Below, piece after piece: positions 1 through 58,932 of a DNA stretch of 58,932 bases. The notes beneath the pieces are model-generated. The model ran no database searches and was not told the origin of the DNA. It saw only the letters and a list, made by a program, of their open reading frames with translations. This DNA is from a bacterium BMS3Bbin10 (lineage in GTDB: Bacteria > Pseudomonadota > Alphaproteobacteria > Rhizobiales > Methyloligellaceae). The stretch spans positions 1 through 58,932 of the forward strand of contig BDTT01000137.1 in assembly GCA_002897995.1 (NCBI GenBank), given 5' to 3'. The position numbers were made by a program, and so were the translations under genes. Each line of letters begins with the position of its first letter. The stretch's first letter is position 1.

Positions 1-580
1 GTTCGGCCTTGCCTCGCTTCGCTCGGTAGCCGGGTGATACGGGCGAGCGTTGCCGTATTGGGTAACCGAGGCGCAGCCGAGGCAAGCGCAACCGCGCGCC
101 GGCCGAAAGGCCGCGCCCGTGCAGGCCCGTCCGCAGGACGGAATAGCCGTGAGCGAAATCAACCTTGCTCCATCGTAACGCACCTTAGTTGCAGCATCAT
201 GCATCCGGCAGCCACACGGCTCCGAAGCTTGTTTCAATCTAATAGCAAGGGACAGCGCGGAGCACTGAAGGGCCGCTTGCCTGATATTTTGGGGCAGCCT
301 TCCAGCGCCCCGCGCACGGCATCTTCATCGAAGTCCGCCCGGCGTCTTGATTGGGTTTCCCCAACTAGCGCTTCGGCGCGGGGGCCATAGTACCCCCGGG
401 TCCGGGACGGCACGCTCCGGAGCCAGGGGACCGTTAGGCCCTGTCTCGGGAGAACCGCTCTCCTCCCACATGAAGCAGACGGTCTGCAGCACGCGCCCTC
501 AATGGGAAAAGATGCGGTGGAGTGTAGGGGAGGCTGGAGTGGCGGGGATAAGATTTTGCGCTGGTCGCGGTTGGCTGAAC
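1..580. other. Gene-poor left edge
   Basis: No open frame here has a recognisable protein family or a convincing start. The frames that exist are rich in Arg, Pro and Ser, as expected from unselected GC-rich DNA. The first 130 bases contain several short inverted repeats built on GCCTTGCC / GGCAAGC and GGCC-GAAA-GGCC. The stretch lies downstream of the TIR/zinc-ribbon operon, so it may hold that operon's 3' end and decayed accessory DNA. No tRNA, rRNA or transposase is visible. Confidence 0.4.
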
Positions 581-745
581 TCAGTCCCAACCACGCCGAA
601 TTTCAAGATGATTACACTTGGGGCAGTGGACATCCGATGTGGGCCGATTGCGTCTTCTCGCTTCCCGTTTCTCGTCCGGATCCAAGACCTCTGCCTCGAA
701 GCGATGACCGCAAGTCTTACAGCGAAACCTTACAATCTCAGCCAT
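581..745 (-). CDS. 54-residue zinc-ribbon protein coupled to the TIR gene
   Basis: A very small protein with two Cys-x2-Cys knuckles, C9/C12 (CKTCGHRF) and C41/C44 (CPKCNH), separated by a charged linker rich in Arg, Glu and Asp. This is the pattern of a zinc ribbon that binds one zinc ion. The start codon lies inside the end of the upstream TIR gene: the reading ACC-TAT-GGC-TGA of the TIR gene contains ATG-GCT-GA of this gene. The 8-base overlap implies translational coupling. Its function is unknown; zinc ribbons commonly bind nucleic acid or protein partners, so it could be a partner or regulator of the TIR protein. The longer frame reaching to 1072 antisense to the TIR gene is rejected. 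Confidence 0.7.
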   Translation of the reverse strand: MAEIVRFRCKTCGHRFEAEVLDPDEKREARRRNRPTSDVHCPKCNHLEIRRGWD

Positions 746-1670
746 AGGTGACTCCTGCCTGTTCGAGAAACTTCGACCACAATATCTCCGCCGCTCCTTC
801 TGCAGAAACACGTTTCTCTTCCGTATCGATGAACATTTCTGGGACGAGAAACAGATCGTAGTCGTCACACTCGATGCGAAATCCGCCGTTTGCGCTGTTT
901 TGATGTGCTCTTTCATTGAAGGAGAAGTAGATGTCACCCAAGGCAAAACGGTCATTTCCGGCGTGCACGGTAATATGTGCGGTCCCCAATTCCTTGGTGC
1001 GATTGATGACGGTACACCCGAAACTCTGGGGCCCAAGATCCTCAAACCGGGCACGCAAGCTCTCGATACCATCTATCTCTGCGGAGGCTGATTCAAAATA
1101 TTCGCGGATTTTTCCGAATGCGTCTTTGCGGAAATCGGTGCGGTCAATTTCGTCAAAATCGCGCTTAACGCGGTAACGACGGCCCGCGCTAACTTTTTGA
1201 ACTTCGTTTTCTTCTTGGGTGGAGGGTTCATTCGTCCGACCAATCGACGCGACTCGACGGAGTTCCATAACAATATCCAGATATGCACTGTTCTCGTTTG
1301 TCCATTCCACGATTGGCTTCGCGTCCTTTGGAATAGCCTTGAGTCCTTGGAGCGGCGTTGCCTTCCAATCACAAGGTTCGGCAATGATAGGAATCACGCG
1401 GCACTCGCCAGCGTCATGGCGCTCAAGTGCGCGCTTCATTTCTTTTTCATAACAGTAGTCAGATGCAATGAAATCGGGACTCACCAAGGCCAAAAAGAGA
1501 TCACAGCTTTCGAGTTGACCAGAAATCTCGTCATCAACGTCGCCCCCAGCCAATATTTCGCGGTCAAACCATTCAGTAATCAAACCCTCACGCCGCAGCA
1601 TGGCGAGATGCGTATGCAGACGATCAAGCACGTCGGTATCTCGATGAGAGTATGAAATGAAGGCCTTCAT
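738..1670 (-). CDS. TIR-domain protein with unassigned C-terminal domain
   Basis: 310 residues. Residues 1-140 form a TIR domain: MKAFISYSHRD at the start, LFLALVSPDFIASDYC in the middle, and Cys73/Glu77 in YCYEKEM where NAD-cleaving bacterial TIR domains carry their catalytic glutamate. RVIPII follows at 91-96. Bacterial TIR proteins often degrade NAD+ or make cyclic ADP-ribose signals in anti-phage defence; that role is inferred here. Residues about 165-310 form a second, acidic domain that I do not recognise and that could sense a trigger. The start at 1670 is chosen because MKAFISYSHRD is the canonical TIR N-terminus; the 31 extra residues upstream look like noise. Base composition is more AT-rich than most of the window, which suggests acquisition. 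Confidence 0.82.
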   Translation of the reverse strand: MKAFISYSHRDTDVLDRLHTHLAMLRREGLITEWFDREILAGGDVDDEISGQLESCDLFLALVSPDFIASDYCYEKEMKRALERHDAGECRVIPIIAEPCDWKATPLQGLKAIPKDAKPIVEWTNENSAYLDIVMELRRVASIGRTNEPSTQEENEVQKVSAGRRYRVKRDFDEIDRTDFRKDAFGKIREYFESASAEIDGIESLRARFEDLGPQSFGCTVINRTKELGTAHITVHAGNDRFALGDIYFSFNERAHQNSANGGFRIECDDYDLFLVPEMFIDTEEKRVSAEGAAEILWSKFLEQAGVTYG

Positions 1671-1801
1671 CCGGCGTCGAAAAACTCCTCTAGCGCTTTT
1701 TGTCCCCGGGGGGGAATGGATCGTTACACGGTGCAACCATATCGGAGTCGCGGAACTTGCCATCGCGGCCTTGAATGCGAACCTCCCCGCCGCCCGCGCT
1801 G

Positions 1802-2023
1802 CTACTCCGCCGCGCTGGCGCGCGCCGTGCCGGGCCGGCGCGCCTGCCGCCAGTCGCCGGGCGCCAGCACGTTGCTCGCGGACAGGATTTCGATTCCGAT
1901 CACGCGGCCATCCTCATCCACATCGTAGATGAACGGCCCCGCCTCCTCCTGGCGGCCGATCTCTCCCCGGCCAAGAGTGATGTAAACGGCATCGGCCTCC
2001 GGGTCATAGGTCATGTCGATCAT
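1802..2023 (-). CDS. DUF2283 family small protein (possible antitoxin)
   Basis: 73 residues. The N-terminal MTYDPEADAVYITLGRG and the middle DEDGRVIGIEIL match the DUF2283 pattern: a short beta-rich fold with a Y-x-PEADAxYI opening. Its start overlaps the stop of the upstream DUF4258 gene by four bases, so the two form a bicistron. DUF2283 genes are often found next to DUF4258 or BrnT-like genes, an arrangement suggestive of a toxin-antitoxin module with DUF2283 as the neutralising partner. The last 20 residues are Ala/Arg-rich and probably disordered. The pair is an inference from family and context; no activity can be read from the sequence. Confidence 0.72.
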   Translation of the reverse strand: MIDMTYDPEADAVYITLGRGEIGRQEEAGPFIYDVDEDGRVIGIEILSASNVLAPGDWRQARRPGTARASAAE

Positions 2024-2277
2024 GGTTTGCGCCTCGCGCTCCTGTCAAACATCGCGCTTATAACACGAATCGTCGTCCCGGTCTCCACGCAGGCGACCCG
2101 CAATGTGCGCCCGCCGAACTGGCGGATCGCGCGAAACCGGCGTTCGATACCTGGATCATCAGGATCAGCTTCGCTCCAGTCAGGAGTCCGCACGGTACCC
2201 TCGACCCATTCCAGCTTTATCTTGCGGCTTTGCAGTCTTTCCCTGGCATGGGCCGTGAGGATCAATTTCTTCGGCAT
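2020..2277 (-). CDS. DUF4258 family small protein (possible toxin)
   Basis: 85 residues. It opens with LTAHARERLQSRKI, the typical H-x-R-E-R-x-x-x-R motif of DUF4258, and ends with GRTLRVACVETGTTIRVISAMF, the beta-strand pair seen in RelE-like small folds. It is first in a two-gene operon with the DUF2283 gene, with a four-base overlap. Small size, basic N-terminal helix and coupling suggest a type II toxin-like role. It lies directly upstream of the DUF2283 partner and beyond the 3' end of lepA, beside the TIR operon, which fits an accessory patch. Confidence 0.72.
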   Translation of the reverse strand: MPKKLILTAHARERLQSRKIKLEWVEGTVRTPDWSEADPDDPGIERRFRAIRQFGGRTLRVACVETGTTIRVISAMFDRSARRKP

Positions 2278-2324
2278 CGTTTCTCCCCCCTACCGCGTTT
2301 GCGGCTGACAGGCCCTAAAGGCCC

Positions 2325-4142
2325 TCAATCCCCATCCATCCGCAGCGCCGCGATAAACGCCTCCTGCGGAATATCCACCTTGCCGAACTGGCGCATTTTC
2401 TTCTTGCCCGCTTTCTGCTTGTCGAGGAGCTTGCGCTTTCGCGTGATGTCGCCGCCGTAGCATTTCGCCGTCACGTCTTTCCTCAGCGCGCCGATGGTTT
2501 CGCGGGCGATGACCTTGCCGCCGAGGGCCGCCTGGATGGGGATTTTGAACATGTGGCGGGGGATGAGGTCTTTGAGGCGTTCGCATAAGGTGCGGCCGCG
2601 CGATTCCGCCCGGTCGCGGTGGACGACCATGGAGAGCGCATCGACCGGCTCGCCATTGACGAGGATCGACATGCGCACCAGGTCGCCCTGCTCATAGTCG
2701 GTGAGGGTGTAGTCGAAGGACGCATAGCCGCGCGAGATGGATTTCAGCCGGTCGTAGAAATCGAACACCACCTCGTTCAGCGGCAACTCATAGACGACCA
2801 TGGCGCGCGCGCCCGCATAGGTCAGCTCGCTCTGGCGCCCGCGCCGGTCCTCGCACAGCTTCAGCACGGAGCCCAGATATTCGTCGGGCACCAGGATCGT
2901 CGCCCTGATCCACGGCTCCTCCATATGGTCGATTTTGACCGGGTCGGGCATGTCGGCCGGGTTGTGCAGCTCGTCCACCGTGCCGTCGGTCAGATGCAGC
3001 CGGTAGATGACGGAAGGGGCAGTCGTGATGAGATCGATGTCGAATTCGCGCTCCAGCCGCTCGCGGATGATCTCCAGATGCAGCAATCCCAAAAACCCGC
3101 AGCGGAAGCCGAAGCCGAGCGCGGCGGAGGTTTCCATCTCGTAGGAGAAGCTGGCGTCGTTGAGGCGAAGCCGCCCGACCGCCTCGCGCAAATCCTCAAA
3201 GTCGCCCGCGTCCGCCGGGAACAACCCGCAAAAGACCACCGGCTGCGCCGGCTGGAAGCCGGGCAGGGCTTCCGCGCAGGGGGTCTTGTTGTCCGTCACC
3301 GTATCGCCCACGCGGGTGTCGGCCACCTGCTTGATGGCGGCGGTGAAGAAGCCGATCTCGCCGGGATGAAGCGCGCCGGTCAGGTCCTGCTTGGGGCGGA
3401 AGATGCCGACCCGGTCGATGAGATGCACCGTGTCCGTCGACATCAGCTTGACCTTCTGGCCCTTTTTCAGCGTGCCGTCGATGACGCGCACCAGAACCAC
3501 GACGCCGAGATAGGCGTCATACCAGCTGTCCACCAGCATGGCTTTCAGCGGCTTGTCCGCATCGCCCTGCGGGGCGGGCAGGCGCGTGACGATGGCTTCC
3601 AGGACATCCTCGATGCCCTGGCCCGTCTTGGCGGAAATTTCGACCGCGTCCGAGGCGTCGAGGCCGATGACGTCCTCAATCTGCTGGCGCACCTGGGCGG
3701 GCTCGGCCGCGGGCAGATCGATCTTGTTGAGCACCGGCACGATCTCATGGTCGACGTCGAGGGCATGATAGACATTGGCCAGCGTCTGCGCCTCCACCCC
3801 CTGGCTGGCGTCGACCACCAGCAGCGAGCCCTCGCAGGCGGCGAGGGAGCGGTTCACTTCATAGGCGAAATCCACATGGCCGGGGGTGTCGATCAGATTG
3901 AGGGCGTAGGCCTGCCCGTCTTGTCCCGTGTAATCGAGATGCACGGTCTGCGCCTTGATGGTGATGCCGCGCTCGCGCTCCAGCTCCATGCTATCCAGCA
4001 CCTGCTCTTTCATCTCGCGCGCGGCGAGGCCGCCGCAATGCTGGATCATGCGGTCGGCCAGGGTCGATTTGCCGTGGTCGATATGGGCGATGATCGAGAA
4101 ATTGCGGATGCGCGACAGGGGTATGGATTTGCCGGTGCTCAT
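2325..4142 (-). CDS. lepA: Elongation factor 4 (LepA)
   Basis: 605 residues, the normal length for this translational GTPase, which acts on stalled or mis-translocated ribosomes. The N-terminus carries G1 AHIDHGKST, the switch region [14 protein letters not shown]3 [12 protein letters not shown] and G4 NKIDLP. The EF4-specific C-terminal domain is intact and ends in [15 protein letters not shown], with the lysine-rich [17 protein letters not shown] stretch just before it. It ends 47 bases from the DUF4258 start, so it is probably a separate transcription unit. Nothing is odd in the coding sequence. A long open frame on the opposite strand (2619-4157) is a codon-bias shadow. Confidence 0.97.
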
Positions 4143-4359
4143 CTAGGGCGCTTCTAGCATCGCGCGGGGCTCGCGGGAAGTGGCGAGTTGGCGCCGCGGG
4201 CGCGGCGCGGCGCGGATGAGAGCGGCCGTCGATTGGGCGAAGTTTCGCGGTTAATCCACAGGCAGGCTATGCTACCTTATTTTTTTCGCAGATAGACCTT
4301 AGATATAGATCGCGAAATTGTCCCCGTCATTGGCTGGCGGCACATTCAGGAGGCTCTAA

Positions 4360-5328
4360 ATGTTCGGTTTTGACGTTTTCGTTATTGTTGTTGCCCTGCT
4401 TATCGTCGCCACGATCGTCGCAGGTGTGAAGACCGTGCCGCAGGGCTTCAATTATACGGTGGAACGTTTCGGGCGCTTTACCCGTTCGCTGACCCCCGGC
4501 CTTGGGATCATCATTCCCTTCATTGACCGGATCGGCCGCAAGATGAACATGATGGAGCAGGTGCTTTCCGTCCCCAGCCAGGAGATCATCACCAAGGACA
4601 ACGCCATGGTGACGGTGGACGGGATCGCCTTCTTCCAGATACTCGATGCGGCGCAGGCGAGCTATGAGGTCAACGACCTGAATAATGCGATCCTGAACCT
4701 GACCATGACCAATATCCGTACCGTCATGGGCTCGATGGACCTGGACGAGCTCTTGTCCCAGCGCGATGAAATCAACCACCGCCTGCTCAAGGTGGTCGAC
4801 GACGCGACGCAGACCTGGGGCGTGAAGGTAACGCGCGTGGAGATCAAGGACATCAACCCGCCCATGGATCTGGTCGAGGCCATGGGCCGGCAAATGAAGG
4901 CCGAACGCGACAAGCGGGCCGAGATCCTCATTGCCGAGGGCCAGCGCCAATCGGAAATTCTGAAAGCCGAGGGTGACAAGCAGTCGCAGATTCTGTCGGC
5001 GGAGGGCCGGCGCGAAGCCGCCTTCCGCGATGCCGAAGCGCGCGAGCGCGAGGCGGAAGCCGAAGCCAGGGCCACTACAATGGTGTCGGAAGCAATCTCC
5101 TCGGGCAATGTTCAGGCCATCAACTATTTCGTCGCCAACAATTATATCGAAGCCCTGAAGGACCTGGCGACATCGCCAAATCAGAAAGTGCTGATGATGC
5201 CGCTCGAAGCGGCATCGGTGATCGGCGCCGTGGGCGGCATCGCGGAATTGACGCGCGAGGCGTTTGGCGGCGGCGATTCAGGCGGCGGCGGATCGTCCCG
5301 GGGCTCGGTCCCCAGAACAAAGAGCTGA
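4360..5328 (+). CDS. SPFH/Band 7 membrane protein (paraslipin, QmcA-like)
   Basis: 322 residues. A single N-terminal membrane segment (about residues 3-22, [19 protein letters not shown]) is followed by the SPFH domain with [22 protein letters not shown], then a long Ala/Glu/Arg coiled-coil region (about 175-235) and a Gly/Ser-rich tail. This is the layout of stomatin-like proteins that form ring cages at the inner membrane, often associated with FtsH-type proteases. The NfeD gene follows after 19 bases. SPFH-NfeD pairs are a recurrent two-gene unit, where the NfeD OB fold is thought to cap the SPFH assembly. Confidence 0.93.
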
Positions 5329-5347
5329 CTGGAAGGCCGCAAAGATC

Positions 5348-5806
5348 ATGGACAACGTCTCCTCACTGTTTGTCGGCCTTGGCGCCTGGAACTGGCTCAT
5401 TCTGGCAGTGCTGTTTTTTGTTCTGGAACTGGTGGCGCCGGGCATCTTCCTGATCTGGTTCGGGATTGCCGCCGGCATTGTGGGCGCACTGGCGCTGCTG
5501 TTCGATGTGGCCTGGCAATGGCAGCTTGTGCTGTTCGCGGTGATGTCTCTTGCCGCGGTTATAACGGCGCGGAGGTATCTGCGCACCCAGGAGGCGCAGA
5601 GCGACCGGCCCCCGCTGCACCGGCGTGCGCTTCGGTATGTCGGCAAGACCTATGTGGTGGCCGACGCTATCGAGAATGGCCGGGGCAAGGTGCGTATTGG
5701 CGACACGCTGTGGCGGGTGGAAGGACCGGACGCGGCCGAGGGCGCCCGCGTGAAGGTGACGGGCGCGGATGGCAACACGCTCATGGTGGAGCCGGACAAG
5801 GCCTGA
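5348..5806 (+). CDS. NfeD family membrane protein
   Basis: 152 residues. Two or three membrane segments lie between about residues 12 and 75 (WLILAVLFFVLELVAPGIF, GIVGALALLF, LVLFAVMSLAAV). A soluble OB-fold follows, with GKTYVVADAIENGRGKVRIGDTLWRV, typical of short NfeD proteins. The start at MDNVSSLF is chosen over an upstream in-frame Met because it sits just after the SPFH stop, whereas the earlier one lies inside that gene. It is probably co-transcribed with the SPFH gene and works with it at the membrane. Confidence 0.9.
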   Translation: MDNVSSLFVGLGAWNWLILAVLFFVLELVAPGIFLIWFGIAAGIVGALALLFDVAWQWQLVLFAVMSLAAVITARRYLRTQEAQSDRPPLHRRALRYVGKTYVVADAIENGRGKVRIGDTLWRVEGPDAAEGARVKVTGADGNTLMVEPDKA

Positions 5807-5826
5807 GCAGGCCCGCCCGCGCAATC

Positions 5827-6702
5827 CTATTTCTTTTGCCGTGCCCTTTCCGGCCTCAGATCGATCGGGAAGGGCGGCGCTTCGGTCATAACCAGTATGG
5901 AAATGCGCCGGTTCGAAGCCAGGAACGGGTCTTCGGGAAACAGCGGTTCGGCGTCGGCGCGCCCGATGATCGAATAGAAGCGGTCATGCGGCAGGCCGTT
6001 TTCTGCGAGAATACGCCGCGCCGCCTGGGCCCGGTCGGCGGACAGGTCCCAAAGCGAATAACCGGGCTTGGAGTAGAGCCGCGACGCGTCGGTGTGGCCG
6101 GTAATCTGGATTCGGTTCGGCAGGCCTTTCAGCACCGGCGCCATTTTCGCCAGCAATTTTACGGTGCGCTCATAGGGCGTTACCGAGCCTTGCGGGAACA
6201 TGGACCGCCCTTCCTGATCGACGAGCTGGATGAGCAGGCCTTCGGGTGTCTCCTCCACCTGGATATTATCGGAAAGTTCGGTTATTTCCGGCAGCTCCCG
6301 CCAGGCTTGGCGCAATGACGCGGCGGCGACGGCAAACTGGCGCGGGAGTTCAACATCGGTCTTCTCGATATCGTATGTGTTCGCTTCGGGCCCCTGCTTG
6401 CGCCGCTGATTATGGCTCTTTTCCGCGAAGTCGGAATCTGAATCGCGTGAAATCTGCGATATGCGTTTGACATAGTCGCGAACCGGCGATCCTTCTATTT
6501 CGATCATTCCGGCCTTGCGCTCGACATATTTGATGCCGAACGCTTCCCGCATGGAGCCGGCCACGATCTCCAGTTTTTCCTTGTCCTGGATCGAGAATGA
6601 AATGATCAGGACGAAGAACACGACAAGGATCGTCATCAGGTCCGCGAAGGTGACCATCCAATCGGGGATACCGGCATCGGGATCCTTAGCTCTTCTTGCC
6701 AT
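5827..6702 (-). CDS. motB: Flagellar stator protein MotB (OmpA-like C-terminus)
   Basis: 291 residues. The N-terminus reads IPDWMVTFADLMTILVVFF; Asp21 at the start of the single membrane helix is the ion-binding residue of MotB/PomB. A plug/linker follows. The C-terminal OmpA-like peptidoglycan-binding domain (about 165-285) has ITGHTDASR and DLSADRAQAARRIL. MotB anchors the stator to the cell wall and forms the ion channel with MotA. The gene follows motA with a 44-base gap, so the pair is one operon. The sequence resembles both MotB and PomB; whether it uses protons or sodium cannot be settled here. Confidence 0.92.
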   Translation of the reverse strand: MARRAKDPDAGIPDWMVTFADLMTILVVFFVLIISFSIQDKEKLEIVAGSMREAFGIKYVERKAGMIEIEGSPVRDYVKRISQISRDSDSDFAEKSHNQRRKQGPEANTYDIEKTDVELPRQFAVAAASLRQAWRELPEITELSDNIQVEETPEGLLIQLVDQEGRSMFPQGSVTPYERTVKLLAKMAPVLKGLPNRIQITGHTDASRLYSKPGYSLWDLSADRAQAARRILAENGLPHDRFYSIIGRADAEPLFPEDPFLASNRRISILVMTEAPPFPIDLRPERARQKK

Positions 6703-6746
6703 CGATCTATCCGTTCATTGCCGGGCTCGGGCCTCGGCGCCATTGG

Positions 6747-7526
6747 TCAGGTTGCCGCCGCCTCGGCCGTCGCCATTTGCAGCCGGGTCTTCTCGGGCAG
6801 GTATGCAACCAGCATTTCGCGGATGAGATTCGGGTTCTTGCCCGCGCTCAACTGCATGACCCCGTCAATGGTCAGCGTTTGGGCGACATCGACGATCTTG
6901 CCCTTGGTCGAAAGCTTGTCCGATAACGGCAGGGCGATAAGGTTGGCGATCAGCGCGCCATAGAGGGTGGTCAGAAGCGCCACCGCCATGGCCGGGCCGA
7001 TGGTGGAGGGATCCTCCATATTGCTCAGCATCTGCACCAGGCCGACGATGGTGCCGATCATCCCGAAGGCCGGGGCGGCATCGCCGATGGCCTTGTAGAT
7101 GCGCTGGCCCTCGTCGAGGCGTGCAAGATTCTGATCGCGCTCAAGCTCCAGCGATTCCTGGATGAACGCCGGGTCGTATCCATCGGCGACGAACTGGGCG
7201 CCTTTCTTCAAGAAGGGGTCGTCGATCTCCAGATTGTCCAGGGCGAGCGGACCCTCGCGCCGGACCTTGTCGGCCAGTTCGGCAATCTTATCGATCATTT
7301 CCCTGGGATCGGTGCTCTTGTGGGTAAAGGCCACTTTCCCCCCGAGCGCGAGCGCCTGAAACACATTCTTCAGCGGAAACCGGATGACCGTCGCCGCAAA
7401 GCCGCCGCCGATCACGATCAGCATGGACGGCAGGTTGACGAAGGTCCCGACATCGCCGCCAGTCATAATGGCGAACCCGACCACGATGCTTCCGGCGAGA
7501 ATACCCGCGATTGTTGCGATATCCAT
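6747..7526 (-). CDS. motA: Flagellar stator protein MotA (MotA/PomA family)
   Basis: 259 residues, the length of PomA-like MotA proteins. Four membrane segments are visible: two near the N-terminus (IAGILAGSIVVGFAIM; SMLIVIGGGFAATVI) and two in the second half (AFGMIGTIVGLVQML; VALLTTLYGALIANLIALPL). The cytoplasmic loop between them is charged and would contact FliG. A GGGGGA ribosome-binding site lies three bases before the start. It is first in the motA-motB unit. No other flagellar genes are present in the window, so the stator operon is separate from the main flagellar cluster. Confidence 0.93.
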   Translation of the reverse strand: MDIATIAGILAGSIVVGFAIMTGGDVGTFVNLPSMLIVIGGGFAATVIRFPLKNVFQALALGGKVAFTHKSTDPREMIDKIAELADKVRREGPLALDNLEIDDPFLKKGAQFVADGYDPAFIQESLELERDQNLARLDEGQRIYKAIGDAAPAFGMIGTIVGLVQMLSNMEDPSTIGPAMAVALLTTLYGALIANLIALPLSDKLSTKGKIVDVAQTLTIDGVMQLSAGKNPNLIREMLVAYLPEKTRLQMATAEAAAT

Positions 7527-7904
7527 GTGTCCCCCGACGCTCCTGTCCCGTCTCTCGCGGGCAAAGAAATCCCCTGAAAATTCACCAGAATTGTAGGAGG
7601 AAACACCCTAACTATTCACTAAAACCCAAGCAGGTTCATCTGTAGTCTGGATATTATTCTCAGTAATACATTGTTATCCATAAATTCTCACGACTGTAAA
7701 AATAAGTAATACTGTATGCCTTGCTAAGAAAATTATGATTATTTATGTATTAATTCTATGTTTTCGAATGACTTTCCCATCGGCGCGGTTACACATTCTT
7801 TACCAAGAGATCAACATGGCGGTAATACTCACCCGCTTCCACCAGGTTGGGGAAAGAGTCCGGGAAAAATGATTTCAGGGGGCAAAAGCAGCCGTAATGA
7901 CGCG
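7527..7904. other. Intergenic region with an AT-rich core upstream of motA
   Basis: No gene is supported. About 7600-7780 is strikingly AT-rich compared with everything around it. On the reverse strand a loose promoter-like pair (TTTACA at 7695-7700, GATAAC at 7673-7678, 16-base spacing) could drive motA-motB. A frame on the forward strand that runs into the lipoprotein gene is a shadow. Confidence 0.35.
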
Positions 7905-8147
7905 CTACTGGGCCGGCGCGCCGGTTTCGTCGTCCTTGCGGAACGGCTTGGAGACTGTAGTCGAGACCACGCGCGCTCCGTCCATGGTGAGGCGCGCCGC
8001 GGTGCCGGCGGCCTTTGCGGTCGTCTTCACCGTTTGCGAAACCACGGTGACGGCCGCACCGGCCATGCAGCCCGCCAGGAACGCGGTCAGCACACTCAGC
8101 GCCAGGGCGCGTACGATCATATGATCGACTGTACTGCGACTGTTCAT
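7905..8147 (-). CDS. Small lipoprotein
   Basis: 80 residues. A short N-terminus is followed by the hydrophobic segment IVRALALSVLTAFLAGC, where LAGC is a clear lipobox, so the protein is predicted to be lipidated at Cys and held in the envelope. The mature part (about 54 residues) is Ala/Thr/Val-rich with alternating small residues and a charged tail. The start at 8147 is preferred because GGGGGA lies immediately upstream; an internal Met nine residues later would also give a signal peptide. It has no recognisable family. The genes either side do not suggest a role. Confidence 0.65.
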   Translation of the reverse strand: MNSRSTVDHMIVRALALSVLTAFLAGCMAGAAVTVVSQTVKTTAKAAGTAARLTMDGARVVSTTVSKPFRKDDETGAPAQ

Positions 8148-8255
8148 TGATCCCCCGCCGGCCGCGCATTGGGCGCCGGCCGTCCGATCACTCTGGCGCA
8201 ACTGTGCTTAAGAAGGAATTAAGAGCACCGGGCGGGGGCGCCAAATGCGTTCGCG

Positions 8256-9266
8256 TCACGCGACGCCGATATGCAGGAGGTCGTGGATATGGACAATGCC
8301 GACGGGCCTGGCGTCCTCGACGACGAAGAGCGCGGTAATGCTCAGGGAGTTGATGACTTCCAGGGCGGCGCTGGCAAGGGCATCGGGCGCAACCGTCTTG
8401 GGGTCGCCGGTCATGATGGCGCCGGTCAGCGCGGTCGGAAGGCCCGGCCCCATATTGCGGCGCAGATCGCCATCGGTGATGATGCCCGCGAGGCGGCCGT
8501 TCCTGTCCGTCACCCCCAGACAGCCGAAACTTTTCTCGGTCATGATGACGAGCGCCTCGCCCATGGGCATATCGCTGCCGACCAGCGGGACCCGGTCGCC
8601 CGAATGCATGATGTCCGACACGAATTTCAGACGTGCGCCCAATTGCCCGCCGGGGTGCAGTGCTTTGAAATCCTTTACGGAAAAGCCTTTGTACTCCAGC
8701 AGAGCGAGTGCAAGGCAGTCGCCAAGCGCCAATTGCATGAGCGTCGAAGTGGTGGGCGCGAGCCCGTGCGGGCAGGCCTCCTTCGCGCGCGGCAGGGCGA
8801 GGGTCACCGCCGACGCCCGGGCCAGGGTGCTCTGGCTTCGCGATGTCACCGCAATCAGCGGAACGGCGAAGCGTCCCGCATAGGTGATGAGGCTCGAGAA
8901 TTCCACTGTCTCGCCGGACCAGGAGAGGGCCAGCACCACGTCGTTTCCGGTAATCATGCCGAGGTCGCCGTGGCTTGCCTCGCTTGGATGCACGAAGAAG
9001 GCCGGCGTTCCGGTCGAGGCCAGGGTCGCGGCGACCTTCTGGGCCACGTGGCCGCTTTTACCGATCCCGGTGACGATCACCCGTCCCGGCGCATCGTGGA
9101 TGATCCGCACCGCCGCGGCGAAGCTGCCCGCCAGCCCGTCGGCAAGGGCCGCCTCCAGCGCGCGCAGGCCTTTGCTTTCCAGATCGAGTGTGCGCCGCGC
9201 GGATGAGATCAGTTGTTCATCCAGGTGGCCTGAAAGGGCGGTGTTTTTCTTGGCCGGTACCGGCAT
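8256..9266 (-). CDS. kdsD: Arabinose-5-phosphate isomerase (SIS + two CBS domains)
   Basis: 336 residues. It interconverts ribulose-5-phosphate and arabinose-5-phosphate, the first step towards Kdo of lipopolysaccharide. A SIS sugar-isomerase domain (about 45-185) contains VTGIGKSGHVAQKVAATL and EASHGDLGM. Two CBS domains follow (about 200-335), one with SDMPMGEALVIMTEKSFGC and GRLAGIITDGDLRR. The start at 9266 is chosen because GGAG lies 11 bases upstream; a longer form to 9335 adds 23 residues with no similarity to the family. It fits the envelope-polysaccharide neighbourhood with galU and galE. Confidence 0.92.
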   Translation of the reverse strand: MPVPAKKNTALSGHLDEQLISSARRTLDLESKGLRALEAALADGLAGSFAAAVRIIHDAPGRVIVTGIGKSGHVAQKVAATLASTGTPAFFVHPSEASHGDLGMITGNDVVLALSWSGETVEFSSLITYAGRFAVPLIAVTSRSQSTLARASAVTLALPRAKEACPHGLAPTTSTLMQLALGDCLALALLEYKGFSVKDFKALHPGGQLGARLKFVSDIMHSGDRVPLVGSDMPMGEALVIMTEKSFGCLGVTDRNGRLAGIITDGDLRRNMGPGLPTALTGAIMTGDPKTVAPDALASAALEVINSLSITALFVVEDARPVGIVHIHDLLHIGVA

Positions 9267-9498
9267 GGGGTGTGGAACTCCGAACGCGTCAGGGATAGCG
9301 GGCGCACAATACGCCTTTGCCCGCGGCGAAGCCAACCGGTTTTGTGCCGCGGTTCCGGCGAAGCCGAGATAGCCGATGGCATTATGGTAAACGCCTCGTT
9401 AACCGTGTTCGCCTTAGGCTCACTCCGTAAACGCTATTGCTTATCGGGACGGCCCCGCAAGGGCGCCGTGAATTTATGGTGTCCGAGGTGGTGCAGAC

Positions 9499-11037
9499 TT
9501 GGCGCGTTTGAGAAAATACCGTTTCGCATTTGCCGCGGCCGGCGCCCTGGCGCTGACAGCCGGGCTTGCGCCGATGTCTGCCCTGGGTCAGCCGGCGGAC
9601 CCGTTCGAAGACCGGCAGGCGCGCGATGAGGACGAGGTCTTCGGTGATGGAGAAACCGGCCCGCGCGGTCTGCGCGGCCGCCTCAAGCCGGAGCGGGCGC
9701 GCGCTCCCGGCAGCCAGTCCCCGGCCGGGCCGGGCCGCGATACCGGCGATCGGGACATAGCGGGCGAGGCCATCTTTCGCGAACCGCCCGATCCGCTCCG
9801 CGACCCGCTGACGGCCCCCGGTCTGGATATGGACCAGACGGGGCGGCGCGTTGCCGGCGCCAATGACGCCGGCCCAGCAGACGCGGAAGGTCCAGAAGAG
9901 GACCCCTACGCCGCATTGGGCGTGCGGCTGGGGAGTTTTCTGTTTTTCCCCGAACTTTCCGTGGAGAGCGTGTATGACGACAATCTGTTCCTTTCCCCGA
10001 GCGCTCGCGAAGGAGACTGGGCGCTGGTTCTGACACCCAGTTTGCGGGTTCAGTCCGCCTGGAGCCGCCATTCCCTTACCGGTACGCTGAACGGCGTGCG
10101 CAGTTATCACGACCGGTTTTCAAGCGAGAATGACGAGACCTTTTCCGCCGGTGTGGCCGGGCGGCTCGACATTCGCCGCAACACCAATCTGGTGGCCGAG
10201 GCGAACTATTCCCAATCCCTGGAAGACCGCTCGTCCAGCGATTTTCCCTCCGGCACCGCCGGGCGCGCCGAAACGCGCAACCAGGATGTTTCGCTGGAGG
10301 GCAACCATAGCTTCAATCGCGTAACCCTGACGCTGCGCGGCAACCTTTTCGAAGAGGATTTCGACGACGGAACAAGCGAGGATGGCTCGGTCATCAACAA
10401 TGACGACCGGGACTTCACCGAGCGCCGCGTGACGGCGCGCGTGTCCTACGAGTTCCAGCCCGGTGTCGCCGGTTTTCTCGAGGCCAGCGTCAATGAGCGC
10501 AATTTCGCCGAAAGCGTCGATGACGATGGAACCCGCAACGGTTCCTCCGGCCGTGACATGCAGGGCGGCCTGTCGTTTCAGCTGACCGGAAAGCTGACCG
10601 GTGAAATCAGCGCGGGATACGCGCTCCAGACCCCCGACGACGCCACGCTTTCGGATATCGACGGCCTGATTTTCAATGCCGGCCTGGAGTGGCAGGCGAC
10701 CGGGCTGACGACCCTGCGCCTCGATGCCTCCTCGCAGGTTGATGAAACGACGCAGGCCGGTTCCGCCGGGTCGATTGTCCGCGGCGCGGCGGTGTCGCTC
10801 GAACACCGTCCCCGGCGTCACATCACACTGGGGGCCTCACTGGGATATGAGAGGGAAGAATCCTCCGGCAGCGGCGACGTGGACGAGGATCTCGAGTTTG
10901 CCCTCACGGGCGAATACAACTTTACCCGCAGCGCGGCGCTGACGGCGGCCTACAGCTATCTCGATTCGACCAGCAGCACGCCGGACAGCGACTATAGCGT
11001 CAATCAATTCCGGTTCGGTGTGCGCGTGCGCCGTTAG
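9499..11037 (+). CDS. Outer-membrane beta-barrel protein (BBP2_2-like)
   Basis: 512 residues. A signal peptide (about 1-31, ending SALGQPA) precedes an acidic, Pro/Arg-rich disordered stretch to about residue 140. A barrel follows, made of alternating hydrophobic and polar strands with many Tyr/Phe-Asp repeats (SVESVYDDNLFLSPS, NTNLVAEANYSQSLEDR), and the chain ends FRFGVRVRR. This resembles barrels linked to exopolysaccharide gene sets. The start codon is TTG at 9499; no in-frame ATG or GTG lies nearby upstream, and GAGGTGG at 9485-9491 gives good spacing. It sits between kdsD and galU, so a role in envelope glycan export or surface structure is inferred. Confidence 0.8.
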   Translation: MARLRKYRFAFAAAGALALTAGLAPMSALGQPADPFEDRQARDEDEVFGDGETGPRGLRGRLKPERARAPGSQSPAGPGRDTGDRDIAGEAIFREPPDPLRDPLTAPGLDMDQTGRRVAGANDAGPADAEGPEEDPYAALGVRLGSFLFFPELSVESVYDDNLFLSPSAREGDWALVLTPSLRVQSAWSRHSLTGTLNGVRSYHDRFSSENDETFSAGVAGRLDIRRNTNLVAEANYSQSLEDRSSSDFPSGTAGRAETRNQDVSLEGNHSFNRVTLTLRGNLFEEDFDDGTSEDGSVINNDDRDFTERRVTARVSYEFQPGVAGFLEASVNERNFAESVDDDGTRNGSSGRDMQGGLSFQLTGKLTGEISAGYALQTPDDATLSDIDGLIFNAGLEWQATGLTTLRLDASSQVDETTQAGSAGSIVRGAAVSLEHRPRRHITLGASLGYEREESSGSGDVDEDLEFALTGEYNFTRSAALTAAYSYLDSTSSTPDSDYSVNQFRFGVRVRR

Positions 11038-11063
11038 GCGTCTGTGCCGGCGAGCCGCTTCCC

Positions 11064-11936
11064 TCAGGTCAGTTTCGCGATTTCCTCAAGCAGCGCATCG
11101 CGCAAATCCTCGCGCTCCAGCGCGAAGGCGATATTGGCGGCGAGGAAGCCGATCTTCGAGCCGCAGTCGAAGCTCTTGCCTTCATATTCGACGGCGGTGA
11201 ATTTCTGACTGGCGAGCAGGGTTATCATCGCGTCGGTAATCTGGATCTCCCCGCCCGCGCCGCGCTGCTGACCTTCGAGAATTCCGAAAATCTCCGGTTG
11301 CAGCAGATAGCGCCCCATGATGATGAGGTTTGACGGCGCGGCGCCCGGCACGGGTTTTTCCACCATCCCCTTGACGGCGTGGCTGGCGCCCGCGCCGCGC
11401 TCGATATCGGCGATGCCATACCGGTGCGTGGCGTCATCGGGCACTTCTTCCACGGCAATAACATTGCCGCCGCTGCGCTTGTATTCCTCCTGAAGCTGCG
11501 CCAGGCACCCCTTGCCGCTTGATTGCACCAGCACATCGGGCAGCAGCAGCGCAAAGGGTTCATCGCCCACCAGATCGCGCGCGCACCAGACCGCGTGGCC
11601 GAGGCCAAGCGGCTCCTGCTGGCGGGTGAAGCTGGTCTGACCGGGGCTCGGCAGGCTGGCTGTCAGCATGTCCAGTTCGGCCTGCTTGCCGCGCTCCTTG
11701 AGTGTCTGCTCCAACTCGATCTGCTTGTCGAAGTGATCCTCGATAACGCCCTTGTTGCGTCCGGTGACGAAGATGAAATGCTCGATGCCGCCCGCGCGCG
11801 CCTCATCCACCACATGCTGGATGAGGGGTTTGTCGACGACGGTCAGCATTTCCTTCGGCATCGCCCTTGTGGCGGGCAGAAAGCGCGTGCCAAGCCCGGC
11901 GACGGGAAAGACGGCCTTGCGGATAGGTGCGGTCAT
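11064..11936 (-). CDS. galU: UTP-glucose-1-phosphate uridylyltransferase
   Basis: 290 residues, full length for GalU, which makes UDP-glucose from UTP and glucose-1-phosphate. The nucleotide-binding signature is [22 protein letters not shown] at about residues 10-31. [16 protein letters not shown] carries the metal-binding Asp, and GMVEKPVPG lies in the middle. It is divergent from galE 131 bases away, so UDP-glucose supply and UDP-galactose formation are encoded back to back. It ends 27 bases from the barrel gene (convergent). Confidence 0.96.
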
Positions 11937-12067
11937 CGCGTTACTCTGGTCATCATTTGGTTACCAAGAAACGAGTGTTCGGCTTGGGCTTACTCTCGCT
12001 AAACCTCTATGCCTTATCACCAGAGAATTGCGAAATTCTTATTCTGCAAGCGGGGCGGGGCAGTTTC

Positions 12068-13060
12068 ATGAGCGTTCTGGTTACCGGCGGCGCCGGATAT
12101 ATCGGCAGCCACATGGTTCACGAACTCCGCGACGCGGGACAGCGGCTCGTCGTTCTCGACAATCTTTCCACCGGACATCGCCGGGCGCTGCCGGGCGATG
12201 TGCCCCTGGTCGTAGGCGATGCGGGCGATCCGGCCTGCGTCACATCCACGATTCTCGACTATGGCGTGAACGCCATCATTCATTTCGCCGGCTCCATCAT
12301 TGTGCCGGATTCGGTGACCGATCCGCTTGGCTATTATCACAACAACACGGTCAATTCGCATGCGCTCATGGCTTGCGCGGTCGCCTGCGGGGTCAGGCAT
12401 TTCATCTTCTCCTCAACCGCCGCCGTCTATGGCATGCCGGAGACCAGCCCGGTTGGGGAAGACACGGCCCCGGCGCCGATTTCGCCCTATGGCTCATCGA
12501 AACTGATGACCGAGATCATGCTGCGCGACACCGCCGCCGCCCATGACTTCAACTATGTGGCGCTGCGCTACTTCAATGTGGCCGGCGCGGACCCGAAGGG
12601 GCGCTGCGGCCAGTCGACGCCCAATGCCACGCATCTCATCAAGGTCGCGGCCCAGACCGCGCTGGGACAGCGCAGCCATCTTGATGTCTACGGCACCGAT
12701 TATCCCACGCCCGACGGCACCTGCATCCGCGACTATATTCATGTCTGCGACCTGACGCGGGCCCATACCGCCGCGCTGGCCTATTTGCGCGATGGCGGAG
12801 CGTCGCAGGTTCTCAATTGCGGCTATGGGCGCGGATTTTCGGTTCTGGAAGTGATCGAGGCGGTCAAGCGGGCCTCGGGAAGCGACTTCGAGGTGCGGAT
12901 GGGCGCCCGGCGCGCGGGCGATCCGGCAAATCTCGTCGCCGACGCCGGGCGTTTGCCCGAGCTGCTCGGCTGGAAGCCCGCATATGACGATCTGGAAACC
13001 ATCGTCGCCCATGCCTATGCCTGGGAAGAACATCTTTTCGCATTGAAGGCGGCATCTTAA
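12068..13060 (+). CDS. galE: UDP-glucose 4-epimerase
   Basis: 330 residues. It interconverts UDP-glucose and UDP-galactose using bound NAD. The Rossmann motif VTGGAGYIGSHMVHEL is at the N-terminus, FSSTAAVYGMPE precedes the catalytic pair YGSSK (Tyr-x3-Lys), and LRYFNVAGAD follows, all as in GalE. The start at 12068 (MSVLVTGG) is chosen because the Rossmann strand should begin within a few residues. A longer frame upstream is non-homologous. It is divergent from galU and supplies the same sugar-nucleotide pool for envelope polysaccharide. Confidence 0.95.
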   Translation: MSVLVTGGAGYIGSHMVHELRDAGQRLVVLDNLSTGHRRALPGDVPLVVGDAGDPACVTSTILDYGVNAIIHFAGSIIVPDSVTDPLGYYHNNTVNSHALMACAVACGVRHFIFSSTAAVYGMPETSPVGEDTAPAPISPYGSSKLMTEIMLRDTAAAHDFNYVALRYFNVAGADPKGRCGQSTPNATHLIKVAAQTALGQRSHLDVYGTDYPTPDGTCIRDYIHVCDLTRAHTAALAYLRDGGASQVLNCGYGRGFSVLEVIEAVKRASGSDFEVRMGARRAGDPANLVADAGRLPELLGWKPAYDDLETIVAHAYAWEEHLFALKAAS

Positions 13061-13178
13061 GACGCCGGTCCGCCAAAAAACCGCCCGACCCCGCAATATG
13101 TTTTACTCCGGACTTGCAATAACGCGCGCTCTCGCCCAATTTTCAACCCAGTGACAAGAGGGAGCGGCGGCTGCGATC

Positions 13179-14498
13179 ATGCCGGCGGACCGATTCAACA
13201 TGCAGAGATTCCGGCTGAACATCCTCGCGCTGGTTGCGAGCTTTGGCTTCGGGCTTTCTTCGCCCGCCATTGCACAAAACAGCGCGGCGGCCTATCGCGC
13301 GGCGGTGGAGCGGAACTTTACCCAATGGGTTGGCCAGTTGCGCGGCGAGGCGGAGTCCCGCGGCATCAGGCCCGAGACGTTCGAGCGCGCCATGAAGGGC
13401 GTGAAGCTGAACTGGAAACTGCCGGATCTGGCGCCGCCGGAGCTGGGCGAAGGGCAACCGGCGCGCCCGCAAGCGGAGAAAAAAGACCGCCAGAAACAGC
13501 AGGCCGAGTTCGACCGGCCGGCGCGTTATTTTCCGCCAAAGGGTCTCAAATGGGTGACCAGGCTCGGCCGCGAAAATCTCGCCAGATGGAAGGACACGCT
13601 GGGGGCGATCGAGAAAAAATACGGTGTCGAACCCCAAATCGTGCTGGCGATCTGGGGCCGCGAGACCGCATACGGGCGGGCAAAGCTGCCCCACAATGCG
13701 CTGCGGGCGCTGGCGACCCTGGCCTTTATGGGCCGCCGCCAGGAGCAGTTCCGCGAAGAGCTCCTCATCGCCCTCGGCATCCTGCAGGAGGGCCATGTGA
13801 CGCGCGAGGGCATGCGCAGCTCCTGGGCCGGCGCCATGGGGCACACCCAGTTCCTGCCCAGCGACTTTCGCAACTACGCCGTCGATTTCAATGGCGACGG
13901 ACGGCGCGATATCTGGGGCACGATCCCCGACGCGCTCGCATCTACCGCGAATTTCCTCAAGCAAAAGGGCTGGCAGACGGGCAAGACCTGGGGCTATGAG
14001 GTGCGTCTGCCCAAGGGCTTCGACTGCACGCTGGAAGGCCTCGACAATGCGCGCACGATTGGCGAGTGGGTCGAGCTTGGCGTCACCCGCACTTTCGGCA
14101 GGAAGTTTCTCGGCAAGCGGCTGGCTGAAAAGACCCATCTGGTCGCTCCGGCGGGAACCCTCGGTCCCGCCTTCCTGGTGCTCGAAAATTTTGAAGTTTT
14201 CCGCGCCTATAACAAGGCGGACCTCTATGCGCTCTATGTGGGCCATCTTGCCGACCGGATTCGCTTCGGCGGAAGTTTCGAAGGCGGCTGGTCGCGGGTG
14301 CAGAGTTTCAGGCGCGATGAAATGAAGCGGTTGCAGAGCGCGGTCGCCGAGGCCGGGCATGACGTTGGAAAAATCGACGGGCTGATCGGATCGAAAACCC
14401 GTTCCGCCATCGGCAAATGGCAAAAGGCGCTCGGCCACAAGGTGACCTGCTACCCGCCGCGCTCTTTGCTGAAATTTGCAGCAAATGTGCGGAACTGA
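13179..14498 (+). CDS. Lytic murein transglycosylase, MltB family (first of two)
   Basis: 439 residues. A signal peptide ends near AIAQN. The SLT_2/MltB domain runs from about residue 45 to 350, with the catalytic glutamate near 162 in IWGRETAYG and SWAGAMGHTQFLPSDF further on. A PG_binding_1 repeat closes the protein (VGKIDGLIGSKTRSAIGKWQ). The enzyme would cleave the glycan strand of peptidoglycan in the periplasm, leaving 1,6-anhydro ends. A Lys/Gln-rich insertion near residues 100-110 is less usual. Translation may start at 13200 (MQRFRLN), which gives a cleaner signal peptide. A paralogue follows 483 bases downstream. Confidence 0.92.
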   Translation: MPADRFNMQRFRLNILALVASFGFGLSSPAIAQNSAAAYRAAVERNFTQWVGQLRGEAESRGIRPETFERAMKGVKLNWKLPDLAPPELGEGQPARPQAEKKDRQKQQAEFDRPARYFPPKGLKWVTRLGRENLARWKDTLGAIEKKYGVEPQIVLAIWGRETAYGRAKLPHNALRALATLAFMGRRQEQFREELLIALGILQEGHVTREGMRSSWAGAMGHTQFLPSDFRNYAVDFNGDGRRDIWGTIPDALASTANFLKQKGWQTGKTWGYEVRLPKGFDCTLEGLDNARTIGEWVELGVTRTFGRKFLGKRLAEKTHLVAPAGTLGPAFLVLENFEVFRAYNKADLYALYVGHLADRIRFGGSFEGGWSRVQSFRRDEMKRLQSAVAEAGHDVGKIDGLIGSKTRSAIGKWQKALGHKVTCYPPRSLLKFAANVRN

Positions 14499-14504
14499 GC
14501 GCGC

Positions 14505-14909
14505 ATGGCGGCGCGCGGACAAATTGTGGTTTGGGTGCTTGGCGCAGTCCTGCTGACCGGCTGCGCCTCGGGCGGCCGCCCCGCCGCCACCGGGCAGCCC
14601 GGCGTCCAGCGCGTCGCCCTGACGGGCGCCCAGAGCGAGGCCGTGAGCGCCGGTGTCAGGCAGATGGTCGCCAGTCCCGATACCGCGCAGCTGAGCGCGG
14701 TCACCGCCATCACCCGGGCCGGCGCCCCGACGGTTCAGGTGTGCGGCTATGTGAAGACTGCGGACGCGAGCGGCAAGGAGGGCCCCGATCTGCCCTTCTA
14801 TGTGGAATTGCTGGACGTGGACGGCAAACCGGACGCGGCGCGCGGCCAGGTGGGCGATGCGCCCGCGGAGCGCTCCAAGGTCAAATTCATGTGCCGGTAT
14901 AACGGGTGA
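14505..14909 (+). CDS. Small lipoprotein between the transglycosylase genes
   Basis: 134 residues. The N-terminus ARGQIVVWVLGAVLLTGCAS is a lipoprotein signal with LTGC as lipobox. The mature part is Ala/Gly-rich and contains a soluble domain with QVCGYVKTADASGKEGPDLPFYVELLDVDGKP, which looks like a small beta fold with two cysteines. I do not recognise the family. It begins 6 bases after the first mltB-type gene and is followed by the second, so the three are probably co-transcribed and act in the cell envelope. Confidence 0.72.
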   Translation: MAARGQIVVWVLGAVLLTGCASGGRPAATGQPGVQRVALTGAQSEAVSAGVRQMVASPDTAQLSAVTAITRAGAPTVQVCGYVKTADASGKEGPDLPFYVELLDVDGKPDAARGQVGDAPAERSKVKFMCRYNG

Positions 14910-14980
14910 GGCTGGCTAGGCCGCCACCAAAAGGGCTGATAGTCTGCGCGCCATCGATTCGGGCAGACAATGGATATCCT

Positions 14981-16213
14981 ATGGGTTCGCTGCAACGCGT
15001 TTTATTCTTGCTTATGGCCTTTGCGGTTATCTCCGGGTTTTCGCCAGGGTCTCCGGGGACGGGTCAGGCGCATGCCGCGAGCGACCCCTTCGGGCGCTGG
15101 GTGAACGGTGTGTGGCCGGAGGCCCGCAAGAAGGGCGTCTCGCGCAAGATGTTCGCCCTGGCGTTCAAAAATGTGTCGCCCGATCCCGACGTTCTCAAAC
15201 GCGCCGAACACCAGCCCGAATTCGTCAGGCCGATCTGGAAATATCTGGAAACGGCGGTATCGAAAAAGCGCATTGCCGACGGCCGCAGGATGTTGCGAAA
15301 ATATGGGTCCCTGCTGGGCAAGATCGAGGCGCGTTACGGCGTCGACCGCCATACCGTGCTGGCGATCTGGGGCATGGAGACGAGCTACGGGTCCTTCAGG
15401 GGCGACAAGAATGTCATCCGTTCGCTCGCGACGCTGGGGTTTCAGGGCGAGCGCCGGAAATTTGGCCGGTCCCAGTTGCTGGCCGCATTGCAGATCCTTC
15501 AGCGCGGCGACATTACGCCGAAAAAAATGACCGGCTCCTGGGCCGGCGCCATGGGGCACACCCAGTTCATCCCCACCACCTATTCAGCCCATGCAGTGGA
15601 CTTTACCGGTGACGGGCGGCGCGATATCTGGGGCTCGATCCCCGATGCGCTGGCCTCGACGGCGAACTATCTCAGAGTTTCGAAATGGCGGCCCGGCGAG
15701 ACCTGGGGGTATGAAGTGGATTTGCCGAAAGGCTTCAACTACGCGCTGACCGGGCGCAAGCGCGTCAAGACGCTGGCGCAGTGGCAGGCGCTCGGCGTCC
15801 GGCGCGCAAAGGGAAAGACCTTCCCCCGGCCCGACGACCGCGCGTCGATCATTCTGCCGGCCGGAGCGAAGGGGCCGGCCTTCGCGATCATCAATAATTT
15901 CCGCTCCATCCTGCGTTACAACAACGCCACCTCCTATGCGCTCGCCGTGGGCCATCTGGCGGACAGGATACGCGATGCCAGCGCCACCGGTTTCGCGAAA
16001 CCCTGGCCGGTGGAATATCTTCCCCTGGCCCGTACCCAGCGCTTCGAGCTACAGCGTCTTCTGGCGAAGCGCGGCTTCCGGCCCGGCAAGATAGACGGCA
16101 TACTGGGATCGGGAACGCGCGCCGCGGTGCGGGCCTTTCAGAAGGCCAGCGGCATGGCCGTGGACGGATATCCGAGCACTGTCGTGCTGAAGCGCCTGCA
16201 GCGCGGCGGTTGA
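14981..16213 (+). CDS. Lytic murein transglycosylase, MltB family (second of two)
   Basis: 410 residues. A signal peptide (LLMAFAVISGFSPG to about residue 30) is followed by an SLT_2 domain with catalytic glutamate near 132 in IWGMETSYGSF and SWAGAMGHTQFIPTTY. A C-terminal PG_binding_1 repeat has GKIDGILGSGTRAAVRAFQ. Layout matches the gene at 13179 but the sequences have diverged, so this is an old duplication. The start at 14981 is chosen because the signal peptide begins there; the 25 residues upstream overlap the lipoprotein stop. Confidence 0.92.
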   Translation: MGSLQRVLFLLMAFAVISGFSPGSPGTGQAHAASDPFGRWVNGVWPEARKKGVSRKMFALAFKNVSPDPDVLKRAEHQPEFVRPIWKYLETAVSKKRIADGRRMLRKYGSLLGKIEARYGVDRHTVLAIWGMETSYGSFRGDKNVIRSLATLGFQGERRKFGRSQLLAALQILQRGDITPKKMTGSWAGAMGHTQFIPTTYSAHAVDFTGDGRRDIWGSIPDALASTANYLRVSKWRPGETWGYEVDLPKGFNYALTGRKRVKTLAQWQALGVRRAKGKTFPRPDDRASIILPAGAKGPAFAIINNFRSILRYNNATSYALAVGHLADRIRDASATGFAKPWPVEYLPLARTQRFELQRLLAKRGFRPGKIDGILGSGTRAAVRAFQKASGMAVDGYPSTVVLKRLQRGG

Positions 16214-16423
16214 GCGGTTGCGGTGGGACAGGCTCTATGGATAACTTTCCGCGCCATGAGACCGCCATATCGAATTGCCACAACGGGACAGACATTCACG
16301 GTTTGGAAAGCATTTTCGGGCACCAATAAAAACACCCGTATCTGGCGGATTCGCCAGCGCCCGTTGATAAAGTCCCGCGCCGGGAAACCGAGGATGGCCC
16401 GCAAGGGGGCCGGAGAAGAAGAA

Positions 16424-17752
16424 ATGCCCTGTTTTGCGTTTTTACACCGCCTGAGTGGTTTCAAGAATTTCACGCAGGTTGCCGGCGCGCTTGCATTTGT
16501 CCTGGCCGGTGTCCTGGCCGGACTTTTCGCCATGCCGCCGCGCGCTCAGGCGCAGGGGCTCGAGCACCTCTCCAGCAGTTATGTAACGCCGTTCCCGGAG
16601 CGGAACCGTTATCGGCTGTATGTCTTTGGCGATTCCCTGGGCGACGGAATATGGGCCGGCCTGTACCGCGCTTTCAAGCCCGACGGAAATATCGACGTCG
16701 TCAAGAAATCGCGCGTTTCCACCGGCTTTGTCCGCACCGATTATTTCGACTGGAACAAGCGTCTGTCCGGCATTCTCACAACGGAGAAGGTGCATATCGC
16801 GGTCATTATGGTTGGCGCGAATGACATGCAGCCAATCCGCCCGAACAAGAAATCGAAGTGGAAAAAGGTCGGGACGCCGGAGTGGCGCGAAATTTATTCC
16901 AAACGGATCGACCGGTTCATCAAGCGGCTGAAGAAGTCCAGGGCCGCCGTTTACTGGGTCGGCCTGCCGATTATGCGCAGCGCCAAATACAACGACAAAA
17001 TGCAGCTGATGAACGAGATTTTCCGCGAGCGGGCATTCGTCAACGGTGTGCGGTTTATCGACACCTGGAACGGTTTTGCCGACCAGTTCGGCCGTTACAG
17101 CGCGTTCGGTCCCGACCTGACCGGACAGGTGCGGCGTTTGCGCGCCGCAGACGGCGTTCACTTTACAATTCGCGGCTACCGCAAGCTTGCGCATTTCGTG
17201 GAGCGGGAGATCCGGCGCGACATGCGCCAGGCGCGCAACGAGCGGGACATACCTTTGGCCGGCGGCGTAACCGAGCAGGCGCGCGCCATCCGCCGCCAGC
17301 GCCCGGTTCAGAGTCAGCCGGGCACAACGCCGGTGAGCAAACCCGCCGGGCGGTTGACGTCCGATGCCGCAGTGCGCAAAGCGGCGGCCGCCAGACGGGC
17401 GGCGGCCCTTCAGGCCGCCCGCCAGGTTGCCGAGGCAGCTGAAGGCGGCATTGCTCTGCCCGCCGCCGACAGCACTATTGAGGGCATAAAACTGGTGCGG
17501 CCCAGGATTTCAGCGGCGGCGCTGGCGGCCCTCAACTCGCGCTATTCGCCGCAAGGCGCGGTAATTGCCGGAGATATTGCCGGCGGCCTGACGGCGCTGG
17601 CGTCGATTTCACCCATCAGCGACACAAATCTGTCGGCGGCGCTGCGGCGTCTGCCGCTGAGCCAAAGACCTTATTTCCGCGTGCTCGTCAAAGGCGAGGA
17701 GTTAAAGCCCAAGCCGGGCCGCGCGGACGATTTCACCTGGCCGGGGGGCTGA
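16424..17752 (+). CDS. SGNH hydrolase-like protein, DUF459 family
   Basis: 442 residues. A signal or anchor segment near residues 14-42 (VAGALAFVLAGVLAGLFAM, ending RAQAQ) precedes an SGNH domain. All catalytic blocks are visible: LYVFGDSLGDGI (block I Ser), VIMVGANDMQ (block III Asn) and ADGVHFTIRG (Asp/His pair). An Ala/Arg-rich linker and a C-terminal tail of about 130 residues follow. The start at 16424 has GGAG eight bases upstream; earlier in-frame starts add a non-conserved extension. Such proteins act on acyl esters in the periplasm. Followed by a second SGNH lipoprotein and an MBOAT gene, it probably takes part in O-acylation of an envelope glycan. Confidence 0.85.
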   Translation: MPCFAFLHRLSGFKNFTQVAGALAFVLAGVLAGLFAMPPRAQAQGLEHLSSSYVTPFPERNRYRLYVFGDSLGDGIWAGLYRAFKPDGNIDVVKKSRVSTGFVRTDYFDWNKRLSGILTTEKVHIAVIMVGANDMQPIRPNKKSKWKKVGTPEWREIYSKRIDRFIKRLKKSRAAVYWVGLPIMRSAKYNDKMQLMNEIFRERAFVNGVRFIDTWNGFADQFGRYSAFGPDLTGQVRRLRAADGVHFTIRGYRKLAHFVEREIRRDMRQARNERDIPLAGGVTEQARAIRRQRPVQSQPGTTPVSKPAGRLTSDAAVRKAAAARRAAALQAARQVAEAAEGGIALPAADSTIEGIKLVRPRISAAALAALNSRYSPQGAVIAGDIAGGLTALASISPISDTNLSAALRRLPLSQRPYFRVLVKGEELKPKPGRADDFTWPGG

Positions 17753-17798
17753 GGGAGTAAGGAATTTTAGTCTCGTTTTTCCTGGGTAATTGTGTGTG

Positions 17799-19289
17799 AT
17801 GCGTAAGATGCGGCGCCGGCGGACACCGAATGGCGCGGAATTGAATATCCTTAAGGTTTGTGCGCGGTCCCTCGTCCTCCTGGCGCCGGTCCTGCTTGCG
17901 GGGTGCCTCGACGAGGACAACCCGCAGCGCCAGTCCGCGCGCGGCGCGAGCCCGCTTCCGGTTATCGGCGATCAAATCGACCGCTCCTCGAAGGGCGACC
18001 GGCTGATCACCAGGGTCTGGGCCGAACGCCGGTCGCTGGCGAACGCGCGCCTGCGCGCCCGTGATACGATTGCCCCCGGCGCCGCGACGCCGCTGTCGGG
18101 CTTTTACCAGGCGCTCATCGCGCTCCAGTCGGGTCTGCGGCAAGACCCTGTCACGATCCTGCATCTGGGCGACAGCCACATCGCATCCGACGGCTTCAGC
18201 GGCGATCTGCGCGAGAAATTTCAGGGGCGTTTCGGCGATTCGGGACGCGGCATGATGATGCCGGGCTTCCCGTTCCCCTATTACCGCGCGCGCGGCGTCA
18301 CATTCGGGCGCCAGGGCAAATGGACCGCGGCCAACAGCTTCGCCGGGGACGCCGGCCCCTATGGCCTGTCCGGCGTGCGCCTCAGCGCCGGCGATCCCGG
18401 CGCCAGCCTGAGCCTCACCAGCGCGCGGGGTGCGCTCGAGTGGGCGGAAGTGGCTTTTGCGACCCAGGCGAAGGGCGGCGCGGCAAGTGTTTCGTTCGGC
18501 GGCGTGACGCGGCTGGTTCCGACCGGAGGGGAGGAGCTAAAGATCAAACGCGTGCGCATCGCGCGCAAGGGACGCAGGCTCGAGATCGAGACAAAGGACG
18601 CCTCGCGCGTGTCGGTTCTGTCCTGGTCGCTCGGCAATAACCGGCCCGGCATACGCTATGTGAATTTCGGTATTCCGGGCGCGACCGCCGATACGCCGCA
18701 GCGCTGGGACGAGAGGTTTGTGGCGAATGATCTGGCGCGCCTCAAACCCGATCTCATCGTTCTGGGCTACGGCACCAATGAAGGCTTCAATGACGATCTT
18801 GACGCCGAGGCCTATGGCGCGCGCGTAACGGCCCTGTTGAAGCGCCTCAAAGGCGGTGCCCCGAAGGCGAGTTTTCTCGTCCTTGGTCCGCCGGACGCCG
18901 CGCGCCTTCCACGCTTTGCCCGTAAAAAGGCGAAAGACGCGGCGGCCAATGCCCCATGCCGCGCGCTCAGCGAAACCGAGCGGCGCGATTATGCGCTTCT
19001 TCGCAAGGCGAAATCACCGGTGCTCGCGCGCTGGCACCCGCCGCCAAAACTCTCCGCCGTGCGCGCGGGTTTGCGGCGCGTGGCCGAGCGACAGGGCGCC
19101 TATTTCTGGGACTGGTCGAAGGTCATGAACGGACCTTGCGGAATCCATGCCTGGGCCAGGGCGGAACCGCCATTGGCGGCGGGCGACCGGGTTCATTTGC
19201 GCTCGGCGGGCGCAAAGCGCTCCGCAAGCGCTCTCTTCGAGGAACTGATGGCGGGTTATGAGGCCCATGTGAAGCTGGCGGCCCGGTAG
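17799..19289 (+). CDS. SGNH/GDSL-like lipoprotein
   Basis: 496 residues. It has a lipoprotein signal (LKVCARSLVLLAPVLLAGC, lipobox LAGC). The SGNH domain opens with TILHLGDSHIASDGFSGDL, where Ser in GDSH is the nucleophile; IVLGYGTNEGFND supplies the Gly/Asn block and AAGDRVHLRSAG the Asp-x2-His pair. A beta-rich insertion lies between the first two blocks (about 170-275), as in peptidoglycan O-acetyl transferases and esterases of the PatB/Ape type. The ATG at 17799 is preferred over the TTG at 17790. The MBOAT gene starts 50 bases downstream, a typical partner that moves acetyl groups across the membrane. Confidence 0.82.
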   Translation: MRKMRRRRTPNGAELNILKVCARSLVLLAPVLLAGCLDEDNPQRQSARGASPLPVIGDQIDRSSKGDRLITRVWAERRSLANARLRARDTIAPGAATPLSGFYQALIALQSGLRQDPVTILHLGDSHIASDGFSGDLREKFQGRFGDSGRGMMMPGFPFPYYRARGVTFGRQGKWTAANSFAGDAGPYGLSGVRLSAGDPGASLSLTSARGALEWAEVAFATQAKGGAASVSFGGVTRLVPTGGEELKIKRVRIARKGRRLEIETKDASRVSVLSWSLGNNRPGIRYVNFGIPGATADTPQRWDERFVANDLARLKPDLIVLGYGTNEGFNDDLDAEAYGARVTALLKRLKGGAPKASFLVLGPPDAARLPRFARKKAKDAAANAPCRALSETERRDYALLRKAKSPVLARWHPPPKLSAVRAGLRRVAERQGAYFWDWSKVMNGPCGIHAWARAEPPLAAGDRVHLRSAGAKRSASALFEELMAGYEAHVKLAAR

Positions 19290-19339
19290 GCAATTCCGGC
19301 GCCGCAGGACTGGCGTTTGTAAGGTGTTGAGTTAGAATT

Positions 19340-20815
19340 ATGCTGTTTCCCACCCTCGAATTCGCGATCTTCTTTCTTGCCGTGTTCGGCATCAGCTGGG
19401 AGCTGCGCCGCCGCCCGGAATCGCGAAAAGTGTTTCTGCTCGGCGCGTCCTATTTGTTCTATGGCTGGTGGGACTGGCGCTTTACCGCACTGCTGGCCGG
19501 CTCGTCGCTGATCAACTATGCGGGCGGGCGTCTCATCGGGCTCGCCAAAACCGAGCGCGAGCGCAAGGCGCTGCTGGGCATCACGGTGGCGCTCAACCTC
19601 GTCATACTGGGATTTTTCAAATATTACGGGTTCTTTCTGGATTCGCTCGCCGATCTGCTGGTTTCCGCAGGGCTCGAACGCGATCTGCCGTTCTTAGAGA
19701 TTATTCTGCCCGTCGGCATTTCCTTCTTCACCTTCCAGGGCATCTCCTATGTCACGGATGTTTACCGCCGCCAGATCGAGCCGGTGGATTCCCCGCTCGA
19801 CGTGTTCCTGTATATCTCGTTTTTCCCGCAGCTGGTGGCCGGTCCCATCGTCCGCGCCGCCGATTTCCTCCCCCAGCTCAGGGCGCAGCCCCGGCTCAGC
19901 CGCTCGCTGGTTTCTCTTGGCATCCTGCTCATTGTGATGGGGCTGTTCAAGAAGATGGTGATCGCCGATTATCTGGCCACGGAACTTGTCGATGAAGTGT
20001 TCTTCGATCCGTCCATCTATGCGGGTCCCGATCTGGCGCTTGCGGTTTACGCCTATGCGATCCAGATCTATTGCGATTTTTCCGGCTACAGCGACATCGC
20101 CATCGGCGTGGCGGCGCTGCTCGGCTACCGCTTCAGGTGGAACTTCAACCAGCCCTACCGGGCCGCCTCTTTAAGGGAATTCTGGAAGCGCTGGAATATT
20201 TCGCTCTCCGAATGGCTGCGCGACTATCTCTACAAACCCCTCGGCGGCGCGCGCGGGGGCACATTTGCGACCTACCGGAACCTGTTCCTCACCATGGTTC
20301 TGGGCGGCATCTGGCACGGGGCGGCCTGGACCTTTGTGGTCTGGGGGCTCATTCACGGAACGGCCCTGGCGGTGGAGCGGCTCGTGGCGAGCCTCAAGAC
20401 CGTAACCGCGCCGGTAATGGCGGTCGCAGGCTTTGGGCCGGGCATGATGGCCCCGGCCGGTCCGCCGCGAGAGGGCGGCAGGATGAGTCGCGCGCTGGGC
20501 GTATTCGTGACCTTCAATATCGTGTGTCTGGCATGGATTTTCTTCCGCGCTGAAAACTTTCAGGTCGCCCTCGCCTATCTGCAGGGGCTCACCGACTGGT
20601 CGGGCCCGGGCCGGTTCACCACGCCGTTCCTGGTCTTCATGGTCGCGGGCTCGCTCGGCGCTCACTTCCTGCCGGGCGATCTGGTGACGCGCGCGGCAAA
20701 GGCGCTGGAGCCGGTCGGGCCGATCGGCCTCGGCTTCCTTCTGGGGTTCGGCATTCTGCTCATTGAAACCGTGGGGCCGGACGGCGTGGCGCCGTTCATC
20801 TATTTCCAGTTCTAG
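19340..20815 (+). CDS. MBOAT family membrane O-acyltransferase (AlgI/PatA-like)
   Basis: 491 residues with about ten membrane segments. Signature stretches are FFLFWG-like LFYGWWDWRFTALL near the start, ILPVGISFFTFQGISYVTDVYR, and GGIWHGAAWTFVVWGLIHG at about 320-340, where the second His is the conserved MBOAT residue. Proteins of this type pass acetyl groups to periplasmic partners that modify alginate or peptidoglycan. The two SGNH proteins immediately upstream are the expected partners. The stop codon TAG is provided by the CTAG that begins the downstream palindromic repeat. Confidence 0.93.
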   Translation: MLFPTLEFAIFFLAVFGISWELRRRPESRKVFLLGASYLFYGWWDWRFTALLAGSSLINYAGGRLIGLAKTERERKALLGITVALNLVILGFFKYYGFFLDSLADLLVSAGLERDLPFLEIILPVGISFFTFQGISYVTDVYRRQIEPVDSPLDVFLYISFFPQLVAGPIVRAADFLPQLRAQPRLSRSLVSLGILLIVMGLFKKMVIADYLATELVDEVFFDPSIYAGPDLALAVYAYAIQIYCDFSGYSDIAIGVAALLGYRFRWNFNQPYRAASLREFWKRWNISLSEWLRDYLYKPLGGARGGTFATYRNLFLTMVLGGIWHGAAWTFVVWGLIHGTALAVERLVASLKTVTAPVMAVAGFGPGMMAPAGPPREGGRMSRALGVFVTFNIVCLAWIFFRAENFQVALAYLQGLTDWSGPGRFTTPFLVFMVAGSLGAHFLPGDLVTRAAKALEPVGPIGLGFLLGFGILLIETVGPDGVAPFIYFQF

Positions 20816-20917
20816 TGCGTATCACCGATAAGTGGAAACCGGTTATCGGAAAAACGATACGCATAAACAAAAGGTTAGATCGCGGTTTTGATTCCATCAA
20901 AACATGAAGCGATCTAG
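20812..20917. repeat. CTAG-bounded two-hairpin repeat, copy A
   Basis: It runs from CTAG (20812-20815) to CTAG (20914-20917). Hairpin 1 has outer arms GCGTATC (20817-20823) / GATACGC (20856-20862) with inner CCGATAA / TTATCGG. Hairpin 2 has outer arms AGATCGC (20877-20883) / GCGATCT (20909-20915) and inner GTTTTGAT / ATCAAAAC around TCC. The first CTAG contains the stop codon of the MBOAT gene. Other copies are at 43459, 44557 and 58667. Confidence 0.88.
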
Positions 20918-20936
20918 AGATTAGAAAGATATCGAG

Positions 20937-21467
20937 ATGTCATTCGCGTTGGAATTCCGCAAAAAGCTGCAACAGCAGGAACGCGAGGCCGCGCAGGCCG
21001 CGAAGGCCAATGAGGGCTTTGTGACGACCCCTGCCGGAGAGGCGGGCGATACCCGGCGCAACGGGCGGCGCGTGCTGGCGGCGCTGGTGATCGCGGGCGG
21101 TATCCTCTCCGTTTTCAACTCGGGCGCCCTGGTGCGCTACACGCAAGATCTGGCCGGCAATCCGATTGGCGAGCGGCTGATTGAGTTGAGCGAGCGCTGG
21201 CATGAAACAATGCAGCGCAAACAGGCGACCCGCGTGGTCGAGAAAATTCGCGGCTCGCTGACCATGGCGCAGGAGGCAAGCTGGCGGGACCTGACGGCGC
21301 GGCTGGGGATCGAACCCTCCCGGGCACGGCCGGAAAACCGCGATGACTTCAAGGTGGTTCCGGCCAAAGGAGATGCTCCGCCGGAGGCTGAACCGGATGA
21401 CGGGCGCGAGACCGTCACGCCAGCCGGCCCCGTCATGAGGGCCTCGGTTGAGCGTCCTCTGCGCTGA
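20937..21467 (+). CDS. Hypothetical single-pass membrane protein
   Basis: 176 residues. A basic/Gln-rich N-terminus with coiled-coil character (FRKKLQQQEREAAQAAKA) precedes one membrane segment (about 44-62, VLAALVIAGGILSVFNSGALV). A soluble, charged region then has ERLIELSERWHETMQRKQATRVVEKIRGSL, and the tail is acidic and Pro-rich. No family is recognised. It starts 20 bases after repeat copy A, so its expression may be separated from or coupled to the MBOAT gene by the repeat hairpins. Codon use resembles the neighbours. Confidence 0.65.
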   Translation: MSFALEFRKKLQQQEREAAQAAKANEGFVTTPAGEAGDTRRNGRRVLAALVIAGGILSVFNSGALVRYTQDLAGNPIGERLIELSERWHETMQRKQATRVVEKIRGSLTMAQEASWRDLTARLGIEPSRARPENRDDFKVVPAKGDAPPEAEPDDGRETVTPAGPVMRASVERPLR

Positions 21468-21481
21468 ATGCAATTCAACCA

Positions 21482-21530
21482 AGTGTAAACAGTTTATTGA
21501 CATATTGAGTGTAAATACATAGTTTACACT
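21482..21530 (+). promoter_or_regulatory. Promoter and palindromic operator of the higBA module
   Basis: TTGACA at 21497-21502 is a consensus -35 box; a weak -10 lies about 17 bases on. A palindrome AGTGTAAA (21508-21515) / TTTACACT (21523-21530) overlaps the -10 region and ends just before the GTG start. A third half-site, AGTGTAAAC, is at 21482-21490. This is the layout for autorepression by a HigA-type antitoxin. Confidence 0.65.
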
Positions 21531-21531
21531 C

Positions 21532-21810
21532 GTGATCGGAACATTCAGAAGCAAGGCTCTCAAGCGGCTTTGGGACAAGGCTCAGGAAAAGGGCATCAAA
21601 GGGGATCATCTGGGCCGCGTCAAAGCCATCCTGTCCATGCTCGCCGCCGCTGACGCCCTGAAAGACCTGAATGTCCCCGGCTTCTATCTGCATTCCTTGC
21701 CGGGCAGGAAGCCTGTCAGACACTCAATGCGGATCACAGGAAACTGGCGGATCACCTTCGAGTGGAGCGAGGGCGCCGCTGACAAAATAGATTATGAGGA
21801 TTACCACTGA
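21532..21810 (+). CDS. higB: HigB/RelE-type toxin
   Basis: 92 residues. The sequence IGTFRSKALKRLWDKA at the start, LNVPGFYLHSLPGRKPVRHSMRITGNWRITFEW in the second half, and the final YEDYH match HigB-type mRNA interferases, which cut mRNA on the ribosome. Start codon GTG lies two bases after the operator. It overlaps the antitoxin start by one base (toxin first, as usual in higBA). The local DNA upstream is AT-rich compared with the neighbours, as often seen for mobile toxin-antitoxin modules. Confidence 0.9.
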   Translation: MIGTFRSKALKRLWDKAQEKGIKGDHLGRVKAILSMLAAADALKDLNVPGFYLHSLPGRKPVRHSMRITGNWRITFEWSEGAADKIDYEDYH

Positions 21811-22115
21811 TGACCAGATCAGCCTTTGAGCCCGTCCATCCGGGGCGCCTGTTGCGCGATGACGTGCTGCCCGCCCTCGGCCTCAATGTGACGAAGACCG
21901 CCGAACTTCTGGGCGTGTCGCGCCAGACCCTGCACAAGATCATGCGCGAAGACGACCCCGCCGCCGTGACCCCCGATATGGCCGCGCGGCTTGGCAAGCT
22001 GTGCGGCAACGGCGCGAGGCTCTGGATGAACATGCAGGTCAACTACTGGCTGTGGCATGCAGAGCAGGAAATCGATACATCCGGCATTCCCACGCTCGAG
22101 ACCAAGGCGGCCTAA
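21810..22115 (+). CDS. higA: HigA-type antitoxin (HTH, XRE family)
   Basis: 101 residues. It opens with FEPVHPGRLLRDDVLPALGLNVTKTAELLGVSRQTLHKI, the HigA signature in which the helix-turn-helix lies at about residues 24-45. NGARLWMNMQVNYWLWHA follows, the region that contacts the toxin. It would neutralise HigB and repress the promoter through the palindrome upstream. The stop codon overlaps by four bases the stop of the convergent hpf gene. Confidence 0.92.
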   Translation: MTRSAFEPVHPGRLLRDDVLPALGLNVTKTAELLGVSRQTLHKIMREDDPAAVTPDMAARLGKLCGNGARLWMNMQVNYWLWHAEQEIDTSGIPTLETKAA

Positions 22116-22474
22116 CCCGGATCGGGTGGCAGGCGCCGGTTGGTCTTGCCTTCCATTTTTTCAGAATAGTTCCGCAGCTGGCGCTCGGCGGTGGCGAACG
22201 CATCGCGGATGGCGATATAGACGTCCTCATGGGCGTGGTTCTCTTCGCGCTCGTTGCTGACCACGAGCTCGGGCTTGCGCGGCACGCCCATCTCAATCCT
22301 CACATGATAGATCTTGCCCTTGCGTTGATGGCGGTGAGGGGCCTCGACCACGACCCGGCAAGAGGTGAGATGGTGAAAATACTGCTCCAGCTTTTTCGCC
22401 TTTTCGCGCACGCGCGCTTCGACGGCGGCTGAAGGTTCCATATTCCGGAAATTGATCTGGAGGGGAATTTCCAT
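22112..22474 (-). CDS. hpf: Short ribosome hibernation promoting factor
   Basis: 120 residues. It matches the short HPF/YfiA (RaiA) fold: MEIPLQINFRNMEPSAAVEARVREKAKKLEQYF at the start and YHVRIEMGVPRK with HEDVYIAIRDAFATAERQL in the middle. It binds the decoding region of idle 30S subunits. The protein lacks the C-terminal dimerisation domain of long HPF. The start at 22474 is chosen because AAGGAGAG lies upstream; the 37-residue extension is non-homologous. In many alphaproteobacteria hpf lies next to rpoN and ptsN; here it does not. Confidence 0.9.
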   Translation of the reverse strand: MEIPLQINFRNMEPSAAVEARVREKAKKLEQYFHHLTSCRVVVEAPHRHQRKGKIYHVRIEMGVPRKPELVVSNEREENHAHEDVYIAIRDAFATAERQLRNYSEKMEGKTNRRLPPDPG

Positions 22475-22636
22475 ACGACTCTCCTTCCATCGCAAAGTCT
22501 GCAAGGTAAACCATAGCGCTACAGGATGCGCCGAAGGTTGACCCTGATCAACCGGGCAGTGCGCAAAGCTCCGGTTGCAGATCAAAGTTAACGCGGCAGA
22601 TCATCCCAGGGGATCGTTGTGTCCGACCGATCCGCA

Positions 22637-22743
22637 CATCCTTCGAGACGGCGCTGACGCGCCTCCTCAGGATGAGGCTTGAGCAAAACACAAATACAAC
22701 ACCTCATGCTGAGGAGCGCCCGAAGGGCGCGTCTCGAAGCATC
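22637..22743. repeat. Palindromic intergenic repeat
   Basis: A left arm containing CCTTCGAGACG and CCTCCTCAGGATGAGG and a right arm containing CCTCATGCTGAGGAG and CGTCTCGAAG face each other across a short AT-rich loop (about 22680-22700). The composition matches a palindromic repeat seen in many alphaproteobacterial genomes. It can form a long imperfect hairpin and probably acts as a terminator-like or mobile palindrome between hpf and gltD. Confidence 0.8.
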
Positions 22744-22805
22744 TGCTATGGGCTCGAAATCGATACTCTTTGGTATTCTGTACTGTCCGTGAGTTAAAGG
22801 CGTCT

Positions 22806-22819
22806 CGTCGCAAACGACG
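22806..22819 (-). terminator. Possible terminator after gltD
   Basis: CGTCG (22806-22810) and CGACG (22815-22819) form a five-pair stem with a four-base loop, followed on the reverse strand by a short T-containing stretch. It lies three bases after the gltD stop. The stem is short, so this is tentative. Confidence 0.35.
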
Positions 22820-22821
22820 CT

Positions 22822-24240
22822 TTAACGCGGCAGATCGCTTGACCCCATCAGGAAGGCATCGATGGCGCGGGCGGCCTGGCGGCCTTCGCGGATGGCCCAG
22901 ACGACGAGGGACTGGCCGCGGCGCATGTCGCCCGCGGTGAAAACCTTTTTTCGCGACGTCTGGTAGTCCAGCTCATCTGCCGCCACATTGCCGCGCGGGT
23001 CCAGCTCTACTTTAAGCGTTTCGATCATGCCCTCATGCACCGGGTGGACGAACCCCATGGCGAGCAGCACCAGGTCCGCCCTGAGTTCGAACTCGGTTCC
23101 CTCGACCGGCTTCATGTCCTCGTCCACGCGCACGCAGCCCAGCCGCTTCACCTTGCCGTCTTTCCCGGTGATCTTTGTGGTCATCACGCTCCAGTCGCGC
23201 TCGGCCCCCTCGGCCTGGCTGGAGGAGGTTCTCAGCTTCGCCGGCCAGTGCGGCCAGGTCAGCGCTTTATTCTCGTGCTCCGGCGGTCTGGGCAGAATTT
23301 CCAGCTGCGTCACCGAAAGCGCGCCCTGGCGGAACGAGGTGCCGATACAGTCCGAACCGGTGTCGCCGCCGCCGATGACGACCACATGCTTTCCGCCCGC
23401 GGTGATGGGCTCCACATTGCCGAGCGCCTCGCCCGAAACACGCCGGTTTTGCTGGGTCAGAAAGTCCATGGCGAAATGCACGCCTTCAAGATCGCGCCCT
23501 TCCACCGGCAAATCGCGAGGGAATTCCGATCCGCCCGCGAGCAGAATGGCGTCGTGATCCTTTTCCAGCTCGCCAGGGTCGGTGTCCACGCCGATATGAA
23601 CATTGGTGTGAAATGTGACGCCTTCGGCTTCCATCTGCGTGATACGGGTGTCGATGATGTGCTTTTCCATCTTGAATTCCGGGATGCCGTAGCGCAGCAG
23701 CCCGCCGGGACGGCTGTGTTTTTCATAGACATGCACATCGTGCCCCGCGCGGGCCAGCTGTTGCGCCGCCGCCAGTCCCGCCGGTCCCGACCCGACGATG
23801 GCGATGCGCTTGTCCGTTTTGCTTTGGGCGGGCTGCGGCGCGACCCAGCCCGCCTCAAGCGCCTTGTCGGCGATGGCGCATTCGATCGTCTTGATGGTCA
23901 CCGGCGCATCGTCGAGATTGAGGGTGCAGGCTTCCTCGCAGGGCGCGGGACAGATGCGGCCCGTGATCTCGGGGAAATTATTGGTGGAGTGAAGGTTGCG
24001 CGCGGCCTCTTCCCAGCCGGAGTTGTAAACCAGATCGTTCCAGTCGGGGATCTGGTTGTTGACCGGGCAGCCGGTGTGGCAATAGGGAATGCCGCAATCC
24101 ATGCAGCGCGCCGCCTGGCGTTTCAGGCTTGCGTCGTCGAGCGGGATGACGAATTCGCGATAGTTCCGCATGCGATCGCCCGCGGACAGATATTTCCGGT
24201 CCTGGCGGTCAATCTCCAGGAATCCTGTCACCTTGCCCAT
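22822..24240 (-). CDS. gltD: Glutamate synthase (NADPH) small subunit
   Basis: 472 residues, full length. It oxidises NADPH and passes electrons to GltB. The N-terminal iron-sulfur cysteines are in [17 protein letters not shown], with a second set in [13 protein letters not shown]. The FAD-binding motif is [19 protein letters not shown], and the NADPH-binding motif is [15 protein letters not shown]. The C-terminus has [18 protein letters not shown], typical of the family. It starts 4 bases after the gltB stop, so the pair is one operon for ammonium assimilation. Confidence 0.97.
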
Positions 24241-24244
24241 TGCG

Positions 24245-27200
24245 CTACTTCCCCCCGCGCAAGCCGATTTCGAGTTCGTCGAGGCCCGTTGTGTCGGCCT
24301 CCTGGTGCTTGGTCATCTCCTCCAGCGCACGGCGGTACTCGACCGGCATGATCTTGACGAATTTGGCCAGCGAGGCGTCCCAGTCTTCGAGGATTTCCCG
24401 CGCGCGCGCCGATCCGGTGTAATGCAGATGGTTCTCGATGAGCTGGCGCAGACGCTCGGAGTCGAATGAGGTCATGTCGCTCATGACGTCCACCAGTCCA
24501 TGGCTTTGCAGATCGGTCCCCTGATGGGAGAGCCGCTCCATGCGCTCGGCGTGCTCCGACACCGGCTCCAGATCGACCATCGCCATATTGCAGCGGCGCT
24601 CGAAGTCCCCCGCCTCATCCAGCACATAGGCGATGCCGCCCGACATGCCGGCGGCGAAATTGCGCCCCGTCGGGCCGATAACGGCGACCACGCCGCCGGT
24701 CATATATTCGCAGCCATGGTCTCCGGTGCCCTCGACGACGGCGATGGCGCCCGAGTTGCGCACCGCGAAGCGCTCGCCCGCGATCCCGCGGAAATAGCAT
24801 TCGCCGCTGATGGCGCCGTAGAGCACCGTGTTGCCGATGATGATGCTCTCTTCCGGCACGATGGCGCTGTTGGCGGGCGGGCGCACGACAATGCGTCCGC
24901 CGGACAGTCCCTTGCCCACATAGTCGTTGGCCTCGCCCTCGAGATCGAGCGTGATCCCGGCCGCCAGCCAGGCGCCGAAGCTCTGCCCGGCGGTGCCCTT
25001 GAGGGCGATATGGATGGTGTCCTCGCGCAGCCCGTCATGGCCATGGCGTTTGGCGACCTCACCCGAAAGCATCGCGCCCGTTGTGCGGTCGGTGTTGGCG
25101 ATCCCGAATTCCATTCTGACGGGCGTGCCTTCCTCCAGCGCGGGCCTCGCGGCCTCGATCAGCTTGCGGTCGAGAACCTGATCGATGTGATGGACCTGGC
25201 ACGCATTGTGAAACAGGGAGACATCTTCGGGCACATCGGGCTTGTAGAACAGGGCGGTAAAGTCGAGGCCGTGGGCCTTCCAGTGATCGATGGCGTCCTG
25301 CTTGTCGAGCCACTGGGTCTGGCCAATAAGGTCATCGAATTTTTCAAAACCCATGACCGCCATCATCTCGCGCACTTCCTCGGCGACGAAAAAGAAATAG
25401 TTGATGATATGCTCGGGCGTTCCGGTGAAGCGCTTGCGCAGGACCGGGTCCTGCGTCGCAACCCCCACGGGGCAGGTGTTCAGATGGCATTTGCGCATCA
25501 TGATACAGCCCGCGGCGATCAGCGGCGCGGTTGAAAAGCCGAACTCGTCCGCGCCCAGAAGCGCGCCGACAATCACGTCACGCCCGGTCCGCAGGCCGCC
25601 ATCGACCTGAACGGCGATGCGTCCGCGAAGGCGGTTCGCGACCAGCGTCTGCTGGGTTTCCGCCAGGCCGATCTCCCAGGGGGAACCGGCATGCTTGATG
25701 GAGGTGAGGGGGCTGGCGCCGGTGCCGCCCTCGAAGCCGGAAATGGTCACATGGTCGGCGCGCGCCTTGGCGACGCCGGCGGCCACCGTGCCCACGCCAA
25801 CCTCCGATACCAGTTTGACCGAGATGTCGCTTCGCGGGTTCACGTTCTTCAGATCGAAGATGAGCTGCGCCAGGTCCTCGATGGAATAGATGTCATGATG
25901 GGGCGGCGGTGAAATCAGCCCGACGCCGGGGGTTGAGTGGCGCACCTTGGCGATGACCGCGTCCACCTTGTGGCCCGGCAGCTGCCCGCCTTCGCCGGGC
26001 TTTGCGCCCTGCGCCATCTTGATCTGTATCATGTCGGAATTGACCAGATATTCGCATGTCACGCCGAAGCGCCCCGACGCGACCTGCTTGATGGCCGAGC
26101 GCATGGAATCGCCATTGGGCAGGGGCTCGAAACGGTCGGATTCCTCGCCCCCTTCGCCGGTGTTGGACTTGGCCCCCATCCGGTTCATGGCGATCGCCAG
26201 AGTGGTATGCGCCTCGCGCGAGATCGAGCCATAGGACATGGCCCCGGTGGCGAAGCGCTTCACGATTTCGCTCGCCGGTTCAACCTTGTCGAGGGGGACC
26301 GGCTGGCGGCCCATGTCCCCGGCGCCCTTGATGTTGAACAGCCCGCGCAGGGTCAGCAGCCGGCGGTCCTGATCGTTGACGCGTTTTGCGAATGCGCGAT
26401 ATTTGTCCGGCAGGCTGCCGCGTACCGCATGCTGAAGGTCGGCGACCGCATCGGGCGTCCAGGTATGGGCCTCGCCGCGTATGCGAAAGGCGTATTCGCC
26501 GCCCACATCCAGCGCGTTGCGGTAAACCGGCGCGTCGGAGAAGGCGAGGCGGTGGCGCGCCACGGTCTCTCGCGCGACCTCAATCAGGCCAATCCCCTCC
26601 ACCTGGCTGTGGGTGCCGGTGAAATATCTGGCGATGAAGTCCGAGGCCAGGCCGACCGCATCGAAAATCTGCGCGCCGCAATAGGACTGGTAGGTCGAGA
26701 TGCCCATCTTCGACATCACCTTCAGCAACCCCTTGTCGATCGCCTTGATGAAGTTGTTCAGCACTTCCTTGCGAGTGAGGTCTTCGCCCAGATCCTCGAG
26801 CATGTCCTCAAGCGTCTCAAAGGCGAGATAGGGGTTGATGGCCTCCGCGCCATAACCGGCCAGGGTGCAGAACTGATTGACCTCATAGGCTTCGCCGGTT
26901 TCGACGACAAGCCCGACAGAGGTCCGCAAACCCTTGCGGATCAGATGATGGTGGACGGCCGAGGTGGCGAGCAGGGAGGGAATCGGCACCGCGTCGGCGC
27001 GGGCCGCGCGATCCGACAGAATGATGATATTGAATCCGTCGCCGACGGCCTTTTCCGCATCGCGGCACAGACCTGTGAGCGCCGGTTCCATGCCCTCGGG
27101 GCCGGCATCCGCGCGATAGGTGATGTCGAGGGTGACGGTGCGGAAATCATTGTCGGCGATCTCGCCGATCTTGCGGATTTTCTCCAGCCGTTCATTGTCG

Positions 27201-28954
27201 AGAATGGGCTGGCTGACCTCGAGCCGCTTGAGCTTCGAGGTGCCCTTGAGATCGAGCAGGTTGGGGCGCGGGCCGATGAAGCTCACCAGCGACATCACCA
27301 GCTCCTCGCGAATGGGATCGATCGGCGGATTGGTGACCTGCGCGAAGTTCTGCTTGAAATAGGTGTGCAGCAGCTTCGGGCGGCTGGACAGGGCCGAGAT
27401 TGGCGTGTCGGTGCCCATGGAGCCGATGGCTTCCTGACCGGCATGGGCCATTGGCGTTATCAGGAATTTGAGACTCTCCTGCGTGTAGCCGAACATCTGC
27501 TGGCGGTCGAGCAGGGACACATTTGTCCGCGGCGCCGGCTGGCCGGATTTGGGTAAATCGCGCACGCGGATCTGACCCCGGTCGAGCCAGCTCTGATAGG
27601 GATGGGAGCCCGCCAGCTCCGCCTTGATTTCCTCATCGGAAACGATGCTGCCCTTCAGCAGATCGATGAGCAGCATTTTCCCCGGCTGGAGCCGCCATTT
27701 GTGAATGATGGTTTCTTCGGGCACGGGCAGCACGCCGGCTTCGGACGCCATCACGACGAGGTCGTCGCTGGTGACGAAATAGCGCGCCGGGCGCAGGCCG
27801 TTGCGGTCGAGCGTCGCGCCGATTTGCAGGCCGTCCGTGAAGGCGACGCTGGCCGGGCCGTCCCACGGCTCCATCAGGGCGGCGTGATATTCGTAAAAAG
27901 CGCGGCGCTTGTCGTCCATCAGCGGGTTGCCGGCCCAGGCTTCGGGGATCAGCATCATCGCCGCGTGGGCGAGGCTATAGCCGCCCTGAGTGAGGAATTC
28001 CAGCGCGTTGTCGAAACAGGCCGTGTCCGACTGGCCTTCATAGGAGATCGGCCACAGCTTCGAGATGTCATCGCCGAACAGATGCGAGGACACCGACGCC
28101 TGGCGCGCGGCCATCCAGTTGACGTTGCCCCGCAGCGTGTTGATCTCGCCATTATGGGCGATCATGCGAAACGGGTGCGCCAGCTTCCAGGACGGGAATG
28201 TGTTGGTTGAAAAACGCTGATGGACCAGCGCCAGCGCCGAGATGAAGCTCTCGTCGGACAGGTCATTATAATAGGGGCTGAGCTGGTCGGCGAGGAACAT
28301 GCCCTTATAGACGATGGTGCGGCAGGACAGCGAGACGATGTAAAATCCGTTGTCGCGGCCTTCGGTTTTGCCAAACACCGTGTTGGAAATAACCTTGCGC
28401 AAAATATAGAGCCGCCGCTCGAACTGGGCATCGCTGGAGACGCCCTCCCCCCTGCCAACAAAGAACTGGTCGTGGAGCGGCTCGGTCTCGAGGACGGTCC
28501 GGGACAGACAGGCATTGTCAACGGGTACCTCGCGCCAGCCCAGCAGGCGGTGCCCTTCCTGCTCGATCGCCCGCTCGACGATTTCACGGCAATGGGCGCG
28601 CAGCGCCGCGTCCCGCGGCATGAAGATGTACCCCACCCCATAATGGCCGGGCTCGGGGAGTTCAAAACCGGTGGCGGCGCATTCCCTGGCGAAAAATTCA
28701 TGTGGAATCTGGACCAGCATGCCCGCCCCGTCGCCGGCGCGCGGGTCCGCGCCGGTGGCGCCGCGATGTTCGAGATTCTCCAGAATCTGGATGCCCTTGG
28801 CGACGATGCCGTGGGATTTCTCGTTTCCGAGATGGGCGATGAAGCCCACGCCGCATGCGTCGTGATCGAGCGCGGGGTCATACAGGCCCTGCCGTTGGCC
28901 CATCGCCGTTTTGCCTTGATCCCGCAACGCTGCTGCTCCCTTCCGTTTCATCAT
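24245..28954 (-). CDS. gltB: Glutamate synthase (NADPH) large subunit
   Basis: 1569 residues. It makes two glutamates from glutamine and 2-oxoglutarate. A propeptide of about 33 residues is cut before Cys34 in [11 protein letters not shown], the catalytic cysteine of the glutamine amidotransferase domain. The FMN-binding synthase domain follows ([15 protein letters not shown], then the 3Fe-4S cysteines in [15 protein letters not shown]). The C-terminal beta-helix domain (GXGXG type) runs through GGRIVVRPP and [14 protein letters not shown]. Start at 28954 or 28951; a GGGGTG site precedes it. Long frames on the other strand are codon-bias shadows. Confidence 0.97.
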
Positions 28955-29333
28955 GTTTCACCCCGCGGCGCAGCCCGCGCGCGTCTCCGCGCCACTTTAT
29001 TCAAGCTGGAGACCGTGCTTGCAAGACTGCATCTGAGGCCAATTTTCACCGCTTTGAGCCAGCGGCCGGCACGCTTGCCGTGTGCCGATTGCCCGGCGGG
29101 GTCCGAATATCCCGCCTTCGGATTGCTGCCGGTCCGGTGTGTTCGCGCTGAGGGCGCGCGAAGCAGCCGCATCTGAACCGGTGGCCCGACGCAAAGGGAC
29201 AGCAACACTGTCCTATCGCCGGCTCAAAATGCCAGATTTGCCGCGCCGACACAAGGTTTTGAATGAAGCAAGTGTTTCCGCGCCCGTCCAACAGCCTCGA
29301 CGGGCGCAGTCCCGGGCGGCTATAGAAGCGCGC
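28955..29333. other. Divergent intergenic region between gltB and the S9 peptidase
   Basis: No supported gene. It should hold promoters for both divergent units. I see no clear -35/-10 pair or operator. In-frame extension of the peptidase gene upstream of 29334 has no family-like content. Confidence 0.4.
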
Positions 29334-31280
29334 ATGTCTTCGCCACCACGACCCTATGGAACCTGGCGCTCGCCCGTAACGGCGCGGGCCGTGGCGGGCA
29401 AGTCGCTGCGTTTCGGCGCGCTCCAGGGCGACGGCGAGACCCTCTACTGGTCGGAAAGCCGCCCCGATGAAGGCGGGCGCGGCGTGATTATGCGCGCGGG
29501 CCCCGAAGGCGTGGCGGAAGATGTTCTCCCCCTTCCTTTTTCGGCGCGCTCGAAGGTCCACGAATATGGCGGGGGCGAATATCTGGCTGCCGGCGAGAAC
29601 GTGTATTTCGTCGATGCGGACAGCCAGGACATCTACGCCATTGCCCCGGGCGCGTCCCCCCGGCGGCTGACCCGTGACGCGGAGACGCGGTTCGCGGACC
29701 TGGCTCCGGATTTGACGAGAGGCCGGCTGATCGCCATCGCGGAGCGCCACCGCGCGGGCGGCGACCCTTGCCAGCGCGAGAATTTCATCGCCGCAGTTCC
29801 GGCGGGCGGGGGCGGTGAAAATGAACTGGATGAACTGGCGCGCGGGCGCGATTTCTACGCTTCCGCGCGTGTCAGTCCCGATGGGCGCAAGCTCGCGTGG
29901 CTGGCCTGGGATCTTCCCCACATGCCCTGGGAGCAGGCGGCGCTCTACATTGCGGAAATTGCTGAAGATGGTTCGCTCGGGCCGGAAAACCGGATTGCCG
30001 GGGGCGACGGCAGCGCCGTGTTCCAGCCCGCATGGGCGCCCGGTGGCCGGTTGTTCTTCATCTGGGACAGGAGCGGCTTCGGCATGCTGCATGCCTGGGA
30101 CGGGACAGGCATCACGCAAATCCTTGACCACGAGGGCGAGCTGATGCGCCCGCTCTGGGTTTTCGGAATGCAGTCTTACGCAATTCTCGATGAGGCGCGC
30201 ATCGCGGCCGCCTTCATCGAACAGGGCGAAACCCGGCTGGGCATCATCGATGCGGCCGGCGGCGGCCTGACCTTCATTGACAGCGCCCTGCGCGGCATCG
30301 ACTCGCTTGCGCCCTTCGGGGGAGGCATCGCCCTCATCGGCGCGGGCGACACCACAGCCCCGGCGGTTGTCGCGCTCAAGCGGGACGGGAACCCTGAAAC
30401 GCTGCGGTCGGCGGGCGATCCCGGCCTGTCCCCCGATGACATCTCCAGAGGCGAGATGCTGCGCTTCGAGGGCGATGAGGGCGATGAACTTTACGCGCTG
30501 TTTTATCCACCCGCGAATGCGTGCGTCGGCGCGCCGGGAGATGAGCGCCCGCCGCTGATCGTGTTCGTGCATGGCGGGCCAACGGGGATGGCCGACCGGG
30601 GGCTGAAACTCAAGGTTCAATACTGGACAAGCCGGGGGTTTGCGGTCTGCGATCTGGATTATTCGGGCAGCGCCGGTTACGGACGCGCCTACCGCGAGAG
30701 ATTGAACGGCCAATGGGGAATCCGCGACGTGGCGGACGTGGCCGCGCTCATACGCCATTTGACCGGGACCGGCAAAGTCGATGGGGACCGGCTGCTGATC
30801 TCGGGGGGCAGCGCGGGCGGCTACACGGTGCTGATGGCGCTGGCGGAACTGGATATATTTTCCGCCGGTGCGTGTTCTTACGGCGTTGCGGATCTCAGTC
30901 AGCTCCAGCGCATCACCCACAAATTCGAGAGCGGATATCTTTACGCCCTGACGGGCACGGATGAGGAAACATGCGAGGCGGTTTTCGCGGAGCGCTCACC
31001 GATCAACCGGGCCAATGAGATCACATGCCCGGTGATTTTCTTTCAAGGCCTGGAAGACAAGGTGGTGCCGCCGGAACAGTCGCGCTCCATGGCGCGGACG
31101 CTGCGGATGCGCGGCGTGCCGGTGACCATCCGCGAATTCGCCAATGAGGCGCACGGATTCCGCCGCGCCGAAACCATCATCGAAGTGCTGGAGTGCGAAT
31201 ATGCATTTTATGCGCGCGTTCTGGGGCTGGAGCCGGCCGAAGTGCTGCCGGACATCGTGATTGATAACTGGCGCCGCTGA
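29334..31280 (+). CDS. S9 family prolyl-oligopeptidase-like peptidase
   Basis: 648 residues. The first about 370 residues look like a beta-propeller (YWSESRPDEGGRG, FSARSKVHEYGGGEYL, VSPDGRKLAWLAWD). The C-terminal alpha/beta hydrolase has the nucleophile Ser near 493 in ISGGSAGGYTVL, HGGPTGMADRGL as oxyanion region and EAHGFRRAE supplying the catalytic His. The family cleaves short peptides, often at acylated or Pro-containing ends. No signal peptide, so it is probably cytoplasmic. The start at 29334 is where homology-like sequence begins. Confidence 0.9.
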   Translation: MSSPPRPYGTWRSPVTARAVAGKSLRFGALQGDGETLYWSESRPDEGGRGVIMRAGPEGVAEDVLPLPFSARSKVHEYGGGEYLAAGENVYFVDADSQDIYAIAPGASPRRLTRDAETRFADLAPDLTRGRLIAIAERHRAGGDPCQRENFIAAVPAGGGGENELDELARGRDFYASARVSPDGRKLAWLAWDLPHMPWEQAALYIAEIAEDGSLGPENRIAGGDGSAVFQPAWAPGGRLFFIWDRSGFGMLHAWDGTGITQILDHEGELMRPLWVFGMQSYAILDEARIAAAFIEQGETRLGIIDAAGGGLTFIDSALRGIDSLAPFGGGIALIGAGDTTAPAVVALKRDGNPETLRSAGDPGLSPDDISRGEMLRFEGDEGDELYALFYPPANACVGAPGDERPPLIVFVHGGPTGMADRGLKLKVQYWTSRGFAVCDLDYSGSAGYGRAYRERLNGQWGIRDVADVAALIRHLTGTGKVDGDRLLISGGSAGGYTVLMALAELDIFSAGACSYGVADLSQLQRITHKFESGYLYALTGTDEETCEAVFAERSPINRANEITCPVIFFQGLEDKVVPPEQSRSMARTLRMRGVPVTIREFANEAHGFRRAETIIEVLECEYAFYARVLGLEPAEVLPDIVIDNWRR

Positions 31281-31468
31281 GATCATCTGCCAGGTGATTG
31301 TCTTTCATGGCCGGATGTTGCTCTAGGTATATCGGCCTGTGCGGAGAAGGCTCCAGCTTCTGCTGCAGAGAATCTTTTGGAAAGATCGCCTTCGCAGGCC
31401 TTAAAAACACCCCAGGGCATCAATATGACGAGTGCTGGTTTAGTGCGAAGAGTCAGGGAGGAAACATC

Positions 31469-32260
31469 ATGATCATCAAGCCCGTTCTCATAGCGGCACT
31501 GTTTAGCGCGCTTGCTTTGCCCGTGGCGGCACAGGATTTGTCGCGCGGAAAATGGATCGACCTCACGCATCCCTTCAACGCCGGATCGATCTACTGGCCG
31601 ACGGCGAAAATGTTCAAGAAGGAGACCGTCTTCGAAGGACAGACGGAAGGCGGTTTCTACTATTCCGCCTACAACTATTCCGCCGCCGAGCATGGCGGCA
31701 CCCATCTGGATGCGCCGATCCATTTTGCCAAGGGCGCGCTGACGGCCGACGCTCTGCCGGTAGCGCAGCTTATCGGACCAGGGGTTGTAATTGATGTTAC
31801 CCGGCAGTCGGCAAAAGATGTCGATTACCTGGTGAGTGTACAGGACATAGAGGCGCATGAACGAAAACATGGCCGCATTCCCAAGGGTGCGATTGTGTTG
31901 ATCAACACCGGTCGCGCAGCTCTCTATCCTGATCGTGAAAAATATATGGGAACCGCCGAGCGCGGGGCCGAGGCCGTGCCCAAGTTGCGTTTCCCGGGGC
32001 TCTCGAAGCAGGGAGCAGAACTTCTCGTGAAACGCGGGATCGGCGCGATTGGCATCGATACACCCTCGATCGATTTCGGGCAGTCCAAGAGCTTTGACGC
32101 CCATGTCGCATTGATGACCAATAATATTCCGGCCTTCGAGAATGTCGCGGATATGTCGGGACTGTCGCCGACCGGTGCAACGATCATAGCCCTGCCGATG
32201 AAGATCGAGGGCGGATCGGGCGGACCGCTCCGCATCATCGCCCATCTGCCGGGCAGTTGA
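31469..32260 (+). CDS. Secreted cyclase-family metal-dependent hydrolase
   Basis: 263 residues. A signal peptide (IKPVLIAALFSALALPVAAQ) leads to a cyclase-superfamily fold. The metal-binding signature HGGTHLDAPIHFAKG is at about residues 74-88, and WIDLTHPFNAGSIYWP near the start is also typical. Members hydrolyse N-formylkynurenine, isatin or related amides with Mn or Zn. The exact substrate is unknown; a periplasmic enzyme resembling isatin hydrolase is one possibility. The start at 31469 has AGGGAGG upstream and gives a clean signal peptide. Confidence 0.88.
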   Translation: MIIKPVLIAALFSALALPVAAQDLSRGKWIDLTHPFNAGSIYWPTAKMFKKETVFEGQTEGGFYYSAYNYSAAEHGGTHLDAPIHFAKGALTADALPVAQLIGPGVVIDVTRQSAKDVDYLVSVQDIEAHERKHGRIPKGAIVLINTGRAALYPDREKYMGTAERGAEAVPKLRFPGLSKQGAELLVKRGIGAIGIDTPSIDFGQSKSFDAHVALMTNNIPAFENVADMSGLSPTGATIIALPMKIEGGSGGPLRIIAHLPGS

Positions 32261-32288
32261 ATAACGGGCGGCTTGAGCCGTGAACAAG

Positions 32289-32323
32289 AAGCGGGCGCCC
32301 TCCCTCCTGGAGAACGCCCGCTT
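32289..32323. terminator. Bidirectional hairpin between convergent genes
   Basis: AAGCGGGCG (32289-32297) and CGCCCGCTT (32315-32323) pair perfectly over nine bases. The hairpin sits 28 bases after the cyclase stop and 26 bases before the Hsp20 stop on the other strand. No long T-run follows, so termination strength is uncertain. Confidence 0.6.
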
Positions 32324-32349
32324 CGCTATGGCAGGGGAGTGCCGAAGAT

Positions 32350-32814
32350 TTACGACTTGGCTTTGCCCTCGATCGTCTTGGGCTTCGAGCTGTTGTCGTT
32401 GATGGCGATCGTGCGCGGCTTCATGGCCTCGGGGATTTTGCGTACCAGGTCGATGTGCAGCAGCCCGTTTTCAAAGCTGGCGCCGTCGACCGTGACATGC
32501 TCCTCAAGCTGGAAGCGGCGCTCGAAACTGCGCGTCGCGATGCCGCGATGCAGATATTCTTTCTGATCGTCCGCTTCGGTGTGCTCTCCGCGCACGGTGA
32601 GCGTATTTTCCTTGGCCTCGACATTGAGCTCGCTCTCGGCGAAGCCCGCGACCGCCATGGTAATGCGGTACTCATTCTCGCCGACGCGCTCGATATTGTA
32701 GGGCGGGTAGGCGGGAGCGTCATTGTCAAGCGTTCCGATGGAATCGAACAGCGACGCCAGGCGGTCAAAGCCGACAGTGGATCGATAGAGTGGTGTCAGA
32801 TCAAAGTGCCTCAT
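32350..32814 (-). CDS. Small heat-shock protein (Hsp20/IbpA type)
   Basis: 154 residues. It opens with MRHFDLTPLYRSTVGFDRLASLFDS, typical of class A alphaproteobacterial small heat-shock proteins, then PPYNIERVGENEYRITMAVAGF and GLLHIDLVRKIPE of the alpha-crystallin domain. The C-terminal I-x-I element is TIAIND. These proteins hold unfolding proteins for refolding. The start at 32814 is fixed by AAGGAGGA upstream. The 5' region contains a probable RNA thermometer (see the separate entry). The downstream end faces the cyclase gene across a shared hairpin. Confidence 0.95.
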   Translation of the reverse strand: MRHFDLTPLYRSTVGFDRLASLFDSIGTLDNDAPAYPPYNIERVGENEYRITMAVAGFAESELNVEAKENTLTVRGEHTEADDQKEYLHRGIATRSFERRFQLEEHVTVDGASFENGLLHIDLVRKIPEAMKPRTIAINDNSSKPKTIEGKAKS

Positions 32815-32895
32815 CACATATCCTCCTTGTGAAGCAACATGCGGTTTCGGCCCGCCGGGTGCGGCCGGGCCATCAGTGCATTGCGCACCCGTGAC
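32815..32895 (-). promoter_or_regulatory. Probable ROSE-type RNA thermometer of the Hsp20 gene
   Basis: On the reverse strand the leader holds a GC-rich hairpin (GGCCCG / CGGGCC, bounded by 32849 and 32871). It then has TTGCT at 32833-32837 a few bases before the ribosome-binding site AAGGAGGA (32821-32828). A UUGCU-type motif placed to mask the ribosome-binding site is the hallmark of ROSE elements of alphaproteobacterial small heat-shock genes. The pairing has not been computed. Confidence 0.6.
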
Positions 32896-33070
32896 TGGCA
32901 TGCGCATAACAATAATATGGGATCGGAAAACGCCGATTCAAGAGGGCGTAACAAGTTGAAAGTCCTGGATTTACTCTCAACAGCTTGTGGCGCTTGCCAT
33001 GGTTGATATAACAGGCGGTATCCAGCCGGGCCTGCGCCGGGCGCCACGCCGCGAAAGACAAGCCCGTCAT

Positions 33071-34015
33071 ATGACTCTCGTTGGTATTCCGCGCAATCCC
33101 GTCCCGCCGGGCGCCGAGGCCGGCATGCTCACCGCTCATGACGGCGCCCAGTTGCGTTATGCACGCTGGGGGCCGCCGGCGCGCGGCCGCAAGGGAACCG
33201 TGTGCCTGTTCGGCGGGCGCGCCGAATTCATCGAGAAATATTTCGAGACCGTCTCGGATTTGCGGCAGCGCGGATTCGCCGTCGCCACCATGGACTGGCG
33301 CGGCCAGGGGGGCTCGTCGCGGCCCTTGCGCAACAAGCATAAGGGCCATGTGGAGGACTTTGCGCAATATGACGCCGACCTTGCCCTGTTTATGAGCGAG
33401 ATCGTGCTGCCCGACTGCCCGCCGCCCTATTTCGCGCTGGCCCATTCCATGGGCGGCAATATCCTCATTCGCGCCGCCTGCATGCGCGATTGCTGGTTCG
33501 ACCGGATGGTGCTGACCGCGCCGATGATCGCTCTGGGGCCGGGGACGCCCTCGCTCGGGCTCATCGATATGCTGGCGCAGCTGGCGGTGTTCTTCGGCCT
33601 TGGCGACCTTTATGTGCCCGGCGGCAAGAACGAAGCGTCCGGGCTGGAGCCGTTCGAAGGCAATCTGCTCACCTCCGACAGGCGGCGCTATGAACTCAAC
33701 CGGTTGATCCTGGAAGCGGCGCCGGGGCTGGGGCTGGGGTCTCCGACAATCGGCTGGGTGCGCGCCGCGGCGGCGTCGATGAAGATGATAAACGCCTTCG
33801 GCTTTCCGCCGCGGGTGCATGTGCCAATGCTCATGCTGGCCGCCGGACAGGACCGTGTGGTGTCGAACCGGGGAATAGAGGAGCTGGCCATGCAGCTCAA
33901 GGCGGGCAGCCGGATCACTGTCGACGGCGCGCGCCATGAATTGCTCCAGGAGCAGGACCGCTTCCGCGAGCAGGTCTGGTCCTCTTTCGACGCCTTTGTT
34001 CCGGGCTCTGGTTAA
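33071..34015 (+). CDS. Alpha/beta hydrolase (lysophospholipase/monoglyceride lipase type)
   Basis: 314 residues. The fold is shown by MDWRGQGGSSRP after the first strands and the nucleophile elbow AHSMGG (Ser) near residue 130. The final His is in GARHELLQEQDR near the C-terminus, and an Asp-containing AAGQDRVVSN precedes it. This pattern fits PldB-like lysophospholipases or monoacylglycerol lipases. No signal peptide. The start at 33071 is uncertain; an in-frame Met at 32999 would add 24 residues, and neither has a strong ribosome-binding site. Confidence 0.85.
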   Translation: MTLVGIPRNPVPPGAEAGMLTAHDGAQLRYARWGPPARGRKGTVCLFGGRAEFIEKYFETVSDLRQRGFAVATMDWRGQGGSSRPLRNKHKGHVEDFAQYDADLALFMSEIVLPDCPPPYFALAHSMGGNILIRAACMRDCWFDRMVLTAPMIALGPGTPSLGLIDMLAQLAVFFGLGDLYVPGGKNEASGLEPFEGNLLTSDRRRYELNRLILEAAPGLGLGSPTIGWVRAAAASMKMINAFGFPPRVHVPMLMLAAGQDRVVSNRGIEELAMQLKAGSRITVDGARHELLQEQDRFREQVWSSFDAFVPGSG

Positions 34016-34022
34016 ACTGGAG

Positions 34023-34040
34023 CGGTTTTTCATGAAACCG
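34023..34040. repeat. Short hairpin beside the long palindrome
   Basis: CGGTTT (34023-34028) and AAACCG (34035-34040) form a six-pair stem directly after the hydrolase stop and three bases before the 34-bp-arm palindrome. The two hairpins together make a compact structured block in the 3' region of convergent genes. Confidence 0.5.
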
Positions 34041-34043
34041 AAG

Positions 34044-34125
34044 CCGAGCCACCCGCTCCCCCTTGCCCAGCCACCCCAAGGGTACCATTACGGGGTGGTT
34101 GGGCAAGGGGGAGCGGGTGGCTCGG
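34044..34125. repeat. Long near-perfect palindrome between convergent genes
   Basis: Two 34-base arms (34044-34077 and 34092-34125) pair at 33 of 34 positions, and the odd pair would be G-U in one RNA strand. The loop has 14 bases. The arms contain CCACCCGCTCCCCC and CTTGCCC. The element lies between the hydrolase stop and the phosphatase stop and could act as a bidirectional terminator. A 13-base piece (CCACCCGCTCCCC) recurs near 35289, which hints at a family of such elements. Confidence 0.9.
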
Positions 34126-34144
34126 ACTATTTCGAAAGCGCTGG

Positions 34145-34948
34145 TTATCCCGAAAGGATTTTCAGCACCGTTTCGTGCAGCGCCGGGTCGCCGCAGGCAA
34201 CGGCGTGTCCGCCCTCGGCCGCCGGTCCGCCGGTCCAACTGGTGACGCAGCCTCCGGCGCGCTCGATGATGGGAATAAGCGGGGCGATGTCGTGGGCGGA
34301 GAGCCCGGATTCGACGACCAGATCGATATGTCCCGCGGCGAGCAGGCAATAGGCGTAGCAGTCGCCGCCGAACCAGCGCATGCGGACCCTCTCGCTGAGC
34401 GCATCGAAGCGCTCCTCGTCCCCGGGCGTCGCGAACAGGTCCGGGCTGGTGGAGGACAGGATCGCATCTTCAATTTTCGGGCAGGGCCTTGTGGCGATCG
34501 CGTGCTCGCCGGTGCGGCCGCGATAGAAGGCGCCGCGCTCCGCGCTCCAGAAGCGCTCCCCCGTGAAGGGCTGGTTCATCAGGCCGAGAAGCGGCGCCGC
34601 ATTTTTCGTCAGCGCGATCAGCGTGCCCCAGAGCGGCAGCCCCATGATGAAGGGGCGGGTGCCGTCTATGGGGTCCACCAGCCAGCAATAGTCCCTGCCC
34701 GGCGAAGCACCGCCAAATTCCTCTCCGCGCACGTCATGATCTGGCCAGTTGGCCTCGATCTCGGCGCGAATCACTTGCTCCGCCTGACGGTCCGCGGCCG
34801 TCACGGGATCGTATGCGCCGCCCGCGGATTTGTCCTCAACGCCGCTCAAATTGCGAAAATGCGGCAATACAGCCGCCGCGGACAGGTCGGCAAGCCTGTG
34901 TGCAAACGCCAAATAAGCTTCAAAACCGGTCTCTTTATTGTTGCTCAA
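34145..34948 (-). CDS. hisN: Inositol-monophosphatase-family phosphatase, HisN type
   Basis: 267 residues. The metal-binding signature is WLVDPIDGTRPFIMGLPLWG, with GEEFGG upstream as the first metal ligand region and SGLSAHDIAPLIPIIERAGG as the second. DGTRPF and LPLWGTL are typical of HisN, the monofunctional histidinol-phosphate phosphatase, though an inositol or other sugar-phosphate role (SuhB-like) is not excluded. The gene is divergent from a suhB/MmgR-type RNA, a neighbourhood known for that RNA. Its promoter probably lies in the AT-rich bases just upstream of 34948. Confidence 0.85.
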   Translation of the reverse strand: MSNNKETGFEAYLAFAHRLADLSAAAVLPHFRNLSGVEDKSAGGAYDPVTAADRQAEQVIRAEIEANWPDHDVRGEEFGGASPGRDYCWLVDPIDGTRPFIMGLPLWGTLIALTKNAAPLLGLMNQPFTGERFWSAERGAFYRGRTGEHAIATRPCPKIEDAILSSTSPDLFATPGDEERFDALSERVRMRWFGGDCYAYCLLAAGHIDLVVESGLSAHDIAPLIPIIERAGGCVTSWTGGPAAEGGHAVACGDPALHETVLKILSG

Positions 34949-35159
34949 TAACTTTAACTCCTTGAGATTTTCAGTATAAATTTCAATATACTATCATGCC
35001 GGCCCCTGAGCGGAGACTATGCATGTGCTGGCGCGCGGCGTCCGGGCACTACAAAGCTGGTGTGGCAAAAGCGCACCATATGCCGCGAATATTTCGTTAA
35101 GACTGGTTAATATCTTGAATCTTGTGCGGCGCAAGGACATATTGTTGCAATGCGGTAGT

Positions 35160-35174
35160 GACATGAGTCATGTC
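35160..35174 (+). promoter_or_regulatory. Palindrome at the promoter of the small RNA
   Basis: GACATGA-G-TCATGTC is a perfect inverted repeat with seven-base arms. It lies just upstream of the RNA's expected 5' end, over the likely -10 region, with TTGCAA at 35145-35150 as a weak -35. A repressor or activator dimer could bind here. Confidence 0.5.
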
Positions 35175-35246
35175 ATGCCGCTGCCCACTTTGGGCGTTTC
35201 CTCCCTTAGACTTGGGCCGCCCGGTTCACCCGGCGGCCCCTTTTTC
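35175..35246 (+). ncRNA. mmgR: suhB/MmgR-type small RNA (alpha-r8 family)
   Basis: The segment contains a short hairpin GCCCA/TGGGC (35183-35195), then TTTCCTCCCT at 35198-35207, the exposed ten-base motif conserved in this family. A strong terminator follows: GGGCCGCC (35214-35221) / GGCGGCCC (35232-35239) and a T-run at 35241-35245. Length (about 72-77 nt) and position near an inositol-monophosphatase-family gene fit the suhB RNA family, whose Sinorhizobium member MmgR limits polyhydroxybutyrate granules. The 5' end is estimated. Confidence 0.8.
35214..35245 (+). terminator. Rho-independent terminator of the small RNA
   Basis: Eight-pair GC stem GGGCCGCC / GGCGGCCC with a ten-base loop followed by CTTTTT. 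It is the clearest intrinsic terminator in the window. Confidence 0.88.
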
Positions 35247-35322
35247 TTGGATGCGCCTTTCCCGGAGCCTGTTCGAAGTCTTCCGGGCCACCCGCTCCCC
35301 GTCACGCCATAACCGGTGTGCG

Positions 35323-36225
35323 CTATTCGGCCGCGGCGCGCGGCGTATCGAGCAACGCCGGCATCATCTCGAACATGACCCCGGCAAGGCGTGCGATATC
35401 CCGGCGCAGCGTATCGAAGTCCTTCGAGCGCCGATAGCTCGTTTCGTTCAGGTAAAGCGCGCGATTGACCTCGATCTGCAAGGCGTGGCGGCCTTTGCCG
35501 GGCCGCCCGTAATGTTCGGTGATGAAGCCGCCCGCATAGGGCTTGTTGAAGGCCACGACATACCCCATGCCCTTGAGCTGCTCGGCCACCAGACGCGTGA
35601 AACCGGGGTTGCAGGAGGTTGAGAAACGGTCTCCCAGAACGAAATCGGGGCGCATGCCGCCGCTCTCATAGAGCGGGTTCGAGGGCATGGAATGGCAGTC
35701 GATCAGGACCGCGACGCCGAACTTCGCGATGCTGGCGTCCATCAGGGCGTTCAGGGCCGCATGATAGGGCTTGTAGAGCGTATCGATCCGCGCCAGGGCG
35801 TCGCCGAGGGCGACCGGACCGCGGTAAATCTCCTCCGACTCGGTGACAATCCGCGCGATGGTGCCCAGACCCCCCACCACCCGCACCGACTGGGTGTTCG
35901 CATAGCGCGGCAGGGATTCGGCGATAAGCGCCGGGTCCAGTTCATAGGGCTCCCGGTTCACGTCGAGATAGGCGCGCGGAAAATGCGCGTGCATCAATGG
36001 CGCGCCAAGGCTCACCACGGGGGCGAACAGCTGCTCGACGAAGGTATCTTCCGATTTTCGCAAGGCCGCCAGGTTCAGCCGTGACGCCTCCAGAAACGCC
36101 TTGGGATAGGTCCGCCCGCTATGGGGTGAATTGAAGATGAACGGCGCGGTATGCTTTGCCGGCTCGATAACTTCAAAGGGAGTATCGAGACCCTCTTCGA
36201 TCGACGCGGTGTCGCTGCTGCTCAT
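35323..36225 (-). CDS. N-formylglutamate amidohydrolase family protein
   Basis: 300 residues. FNSPHSGRTYP near residue 35 and VLIDCHSMPSNP near 175 match the zinc-binding regions of the N-formylglutamate amidohydrolase (HutG-like) family; AGGFITEHYGRPGKGRHALQIEVNRALYL is also typical. The enzyme removes formate from N-formylglutamate at the end of one histidine-degradation route. No other hut genes are present, so the true substrate may differ. The start at 36225 (MSSSDTAS) is chosen over 36279 because the extension is basic and non-homologous. A second family member is at 48868. Confidence 0.88.
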   Translation of the reverse strand: MSSSDTASIEEGLDTPFEVIEPAKHTAPFIFNSPHSGRTYPKAFLEASRLNLAALRKSEDTFVEQLFAPVVSLGAPLMHAHFPRAYLDVNREPYELDPALIAESLPRYANTQSVRVVGGLGTIARIVTESEEIYRGPVALGDALARIDTLYKPYHAALNALMDASIAKFGVAVLIDCHSMPSNPLYESGGMRPDFVLGDRFSTSCNPGFTRLVAEQLKGMGYVVAFNKPYAGGFITEHYGRPGKGRHALQIEVNRALYLNETSYRRSKDFDTLRRDIARLAGVMFEMMPALLDTPRAAAE

Positions 36226-36462
36226 GGCGAAGCGAAGTCCTGCTCGGCTGAAGAGTTGTCTGATCACGTGAACCCGCACCCGTTCCCCGTTTTGGACTGT
36301 GCCAAGCCGGGATCGCCGAGTCCAGAACCTTTATTGCGCGCCGAACATGCGGTTTGCCCGGGGGCGGAAATGAGGGATGCACCCCGGCGATTTGCGCCGC
36401 GTTTACGATTTTCGTACCAAATTGGGGTCTAATCGGCGCGAAACGGGTAAAAAGGCAGCAGT

Positions 36463-36852
36463 ATGACAGTCAAAGAGCTTAAAGACGGCAAGATGCACAG
36501 AATTCTTCTGGCCGAAGACGACGAGGATATGCGCAAGTTTCTCGTCAAGGCGCTACAGAACGCGGGCTATGATGTGGTCTCTTTCTCCAATGGGCTGGAG
36601 GCCTATGAGCGGCTGAAGGAAGAGCCCTTCACGCTTCTGCTGACGGATATCGTCATGCCGGAGATGGACGGGATTGAACTGGCGCGCAAAGCCGCCAGTC
36701 TCGATCCGGACCTGAAGATCATGTTCATCACGGGCTTCGCCGCCGTGGCGCTCAATCCCGACAGCCAGGCGCCGAAAGACGCCAAGGTGCTGTCCAAGCC
36801 GTTCCATCTGAAAGACCTCGTCGGCGAGATCGAGCGGATGCTCGCGGCTTAG
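36463..36852 (+). CDS. cpdR: CpdR-type single-domain response regulator
   Basis: 129 residues, or 119 if translation starts at 36493 (MHRILLAEDDED), which is the usual CpdR N-terminus. It is a receiver domain only: acidic pair AEDDED, phosphoacceptor Asp62 in LLLTDIVMPEMDG (Asp52 from the shorter start), and LSKPF with the conserved Lys. CpdR, when unphosphorylated, primes ClpXP to degrade cell-cycle substrates; the CckA-ChpT phosphorelay controls it. The longer start has AAGG at good spacing, the shorter has better family match. The product stands alone, not in a kinase operon. Confidence 0.9.
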   Translation: MTVKELKDGKMHRILLAEDDEDMRKFLVKALQNAGYDVVSFSNGLEAYERLKEEPFTLLLTDIVMPEMDGIELARKAASLDPDLKIMFITGFAAVALNPDSQAPKDAKVLSKPFHLKDLVGEIERMLAA

Positions 36853-36968
36853 GGGCGCAAACAGCCGGCGCGCGCGCGGGAGCGCCTTGCTTCACCCGGT
36901 CAATGCCGATATAGGACTGACAATATTACGTGCCGCCGGGCTGTTCGGGCCCGGCCTGTCGCACGGGC

Positions 36969-37044
36969 GGGCGATTAGCTCAGCTGGAAGAGCGCTTCGG
37001 TGACATCGAAGAGGTCGCAAGTTCAAGCCTTGCATCGCCCACCA
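36969..37044 (+). tRNA. tRNA-Val (anticodon GAC)
   Basis: 76 bases. Acceptor stem GGGCGAT/ATCGCCC, D-arm GCTC...GAGC, anticodon arm CTTCG-GTGACAT-CGAAG with anticodon GAC at 37002-37004, T-arm GCAAG-TTCAAGC-CTTGC, and encoded 3' CCA. No integrase gene is near it. Confidence 0.96.
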
Positions 37045-37064
37045 TTCCCCGCCTGCCGGCGGAA

Positions 37065-39404
37065 TTACCGCACGCCTCTGGCCACCTTCTTGCGCGCCTT
37101 TTTCGACGCTTTCTTCGGCGCCGTTCGCGAGCGCGCCAACAGCCACTTGTCGGTCAGGCTCAATATCGCGGGCAGGAAGACCATCGCGCCGACGAGCGCG
37201 GTGAGGAGCACGACGGAAGAAATCTGGCCATAGAGCCGGACCATGGGCAATTCGCTGATGACCGTCACGGCGACGCCGGAAATCAGAATAATGGTGGCGA
37301 CGATCAGCACCGGTCCGATGGCTTTGAGCGTTTCGCCGATCGCGGCGTCCACGTCATTCGTCTTCGCGCGCGCCAGCTTGTACCGGTTCAGCACATGAAT
37401 TGTACTGTCGACGGCGATACCGAATGCAATGGTGAAAGCCACCACGGAAGTGAATTGCAGGCCATGACCGTAGAAGTAAAGAAACGTTCCGGCCGTGGCG
37501 ATGGGCAGCAGGTTCGGCGCGATCGAGGCAAGGCCGAAGGTGACCGAACGCATGGCCAGTCCGATCAGCACGATAATGACGCCGATGGCCAGCGCCAGGG
37601 ACTGGTTCAGCTTGCCGATCATTTCCGTGCTGGCCCGGGCCGAAAGCGGCGTCAGGCCCGTGACCTTGAATTCCACGCCCGGATTGGCGGCGGCGAGCAC
37701 GTCCAGTTTCTCATCCAGGGAATCCAGCACCGGGATCAGCACATCGGATTCAATGGTCGGTATCTGCGCGGTCAGCAGGACCGAATTGTTCTGCCGCGAC
37801 GCCAGCCGGCTGCTCAGGGGTGAATTGGCTTTTTCAAGGAAGCGGAATACGTCATCGCGGGCTTGCCCGCCTTCCTTCATCCAGCGTTCGACGCTGTACA
37901 GCGATGTGACGGAACGGAAATTGGGTTCCTCCTCCAAAATGGCGTGCACCTTGCCGACGATCGCGAGGGTTTTATCCGATTGCAGCTTGTGCCCCTTGGG
38001 GAACTGGATCATGACCCGCAGCGAATTCGCGCCGCCGAGATGGGCGTCGATCTTCTTGATGGCTTCAAAGGCGGCATTCCCCTCCGGCAGGTTCTCCTGA
38101 TAGCTGTAGCGCGGCTCGTTCTGGGCGTAGAGGCTGCCGGCGACCAGGGTGATCAGTATGCCGGTGGCGGCGATCGCGCCGGGGTGGGCCTGGATTGCCC
38201 GGGCCGCCGCCCGGCTGACGGCGGCGGCCATTGCGCCGAACCAGTATTCGCCTTCTTCCGCGGCCCTCTTGCGCGGCGTGCGCGCCAGAAGAAGGGCTGA
38301 CATGGCCGGCACCAGCGCCATGGTCGCGACATAGGCGATAGCCGTGCCGAGCGCGGCCGTCAGCCCGAACCGGGAGATGAAGTCATGGGGCACAAGCGCC
38401 AGCGACAGGAGCGCCAGAGTGGTCGTCGCGGAAGTAAGGACGCATGCCGGTCCGACCTCATGCACACCCGTTTCAATGGCCTCGTCGAGCTCCATTCCGG
38501 CGGCGATATTCTGGCGGATGCCGAACAGCAGATGCAGGGCATCGGAAAACACAATGACGACAACCAGCACAGGAATGATATTGGTGAGCACATTCACATC
38601 CTGTCCGATCATGGCCATGGCGCCGGCAAGCCACACCACCGCCACCGCGGCGGGCGCTCCGGCCATGGCCACGTAGGCCCAGCGGCGGAAGAAGAACCAG
38701 GACAGTCCGAGACAGAGCACCAGACCGGCAAGCGCAAAGCGGCTCTGGTCGCGAATGAGCGCGCCGATGATTTCCACCCGCAAGGCGGCAAGTCCGGTGG
38801 CGCTGAAGCGCAGTCCGGAGCCTTTGAGAATTGAGCTTGCGGTGTCATTGACGTCGGTAAGGATCTTGTCGAGTTCGGTAACGCCTCGCTCCTTGTCCGA
38901 GAGGGCGATAACGATAAGCGTCAGCTTGGAATCGCTCGACAGCAGCTTGCCGGCAATCAGCGGATGGGCCAGCACCTCCTTGCGAAGTTTTTGCAGATCT
39001 GTGTCGGCGGTGATTTGCGGCGGGAACAGGCTTTGCGCATTGCCTTCGGCATCGGGCGGGTAACGCGCCGAGAAAATCGACATGACATATTTGACATCCG
39101 GCGAGAGGCTCAAATCCAGATGCAGGAAGCGCAGGGCGTTGAGCGCCTTGGCCTCGAAGACATTTTCACCCTCCACGACCAGCAGGATATCGCGCCCCGC
39201 TCCGGGATATTGCCGGGTGACCTCCTCCAGAACCGCGAACCCTTCCGATTGCGAGCGGAAGATTTCGCGGATGTCGCTGTTGAATTCCAGCCGTGCCGCA
39301 AAGAACAGGAAAAGCGGCAGAGTGGCGGCGATAATGAGAAGCGTGGCGCGCGGATAACGGGCCGTCAATATGCCCAGTTTCTCAAGGCCGAAGCCAGCGG
39401 TCAT
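37065..39404 (-). CDS. MMPL/RND-family membrane transporter
   Basis: 779 residues. It has the two-fold RND layout: membrane helix at the N-terminus (ATLLIIAATLPLFLFFAARL), a large periplasmic loop, a helix bundle (FALAGLVLCLGLSWFFF, NIIPVLVVVIVFSDALHLLFGI, PHDFISRFGLTAALGTAIAYVA), a second loop, and a second bundle ending near residue 760. FSDALHLL and VDSTIHVLNRY are the paired motifs of MMPL/hopanoid-transporter-like (HpnN-type) proteins that move lipids. A lipid cargo is inferred. No fusion or outer-membrane partner lies beside it. The C-terminus is Lys/Arg-rich (SRTAPKKASKKARKK). Confidence 0.87.
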   Translation of the reverse strand: MTAGFGLEKLGILTARYPRATLLIIAATLPLFLFFAARLEFNSDIREIFRSQSEGFAVLEEVTRQYPGAGRDILLVVEGENVFEAKALNALRFLHLDLSLSPDVKYVMSIFSARYPPDAEGNAQSLFPPQITADTDLQKLRKEVLAHPLIAGKLLSSDSKLTLIVIALSDKERGVTELDKILTDVNDTASSILKGSGLRFSATGLAALRVEIIGALIRDQSRFALAGLVLCLGLSWFFFRRWAYVAMAGAPAAVAVVWLAGAMAMIGQDVNVLTNIIPVLVVVIVFSDALHLLFGIRQNIAAGMELDEAIETGVHEVGPACVLTSATTTLALLSLALVPHDFISRFGLTAALGTAIAYVATMALVPAMSALLLARTPRKRAAEEGEYWFGAMAAAVSRAAARAIQAHPGAIAATGILITLVAGSLYAQNEPRYSYQENLPEGNAAFEAIKKIDAHLGGANSLRVMIQFPKGHKLQSDKTLAIVGKVHAILEEEPNFRSVTSLYSVERWMKEGGQARDDVFRFLEKANSPLSSRLASRQNNSVLLTAQIPTIESDVLIPVLDSLDEKLDVLAAANPGVEFKVTGLTPLSARASTEMIGKLNQSLALAIGVIIVLIGLAMRSVTFGLASIAPNLLPIATAGTFLYFYGHGLQFTSVVAFTIAFGIAVDSTIHVLNRYKLARAKTNDVDAAIGETLKAIGPVLIVATIILISGVAVTVISELPMVRLYGQISSVVLLTALVGAMVFLPAILSLTDKWLLARSRTAPKKASKKARKKVARGVR

Positions 39405-39859
39405 GGTCGGTAAATCCCTGGACCCGATAAGGGTATCCGTTATGCGTGGTTGATTTTGCTTCCGAGCAGGCGGAAAGGCACGAGCTAACCCTGCCGGTTT
39501 TCAGGCCTTTCTAACGCAACCGGGGGCAAAATCAACCGCCCCCGCGGGGATTGGCCCGGCGGAGGCGCCCGCACATCTCATCGCGCTTCTCCGGCAGCCC
39601 CGCTTGCGCAGGCCGAGAGTGAAGGGCCGTGGCGGCGGACAAGCCCAGCGTTAGTTATCGCGGCAATTATGTCAAAATGAGCGCGTGCAAGCTGTTGACT
39701 CAATCCCTTGTGTCGCAGATGTTTAGGCCAGAGCAGCTAGCAAACGGCAAAAACATGCCAAGCGGTGCTGCTTTGGTGGGTTCCGGGGGCGATGCTCAGG
39801 GGGCCCGCGGCGTATTTTGACTATAGAAGTACTGTGTTATCTCAAGGGAGGAGATCCTC
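39405..39859. other. Intergenic region between the MMPL gene and aapJ
   Basis: No protein gene is supported. The MMPL-proximal half contains the 90-base multi-hairpin element described separately. The aapJ-proximal half should carry its promoter; TTGACT occurs at 39695 and 39817, neither with a good -10 at normal spacing. GGGAGGAG at 39846-39853 is the aapJ ribosome-binding site. Confidence 0.45.
39448..39537. other. Multi-hairpin element with 12-base closing stem
   Basis: Outer arms GGTTGATTTTGC (39448-39459) and GCAAAATCAACC (39526-39537) pair perfectly. Inside are TTCCG/CGGAA (39461-39476), a possible GGCA/TGCC pair and CCGGTT/AACCGG (39494-39499 with 39518-39523). The closed four-way layout resembles a structured leader RNA, and on the reverse strand it would end 44 bases before the MMPL start. 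No known riboswitch class is recognised; a small mobile palindrome is the alternative. Confidence 0.6.
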
Positions 39860-40876
39860 ATGAAACGCATTTTGCTTGGAGCAACAGCTGCTCTGGCAAT
39901 GGGTGCTACTGCCGCTAGCGCGGGCACCCTCGCCGATGTGAAAGCTCGCGGCACACTGATCTGCATCGTGAACTCCGGTTTTGTCGGATTTGCATCCACC
40001 GATAAGGACGGCAAGTGGCAGGGTTACGACGTTGACTATTGCAAGGCGACAGCCGCCGCCGTGCTCGGCGATCCCAGCAAGGTCAAATACAAGCCTGCTA
40101 CGGGTAAGACCCGCTTCACCATCCTGAATTCCGGCGAAGGCGACGTGCTGTGGCGGAATACGACCTGGACGTTTGTCCGCGACGTGGATGTGAAACTCGC
40201 ATTCCAGGGCGTCAACTATTATGACGGCCAGGGCTTCATGGTTAACAAGAAACTCGGCGTCAAAAGCGCCAAGGATCTGGATGGCGCATCGGTCTGCATT
40301 CAGACCGGCACCACGACGGAGTTGAATCTTGCGGACTATTTCCGTGTCAACAAGATCAAATATGAGCCGGTTCCGACCGAGAACAACGAAGAATCCAGAC
40401 GGAACATTCTTGCCGGACGCTGCGACGTGTACACCACGGACGCATCGGGCCTGGCCGCAACCCGTGCGACCTTCAAGGATCCCGAGAACTGGGTGATCCT
40501 GCCCGAGATCATCTCCAAGGAGCCGCTTGGTCCCGTCACGCGTCATGGCGATGACAATTGGAGCGATATCATCCGCTGGACCAAGAACGCCCTCGTGGCG
40601 GCCGAGGAACTCGGCATCACCTCCAAGAATGTTGAGGCCATGGCTTCCAAGCCGGGCAACAACCCGGAAATCAATCGTCTTCTGGGCACCGAAGGAAATC
40701 TCGGCGCCATGCTCGGCCTCGACAAGAGGTGGGCCGTGAATGCGATCAAGGCCGTGGGCAACTTCGGCGAGATCTTCGAGCGCAATATCGGCACGAAAAC
40801 ACCGGTCGGCCTGGAACGCGGCTTGAATGCGCTGTGGACCGACGGTGGCCTGCAATACACGCCTCCGTTCCGGTAG
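39860..40876 (+). CDS. aapJ: Periplasmic amino-acid-binding protein of the Aap transporter
   Basis: 338 residues. A signal peptide (to about residue 22, ATAASAG) precedes a family 3 solute-binding domain: LADVKARGTLICIVNSG, DKDGKWQGYDVDYCKATAAAVLGD, TKTRF-like GKTRFTILNSGEGDVLWRNTTWTFVRD, and YYDGQGFMVNKKLGV. The match is to AapJ/BztA, binding proteins with broad L-amino-acid range. It is first in the aapJQM unit; two hairpins separate it from aapQ, which would favour higher expression of the binding protein. Confidence 0.95.
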   Translation: MKRILLGATAALAMGATAASAGTLADVKARGTLICIVNSGFVGFASTDKDGKWQGYDVDYCKATAAAVLGDPSKVKYKPATGKTRFTILNSGEGDVLWRNTTWTFVRDVDVKLAFQGVNYYDGQGFMVNKKLGVKSAKDLDGASVCIQTGTTTELNLADYFRVNKIKYEPVPTENNEESRRNILAGRCDVYTTDASGLAATRATFKDPENWVILPEIISKEPLGPVTRHGDDNWSDIIRWTKNALVAAEELGITSKNVEAMASKPGNNPEINRLLGTEGNLGAMLGLDKRWAVNAIKAVGNFGEIFERNIGTKTPVGLERGLNALWTDGGLQYTPPFR

Positions 40877-40915
40877 GCCGCGAATTCTTCGTGGTTTTTG
40901 ACCGCACATGATTAT

Positions 40916-40944
40916 GCCGTGCCGGGCTGTTCAAGCCCGGCACG
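40916..40944 (+). other. Stable stem-loop after aapJ
   Basis: CCGTGCCGGGC (40916-40926) and GCCCGGCACGG (40934-40944) form a perfect 11-pair GC stem with a seven-base loop and no T-run. Such structures after binding-protein genes protect the upstream message from 3' decay. Confidence 0.75.
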
Positions 40945-41018
40945 GTAGCCCTGGAAAAAAACATCAACGCAATTTGGGGTTGGCGCCCCGATGTGGCCGA
41001 TGCTTCAGGGCAAAGGGG

Positions 41019-41047
41019 GGACTGCATAACTACAGTCCGGTTTTTTT
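41019..41047 (+). terminator. Internal terminator between aapJ and aapQ
   Basis: GGACTG (41019-41024) / CAGTCC (41033-41038) with a T-run at 41041-41047. It lies 33 bases before the aapQ start and would end part of the aapJ transcripts, leaving read-through for the permease genes. Confidence 0.75.
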
Positions 41048-41079
41048 AGCTCATCGCTAACAAAAAAGCGGGTGGGAAC

Positions 41080-42324
41080 GTGGCTTCAATAGATACACCG
41101 GCGCCGCCAGCGCATTCAAACAGGCCGCCAGCGCACTCAGGCAGCGGGGAGAGAAATCTGCTCGCCAGGCTGTGGTACGACAAGAAAACGCGCGGCGTTC
41201 TTTTGCAAATTTTGACCGTCGCGCTGCTGTTCGCGTTTCTTGCCTATATCACATCGAATGCAATCGCCAATCTGGAGCTGCTCGGCAAGACCTTCAGCTT
41301 CGATTTTCTCAATGAGCCCGCCCATTACGATATCAATCAGACTCTGATCGAATACAGCTCGAAGAGTACGCATTTCCGGGCCGGCCTTGTCGGAATGCTG
41401 AACACCCTTGTGGTCGCTGTCTGCGGGATCATCCTTGCGACCTTTCTCGGATTTTTGCTTGGCGTGTTGCGGCTTTCGCCCAACTGGCTGGTCAGCAACA
41501 TGGTCTATTGCTATGTCGAATTTGTCCGCAACACGCCCGTGCTGCTGCAGATTCTGCTCGTTCATGGCCTTGTGGTGCATGCGCTGCCGAAGCCCCGAGA
41601 GGCGCAGGAATGGGGGAATATCGCGGACACGATATTCTTCACAAACCGGGGCGTTTTCTCGCCCATGCCGCTGCCGCAGGATGGGTTTAACTGGGTTATC
41701 GCCGCATTCGTGATTGCCATCGTCGGCAGTATTGTATTTGCGCGATGGGCCAAGAAGCGTCAGGACGCAACGGGCCAGCATCTCCCCGTTTTCTTTATTT
41801 CGCTGGCTGCGATCATCGGACTGCCATTGATTGCATTTCTGCTGGCGGGCTCGCCTCTTGGCTGGGATTTTCCCGCGCTCAAGGGATTCAACTTCCGGGG
41901 CGGGTTTGTGATCCGGCCGGAATTTCTGGCGCTCTGGCTCGCGCTCTCCCTATATACGGCCGCCTTTATCGCGGAGATCGTGCGGGCCGGCATTCTGGCC
42001 ATCGACAAAGGCCAGTGGGAGGCCTCGCTTGCCGTTGGCATGAGTCGCGGCCGGACACTGAACCTGGTCATTATCCCTCAAGCAATGCGCGTGATCGTGC
42101 CGCCGCTGACCAGCCAGTATCTGAACCTGACCAAGAACTCGTCGCTGGCGATCGCCATCGGCTATATGGATATCGTGGCGACGGTTGGCGGGATTACGTT
42201 GATGCAGACGGGCAAGGAAATGGAGACGATGATTATCGTCATCGGGTTCTATCTGACTGTGTCGCTTTCCATCTCCGCGGTCATGAACTGGTACAACAAG
42301 CGCATCAAGCTGGTGGAAAGATAG
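41080..42324 (+). CDS. aapQ: Aap amino-acid ABC transporter permease Q
   Basis: 414 residues. About eight membrane segments; the first is LQILTVALLFAFLAYITSN. GMLNTLVVAVCGIILATFLGFLLGVLRLSPNWL opens the HisM-type permease core, and the EAA loop is GQWEASLAVGMSRGRTLNLVIIPQAMRVIVPP. The long insertion with FTNRGVFSPMPLPQDGFNWV between the first helices is typical of AapQ. The start codon is GTG with GGTGGG upstream. It pairs with AapM as the membrane channel. Confidence 0.95.
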   Translation: MASIDTPAPPAHSNRPPAHSGSGERNLLARLWYDKKTRGVLLQILTVALLFAFLAYITSNAIANLELLGKTFSFDFLNEPAHYDINQTLIEYSSKSTHFRAGLVGMLNTLVVAVCGIILATFLGFLLGVLRLSPNWLVSNMVYCYVEFVRNTPVLLQILLVHGLVVHALPKPREAQEWGNIADTIFFTNRGVFSPMPLPQDGFNWVIAAFVIAIVGSIVFARWAKKRQDATGQHLPVFFISLAAIIGLPLIAFLLAGSPLGWDFPALKGFNFRGGFVIRPEFLALWLALSLYTAAFIAEIVRAGILAIDKGQWEASLAVGMSRGRTLNLVIIPQAMRVIVPPLTSQYLNLTKNSSLAIAIGYMDIVATVGGITLMQTGKEMETMIIVIGFYLTVSLSISAVMNWYNKRIKLVER

Positions 42325-42340
42325 GCGGGGAGCGGAGAAG

Positions 42341-43462
42341 ATGAGCGACGCATCCACAACAAGAAAATACCCGCCGGGGACCCATCCCGACATGCCGCCG
42401 CCGCTGCTGGAATCGGGGGCAATCTACTGGGTCAGGAAAAACCTGCTGTCGAGCTGGACCAATGTCGGACTGACTCTTGCCGGTCTGTGGGCCCTGTGGC
42501 TGATCATCCCGCCATTTTACGAATGGGCGTATGCCGACGCGGTGTTCAACGCGGCTGACCGTTCCGAGTGTCAGTCCCTGGGCGATGGCGCGTGCTGGGC
42601 CTTCATCCAGGAGCGTTTCAAGATATTCATTTTCGGGTTCTATCCCGAAGCCGAGCGCTGGCGCACGATCCTGACATTCGCCCTTCTGTTTGTGGCGATC
42701 GGCCCGCTGCTGTTCGACAATTTTCCCTATCGCGGCAAGGCCATGCTGTTCTCGCTGGCCTATCCGTTCGTCGCCGCATGGCTTCTGCTTGGCGGTTTCG
42801 GGCTCACCCCCGTTGGAACCGACGAGTTCGGCGGGATGCTTCTGAATCTCATCGTCGGTATTACCGGTATCACTTTCTCACTCCCCATCGGGATTGTGCT
42901 CGCGCTGGGGCGCGCCTCCAATCTGCCGGCCGTGCGGATAATCTGCGTGACCTTCATTGAGTTCATCCGCGGCGTTCCGCTCATCACATTGCTGTTTCTC
43001 GCATCGACCATGCTGAGTTACTTCCTGCCTCCCGGCACCAGTTTCGATTTGCTGATGCGGGTGCTGATCATGGTGACGCTGTTTGCATCGGGCTATCTGG
43101 CCGAGGTGGTTCGCGGCGGCCTTCAGGCCATTCCGCGCGGGCAATATGAAGCCGCCGATTCCATGGGGCTGAAATACTGGCAGTCCATGCGGCTTATCGT
43201 GCTGCCGCAGGCGTTGAAGATTTCCATTCCGGGCATCGTCAATACCTTTATCGGATTGTTCAAGGATACCACGCTGGTCATCATCATCGGCCTGTTCGAT
43301 ATGCTGGGCATGGGCCGCTCGTCGCTGGCCGACGCCAAATGGGCGGGTCTGTCGAGCGAGGTGTATATCTCGATCGCGCTCTTCTTCTTCCTGTTCTGCT
43401 TCGCCATGTCGCGCTATTCGCTCTATCTGGAAAGCAAGCTGGAGACCGGCCACCGGATCTAG
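42341..43462 (+). CDS. aapM: Aap amino-acid ABC transporter permease M
   Basis: 373 residues. The N-terminus is cytoplasmic, then a membrane helix (VGLTLAGLWALWLIIPPF), a periplasmic loop with two Cys (RSECQSLGDGACWAF), and a HisM-type core. The EAA loop reads RGQYEAADSMGLKYWQSMRLIVLPQALKISIPG. The gene begins 16 bases after aapQ. No aapP-like ATPase follows, although most relatives place it next; repeat copy B and a ribosomal-protein gene follow instead. The TAG stop is the one within the CTAG of that repeat. Confidence 0.95.
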   Translation: MSDASTTRKYPPGTHPDMPPPLLESGAIYWVRKNLLSSWTNVGLTLAGLWALWLIIPPFYEWAYADAVFNAADRSECQSLGDGACWAFIQERFKIFIFGFYPEAERWRTILTFALLFVAIGPLLFDNFPYRGKAMLFSLAYPFVAAWLLLGGFGLTPVGTDEFGGMLLNLIVGITGITFSLPIGIVLALGRASNLPAVRIICVTFIEFIRGVPLITLLFLASTMLSYFLPPGTSFDLLMRVLIMVTLFASGYLAEVVRGGLQAIPRGQYEAADSMGLKYWQSMRLIVLPQALKISIPGIVNTFIGLFKDTTLVIIIGLFDMLGMGRSSLADAKWAGLSSEVYISIALFFFLFCFAMSRYSLYLESKLETGHRI

Positions 43463-43585
43463 GGCGTATCACCGATAAGCATGTCCCCGCGAAGGCGGGG
43501 ATGGGAACCGGTTATCGGAAAAACGATACGCATAAACAAAGCCAAGATCGCGGTTTTGATTCCATCAAAACATGAAGCGATCCAG
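43459..43585. repeat. CTAG-bounded two-hairpin repeat, copy B with nested hairpin
   Basis: CTAG at 43459-43462 contains the aapM stop. Outer arms of hairpin 1 are GCGTATC (43464-43470) and GATACGC (43525-43531). Its loop carries an extra hairpin (TCCCCGC / GCGGGGA, about 43483-43501) absent from copy A. Hairpin 2 (43546-43582) has GTTTTGAT / ATCAAAAC arms as in copy A. The right boundary is CCAG instead of CTAG. Confidence 0.87.
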
Positions 43586-43686
43586 GGCATGATTGACAAT
43601 CGGGCTGCTGGAAAATATGGTCCGGTCGGCTTGCGGGCGCGGCGATTTTTCCGCGGCCCGCATTTAGTGTTAAAGAGGCGAGTGCC

Positions 43687-43812
43687 ATGAAAGTCAGGAA
43701 TTCACTGCGTTCTCTGCGCAAGCGGCACCGGGACAATCAGGTGGTGCGCCGGCGCGGCCGCGTCTATGTCATCAACAAGACGAACCGGCGTTTCAAGGCC
43801 CGCCAGGGCTGA
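43687..43812 (+). CDS. 50S ribosomal protein L36, zinc-free (YkgO-like) form
   Basis: 41 residues. The sequence [19 protein letters not shown] and KARQG at the end match L36 of the YkgO type. It lacks the Cys-x2-Cys/Cys-His zinc ligands of canonical RpmJ, so it is the C-minus form. The next genes are unrelated to ribosomes. Ribosome-binding site AGAGGCG lies upstream (about 43675-43681). Too short for most gene callers, but every residue fits. Confidence 0.9.
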
Positions 43813-43894
43813 CGCCCGCCCTGCAGGTCTTTTTCGCTCCCCCGGTCTTTTCCGTCACAATGAATTTCTTTGACGGGCATTTGGCGCGGGTCCT

Positions 43895-44560
43895 ATGCTC
43901 ATGCGCATGACTGGCGCAAAATCACGAACTTTTCGCCGCGCGGCCCTTGGTCTGCTTTTCAGTGCCGCGCTGGGCCTGCCGGCCGCGCAGGCGGAGCCAG
44001 GCGGCGATGCCGGACCCCGCGCCGCCGCGCCGGAGAGGTTCTCTTTGCCAAGCGACCAGGCCGGCACGGCCGATGAGCGGCGCGAACTGCTCGGTGAACT
44101 CTATGATCGCCTCGGCAAGGCGGAAAACCGGGACAGCGCCAAACTCATTGCGTCGGCCATCGAGAGATTGTGGCTGCGCTCGGGAAGCGACACCGTCGAT
44201 TTGCTGATGTCCCGGGCGGCTATTCTGATACAGGGCGATAAGTCTGAAACCGCCCTTCAAGTCCTGAATTCGGTTATCGAACTCGCACCGGGATATTCCG
44301 AAGGGTGGGCGCGCCGCGCGGCGCTCTATTTCAACCAGAAGGATTTCCGCAAGTCGCTTGACGATCTGCGTCATGCGCTGGCGCTTGATCCCTCCCACTA
44401 CAAGGCCATTCAGGGCCTGGGGCTTCTTATGCAGAAGCTGGGTGACAAGGAGGCCGCGCTACAGGCTGTCAGAAAGGCCCTGAAGGTGTATCCCCATCTT
44501 GAGGAGGCGCGGCAGGCGGAAGAAGAGCTGACCCGCGAAGTCGAAGGTCAGAGTATCTAG
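43895..44560 (+). CDS. Exported TPR-repeat protein
   Basis: 221 residues. A basic N-terminus and hydrophobic segment (RRAALGLLFSAALGLPAAQA) form a signal peptide. Two or three TPR repeats follow, with ETALQVLNSVIELAPGYSEGWARRAALYF, KDFRKSLDDLRHALALDPSHYKAIQGLGLLM and DKEAALQAVRKALKVYPHL. Such repeats mediate protein contacts in the periplasm. No partner is obvious. The gene is convergent with pyk, and repeat copy C fills the space between them, giving both stop codons. Confidence 0.8.
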   Translation: MLMRMTGAKSRTFRRAALGLLFSAALGLPAAQAEPGGDAGPRAAAPERFSLPSDQAGTADERRELLGELYDRLGKAENRDSAKLIASAIERLWLRSGSDTVDLLMSRAAILIQGDKSETALQVLNSVIELAPGYSEGWARRAALYFNQKDFRKSLDDLRHALALDPSHYKAIQGLGLLMQKLGDKEAALQAVRKALKVYPHLEEARQAEEELTREVEGQSI

Positions 44561-44661
44561 ATCGCTTCATGTTCTGATGGATTCAGAACCGCGATCCCGG
44601 TTTTGTCTATGCGCATCATTTTTCCGATAACCGGCTCCCGTTTATCGATGACACGCTCTAG
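44557..44661. repeat. CTAG-bounded two-hairpin repeat, copy C (inverted)
   Basis: It runs from CTAG (44557-44560) to CTAG (44658-44661), in the opposite direction to copies A and B. Hairpin 2 elements (AGATCGC, TTCTGAT, CGCGATC) and hairpin 1 elements (CCGATAA, TTTATCG) are recognisable but more degenerate. Its two CTAG ends contain the TAG stop codons of the TPR gene (forward) and pyk (reverse). The repeat spans the whole gap between the two convergent genes. Confidence 0.85.
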
Positions 44662-46094
44662 ATGCTCCCTGCTTCATTTTCACCGACGAACGCCACGCGC
44701 AGCAGGTTGGTCGCGCCAGGCGTGCCGAGCGGCACGCCCGCGGAAACGATGACCCTTTGCCCCGGCCTTGCGAAGCCCTCGCGGAAGGCGATCCGGCAGG
44801 CCTTTTCAACCATTTCGTCCAGGTCTTCCGCGTCGCTTGTGAGGACACAATGCAGGCCCCAGACCATGGCGAGACGCCGCGCCGTCGCGGCAATTGGCGT
44901 AAGCGCGATCACCGGCTGGCGCGGGCGCTCGCGCGCGGCCCTCAGTCCGGTTGAACCGGACCCCGTGTAGCAGACTATGGCCGCGAGATTGAGCGTTTCC
45001 GACACCGTGCGGGCCGCCGCCGAGATCGCATCGGCGGCCGTCGCCTCGGGTTCGATTTCCTGGGCGTGAATAAGCCGCTCATAGCCCGCGTCGCGTTCCA
45101 CCTCGATCGCGATCTTGTCCATGGTGACGACGGCCTCGACCGGGAACTGGCCGGCGGCGCTTTCGGCCGACAGCATGATCGCGTCCGCGCCGTCGAAAAC
45201 GGCGGTCGCGACGTCGGAGACTTCCGCGCGCGTGGGAACGGGCGCGGTAATCATGGACTCCAGCATCTGGGTTGCGATGACCACCGGCTTGCCGGTGCGT
45301 CTCGCGGCGAGCGTGATGCGCTTCTGGAGGCCGGGCACCTGTTCGAGCGGCATCTCCACGCCAAGGTCTCCGCGCGCGACCATGAGACCGTCGGACAGCT
45401 CAAGAATGGAATCCAGATGGTCGATTGCCGAAGGCTTCTCGATCTTGGTCATGATCGCCACGCGCCCGCGGGTCAGTTTCCGGGCCTCGGCCACATCGTC
45501 GGAGCGCTGGACGAAGGACAGGCCGATCCAGTCGGCGCCGAGATTGACGGCCTGTTCCAGATCCTTGCGGTCCTTGTCGGTCATGGCGCCGAAGGGCAGC
45601 ACCGTGTCGGGAAGGGAGATACCTTTCCGGCTGGCCAGCGCGCCGCCGGTGACGACTTGCGCGCTGATGGAATCGGGCGAAGTTTCGCGCACGACCAGAT
45701 GCAGCTTGCCATCGTCCAGAATGAGCTTGTGCCCCGGCTCCACCGCCCGGAATATTTCCGGATGCGGCAGGTGGACGCGTTGCGCCGTACCCAGTTCCTC
45801 ATTGCGGTCAAAACGGAATATCTCGCCCTCGACAAGCTCCGCCGCGCCGTCCGCGAATTCGCCGACCCGCAATTTGGGGCCCTGCAGATCGACCAGAATG
45901 CCAATGGGCCGGCCGGCGTCGGCCTCGATCTTGCGGATGACGCGGTGAAGCTCCGTCAGTCCCTCCGCCGAGGCGTGGCTCATATTGATGCGAAAAACAT
46001 CGGCGCCTGCTTCGAACAGGCACCGGATTGTATCTGGATCGGAAGAGGAGGGACCAAGTGTGGCGACGATCTTGACCCGGCGGTTTCTTCTCAT
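44658..46094 (-). CDS. pyk: Pyruvate kinase
   Basis: 478 residues. It converts phosphoenolpyruvate and ADP to pyruvate and ATP. The opening KIVATLGPSSSDPDTIR, FRINMSHAS, the active-site stretch IMTKIEKPSAI, ARGDLGVEMPLEQVP and the effector-side ATQMLESM are all present. C-terminal domain complete, ending VGENEAGSI. It is the last gene of a reverse-strand operon after DUF1036, with a four-base overlap. The stop codon lies inside repeat copy C. Confidence 0.97.
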   Translation of the reverse strand: MRRNRRVKIVATLGPSSSDPDTIRCLFEAGADVFRINMSHASAEGLTELHRVIRKIEADAGRPIGILVDLQGPKLRVGEFADGAAELVEGEIFRFDRNEELGTAQRVHLPHPEIFRAVEPGHKLILDDGKLHLVVRETSPDSISAQVVTGGALASRKGISLPDTVLPFGAMTDKDRKDLEQAVNLGADWIGLSFVQRSDDVAEARKLTRGRVAIMTKIEKPSAIDHLDSILELSDGLMVARGDLGVEMPLEQVPGLQKRITLAARRTGKPVVIATQMLESMITAPVPTRAEVSDVATAVFDGADAIMLSAESAAGQFPVEAVVTMDKIAIEVERDAGYERLIHAQEIEPEATAADAISAAARTVSETLNLAAIVCYTGSGSTGLRAARERPRQPVIALTPIAATARRLAMVWGLHCVLTSDAEDLDEMVEKACRIAFREGFARPGQRVIVSAGVPLGTPGATNLLRVAFVGENEAGSI

Positions 46095-46573
46095 TGATTC
46101 TTGGCTCTTCGCTCGACTTTGTCCTGAAGCGTTATGGTCCAGCTCTTCTCGTCTTTGGTGTCGACTTCAAAAAACCGCGTCCTGTTGAACCCGCGCTCCT
46201 CGCACCGGCTCGTGCCCCGGATTTCGAAGGCCTTGTCCTCGGTGCACATATAGAATTCAGAACTGCTCGCCGCAACGCCCTCGTTTCTATCCCAAACGCC
46301 GGGCCGGTCATAGTCAATAGCGTGAACATAATAGAAACGCGCAATAAGGTCGCCCTTGATCAATGTCCAGCACACGCTGGAGGGTATGGACCACCATCCT
46401 TCGCTGACCCAGCCTTCCTTGCCCTTATAGCCGATGACGACGCCGACGCGGCTGGGCGTCGTATTGCAGAGCTTCAGGTCGGCGCGGGCCGGCGACGCGC
46501 TGAAAAGCGCGGCCGCGAACAGCAAATTTGCGGCAAGCGCACCGATCAGGAGATTTTTGAAACGGACTGGCAT
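46091..46573 (-). CDS. DUF1036 exported protein
   Basis: 160 residues. A signal peptide ends at SPARAD. The mature part reads LKLCNTTPSRVGVVIGYKG and then GWVSEGWWSIPSSVCWTLIKGDL, a compact beta-rich domain with cysteines at fixed spacing, characteristic of DUF1036. The function is unknown. It overlaps pyk by four bases (ATGA) and follows the glycerate-kinase gene by 31 bases, so it is co-transcribed with carbon-metabolism genes. Its place beside pyk is common in alphaproteobacteria. Confidence 0.9.
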   Translation of the reverse strand: MPVRFKNLLIGALAANLLFAAALFSASPARADLKLCNTTPSRVGVVIGYKGKEGWVSEGWWSIPSSVCWTLIKGDLIARFYYVHAIDYDRPGVWDRNEGVAASSSEFYMCTEDKAFEIRGTSRCEERGFNRTRFFEVDTKDEKSWTITLQDKVERRAKNQ

Positions 46574-46604
46574 GTATCAGCGCGGGTCGTCGCTCATATT
46601 CACA

Positions 46605-47891
46605 TTAAAAGTCAATCAGAATGACTCGAAAATCATTAACATTCGTTCGCGTGGGTCCGGTCATTACCAAGTCATCCAAGGCACCGAAAAACTTAGAAGA
46701 GTCATTGTTCTGCAGAAATTTGGCAGGGTTAAGGCCTTTTGCGGCCGCGCGCTGCGGCGTGGACGGGTCGACAATGGCGCCGGCCGGATCGTCGGCCAGG
46801 CCCTCGCCGCCATCGGTGCCATCGGTGTCCGCCGCCAGTGCGCAAATGCCTTTCGCGCCCTCCAGCGCGTCCACCAGGGCCAGTGCATATTCCTGGTTCG
46901 GCCCGCCTTTTCCTCCTCCCGTAACCGTGACCGTCACTTCACCGCCCGACAGCAGCGCCGTGCGCCCTCCGCGCGCCTTGCACTCGAGCGCCAGGCGCGC
47001 ATGCTCGCGCGCCACATCCCGGGCCTCGCCTTCGATTGAATCGCCCAGAATCCTTGTGTCATATCCAAGAGTTCCGGCAAGTTTCGCCGCCGCCTCGAGG
47101 GCATCGGCGGGGCGCGAAACAAGGATATATTCGGTGGCGGCGAATAACGCGTCATCGGGAAGCGGCGTCTCGTTGCTCTCATCGCGCAAGGCGGCGGCAA
47201 CGGAATCTGGAACATCGACGTTTCTGTCCTTGAGGATCTGCCGCGCCTGCCCAAGCGTCGTCGGGTCGCCAACCGTGGGTCCGGACCCGATGGCCGAAGG
47301 GTCATCGCCCGGCACATCGGAGATGGCGAGTGTAACGAGGCGCGCCGGCGCCGCCGCCCGGGCAAGGCGTCCGCCCTTAATTCTTGAGAGATGTTTGCGC
47401 ACGCAGTTGATTTCGGAGATGGGCGCGCCCGACGCCAGCAGCCCCTTCGTCACCTCCTGCTTTTCCTCAAGGCTTATCCCTTTTGCCGGCGCGCTCCACA
47501 GGGCGGAAGCCCCGCCCGAGATCAGCACCAGAACCAAGTCCTCCCGCCTCGCGCCGCGCGCGATCTCCAGGGCCCGCGCCGCCGCCGCCGCACTCGCCTG
47601 CGTCGGGACCGGGTGTCCGGCCTCCAGCATTTCGATCGCCCTTGTCGGCGAGGTGAATCCGGTGCGGGTGACGGCGCAGCCGGTGAGTTCGGGCGCCGGG
47701 CTTCCGGCCAGATAGTGCTGCTCCGCGGCCTGGACCATTGCCGCCGATCCCTTGCCCGCGCCGAGTATGATGAGCCTGCCATCCTCCGGTGGATCGGGCA
47801 GGGCGGGAGGGACGCAGACAAGCGGGTTGGCCGCCTCCACGGCGGCCTCGAGGAGCTGCATCAGGTGCCGGCGCTGGTCACTGACTGTCAT
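46605..47891 (-). CDS. Glycerate kinase / MOFRL family
   Basis: 428 residues. The N-terminal DUF4147 domain has RLIILGAGKGSAAMVQAAEQ, VLVLISGGASALWSAP and NCVRKHLSRIKGGRLA. The C-terminal MOFRL domain has LLSGGEVTVTVTGGGKGGPNQEYALAL and ADTDGTDG. These are the marks of class II glycerate 2-kinases (GckA), once named hydroxypyruvate reductase (TtuD). The product would be 2-phosphoglycerate, two steps from the pyruvate kinase substrate. The start at 47891 is taken because it overlaps the upstream EamA stop by four bases; a longer frame is a shadow. Confidence 0.92.
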   Translation of the reverse strand: MTVSDQRRHLMQLLEAAVEAANPLVCVPPALPDPPEDGRLIILGAGKGSAAMVQAAEQHYLAGSPAPELTGCAVTRTGFTSPTRAIEMLEAGHPVPTQASAAAAARALEIARGARREDLVLVLISGGASALWSAPAKGISLEEKQEVTKGLLASGAPISEINCVRKHLSRIKGGRLARAAAPARLVTLAISDVPGDDPSAIGSGPTVGDPTTLGQARQILKDRNVDVPDSVAAALRDESNETPLPDDALFAATEYILVSRPADALEAAAKLAGTLGYDTRILGDSIEGEARDVAREHARLALECKARGGRTALLSGGEVTVTVTGGGKGGPNQEYALALVDALEGAKGICALAADTDGTDGGEGLADDPAGAIVDPSTPQRAAAKGLNPAKFLQNNDSSKFFGALDDLVMTGPTRTNVNDFRVILIDF

Positions 47892-48805
47892 GGGGTGAAA
47901 TGTGCTTTCTCTTGTTTTGGCCGGGCGGCGTAAATCCCGGCAAGAATAAGCAGGCCGCCGCCAAGCTGCCATATCGTAACCGGTTCCGAAAGGATCACCC
48001 ACGCCATCGAGGCGGCGGCGAGCACTTCGATGAACATCACCAGCGATGAGAAGACCGCCGGCAGGTGCCCCAGGGCGTAAGCGGTAAATCCCTGGCCCCC
48101 AACCTGGGAAATCAGCGCCAGGGCGCAAAGCGCCGCGACGCCCTCCAGGCTTTGCGGCAGCAGGCGGTCTTCCAGCAGGACGGCGGCGGCGAACAGGAAA
48201 CCGGTGCTGACGAGGGCGGGATAGAACATCACCTGGGCCGGGCTCATGCGCCGCCTGGCAAAGGCCACCGCAAGGAAATAGGCGCCGAAGAAACCGGCCG
48301 TAATCAAACCGCTGATGTCGCCATACACATTTTCGGGGTTGAATGTCCGGCTTGCGCCAACCAGCAGGAGCGCCCCCAGGACACCGGATGCGACGCCGGC
48401 CAGAATGCCCTTCGTGACCTTCTCTTTCAGAAACATCCAGGCGCCGAATGCAACCGCCAGCGGGGTCATGGTGGCGAGCAGGGTGGCGTTGGCGACGGTG
48501 GTTTTCATGATGGCCAGATGCCAGAAAAACAGATCCCCCGCGAACAGAAAGCCGATCCCCGCAATCAGCTTCCAGTCCCTTGCCGGATCGAGCGCGCGCA
48601 CCGGCGTCCGTGACTTTTCGATCTGGAGCCAGAGCCACAGTACCGGGACCGCCAGCGCCATGCGCCAGAATGCGCTGGTGAACGGCCCGACATCCGCGAG
48701 CCGCACGAAAATCGGCGAGGCGCCCATCGCCACCGCCCCCAGCACCAGGGCGGCGAAGGGGAGCGCGAATGCGTTTCGTGACAGGGCTCCGGGGCGGGGC
48801 TGCAT
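47888..48805 (-). CDS. DMT superfamily transporter (EamA)
   Basis: 305 residues in two EamA repeats with about ten membrane helices (FALPFAALVLGAVAMGAS, AFWRMALAVPVLWLWLQI, LIAGIGFLFAGDLFFWHLAIM in the first; AALCALALISQVGGQGFTAYALG, LGGGLLILAGIYAA in the second). Exports or takes up small metabolites; the cargo is not predictable by sequence. It is first in the operon with glycerate kinase, DUF1036 and pyk, so uptake or release of glycerate or a related acid is a reasonable guess. Confidence 0.88.
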   Translation of the reverse strand: MQPRPGALSRNAFALPFAALVLGAVAMGASPIFVRLADVGPFTSAFWRMALAVPVLWLWLQIEKSRTPVRALDPARDWKLIAGIGFLFAGDLFFWHLAIMKTTVANATLLATMTPLAVAFGAWMFLKEKVTKGILAGVASGVLGALLLVGASRTFNPENVYGDISGLITAGFFGAYFLAVAFARRRMSPAQVMFYPALVSTGFLFAAAVLLEDRLLPQSLEGVAALCALALISQVGGQGFTAYALGHLPAVFSSLVMFIEVLAAASMAWVILSEPVTIWQLGGGLLILAGIYAARPKQEKAHFTP

Positions 48806-48867
48806 TTTCCGGGGAATTTCCTCATGAGTGCATGACCTGGGCTGTGGCGCTTACTATAGTGCCCGCG

Positions 48868-49719
48868 ATGATGAGACTAGCCGATAGAGCGGGCCGAGCG
48901 GAGGCAAAAGTGTTCCCCCCTTTTTCGCGTATCGAAGGCGAGGCGGGCGCCGGACTGCTGATCGTTTGCGATCACGCCAGCAACGCGCTGCCTCCCGAAT
49001 ATGGAATGCTTGGGCTCACTCCGGCGCAGCTTGAGCGCCATATCGGTTACGACATCGGCGCGGCGGGGGTCGTCGCGGAGGTTTCCCGGCGGCTGGGCGC
49101 GCCGGCAATCCTTTCGGGCTTCTCGCGGCTTCTGATCGACGCCAACCGGGGGGATGACGACCCGACGCTCATCATGCGTCTTTCAGACGGCGCCGTGGTG
49201 CCGGGAAATGCGGCCCATGACGCGGCGGAACGCCGGCGGCGGATTGAGCGTTACCATGCCCCTTACCATCGCGCCATCGACGCCGCGATCGATGACGCAA
49301 TCGCCGCCGGCCATCCGCCGGCCCTGTTTTCGGTTCATACATTCACCGATAACTGGCGCGGAACCCGAAGGCCCTGGCATGCGACCGTTTTGTGGGACAA
49401 CGACCCGCGCATGCCGGTGCCGATGCTTGAGGCGCTGCGCGCGGAGCGCGATCTCGTCATTGGCGAAAATGTGCCCTATTCGGGAGAATTGAAGGGCGAT
49501 TGCCTCTATCGCCACGGCACGAAGCGCGGGCTCGCCCATGCGCTTATCGAGATCAGGCAGGACCTTGTGCGCGAGGCTTGCGGGCAGCTTGAATGGGGCG
49601 AGAGGCTGGCGCGTATCGTGGGCGCTGTGCTGGAGGCCGGCGCGCGCGATGCGCCGCTCAATTCGGTGCGCCACTACGGGTCCAATACCGACGTCCCGGG
49701 CGCTCAGATTCAACCATAG
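48868..49719 (+). CDS. N-formylglutamate amidohydrolase-like protein
   Basis: 283 residues. LLIVCDHASNALPPEYG near residue 30 contains the first metal-binding Asp/His region, LLIDANRGDDDPTLI the Asn/Arg stretch, FSVHTFTDNWRGTRRPWH the third block and LIEIRQDLV the conserved Glu region. It is distant from the paralogue at 35323 and closer to the subgroup that sits beside DUF1244 and GapR genes. The start at 48868 is one of two adjacent Met codons (48868 and 48871). The DUF1244 gene follows after 9 bases. Confidence 0.87.
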   Translation: MMRLADRAGRAEAKVFPPFSRIEGEAGAGLLIVCDHASNALPPEYGMLGLTPAQLERHIGYDIGAAGVVAEVSRRLGAPAILSGFSRLLIDANRGDDDPTLIMRLSDGAVVPGNAAHDAAERRRRIERYHAPYHRAIDAAIDDAIAAGHPPALFSVHTFTDNWRGTRRPWHATVLWDNDPRMPVPMLEALRAERDLVIGENVPYSGELKGDCLYRHGTKRGLAHALIEIRQDLVREACGQLEWGERLARIVGAVLEAGARDAPLNSVRHYGSNTDVPGAQIQP

Positions 49720-49728
49720 GAGCGGCAC

Positions 49729-50043
49729 ATGGCTGATATCGATGCAAAAATGAGACAGGAGCTGGAGGCCGCCGCATTCCGGCGGCTGGTGGCTCATCTG
49801 CGCGCCAGTCCGCAGGTGCAGAATATCGATCTGATGAACCTGTCCGGGTTTTGCCGGAACTGCCTCGCGAACTGGTATCGCGATGCGGCAAATGAAAAGG
49901 GCGTCGATCTGTCGAAGGAGGCTTCGCGCGAAATCGTCTATGGCATGCCATACGAGACCTGGAAGGAGAAGCACCAGAAAGAGGCCTCCGCTGAAAAACT
50001 GGCCCGCTTTGAAGAAGTCCGCCCGCCGGAGAGCCGGGACTGA
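49729..50043 (+). CDS. DUF1244 protein
   Basis: 104 residues. NIDLMNLSGFCRNCLANWYRDAANEKG in the middle, with Cys pair FCRNC, and MPYETWKEKHQKEA near the end are the family signature. The Cys-x2-Cys pair could bind metal. Function unknown. It follows the amidohydrolase-like gene by 9 bases, so co-transcription is likely; gapR lies 208 bases downstream on the same strand. Confidence 0.92.
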   Translation: MADIDAKMRQELEAAAFRRLVAHLRASPQVQNIDLMNLSGFCRNCLANWYRDAANEKGVDLSKEASREIVYGMPYETWKEKHQKEASAEKLARFEEVRPPESRD

Positions 50044-50251
50044 AAGTGTCTTTTTCGCACAGGGGCTGGTTTTCATTTGCGGCTAGTTTTCATTTGCGCA
50101 TTTTCCGGGCGGAAAACCGCACACACTTTTCCTGAAAATGCTCTAATCACTGGATAACTCTCAGGATCGTCTTGATCGCTTCCCCCTCGGTGGCTACTTC
50201 TTGGGCCCCGCAAAACGCCCGCCCTTCCCGGCGCAACAGGGTAAGACCCCC

Positions 50252-50521
50252 ATGTCCGATATACTGCAATCAGGAACCCGCGATCACCTGCGCGCCTTTG
50301 TCGAGCGCATCGAGCGGCTGGAAGAGGAAAAGGCGGCGCTGACCGCCGATATCCGCGAGGTGTATTCAGAAGCCAAGGCCATGGGCTTCGATGCAAAGAT
50401 CCTAAGGAAGGTTGTGGGCCTGAGGAAGCAGGATGTCCAGGAGCGCGAGGAACAAGAAGCGGTGCTCGCCACCTATCTGATTGCGCTCGGCATGGTGCCC
50501 GAGGACGACCCCGCGGGCTGA
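50252..50521 (+). CDS. gapR: GapR nucleoid-associated protein (DUF2312)
   Basis: 89 residues, the same length as Caulobacter Gap[38 protein letters not shown] and [12 protein letters not shown] are near-signature. The protein is a coiled-coil tetramer that binds overtwisted, AT-rich DNA ahead of replication forks and helps topoisomerases. The start at 50252 (MSDILQS) is fixed by family length; a longer frame from 50201 is not supported. It is preceded by an intergenic stretch of 208 bases that should contain its promoter. Confidence 0.94.
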
Positions 50522-50555
50522 ACCCAAAGGGAAATTGACGGGGAACCCGTCCCGC

Positions 50556-51761
50556 TTACCGGCTGGCTGTGCGAATGGCTTTCGTCGCAACCGCGCCGGC
50601 GGCCTTGTTCGCGGACGCGCCGAACGTCACCAGGGCCAGTTTCTGGGTATAGCCGAGGCCCTTCGCAAGCGAGGCCGAATAGCCGCCTTCGGGGTCCCTG
50701 AACAGATAGTCCTCTTCATCCGCGCCAGGCGCCGTCAGCTGCGCAAGCGCGCGGTCCGAGGCGACGCGCGCATCTCCCAGCAGCGGCGTCACCGAGAAAG
50801 GCTGGTAGCTCAACTCTTCAGGATGTTCCGCGCCGCCAAGCTGCGTAATGGCGATCTCGGGCGTGGCCGCGGGGGCTTTGGCGACAACCGTTTTGGGAGC
50901 CGGGGACAGGGCGGCGGTGCGCAGGGCGGCCAGATCCGGCCCGGCGGGCGGGGCGGGAGGCGTTTCACGCGGTATCGAGGCCGTCGTTTCCATCGAGGCC
51001 CTGGGCCATTTGAGCGAGGATGGTGTAAAGCCCGCCATCAATATCTTCGCCGGAAGCTTGATCTTGCTTTTCCTCGCGATGAAATTATCGATATTCCTGT
51101 CCAGCTTGGCCAGTGCAATACGGGAATCACGTTTGGTGATCGGACGACCGTCGCGCGGCATGTATTTGGTCTTGCCGCTGGGGAACAGGGCCGCCAGTTC
51201 CTGGCGCGGCAGGCGCGGCCAGTTGCGCACGCGCCCGGTGTCCACATGGACGAATGGAAGCCCGGATCTGGGATAGTAGCCGACCCCGCCGACCTCGCGC
51301 ACCAGCGCGGAATTCCTCAACTTTTTGACCGGAATATCGGGAAAATGAATATCGGCGGCCTTGCCCAGAATATGCTGGCTCTTGCGGGCCTGTCCTCCGC
51401 CCCGGCGCCTGAGCTTCTCATTGGTCTTTTTCGAGCGGTAGCCCGAGACCAGATGGATGGGCTCCCTGGAGCCGAGTTCCTGATATATTTCCCAGATCGT
51501 ATTGATCAGCTCCGGGTCCATTTCCGTCGGTTCATTGCGGCGCCAGTCCCGCATGATGTAATTGATTTGCTTCGTGCCTTCGGGCAGCAGCTTGCCCTCG
51601 CGCATGAATGTAACGGTCACCGTTTCCTTGGAGTGAATATTGTAGAAGGAGAGGGTTCGGGTATCGCCCGCCGCCTGCGCACCCCAGGAGGCGCCCGCAA
51701 CGGCCAGACCCGTGACTGCCGGCAACAGCGCCCGTCTTGCGCGCAGGATTGCTTGTCGCAA
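50556..51761 (-). CDS. DUF882/M15-like exported peptidase
   Basis: 401 residues. A signal peptide (about 1-30, ending SWGAQAA) precedes a peptidase domain (about 35-190) with IHLVSGYRSKKTNEKLRR, SQHILGKAADIHF and PFVHVDTG, which provide the zinc-binding His/Asp/His set of M15-type D,D- or L,D-carboxypeptidases such as YcbK/MepK. A long Pro/Ala-rich C-terminal tail (about 210-400) is unassigned. It lies 259 bases from an L,D-transpeptidase gene on the same strand; both act on peptidoglycan cross-links. Confidence 0.88.
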   Translation of the reverse strand: MRQAILRARRALLPAVTGLAVAGASWGAQAAGDTRTLSFYNIHSKETVTVTFMREGKLLPEGTKQINYIMRDWRRNEPTEMDPELINTIWEIYQELGSREPIHLVSGYRSKKTNEKLRRRGGGQARKSQHILGKAADIHFPDIPVKKLRNSALVREVGGVGYYPRSGLPFVHVDTGRVRNWPRLPRQELAALFPSGKTKYMPRDGRPITKRDSRIALAKLDRNIDNFIARKSKIKLPAKILMAGFTPSSLKWPRASMETTASIPRETPPAPPAGPDLAALRTAALSPAPKTVVAKAPAATPEIAITQLGGAEHPEELSYQPFSVTPLLGDARVASDRALAQLTAPGADEEDYLFRDPEGGYSASLAKGLGYTQKLALVTFGASANKAAGAVATKAIRTASR

Positions 51762-51961
51762 AATTTCCCCCGGTCCTAACGTTGCCGCACGACTGGTACG
51801 GTAATCCCCACAACTAACGGCACGATGGTCCCCACAATACGTGCTGGCCCATGTCCGACCCTGAGTTTAACAGCGGCGGCGGGGGCCGACGCCATGATTC
51901 AGGTCAAATCATTAAGCAATAGTAACTTTGGAATTGCGAGGAAAAAATGGCGTATATGCAA

Positions 51962-51998
51962 ACTCACGCGCCCTGCATTAAGCAGGCTGCGCGTGAGT
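51962..51998 (-). terminator. Hairpin after the L,D-transpeptidase gene
   Basis: ACTCACGCG (51962-51970) pairs with CGCGTGAGT (51990-51998), with an inner CCTGC / GCAGG stem. It sits 22 bases beyond the stop of the reverse-strand transpeptidase gene and is followed on that strand by TTTGCAT. A probable terminator. Confidence 0.6.
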
Positions 51999-52020
51999 CA
52001 ATGTTAATTCCCTGAAAAGA

Positions 52021-53700
52021 TTACAGTTTCAGGGCTCTCGCCATGCGGGTGTCATGGCCGTAGATGTCGCTGAAATAGGTGACTTTGCCGCTCTTTTCCA
52101 CGCGTGCCGTGAAGTAGGTGATGTTCACCGGAACCGGAGTTTTCAGGTTCACACGCTGATTCTTTTTGCTCTTAAAGGCGGCTCTGATATTGCCGGATGA
52201 CCAGCCGCGGTCGCGGGAAAGAAGGATTTCCGCAAGCTTGCGCGGATTGCGCAGCCTTACGCAGCCATAGCTGTAGGCACGCACGGTTTTGTCGAACAGG
52301 CTTTTGGTCGGCGTGTCGTGCAGGTAGACAATGTGCTTGTTCGGGAACATGAACTTCACGGCTCCCAGCGCATTTTTCGGTCCGGGCATCTGATAGAAGC
52401 GGTAAAGGCCGATATTCACCTTGTTCCAGTTGACCCTGGTGGCGTCTATGTTCTTGCCCCTGTAGGAAATATACATATTCTGCGTTTCGAGGATTCTCGG
52501 GCGCGACGAAGATCTGAACCATCCGCCACCGCCACTATTGAGATAGGGAATGATTTTCTCTCTCTTGATGGAATTGGGAACGTTCCAGTAGGGATTGAAC
52601 ACCAGATATTTCATCGTGTCGGAGAAGACCGGCGTCTGGTTCCTGGGCTTGCCAACTACAACCCGCGCGTCGGTGATCACCTTTTCGCCATCGTAAACGC
52701 GGTAACGGAATTCAGGGATATTCACCTGAACTTTGAGTTTGCCGGGATTGTAGGGAACCCAGCGCCAGCGCTCCATATTCGCCAGGATCGTCTTCACCCG
52801 GTTTTTCGGTACGCTGCCGCCATTCAGTGCGCGGCGGGTGCGCGGACCAACGAGGCCTTCCGCCGCCAGACCGCGCTTTTTCTGAAATGCCTTGACCGCC
52901 ATTTCCAGCTCGGTGTCATACACATCGGCCGGAAACAGCGGAACGCCGTTCTTCACGGGCACCGGCACTTTCAGCCGCTCGCGCACCAGTTTGATCTGTT
53001 CGTGCGTGCTGCCGGGCCGGAGCGTGGGGCCGTTGGGAATTATGACGCGTTTTTCCTCGGTGGCGCCACCGCGCATCTTCAGGAGGACCTGCCGCAAGGC
53101 CTCGAACTGCGGATGCTTGGGGTTGAAGTTCCGCAGATAGCTGGCCGGGTCGTCCAGCACCGCCATCCGCTCCATCACCGTGGCGGACTCGGGAAGATCG
53201 AGCGTCGGATCCAGATTATACGTGATTTCCTGCGGCGCCTTGCGCCCGCCGCGCGCATGACGGGCATAGGCCAGGGCGGCGTGGCTCATCTTGAGTTCGA
53301 ATTCGGCAAGGCGCGCCGTCGGAGTTATCTCGCTCGACGAAAGAACGATCTCTCCAGGCAGATCATAGTCGTCCGGATTGAGGCCGTAATCGGCCGCGCG
53401 GGTGAGCTCTCCTATGACCAGATTGGCCTTTGGCTTGAGTCCGTTTTCATCGACCCAGAGCATTTTGCCGCCTTCGGCGTAATATGCGACAAGAGCGCCG
53501 TGCTCGGCCGTTTCGTATTTGCTCTTTTTCTTAAATGGCTGAGCCAGCCGGTCCTGAACCAGAATCCGGACCGCATCCGTCCGCGTGATCAGGCTTTCCG
53601 GCGCACCGGGTTCCACCGCAAACGCCGGCCCCGCCATAAATGATCCGAGGATCAAGCCATACGCAACACTCAATCGCAGCCTCATCCGTTCCTCCTCCAT
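52021..53700 (-). CDS. L,D-transpeptidase (YcbB/LdtD type)
   Basis: 559 residues. A signal peptide (LSVAYGLILGSFMAGPAFA) is followed by a scaffold region, a PG-binding repeat with KRGLAAEGLVGPRTRRALN at about 275-293, and the YkuD catalytic domain (about 325-510). The nucleophile is Cys480 in YSYGCVRLRNP; the preceding HDTPTKSLFD is also conserved. It forms 3-3 cross-links in peptidoglycan. Neighbours are another peptidoglycan enzyme and a sigma-54 activator. Confidence 0.94.
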   Translation of the reverse strand: MEEERMRLRLSVAYGLILGSFMAGPAFAVEPGAPESLITRTDAVRILVQDRLAQPFKKKSKYETAEHGALVAYYAEGGKMLWVDENGLKPKANLVIGELTRAADYGLNPDDYDLPGEIVLSSSEITPTARLAEFELKMSHAALAYARHARGGRKAPQEITYNLDPTLDLPESATVMERMAVLDDPASYLRNFNPKHPQFEALRQVLLKMRGGATEEKRVIIPNGPTLRPGSTHEQIKLVRERLKVPVPVKNGVPLFPADVYDTELEMAVKAFQKKRGLAAEGLVGPRTRRALNGGSVPKNRVKTILANMERWRWVPYNPGKLKVQVNIPEFRYRVYDGEKVITDARVVVGKPRNQTPVFSDTMKYLVFNPYWNVPNSIKREKIIPYLNSGGGGWFRSSSRPRILETQNMYISYRGKNIDATRVNWNKVNIGLYRFYQMPGPKNALGAVKFMFPNKHIVYLHDTPTKSLFDKTVRAYSYGCVRLRNPRKLAEILLSRDRGWSSGNIRAAFKSKKNQRVNLKTPVPVNITYFTARVEKSGKVTYFSDIYGHDTRMARALKL

Positions 53701-53854
53701 TCAGAATAGCTCAGGAATTCCACCCCAACCCGATTCTCACAAAAAACTATTATGCGATCCCGGGTTTGGCCAGCAACGAACGCGTGAAGCGGTCCGATTC
53801 GGGGCATTTTGTGACTCCGATGTGGCATTCTTGCCAGCCTTTGCCGCGATTTGG

Positions 53855-55360
53855 TCAACTTGTATGGGCCTCGAGCCCGAATTCGCGCATTTTGCGGTAG
53901 AGCGTCGAGCGGCCAATTCCCAACTTCTTCGCGATTTCAGTCATGTGGCCGCGATAGCGCCCGATCGCCAGACGGATCATGTCGGCTTCGACCTCCTCGA
54001 GGGCACGAACATTCCCCGCCTGATCCAGCGCCGGGATACCAAGTTCCTCCCGCCCGTTTTCGGCCGAGAGCGCTATGGTCGCCGGAACCGAGGCCTCGGC
54101 GCCGAGGACGACGGGACCCTCGATCTTCGGTGTTTCGTCCTTCGGCGCGGGCGCGGGCGGGGTCAACGCCTCAAAGCCTTCCACATGGGCCGCTATCTGC
54201 GGGAATTCGTTGACCGTGAGCGTGCTCTGGTCGGCCAGGACGACCGCGCGGAAGATTGCATTTTCCAGCTGGCGCACATTTCCCGGCCACGGATAGCGCT
54301 GGATCATATCCAGCGCTTCGGCGGTAACGCCGTCGATCTTCTTGCCTTCCTCGGACGCGAACCGCTCCACGAAATGTTCGATCAGCTCCGGCACGTCAAC
54401 CATGCGCTCGCGCAGCGGCGGCACCCACACGGGGAACACGTTGAGGCGGTAATAGAGGTCTTCGCGGAACTTGCCCTCATTGACGAGCCTGATCATGTCC
54501 TGATTGGTCGCGGAAATGAGACGGAAATCCACCTTGATCGGGCGCTTTGCGCCGACGGGATCGATTTCCCCATCCTGAAGCGCGCGCAGCAGTTTGACCT
54601 GGGCGTCGAGCGGCAACTCGCCGACTTCGTCGAGGAACAGCGTGCCGCCGTCGGCTTCGGCGAATTTGCCCTCGCGTTTGGCGCAGGCGCCGGTAAAAGA
54701 TCCCTTTTCGTGGCCGAACAGAATGCTCTCCACCAGGTTTTCCGGAATCGCGCCGCAATTCACCGTGACAAAGGGTTTGCCGGCGCGCTCGCTCTCACCC
54801 TGAATGGCCAGCGCGATCAGTTCCTTGCCGACACCGCTTTCACCTTCGATGAGGACGGGAATGTTCGATTGGCCGGCGCGCTTGCCCAACTCGATCACCC
54901 GGGACATGACCTCGCCCTTGGCGATCAGGTCGCCGAATGTGAAAGTGCCGGTCGCCTTGCGGGAGATCCGGTTGATTTCGCCTTCGAGCGTGTTGATTCG
55001 CAACGCGTTCTTGATGGACACTTCGAGCCGCTCCGGGCTCACCGGCTTGACGACGAAATCGGTAGCGCCCGCGCGCATCGCGCCGATTGCGGTATCCATG
55101 GAGCCGTTGGCGGTCTGAACGATGACCGGGGGGGAGGCGGGGTCGGGACGCAGACGGTCCAGAACGCCCATGCCATCGAGGCCGGGCATGACCAGATCCA
55201 GCAGGACAAGATCGATTTTCGCGCCTTCTTCCTTGAGACGGTCAAGCGCCTGCTCGCCGCTCTCGGCGATCACGGTCTCATGTCCGAATGTCTTGACGGC
55301 TTCTTCTAGGATACGCCGCTGGGCAGGATCGTCATCGACGATCAGGATGCACTTGGCCAT
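53855..55360 (-). CDS. Sigma-54-dependent response regulator
   Basis: 501 residues: receiver domain (Asp55 in LVLLDLVMPGLDG), AAA+ domain with Walker A GESGVGKE near 170 and Walker B GGTLFLDEVGELP, and a C-terminal Fis-type helix-turn-helix (KLGIGRSTLYRKMREFGL). The sigma-54 contact loop reads GSFTGA, with Ser where most activators have Ala. An Ala/Pro-rich linker separates the AAA+ and HTH parts. No histidine kinase gene is adjacent. The target genes cannot be named. Confidence 0.93.
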   Translation of the reverse strand: MAKCILIVDDDPAQRRILEEAVKTFGHETVIAESGEQALDRLKEEGAKIDLVLLDLVMPGLDGMGVLDRLRPDPASPPVIVQTANGSMDTAIGAMRAGATDFVVKPVSPERLEVSIKNALRINTLEGEINRISRKATGTFTFGDLIAKGEVMSRVIELGKRAGQSNIPVLIEGESGVGKELIALAIQGESERAGKPFVTVNCGAIPENLVESILFGHEKGSFTGACAKREGKFAEADGGTLFLDEVGELPLDAQVKLLRALQDGEIDPVGAKRPIKVDFRLISATNQDMIRLVNEGKFREDLYYRLNVFPVWVPPLRERMVDVPELIEHFVERFASEEGKKIDGVTAEALDMIQRYPWPGNVRQLENAIFRAVVLADQSTLTVNEFPQIAAHVEGFEALTPPAPAPKDETPKIEGPVVLGAEASVPATIALSAENGREELGIPALDQAGNVRALEEVEADMIRLAIGRYRGHMTEIAKKLGIGRSTLYRKMREFGLEAHTS

Positions 55361-55636
55361 AACGCGAACTCACTACTCTTGACTGTTACGCAAACAATAC
55401 AAACCGGCGTCAATCGCGCTGACCAAGGCGTCCGCGCGGACACAAATCAGCCGGTTTACAGCCGCACGTTAGGCCAAGATGGTAAAAAACCTCTTTACCC
55501 GGTGTTCGATTTTGGGCCTGTGACCATCGCAAACGCAGGCTGCTCTTGGTTTTTTTCTTTTTACAACTTCGTGTCTTGAAGCTTAAAGCCCCCCGCCGCA
55601 CATTAGAAACGACACACAAACCGCATTTCGGGAGCG

Positions 55637-57502
55637 ATGAAACAGCCCATGACGACTCACCTGACGACGCCATTTGGAATCGGTATCCCGCACGACAAAA
55701 CGGCTTCGGCGGCCGTCTCCCCCGCCGCTTTGGGCGAGATGCCGGAATGGGACCTGTCGGATCTCTATTCCGGGCCGGATTCAAAAGAACTCAAATCCGA
55801 CCTGGTGCGGCTGGATGAAGAGGCGGGCGCCTTTCAGGACCGCTATCAGGGCGCGCTCGCCGCATTGACCGAGCAGGGCGGAGCCGCGCTCGCCGAAAGC
55901 ATACGCGTCTTTGAGGGCATGAGCGATAGGATCGGCCGGATCGGATCCTATGCGGGTCTGCTGTATGCGGGCGACACGTCCGACCCGGAGCACGCCAAGT
56001 TTTATGGTGATGTTCAGGAAAAGCTGACGGGCATCACCACCAAGCTGCTGTTCTATCCGCTTGAGTTTAACCGCCTGGAGGACGGCGCTCTGGAAGCCGC
56101 GCTCAAGGACGGCGAGCTGGCGCATTACGCGCCCTGGATTGAGGACCTGCGCAAAGAGAAGCCGTATCAGCTTTCCGATGAAATCGAGAAGCTGTTCCAT
56201 GAGAAATCCATCTCCGGGCGCGGCGCGTGGAACCGGTTGTTCAACGAGACCATGACGGCGCTGCGGTTCAAGATCGGGGACGAGGAGCTAAGCCTTGAGC
56301 CGACGCTCAACCGGCTTCTGGATCAGGACGGTGCGAAGCGCAAGGAGGCCTCCCAGGCGCTTAGCGGCGTCTTCGGGAAGAATTTGCGGTTGTTCACGCT
56401 CATCACCAACACCCTGGCCAAGGACAAGGAAATCTCCGATCGCTGGCGCGGTTTCGAGGACGTTGCGGATTCACGCCACCTGGCGAACCGGGTTGAACGC
56501 CCCGTCGTCGAAGCGCTCGTGGGCGCCGTCGAGGACGCCTATCCGCGCATGTCGCACCGCTACTATGCGCTCAAAGCGCGCTGGATGGGGCAGGACAAGC
56601 TGGCCCACTGGGACCGCAACGCGCCGCTGCCCGAAGAGCCGCGGCAGGTGATTGAGTGGGCGCAGGCGCAAGACATGGTGCTCGAAGCCTATGGGGCGTT
56701 TGCACCCGAGATGGCGTCCATCGCCAGCGACTTCTTTGAAAAGAACTGGATTGACGCCCCCGTGCGCGACGGAAAATCGCCCGGCGCATTCTCGCACCCC
56801 ACGGTGCCCAGCGCGCACCCCTATATCCTGATGAACTATCAGGGCAAGCCGCGCGATGTGATGACGCTGGCCCATGAGCTGGGTCACGGGGTGCATCAGG
56901 TTCTGGCGGCAAAGCAGGGGCCGCTGATGGCGCCAACGCCCCTGACGCTGGCGGAAACCGCGAGCGTGTTCGGTGAAATGCTGACCTTCAAGACGCTGCT
57001 GGCCCAGGCTGGAACGCTCAAGGAGCGCAAGGCGCTGATTGCCTCGAAGGTTGAGGACATGCTCAATACGGTGGTCCGCCAGATCGCCTTCTATACCTAT
57101 GAGCGCAAGGTCCACACCGCCCGCCGGGAGGGCGAGCTCACCTCCGACCAGCTTGGCGAGATTTGGATGGAGGTACAGGCCAGGAGCCTGGGGCCGGCCA
57201 TCGATCTCAGACCCGGCTATGAGACCTTCTGGTGCTATATCCCGCATTTCATCCATTCGCCCTTCTATGTCTACGCCTATGCGTTCGGCGAGTGCCTGGT
57301 GAACTCGCTCTATGCGGTCTATGAAAACGCGCATGAGGGATTTGCCGAAAAATATCTCGATATGCTGCGCGCCGGCGGCACCAAGCATCACAAGGCGCTG
57401 CTAGAACCCTTCGCCCTGGACGCCAGCGACCCGGACTTCTGGGCCATCGGGCTGAAGGTTATCGAGGATCTGATCGATGAGCTGGAGGCGATGGACGCCT
57501 GA
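55637..57502 (+). CDS. pepF: Oligoendopeptidase F (M3 family)
   Basis: 621 residues. The zinc motif is HELGH near residue 412 in TLAHELGHGVHQVL, with the third ligand Glu in the following helix (TLAETASVFGE). N-terminal helical domain with YSGPDSKELKSDL. It cleaves oligopeptides of about 7-17 residues in the cytoplasm. The start at 55637 is plausible; MTTHLTTPF ten bases on is an alternative. The downstream toxin-antitoxin genes are in the same direction but have their own promoter. Confidence 0.93.
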   Translation: MKQPMTTHLTTPFGIGIPHDKTASAAVSPAALGEMPEWDLSDLYSGPDSKELKSDLVRLDEEAGAFQDRYQGALAALTEQGGAALAESIRVFEGMSDRIGRIGSYAGLLYAGDTSDPEHAKFYGDVQEKLTGITTKLLFYPLEFNRLEDGALEAALKDGELAHYAPWIEDLRKEKPYQLSDEIEKLFHEKSISGRGAWNRLFNETMTALRFKIGDEELSLEPTLNRLLDQDGAKRKEASQALSGVFGKNLRLFTLITNTLAKDKEISDRWRGFEDVADSRHLANRVERPVVEALVGAVEDAYPRMSHRYYALKARWMGQDKLAHWDRNAPLPEEPRQVIEWAQAQDMVLEAYGAFAPEMASIASDFFEKNWIDAPVRDGKSPGAFSHPTVPSAHPYILMNYQGKPRDVMTLAHELGHGVHQVLAAKQGPLMAPTPLTLAETASVFGEMLTFKTLLAQAGTLKERKALIASKVEDMLNTVVRQIAFYTYERKVHTARREGELTSDQLGEIWMEVQARSLGPAIDLRPGYETFWCYIPHFIHSPFYVYAYAFGECLVNSLYAVYENAHEGFAEKYLDMLRAGGTKHHKALLEPFALDASDPDFWAIGLKVIEDLIDELEAMDA

Positions 57503-57523
57503 GGCGTGACGGGCCTCACGGGG

Positions 57524-57548
57524 TATGTTATACATTCTGTACAACATA
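57524..57548 (+). promoter_or_regulatory. Operator of the abrB-doc module
   Basis: An 11-base inverted repeat around TTC: TATGTTATACA (57524-57534) and TGTACAACATA (57538-57548) match at ten of eleven positions. TATACA could be the -10 box. It lies 15 bases before the antitoxin start, as expected for autorepression by an AbrB/MazE-type antitoxin. Confidence 0.65.
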
Positions 57549-57563
57549 ACCGGAGCGCCGCCC

Positions 57564-57788
57564 ATGAAACTCGAAATCAAGAAGATTGGAAATTCCACGG
57601 GCATCATTTTGCCGAAGGAATTGCTGGCCAGGATCAATCTGGTGCAAGGAGACTCCGTATACGTTACCGAGACGCCTGATGGTGGATTGAAGCTTGCCGC
57701 GCGTGAGCCGGAATTCGAACAGGGCATGGAGATCGCGCGCAAAGCCATGCGAAAATACAAGAATGCTTTGCGTGAGCTGGCGAAGTGA
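57564..57788 (+). CDS. AbrB/MazE-type antitoxin
   Basis: 74 residues. KLEIKKIGNSTGIILPKELLARINLVQGDSVYVTET is a swapped-hairpin AbrB domain (about 2-45). The C-terminal helix (EQGMEIARKAMRKYKNALRELAK) would bind and neutralise the Doc toxin encoded next. The start at 57564 is chosen because the domain begins there; 13 earlier residues lie within the operator. The four-base overlap with doc shows coupling. Confidence 0.9.
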   Translation: MKLEIKKIGNSTGIILPKELLARINLVQGDSVYVTETPDGGLKLAAREPEFEQGMEIARKAMRKYKNALRELAK

Positions 57789-58171
57789 AGGAACCCATCT
57801 GGCTATCGGCTGACCTGGTCATAGCCATTCATGACGAACAGCTTTGCCTCTATGGCGGGCCTGAAGGGTTACGCGATTCAGGCGCCCTGGAATCGGCGCT
57901 AGGCCGCGCGCGGAACCGCTTTCATTATGACAAGGGCGATCTGGCGGCGCTGGCAGCGGCATATGCATTCGGCATTGCCAACAACCACGCATTCGTTGAT
58001 GGCAACAAACGCACGGCATTTCTCGCGATCATTACATTTCTTGGATTGAATGGCATCGATTTTGACGTAGCCGAACCTGAAGCTGTAATTATAATCCGTG
58101 GCGTCGCCGCCGGGGAAATAGACGAGGGCGGGCTCACGCGCTGGATTGCGGATAATCTGCCCGATGGCTGA
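57785..58171 (+). CDS. doc: Doc (death-on-curing) family toxin
   Basis: 128 residues. The Fic motif is HAFVDGNKRTA (about residues 67-77). IWLSADLVIAIHDEQLCLYGG at the start and LESALGRARNRF further on are typical of Doc. Doc phosphorylates elongation factor Tu, and other Fic proteins AMPylate targets. GTG start overlaps the antitoxin stop. A phd-type antitoxin is more usual; an AbrB-type partner is less common but known for Doc. Confidence 0.92.
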   Translation: MKEPIWLSADLVIAIHDEQLCLYGGPEGLRDSGALESALGRARNRFHYDKGDLAALAAAYAFGIANNHAFVDGNKRTAFLAIITFLGLNGIDFDVAEPEAVIIIRGVAAGEIDEGGLTRWIADNLPDG

Positions 58172-58670
58172 CAGGCCCATTGCGGGGAGCAAGCCCGAAT
58201 ACCCCATCCCCTGGATTGCGGCCTATTTTCTGACCGGGCTCATCGTGATCGGCGGGTCGTTCGTCATGGTCTGGTATCTGAACCGGTTTTCGTCCGACTA
58301 TGACTATGCCGATCCGGACATGGGCTTTCTGGAGCGGATCGTCCTGTCGCCGACGCCGCGCCGGGCGGACTTCAGCGCGCTCAATGGCGGCGATTGGCGG
58401 GTGCTCTGTCTCGTGGGGTGGAGGGGCGATCCGGGCGAGGCGCTGAAAGCGGCGGGAATTGGCGATGCTCCGGCCAGTGCACTCCTTGAGGAGATCGAGC
58501 GCACCGGGAGCGGCGTCGCGCAAAGCGAGTTCCTCTTCGCCTACACCGACAGATCCGGCACGCCAAAGGCGCTGCGGCACCCGCACGGATTCGCATTCGC
58601 GCAAAAAGGCGACGCCGCCTGCATCTCCCGCAACCAGCCGGTTCTGCGGCTTCCGGCGGGCAGCGACTAG
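58164..58670 (+). CDS. Hypothetical single-pass membrane protein
   Basis: 168 residues. A short polar N-terminus is followed by a membrane segment (about 17-38, PWIAAYFLTGLIVIGGSFVMVWYL). A soluble part follows with RADFSALNGGDWRVLCLVGWRGDP and SEFLFAYTDRSGTPKAL. No family is recognised. The start overlaps the doc stop by eight bases, so the gene could be coupled to the toxin module or have been captured by it. The TAG stop lies in the CTAG that begins repeat copy D. Confidence 0.68.
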   Translation: MADRPIAGSKPEYPIPWIAAYFLTGLIVIGGSFVMVWYLNRFSSDYDYADPDMGFLERIVLSPTPRRADFSALNGGDWRVLCLVGWRGDPGEALKAAGIGDAPASALLEEIERTGSGVAQSEFLFAYTDRSGTPKALRHPHGFAFAQKGDAACISRNQPVLRLPAGSD

Positions 58671-58709
58671 ATCGCTTCATGTTCTGATGGAATCAAAACC
58701 GCGATCTAG
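58667..58709. repeat. CTAG-bounded repeat, half-copy D
   Basis: Hairpin 2 only, from CTAG (58667-58670) to CTAG (58706-58709), oriented as copy C. Arms GATCGC / GCGATC and TTCTGAT / ATCAAAAC are present. The first CTAG contains the stop codon of the preceding gene. The sequence that should continue into hairpin 1 is replaced by the IS630-like element. Confidence 0.82.
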
Positions 58710-58932
58710 AGCAGGTTTGAGCATCCCCGATTCAAATTGAGGATTCCCTTTTCCGTCTTGCCATGATTCCCTCCTGAAACTGATTTGCGGGGAGGTTTTC
58801 ATGTCACGAGCATACAGTTGTGATCTTCGGCACCGGGTACTTGATGCGATCGACGGTGGGCTATCGACGCACAAAGCGGCAAAGCGCTTCGGTATTGGTG
58901 TTGCGACAGCGGTACGTTGGCATCGTGTCTGG
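58710..58932 (+). mobile_element. Left end of an IS630-family insertion sequence (partial)
   Basis: A non-coding stretch of about 90 bases precedes a transposase gene that runs off the window. The family inserts at TA dinucleotides; the boundary TA at 58707-58708 in the preceding CTAG fits. The exact terminal repeat cannot be defined because the other end is outside the window. Confidence 0.6.
58801..58932 (+). CDS. IS630-family transposase, N-terminal part
   Basis: 44 residues before the window edge. AYSCDLRHRVLDAIDGG and LSTHKAAKRFGIGVATAVRWHR form the N-terminal helix-turn-helix of IS630/Tc1-type transposases. A GGGGAGG ribosome-binding site precedes the ATG. The catalytic DDE domain is not within the window, so the element could be intact or broken. 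Confidence 0.83.
   Translation, partial: MSRAYSCDLRHRVLDAIDGGLSTHKAAKRFGIGVATAVRWHRVW

Follow-up and report, generated by a model that had tools for sequence, protein, structure and literature searches.

Among the small palindromic repeats of the alphaproteobacteria, Bru-RS1 and Bru-RS2 of Brucella were reportedly first described by Halling and Bricker in 1994, and the Rhizobium intergenic mosaic elements (RIME), which we take to share size and two-palindrome layout with the element described here, have to our knowledge no link to stop codons. Bru-RS1 and Bru-RS2 are palindromic repeats of 103 to 106 bp, like this element in size (PMC2266754, PMC2267715, PMC10800456), and have been proposed as insertion hot spots for an insertion sequence that duplicates TA (PMC2266754); the accessible parts of the three accounts draw no link to stop codons. 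RIME are likewise intergenic repeats, in rhizobia (Osteras 1995, cited in PMC2573895). The RUP of Streptococcus pneumoniae and the Correia elements of Neisseria are likewise small, non-autonomous and bounded by TA (PMC2229807); according to the available sections of the same source, RUP, a 107-bp unit with 108 copies, is proposed to be moved by an IS630-type transposase and has ends that resemble those of its insertion sequence, whereas for the element described here no matching insertion sequence was found, its target is CTAG, and it uses stop codons. An IS630-associated transposon prefers the TA in 5'-CTAG-3' (Tenzen and Ohtsubo 1991, as cited in PMC2170065), and the element shares this preference, but IS630 is an autonomous insertion sequence and the element a gene-free unit of 106 bp. 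QMITE2 of Coxiella burnetii, a MITE that likewise touches a stop codon at the 3' end of a gene, is described in the accessible text with one in-frame insertion that lengthens the protein by 33 residues (PMC5896051), whereas the element leaves the protein unchanged where tested. The element thus resembles the alphaproteobacterial Bru-RS/RIME repeats and belongs to a kind already known; its stop-codon rule is new as far as our searches show, no description having been found in the literature searched, with most subscription papers beyond its reach.

The element was recognized in the window, that is, the whole stretch of 58,932 nucleotides analysed, on contig C137 of a 3.18-Mb genome in 137 contigs (the source genome); the best named matches of the MBOAT protein of the window are in Hyphomicrobiales, including Parvibaculum. 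As the preliminary description had stated, four copies are present, and in all four a terminal CTAG lies in phase to serve as the stop of a neighbour, five genes ending in this way. The two hairpins ascribed to all of them are shared by copies 1 to 3; copy 4 consists of hairpin B alone. The features are as follows.

20812..20917, + strand: copy 1, complete element of 106 bp bounded by CTAG on either side, with hairpin A preceding hairpin B (sequence)
20816..20863, + strand: hairpin A of copy 1, outer stem TGCGTATC / GATACGCA, inner stem CCGATAA / TTATCGG (sequence, RNA fold)
20876..20916, + strand: hairpin B of copy 1, outer stem TAGATCGC / GCGATCTA, inner stem GTTTTGAT / ATCAAAAC (sequence, RNA fold)
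20813..20815, + strand: TAG stop of the MBOAT gene (19340 to 20815), interpreted as the TA of the target completed by the first G of the element (sequence; relative L061 has a CTAG stop without the element)
43459..43585, + strand: copy 2, 127 bp, left CTAG being the stop of the ABC permease gene (42341 to 43462), right end CCAG (sequence, gene calls)
44557..44661, - strand: copy 3, 105 bp, A end being the stop of the pyruvate kinase gene (44658 to 46094, minus strand) and B end that of the TPR gene (43895 to 44560) (sequence, gene calls, Pfam)
58667..58709, - strand: copy 4, limited to hairpin B, with a CTAG on each side, the left one being the stop of an ORF ending at 58670 (sequence)
58709..58932, + strand: IS630-family insertion sequence, left end GAGCAGGTTTGAGC after TA, N terminus of the transposase with HTH_Tnp_IS630 at E = 1e-6 (sequence, Pfam)

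Four of the five stop-sharing genes carry Pfam domains (MBOAT, ABC permease, TPR and pyruvate kinase); the fifth, the ORF of 168 to 174 amino acids ending at 58670, has a coding-like score and no Pfam match. Copy 4 adjoins on its right side the IS630-family insertion sequence, which is cut by the contig end and has perhaps inserted into a TA at the inner foot of hairpin B, as the junction, read from one side, would suggest. Copy 1 matches positions 347 to 435 of the Rfam model of the Brucella RNA BASRCI408 (E = 7.6e-11, 44 bits against a gathering score of 398). Judged from this model and the published descriptions, the match appears in line with a repeat of the Bru-RS kind; the stems of the element differ from those of the model.

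Anatomy and copy number

Searches of the source genome listed 42 places for the 106-base query, 100 for a hairpin B pattern and 73 for a 13-base junction word, and a profile run (nhmmer) over the 440 kb surrounding those places, on which all counts rest, gave 121 matches. We counted as full copies the 99 that span the whole element; the 22 partial ones were dropped before the main count. The 99 full copies and the two hairpins in the fold of copy 1 (-38.9 kcal/mol for the whole element on the + strand) describe a dispersed unit of roughly 100 bp with two palindromes. The unit measures about 106 bp, or 127 to 128 bp if loop A encloses a nested hairpin of 22 bp; this hairpin unit (TCCCCGCGAAGGCGGGGA) sits in that loop in the long copies aligned, at 43480 to 43501 in copy 2. 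Lengths of the full copies range from 101 to 128 bp with clusters at 105 to 106 and 127 to 128 bp, and the long form accounts for 40 of the 99, so that two length classes coexist.

The left ends of the full copies read CTAG in 67 cases, TTAG in 13 and otherwise in 19; the right ends read CTAG in 61, CCAG in 18, CTAA in 9 and otherwise in 11. The base after the CCAG right ends is a G (CCAGG) in 12 of 18, compared with 25 of 61 for the CTAG right ends; a mismatch-repair bias toward CCAGG is one idea to be considered for these ends.

Exact coincidence with stop codons

Genes were called with a predictor written for this analysis, the retrained version of which was used for the main counts. In 56 of the 99 full copies, a predicted gene has its stop codon exactly at one or both ends of the element: A ends account for 47 such stops and B ends for 15, with 6 copies having a stop at each end. 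The first gene call had given 55 copies (46 A, 15 B). On the A side, 47 of 73 converging genes stop at distance 0, with every other single distance represented by at most 2 genes; on the B side, distance 0 is found for 15 of 56 converging genes, the next most frequent distance for 3. The median length of the genes ended exactly at the element is 822 nt. Recording the distance of each copy to the nearest stop, as the preliminary description had proposed, hence yields a main peak at 0 among the 99 full copies, and its contention that the link exceeds chance is borne out. No exact stop is found at either end of 43 of the 99 full copies, and 13 of the 99 have no gene call on one side.

Scarcity of CTAG within genes

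As a control we used 400 kb of chosen stretches from long contigs, outside the 440 kb around the copies, in which there are 7 weak partial matches to the element and zero full copies. The supposed rarity of CTAG is confirmed there, with 116 occurrences against about 1420 expected from base composition and 244 from a Markov estimate. Among these 116 sites, 12 lie inside genes, 30 at stops and 74 between genes, although 81% of the DNA is coding, so that a preference for CTAG leads to stop codons and intergenic DNA. Of 320 control stops, 30 are CTAG. TAG itself is a frequent stop in the source genome (115 of the 320), which gives a wider pool of TA-containing stops.

Of the 73 non-coding CTAGs that are isolated, the next CTAG being more than 200 bases away, 26 are stops; thus, CTAG choice alone predicts that about one third of the copies fall at stops. 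The observed use of stops exceeds this expectation (56 of 99 against 26 of 73 isolated sites, p = 0.009; against 30 of 104 for all non-coding sites, p = 7e-5). Target choice together with the loss of gene-breaking insertions explains most of the stop link, not all of it. The suggestion that the element inserts preferentially at CTAG is supported by its ends (CTAG at 67 of 99 on the left and 61 of 99 on the right) and by the element-free relatives, which show the site; the flanks of the copies, examined for an extended target beyond CTAG, revealed no strong bias. The companion suggestion, which limits survival of the element to places where it restores a stop, goes too far in view of the 43 copies with no exact stop and of the share of isolated non-coding CTAGs that are stops anyway. 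A separate concentration of the word, seven CTAG within about 60 bases, is formed by the tandem repeat GGCCTAGAATTGCCTAGT (L225, 11336 to 11395).

A model of insertion into existing stops

We consider it highly probable that a CTAG-seeking, MITE-like element inserts into existing stop codons and rebuilds them. According to this model, a non-autonomous two-hairpin element of about 106 bp would insert at TA, preferably the TA of CTAG, and the TA would be duplicated to give N-TA-[G ... C]-TA-N. Since G is the first base of the element in both reading directions, a TAG or TAA stop that receives it would become an in-frame TAG, and the protein would stay unchanged. Owing to its preference for CTAG, the element would arrive mostly at stop codons or between genes, gene-internal insertions would presumably be removed by selection, and mobilization would occur in trans by an IS630-type (Tc1/mariner-like) transposase. 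This would be a simple rule by which some 100 copies of a repeat can be held in a gene-dense genome without damage, namely, to target a word that genes avoid and that is found at stops, and to bring a first base that completes the stop. It would account for the exact start of such repeats where genes end in these alphaproteobacteria, and it cautions that mobile DNA may shape TAG usage there as well as the hairpins of 3'-UTRs.

Candidate movers

No transposase with terminal repeats matching the element was found, and the abutting IS630-type and DDE-type elements share no long ends with it. Nor do the two ends of the element form long inverted repeats with one another, and the sequence common to some IS630 ends here and to element ends in order-level relatives is limited to GAGC. 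The IS630-family elements at 58709 to 58932, in L220 (1 to 1250) and in L221 (1 to 300) have their ends at the TA of CTAG-like words.

A transposase of the IS5/IS427 type might act as mover instead of one of the IS630 type, which we hold to be unlikely. In L220, a CTAG is preceded by the 3' end of a DDE-type transposase (DDE_Tnp_1_2, E = 4e-5, below its cut-off), which we take to be of the IS5 type; the flank with this end adjoins element copies at C42 and C45, and the IS630-family element of L220 lies directly behind it. A parallel is offered by IS711, which duplicates the TA of YTAR and is associated with Bru-RS, as the available portion of its description states (PMC2266754). However, the element targets mainly CTAG, and its TTAG or TTAA ends are few even though TTAA is the commoner word in the control DNA (256 against 116 occurrences); moreover, the adjoining insertion sequences may have arrived independently at the same TA. 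They show that the edges of the element are hit by TA-specific elements, not that these elements move it.

Related elements in other genomes

Matches to the element were obtained in 17 of the 61 genomes searched, the source genome included (16 of 60 relatives). Related copies from across the order share the core GTGGGAACCGG, their stems covarying in the folded loci, and hairpin A of the folded relatives pairs through changed stems (GCGTATC/GATACGC, GCATGATC/GATCATGC and GTGCTTC/GAAGCAC). In the relatives G006 and G007, 7 of 12 full copies (16 places examined) end on a frame scoring above 20, a cut-off of our own choice. In G021, of another genus, 15 of 35 distinct matches end exactly on a predicted stop (best 30 of 42 loci), and in G041, of another family, there are 10 exact stops among 31 matches and 10 among the 19 with an intact A end (best 30 of 40 loci, searched with the A half only); in both genomes, the stem sequences differ from those of the source genome. 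The stop-codon pattern is thus general in the genomes examined.

It is possible to hypothesize, as a tentative generalization that goes well beyond the insertion model, that an entire class of palindromic elements targeting CTAG could find a safe harbour in stop codons throughout a bacterial order. A target rule (TA in a word avoided by coding DNA) and a terminal G would guarantee the rewriting to TAG, and the pairing would be kept by selection on the element for harmless spread.

Orientation of the element

An exact stop is found at the A end only in 41 copies, at the B end only in 9 and at both in 6 (p = 6e-6), a bias of A over B that a symmetric insertion model does not predict; furthermore, in tandem gene pairs the A end is upstream 34 times against 15 (p = 0.009). 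The bias may be due to selection on transcripts, to an insertion bias or to the loss of B-end stops.

These figures bear on the alternative that the repeat is a functional 3'-UTR element (a terminator, an mRNA stabilizer or a processing site) kept beside stops by selection on the host genes, which we regard as improbable. Besides the A-end bias, the use of stops above the CTAG expectation and the pairing of hairpin A, kept while its stems change across the order, would agree with such a function, and the B-to-A reading places a T-rich stretch after hairpin B. However, this is the less common orientation, and no T run follows the element in the commoner, A-first one; the conservation of the hairpin fits recognition by a transposase as well; and a 3'-UTR function would not require exact overlap with the stop. 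In addition, G021 does not share the bias (9 A and 7 B among its exact stops, best 30 of 42 loci), and none of the 100 orthologous gene ends examined (19 genes, seven congeners, 150 to 441 bases each) carries the element.

Junctions and probable duplication of TA

Returning to insertion at TA, empty sites could be compared in G006, the proteins of which are among the most similar to those of the source genome in the orthologue matches listed. At C110, two convergent genes share in G006 a 4-base TTAG as overlapping stops; in the source genome, the same flanks enclose CTAG-element-CTAG, and each of the two genes has its own stop. The gene pair at C35 likewise shares a TTAG in G006, and at the coxC locus the G006 sequence stays in register past the stop. 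At C24, where the right end reads CTAA, the gene has a TAG stop and its orthologues in G006 and G007 have a TAA stop; here a TAA seems to have been turned into TAG, as expected if the TAA was split and rewritten.

The two ends of a copy are often unequal. Among 13 copies with TTAG at the left, 1 also has TTAG at the right, and among 9 with CTAA at the right, 1 also has CTAA at the left; the outer bases deviate from C or G 26 times and the element's own edge bases 9 times (p = 0.006). This mismatch of the ends, the variable outer bases and the case of C24 fit N-TA-[G...C]-TA-N. Duplication of TA on insertion would thus be supported but not proven, and insertion at TA, as for an IS630-type MITE, is indicated indirectly, by end patterns and empty sites. 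Duplication of the 4-base CTAG, also considered, is disfavoured by the same unequal ends.

The end patterns are also relevant to REP/BIME sequences, related to IS200/IS605, that is, hairpins moved by a Y1 (RAYT) transposase inserting after a tetranucleotide. REP sequences have two hairpins at their ends and a tetranucleotide at the foot. The end hairpins of the element with CTAG at their foot resemble this anatomy, GTAG being given for the REP foot in the part of the source at hand (PMC2817692), and the genome has one Y1_Tnp gene. Nevertheless, no copy of the element lies within the 2.8-kb locus around this gene, and the bases that vary at the two ends of the element agree better with insertion at TA, so that this origin is very improbable. 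A Y1/RAYT transposase was accordingly rejected as mover, the single gene found lying away from the element.

At three G006 loci, extra bases stand between the stop and the matching downstream sequence (ilvA 14, flgC 14, abcP 26); in ilvA and flgC they resemble a very small palindrome, flanked by TA on one side and TA or TG on the other, which may be a further insertion in G006. The downstream alignment beats all 200 shuffles at 4 of 18 G006 loci, and at most of the others the downstream sequence is too diverged for comparison. Of the 6 copies with a stop at both ends, C56 and the pyruvate kinase/TPR copy have their two stops apart in G006, another repeat lying between the separated stops in the latter case; C83 and C92 are outside the comparison.

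Stop codons in element-free relatives

From the 62 gene ends we picked 19 genes as likely conserved and, with one match per genome among the matches listed in the seven congeners, read the 100 element-free 3' ends introduced above. The same stop codon is used in 89 of the 100, with CTAG in 34 and TTAG in 21. In G006, 18 of 18 orthologous ends stop at the same codon, 11 of 18 with CTAG, compared with 30 CTAG among the 320 stops of the control DNA. Whether the stop was already CTAG in relatives lacking the repeat, a comparison proposed in the preliminary description, can be answered in the affirmative for 16 of the 19 genes, for which at least one element-free relative ends in CTAG. The same holds for L061, the best named match of the MBOAT gene, which has a CTAG stop and no element; its spacing from the stop to the next start is 19 bases, as behind the element in the window. 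It follows from the stops shared with element-free orthologues that these stops predate the element, which, on such comparisons of aligned gene ends, did not create them. To say that the element supplies the stop codons of its neighbours is therefore misleading, since the stops pre-exist; what stands of that statement is that the third base, G, is the element's.

That the element creates or replaces stops, inserting elsewhere so that genes later adopt its TAG, is hardly credible and appears already largely refuted: the stop does overlap the element end, and the TA model assigns the last base of TAG to the element, but the codon is the same in the element-free ends counted above, including all of those in G006, and predicted genes extend into an A end in one case and into a B end in none.

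Other small repeats were observed at stop codons. Tiny palindromes such as TAGGGTCAGAACCCTA occur directly after stops in G006 (L250, L258); they may be scars or minimal elements flanked by TA. Another repeat, unrelated to the element (core CCTATTCAA...GCACCTCATGCT) starts at or next to TAG stops (L228, 18463 to 18567; L249, from about 75; L248, from about 93), and in G006 it lies directly behind pyruvate kinase, at the stop where the source genome has the element.
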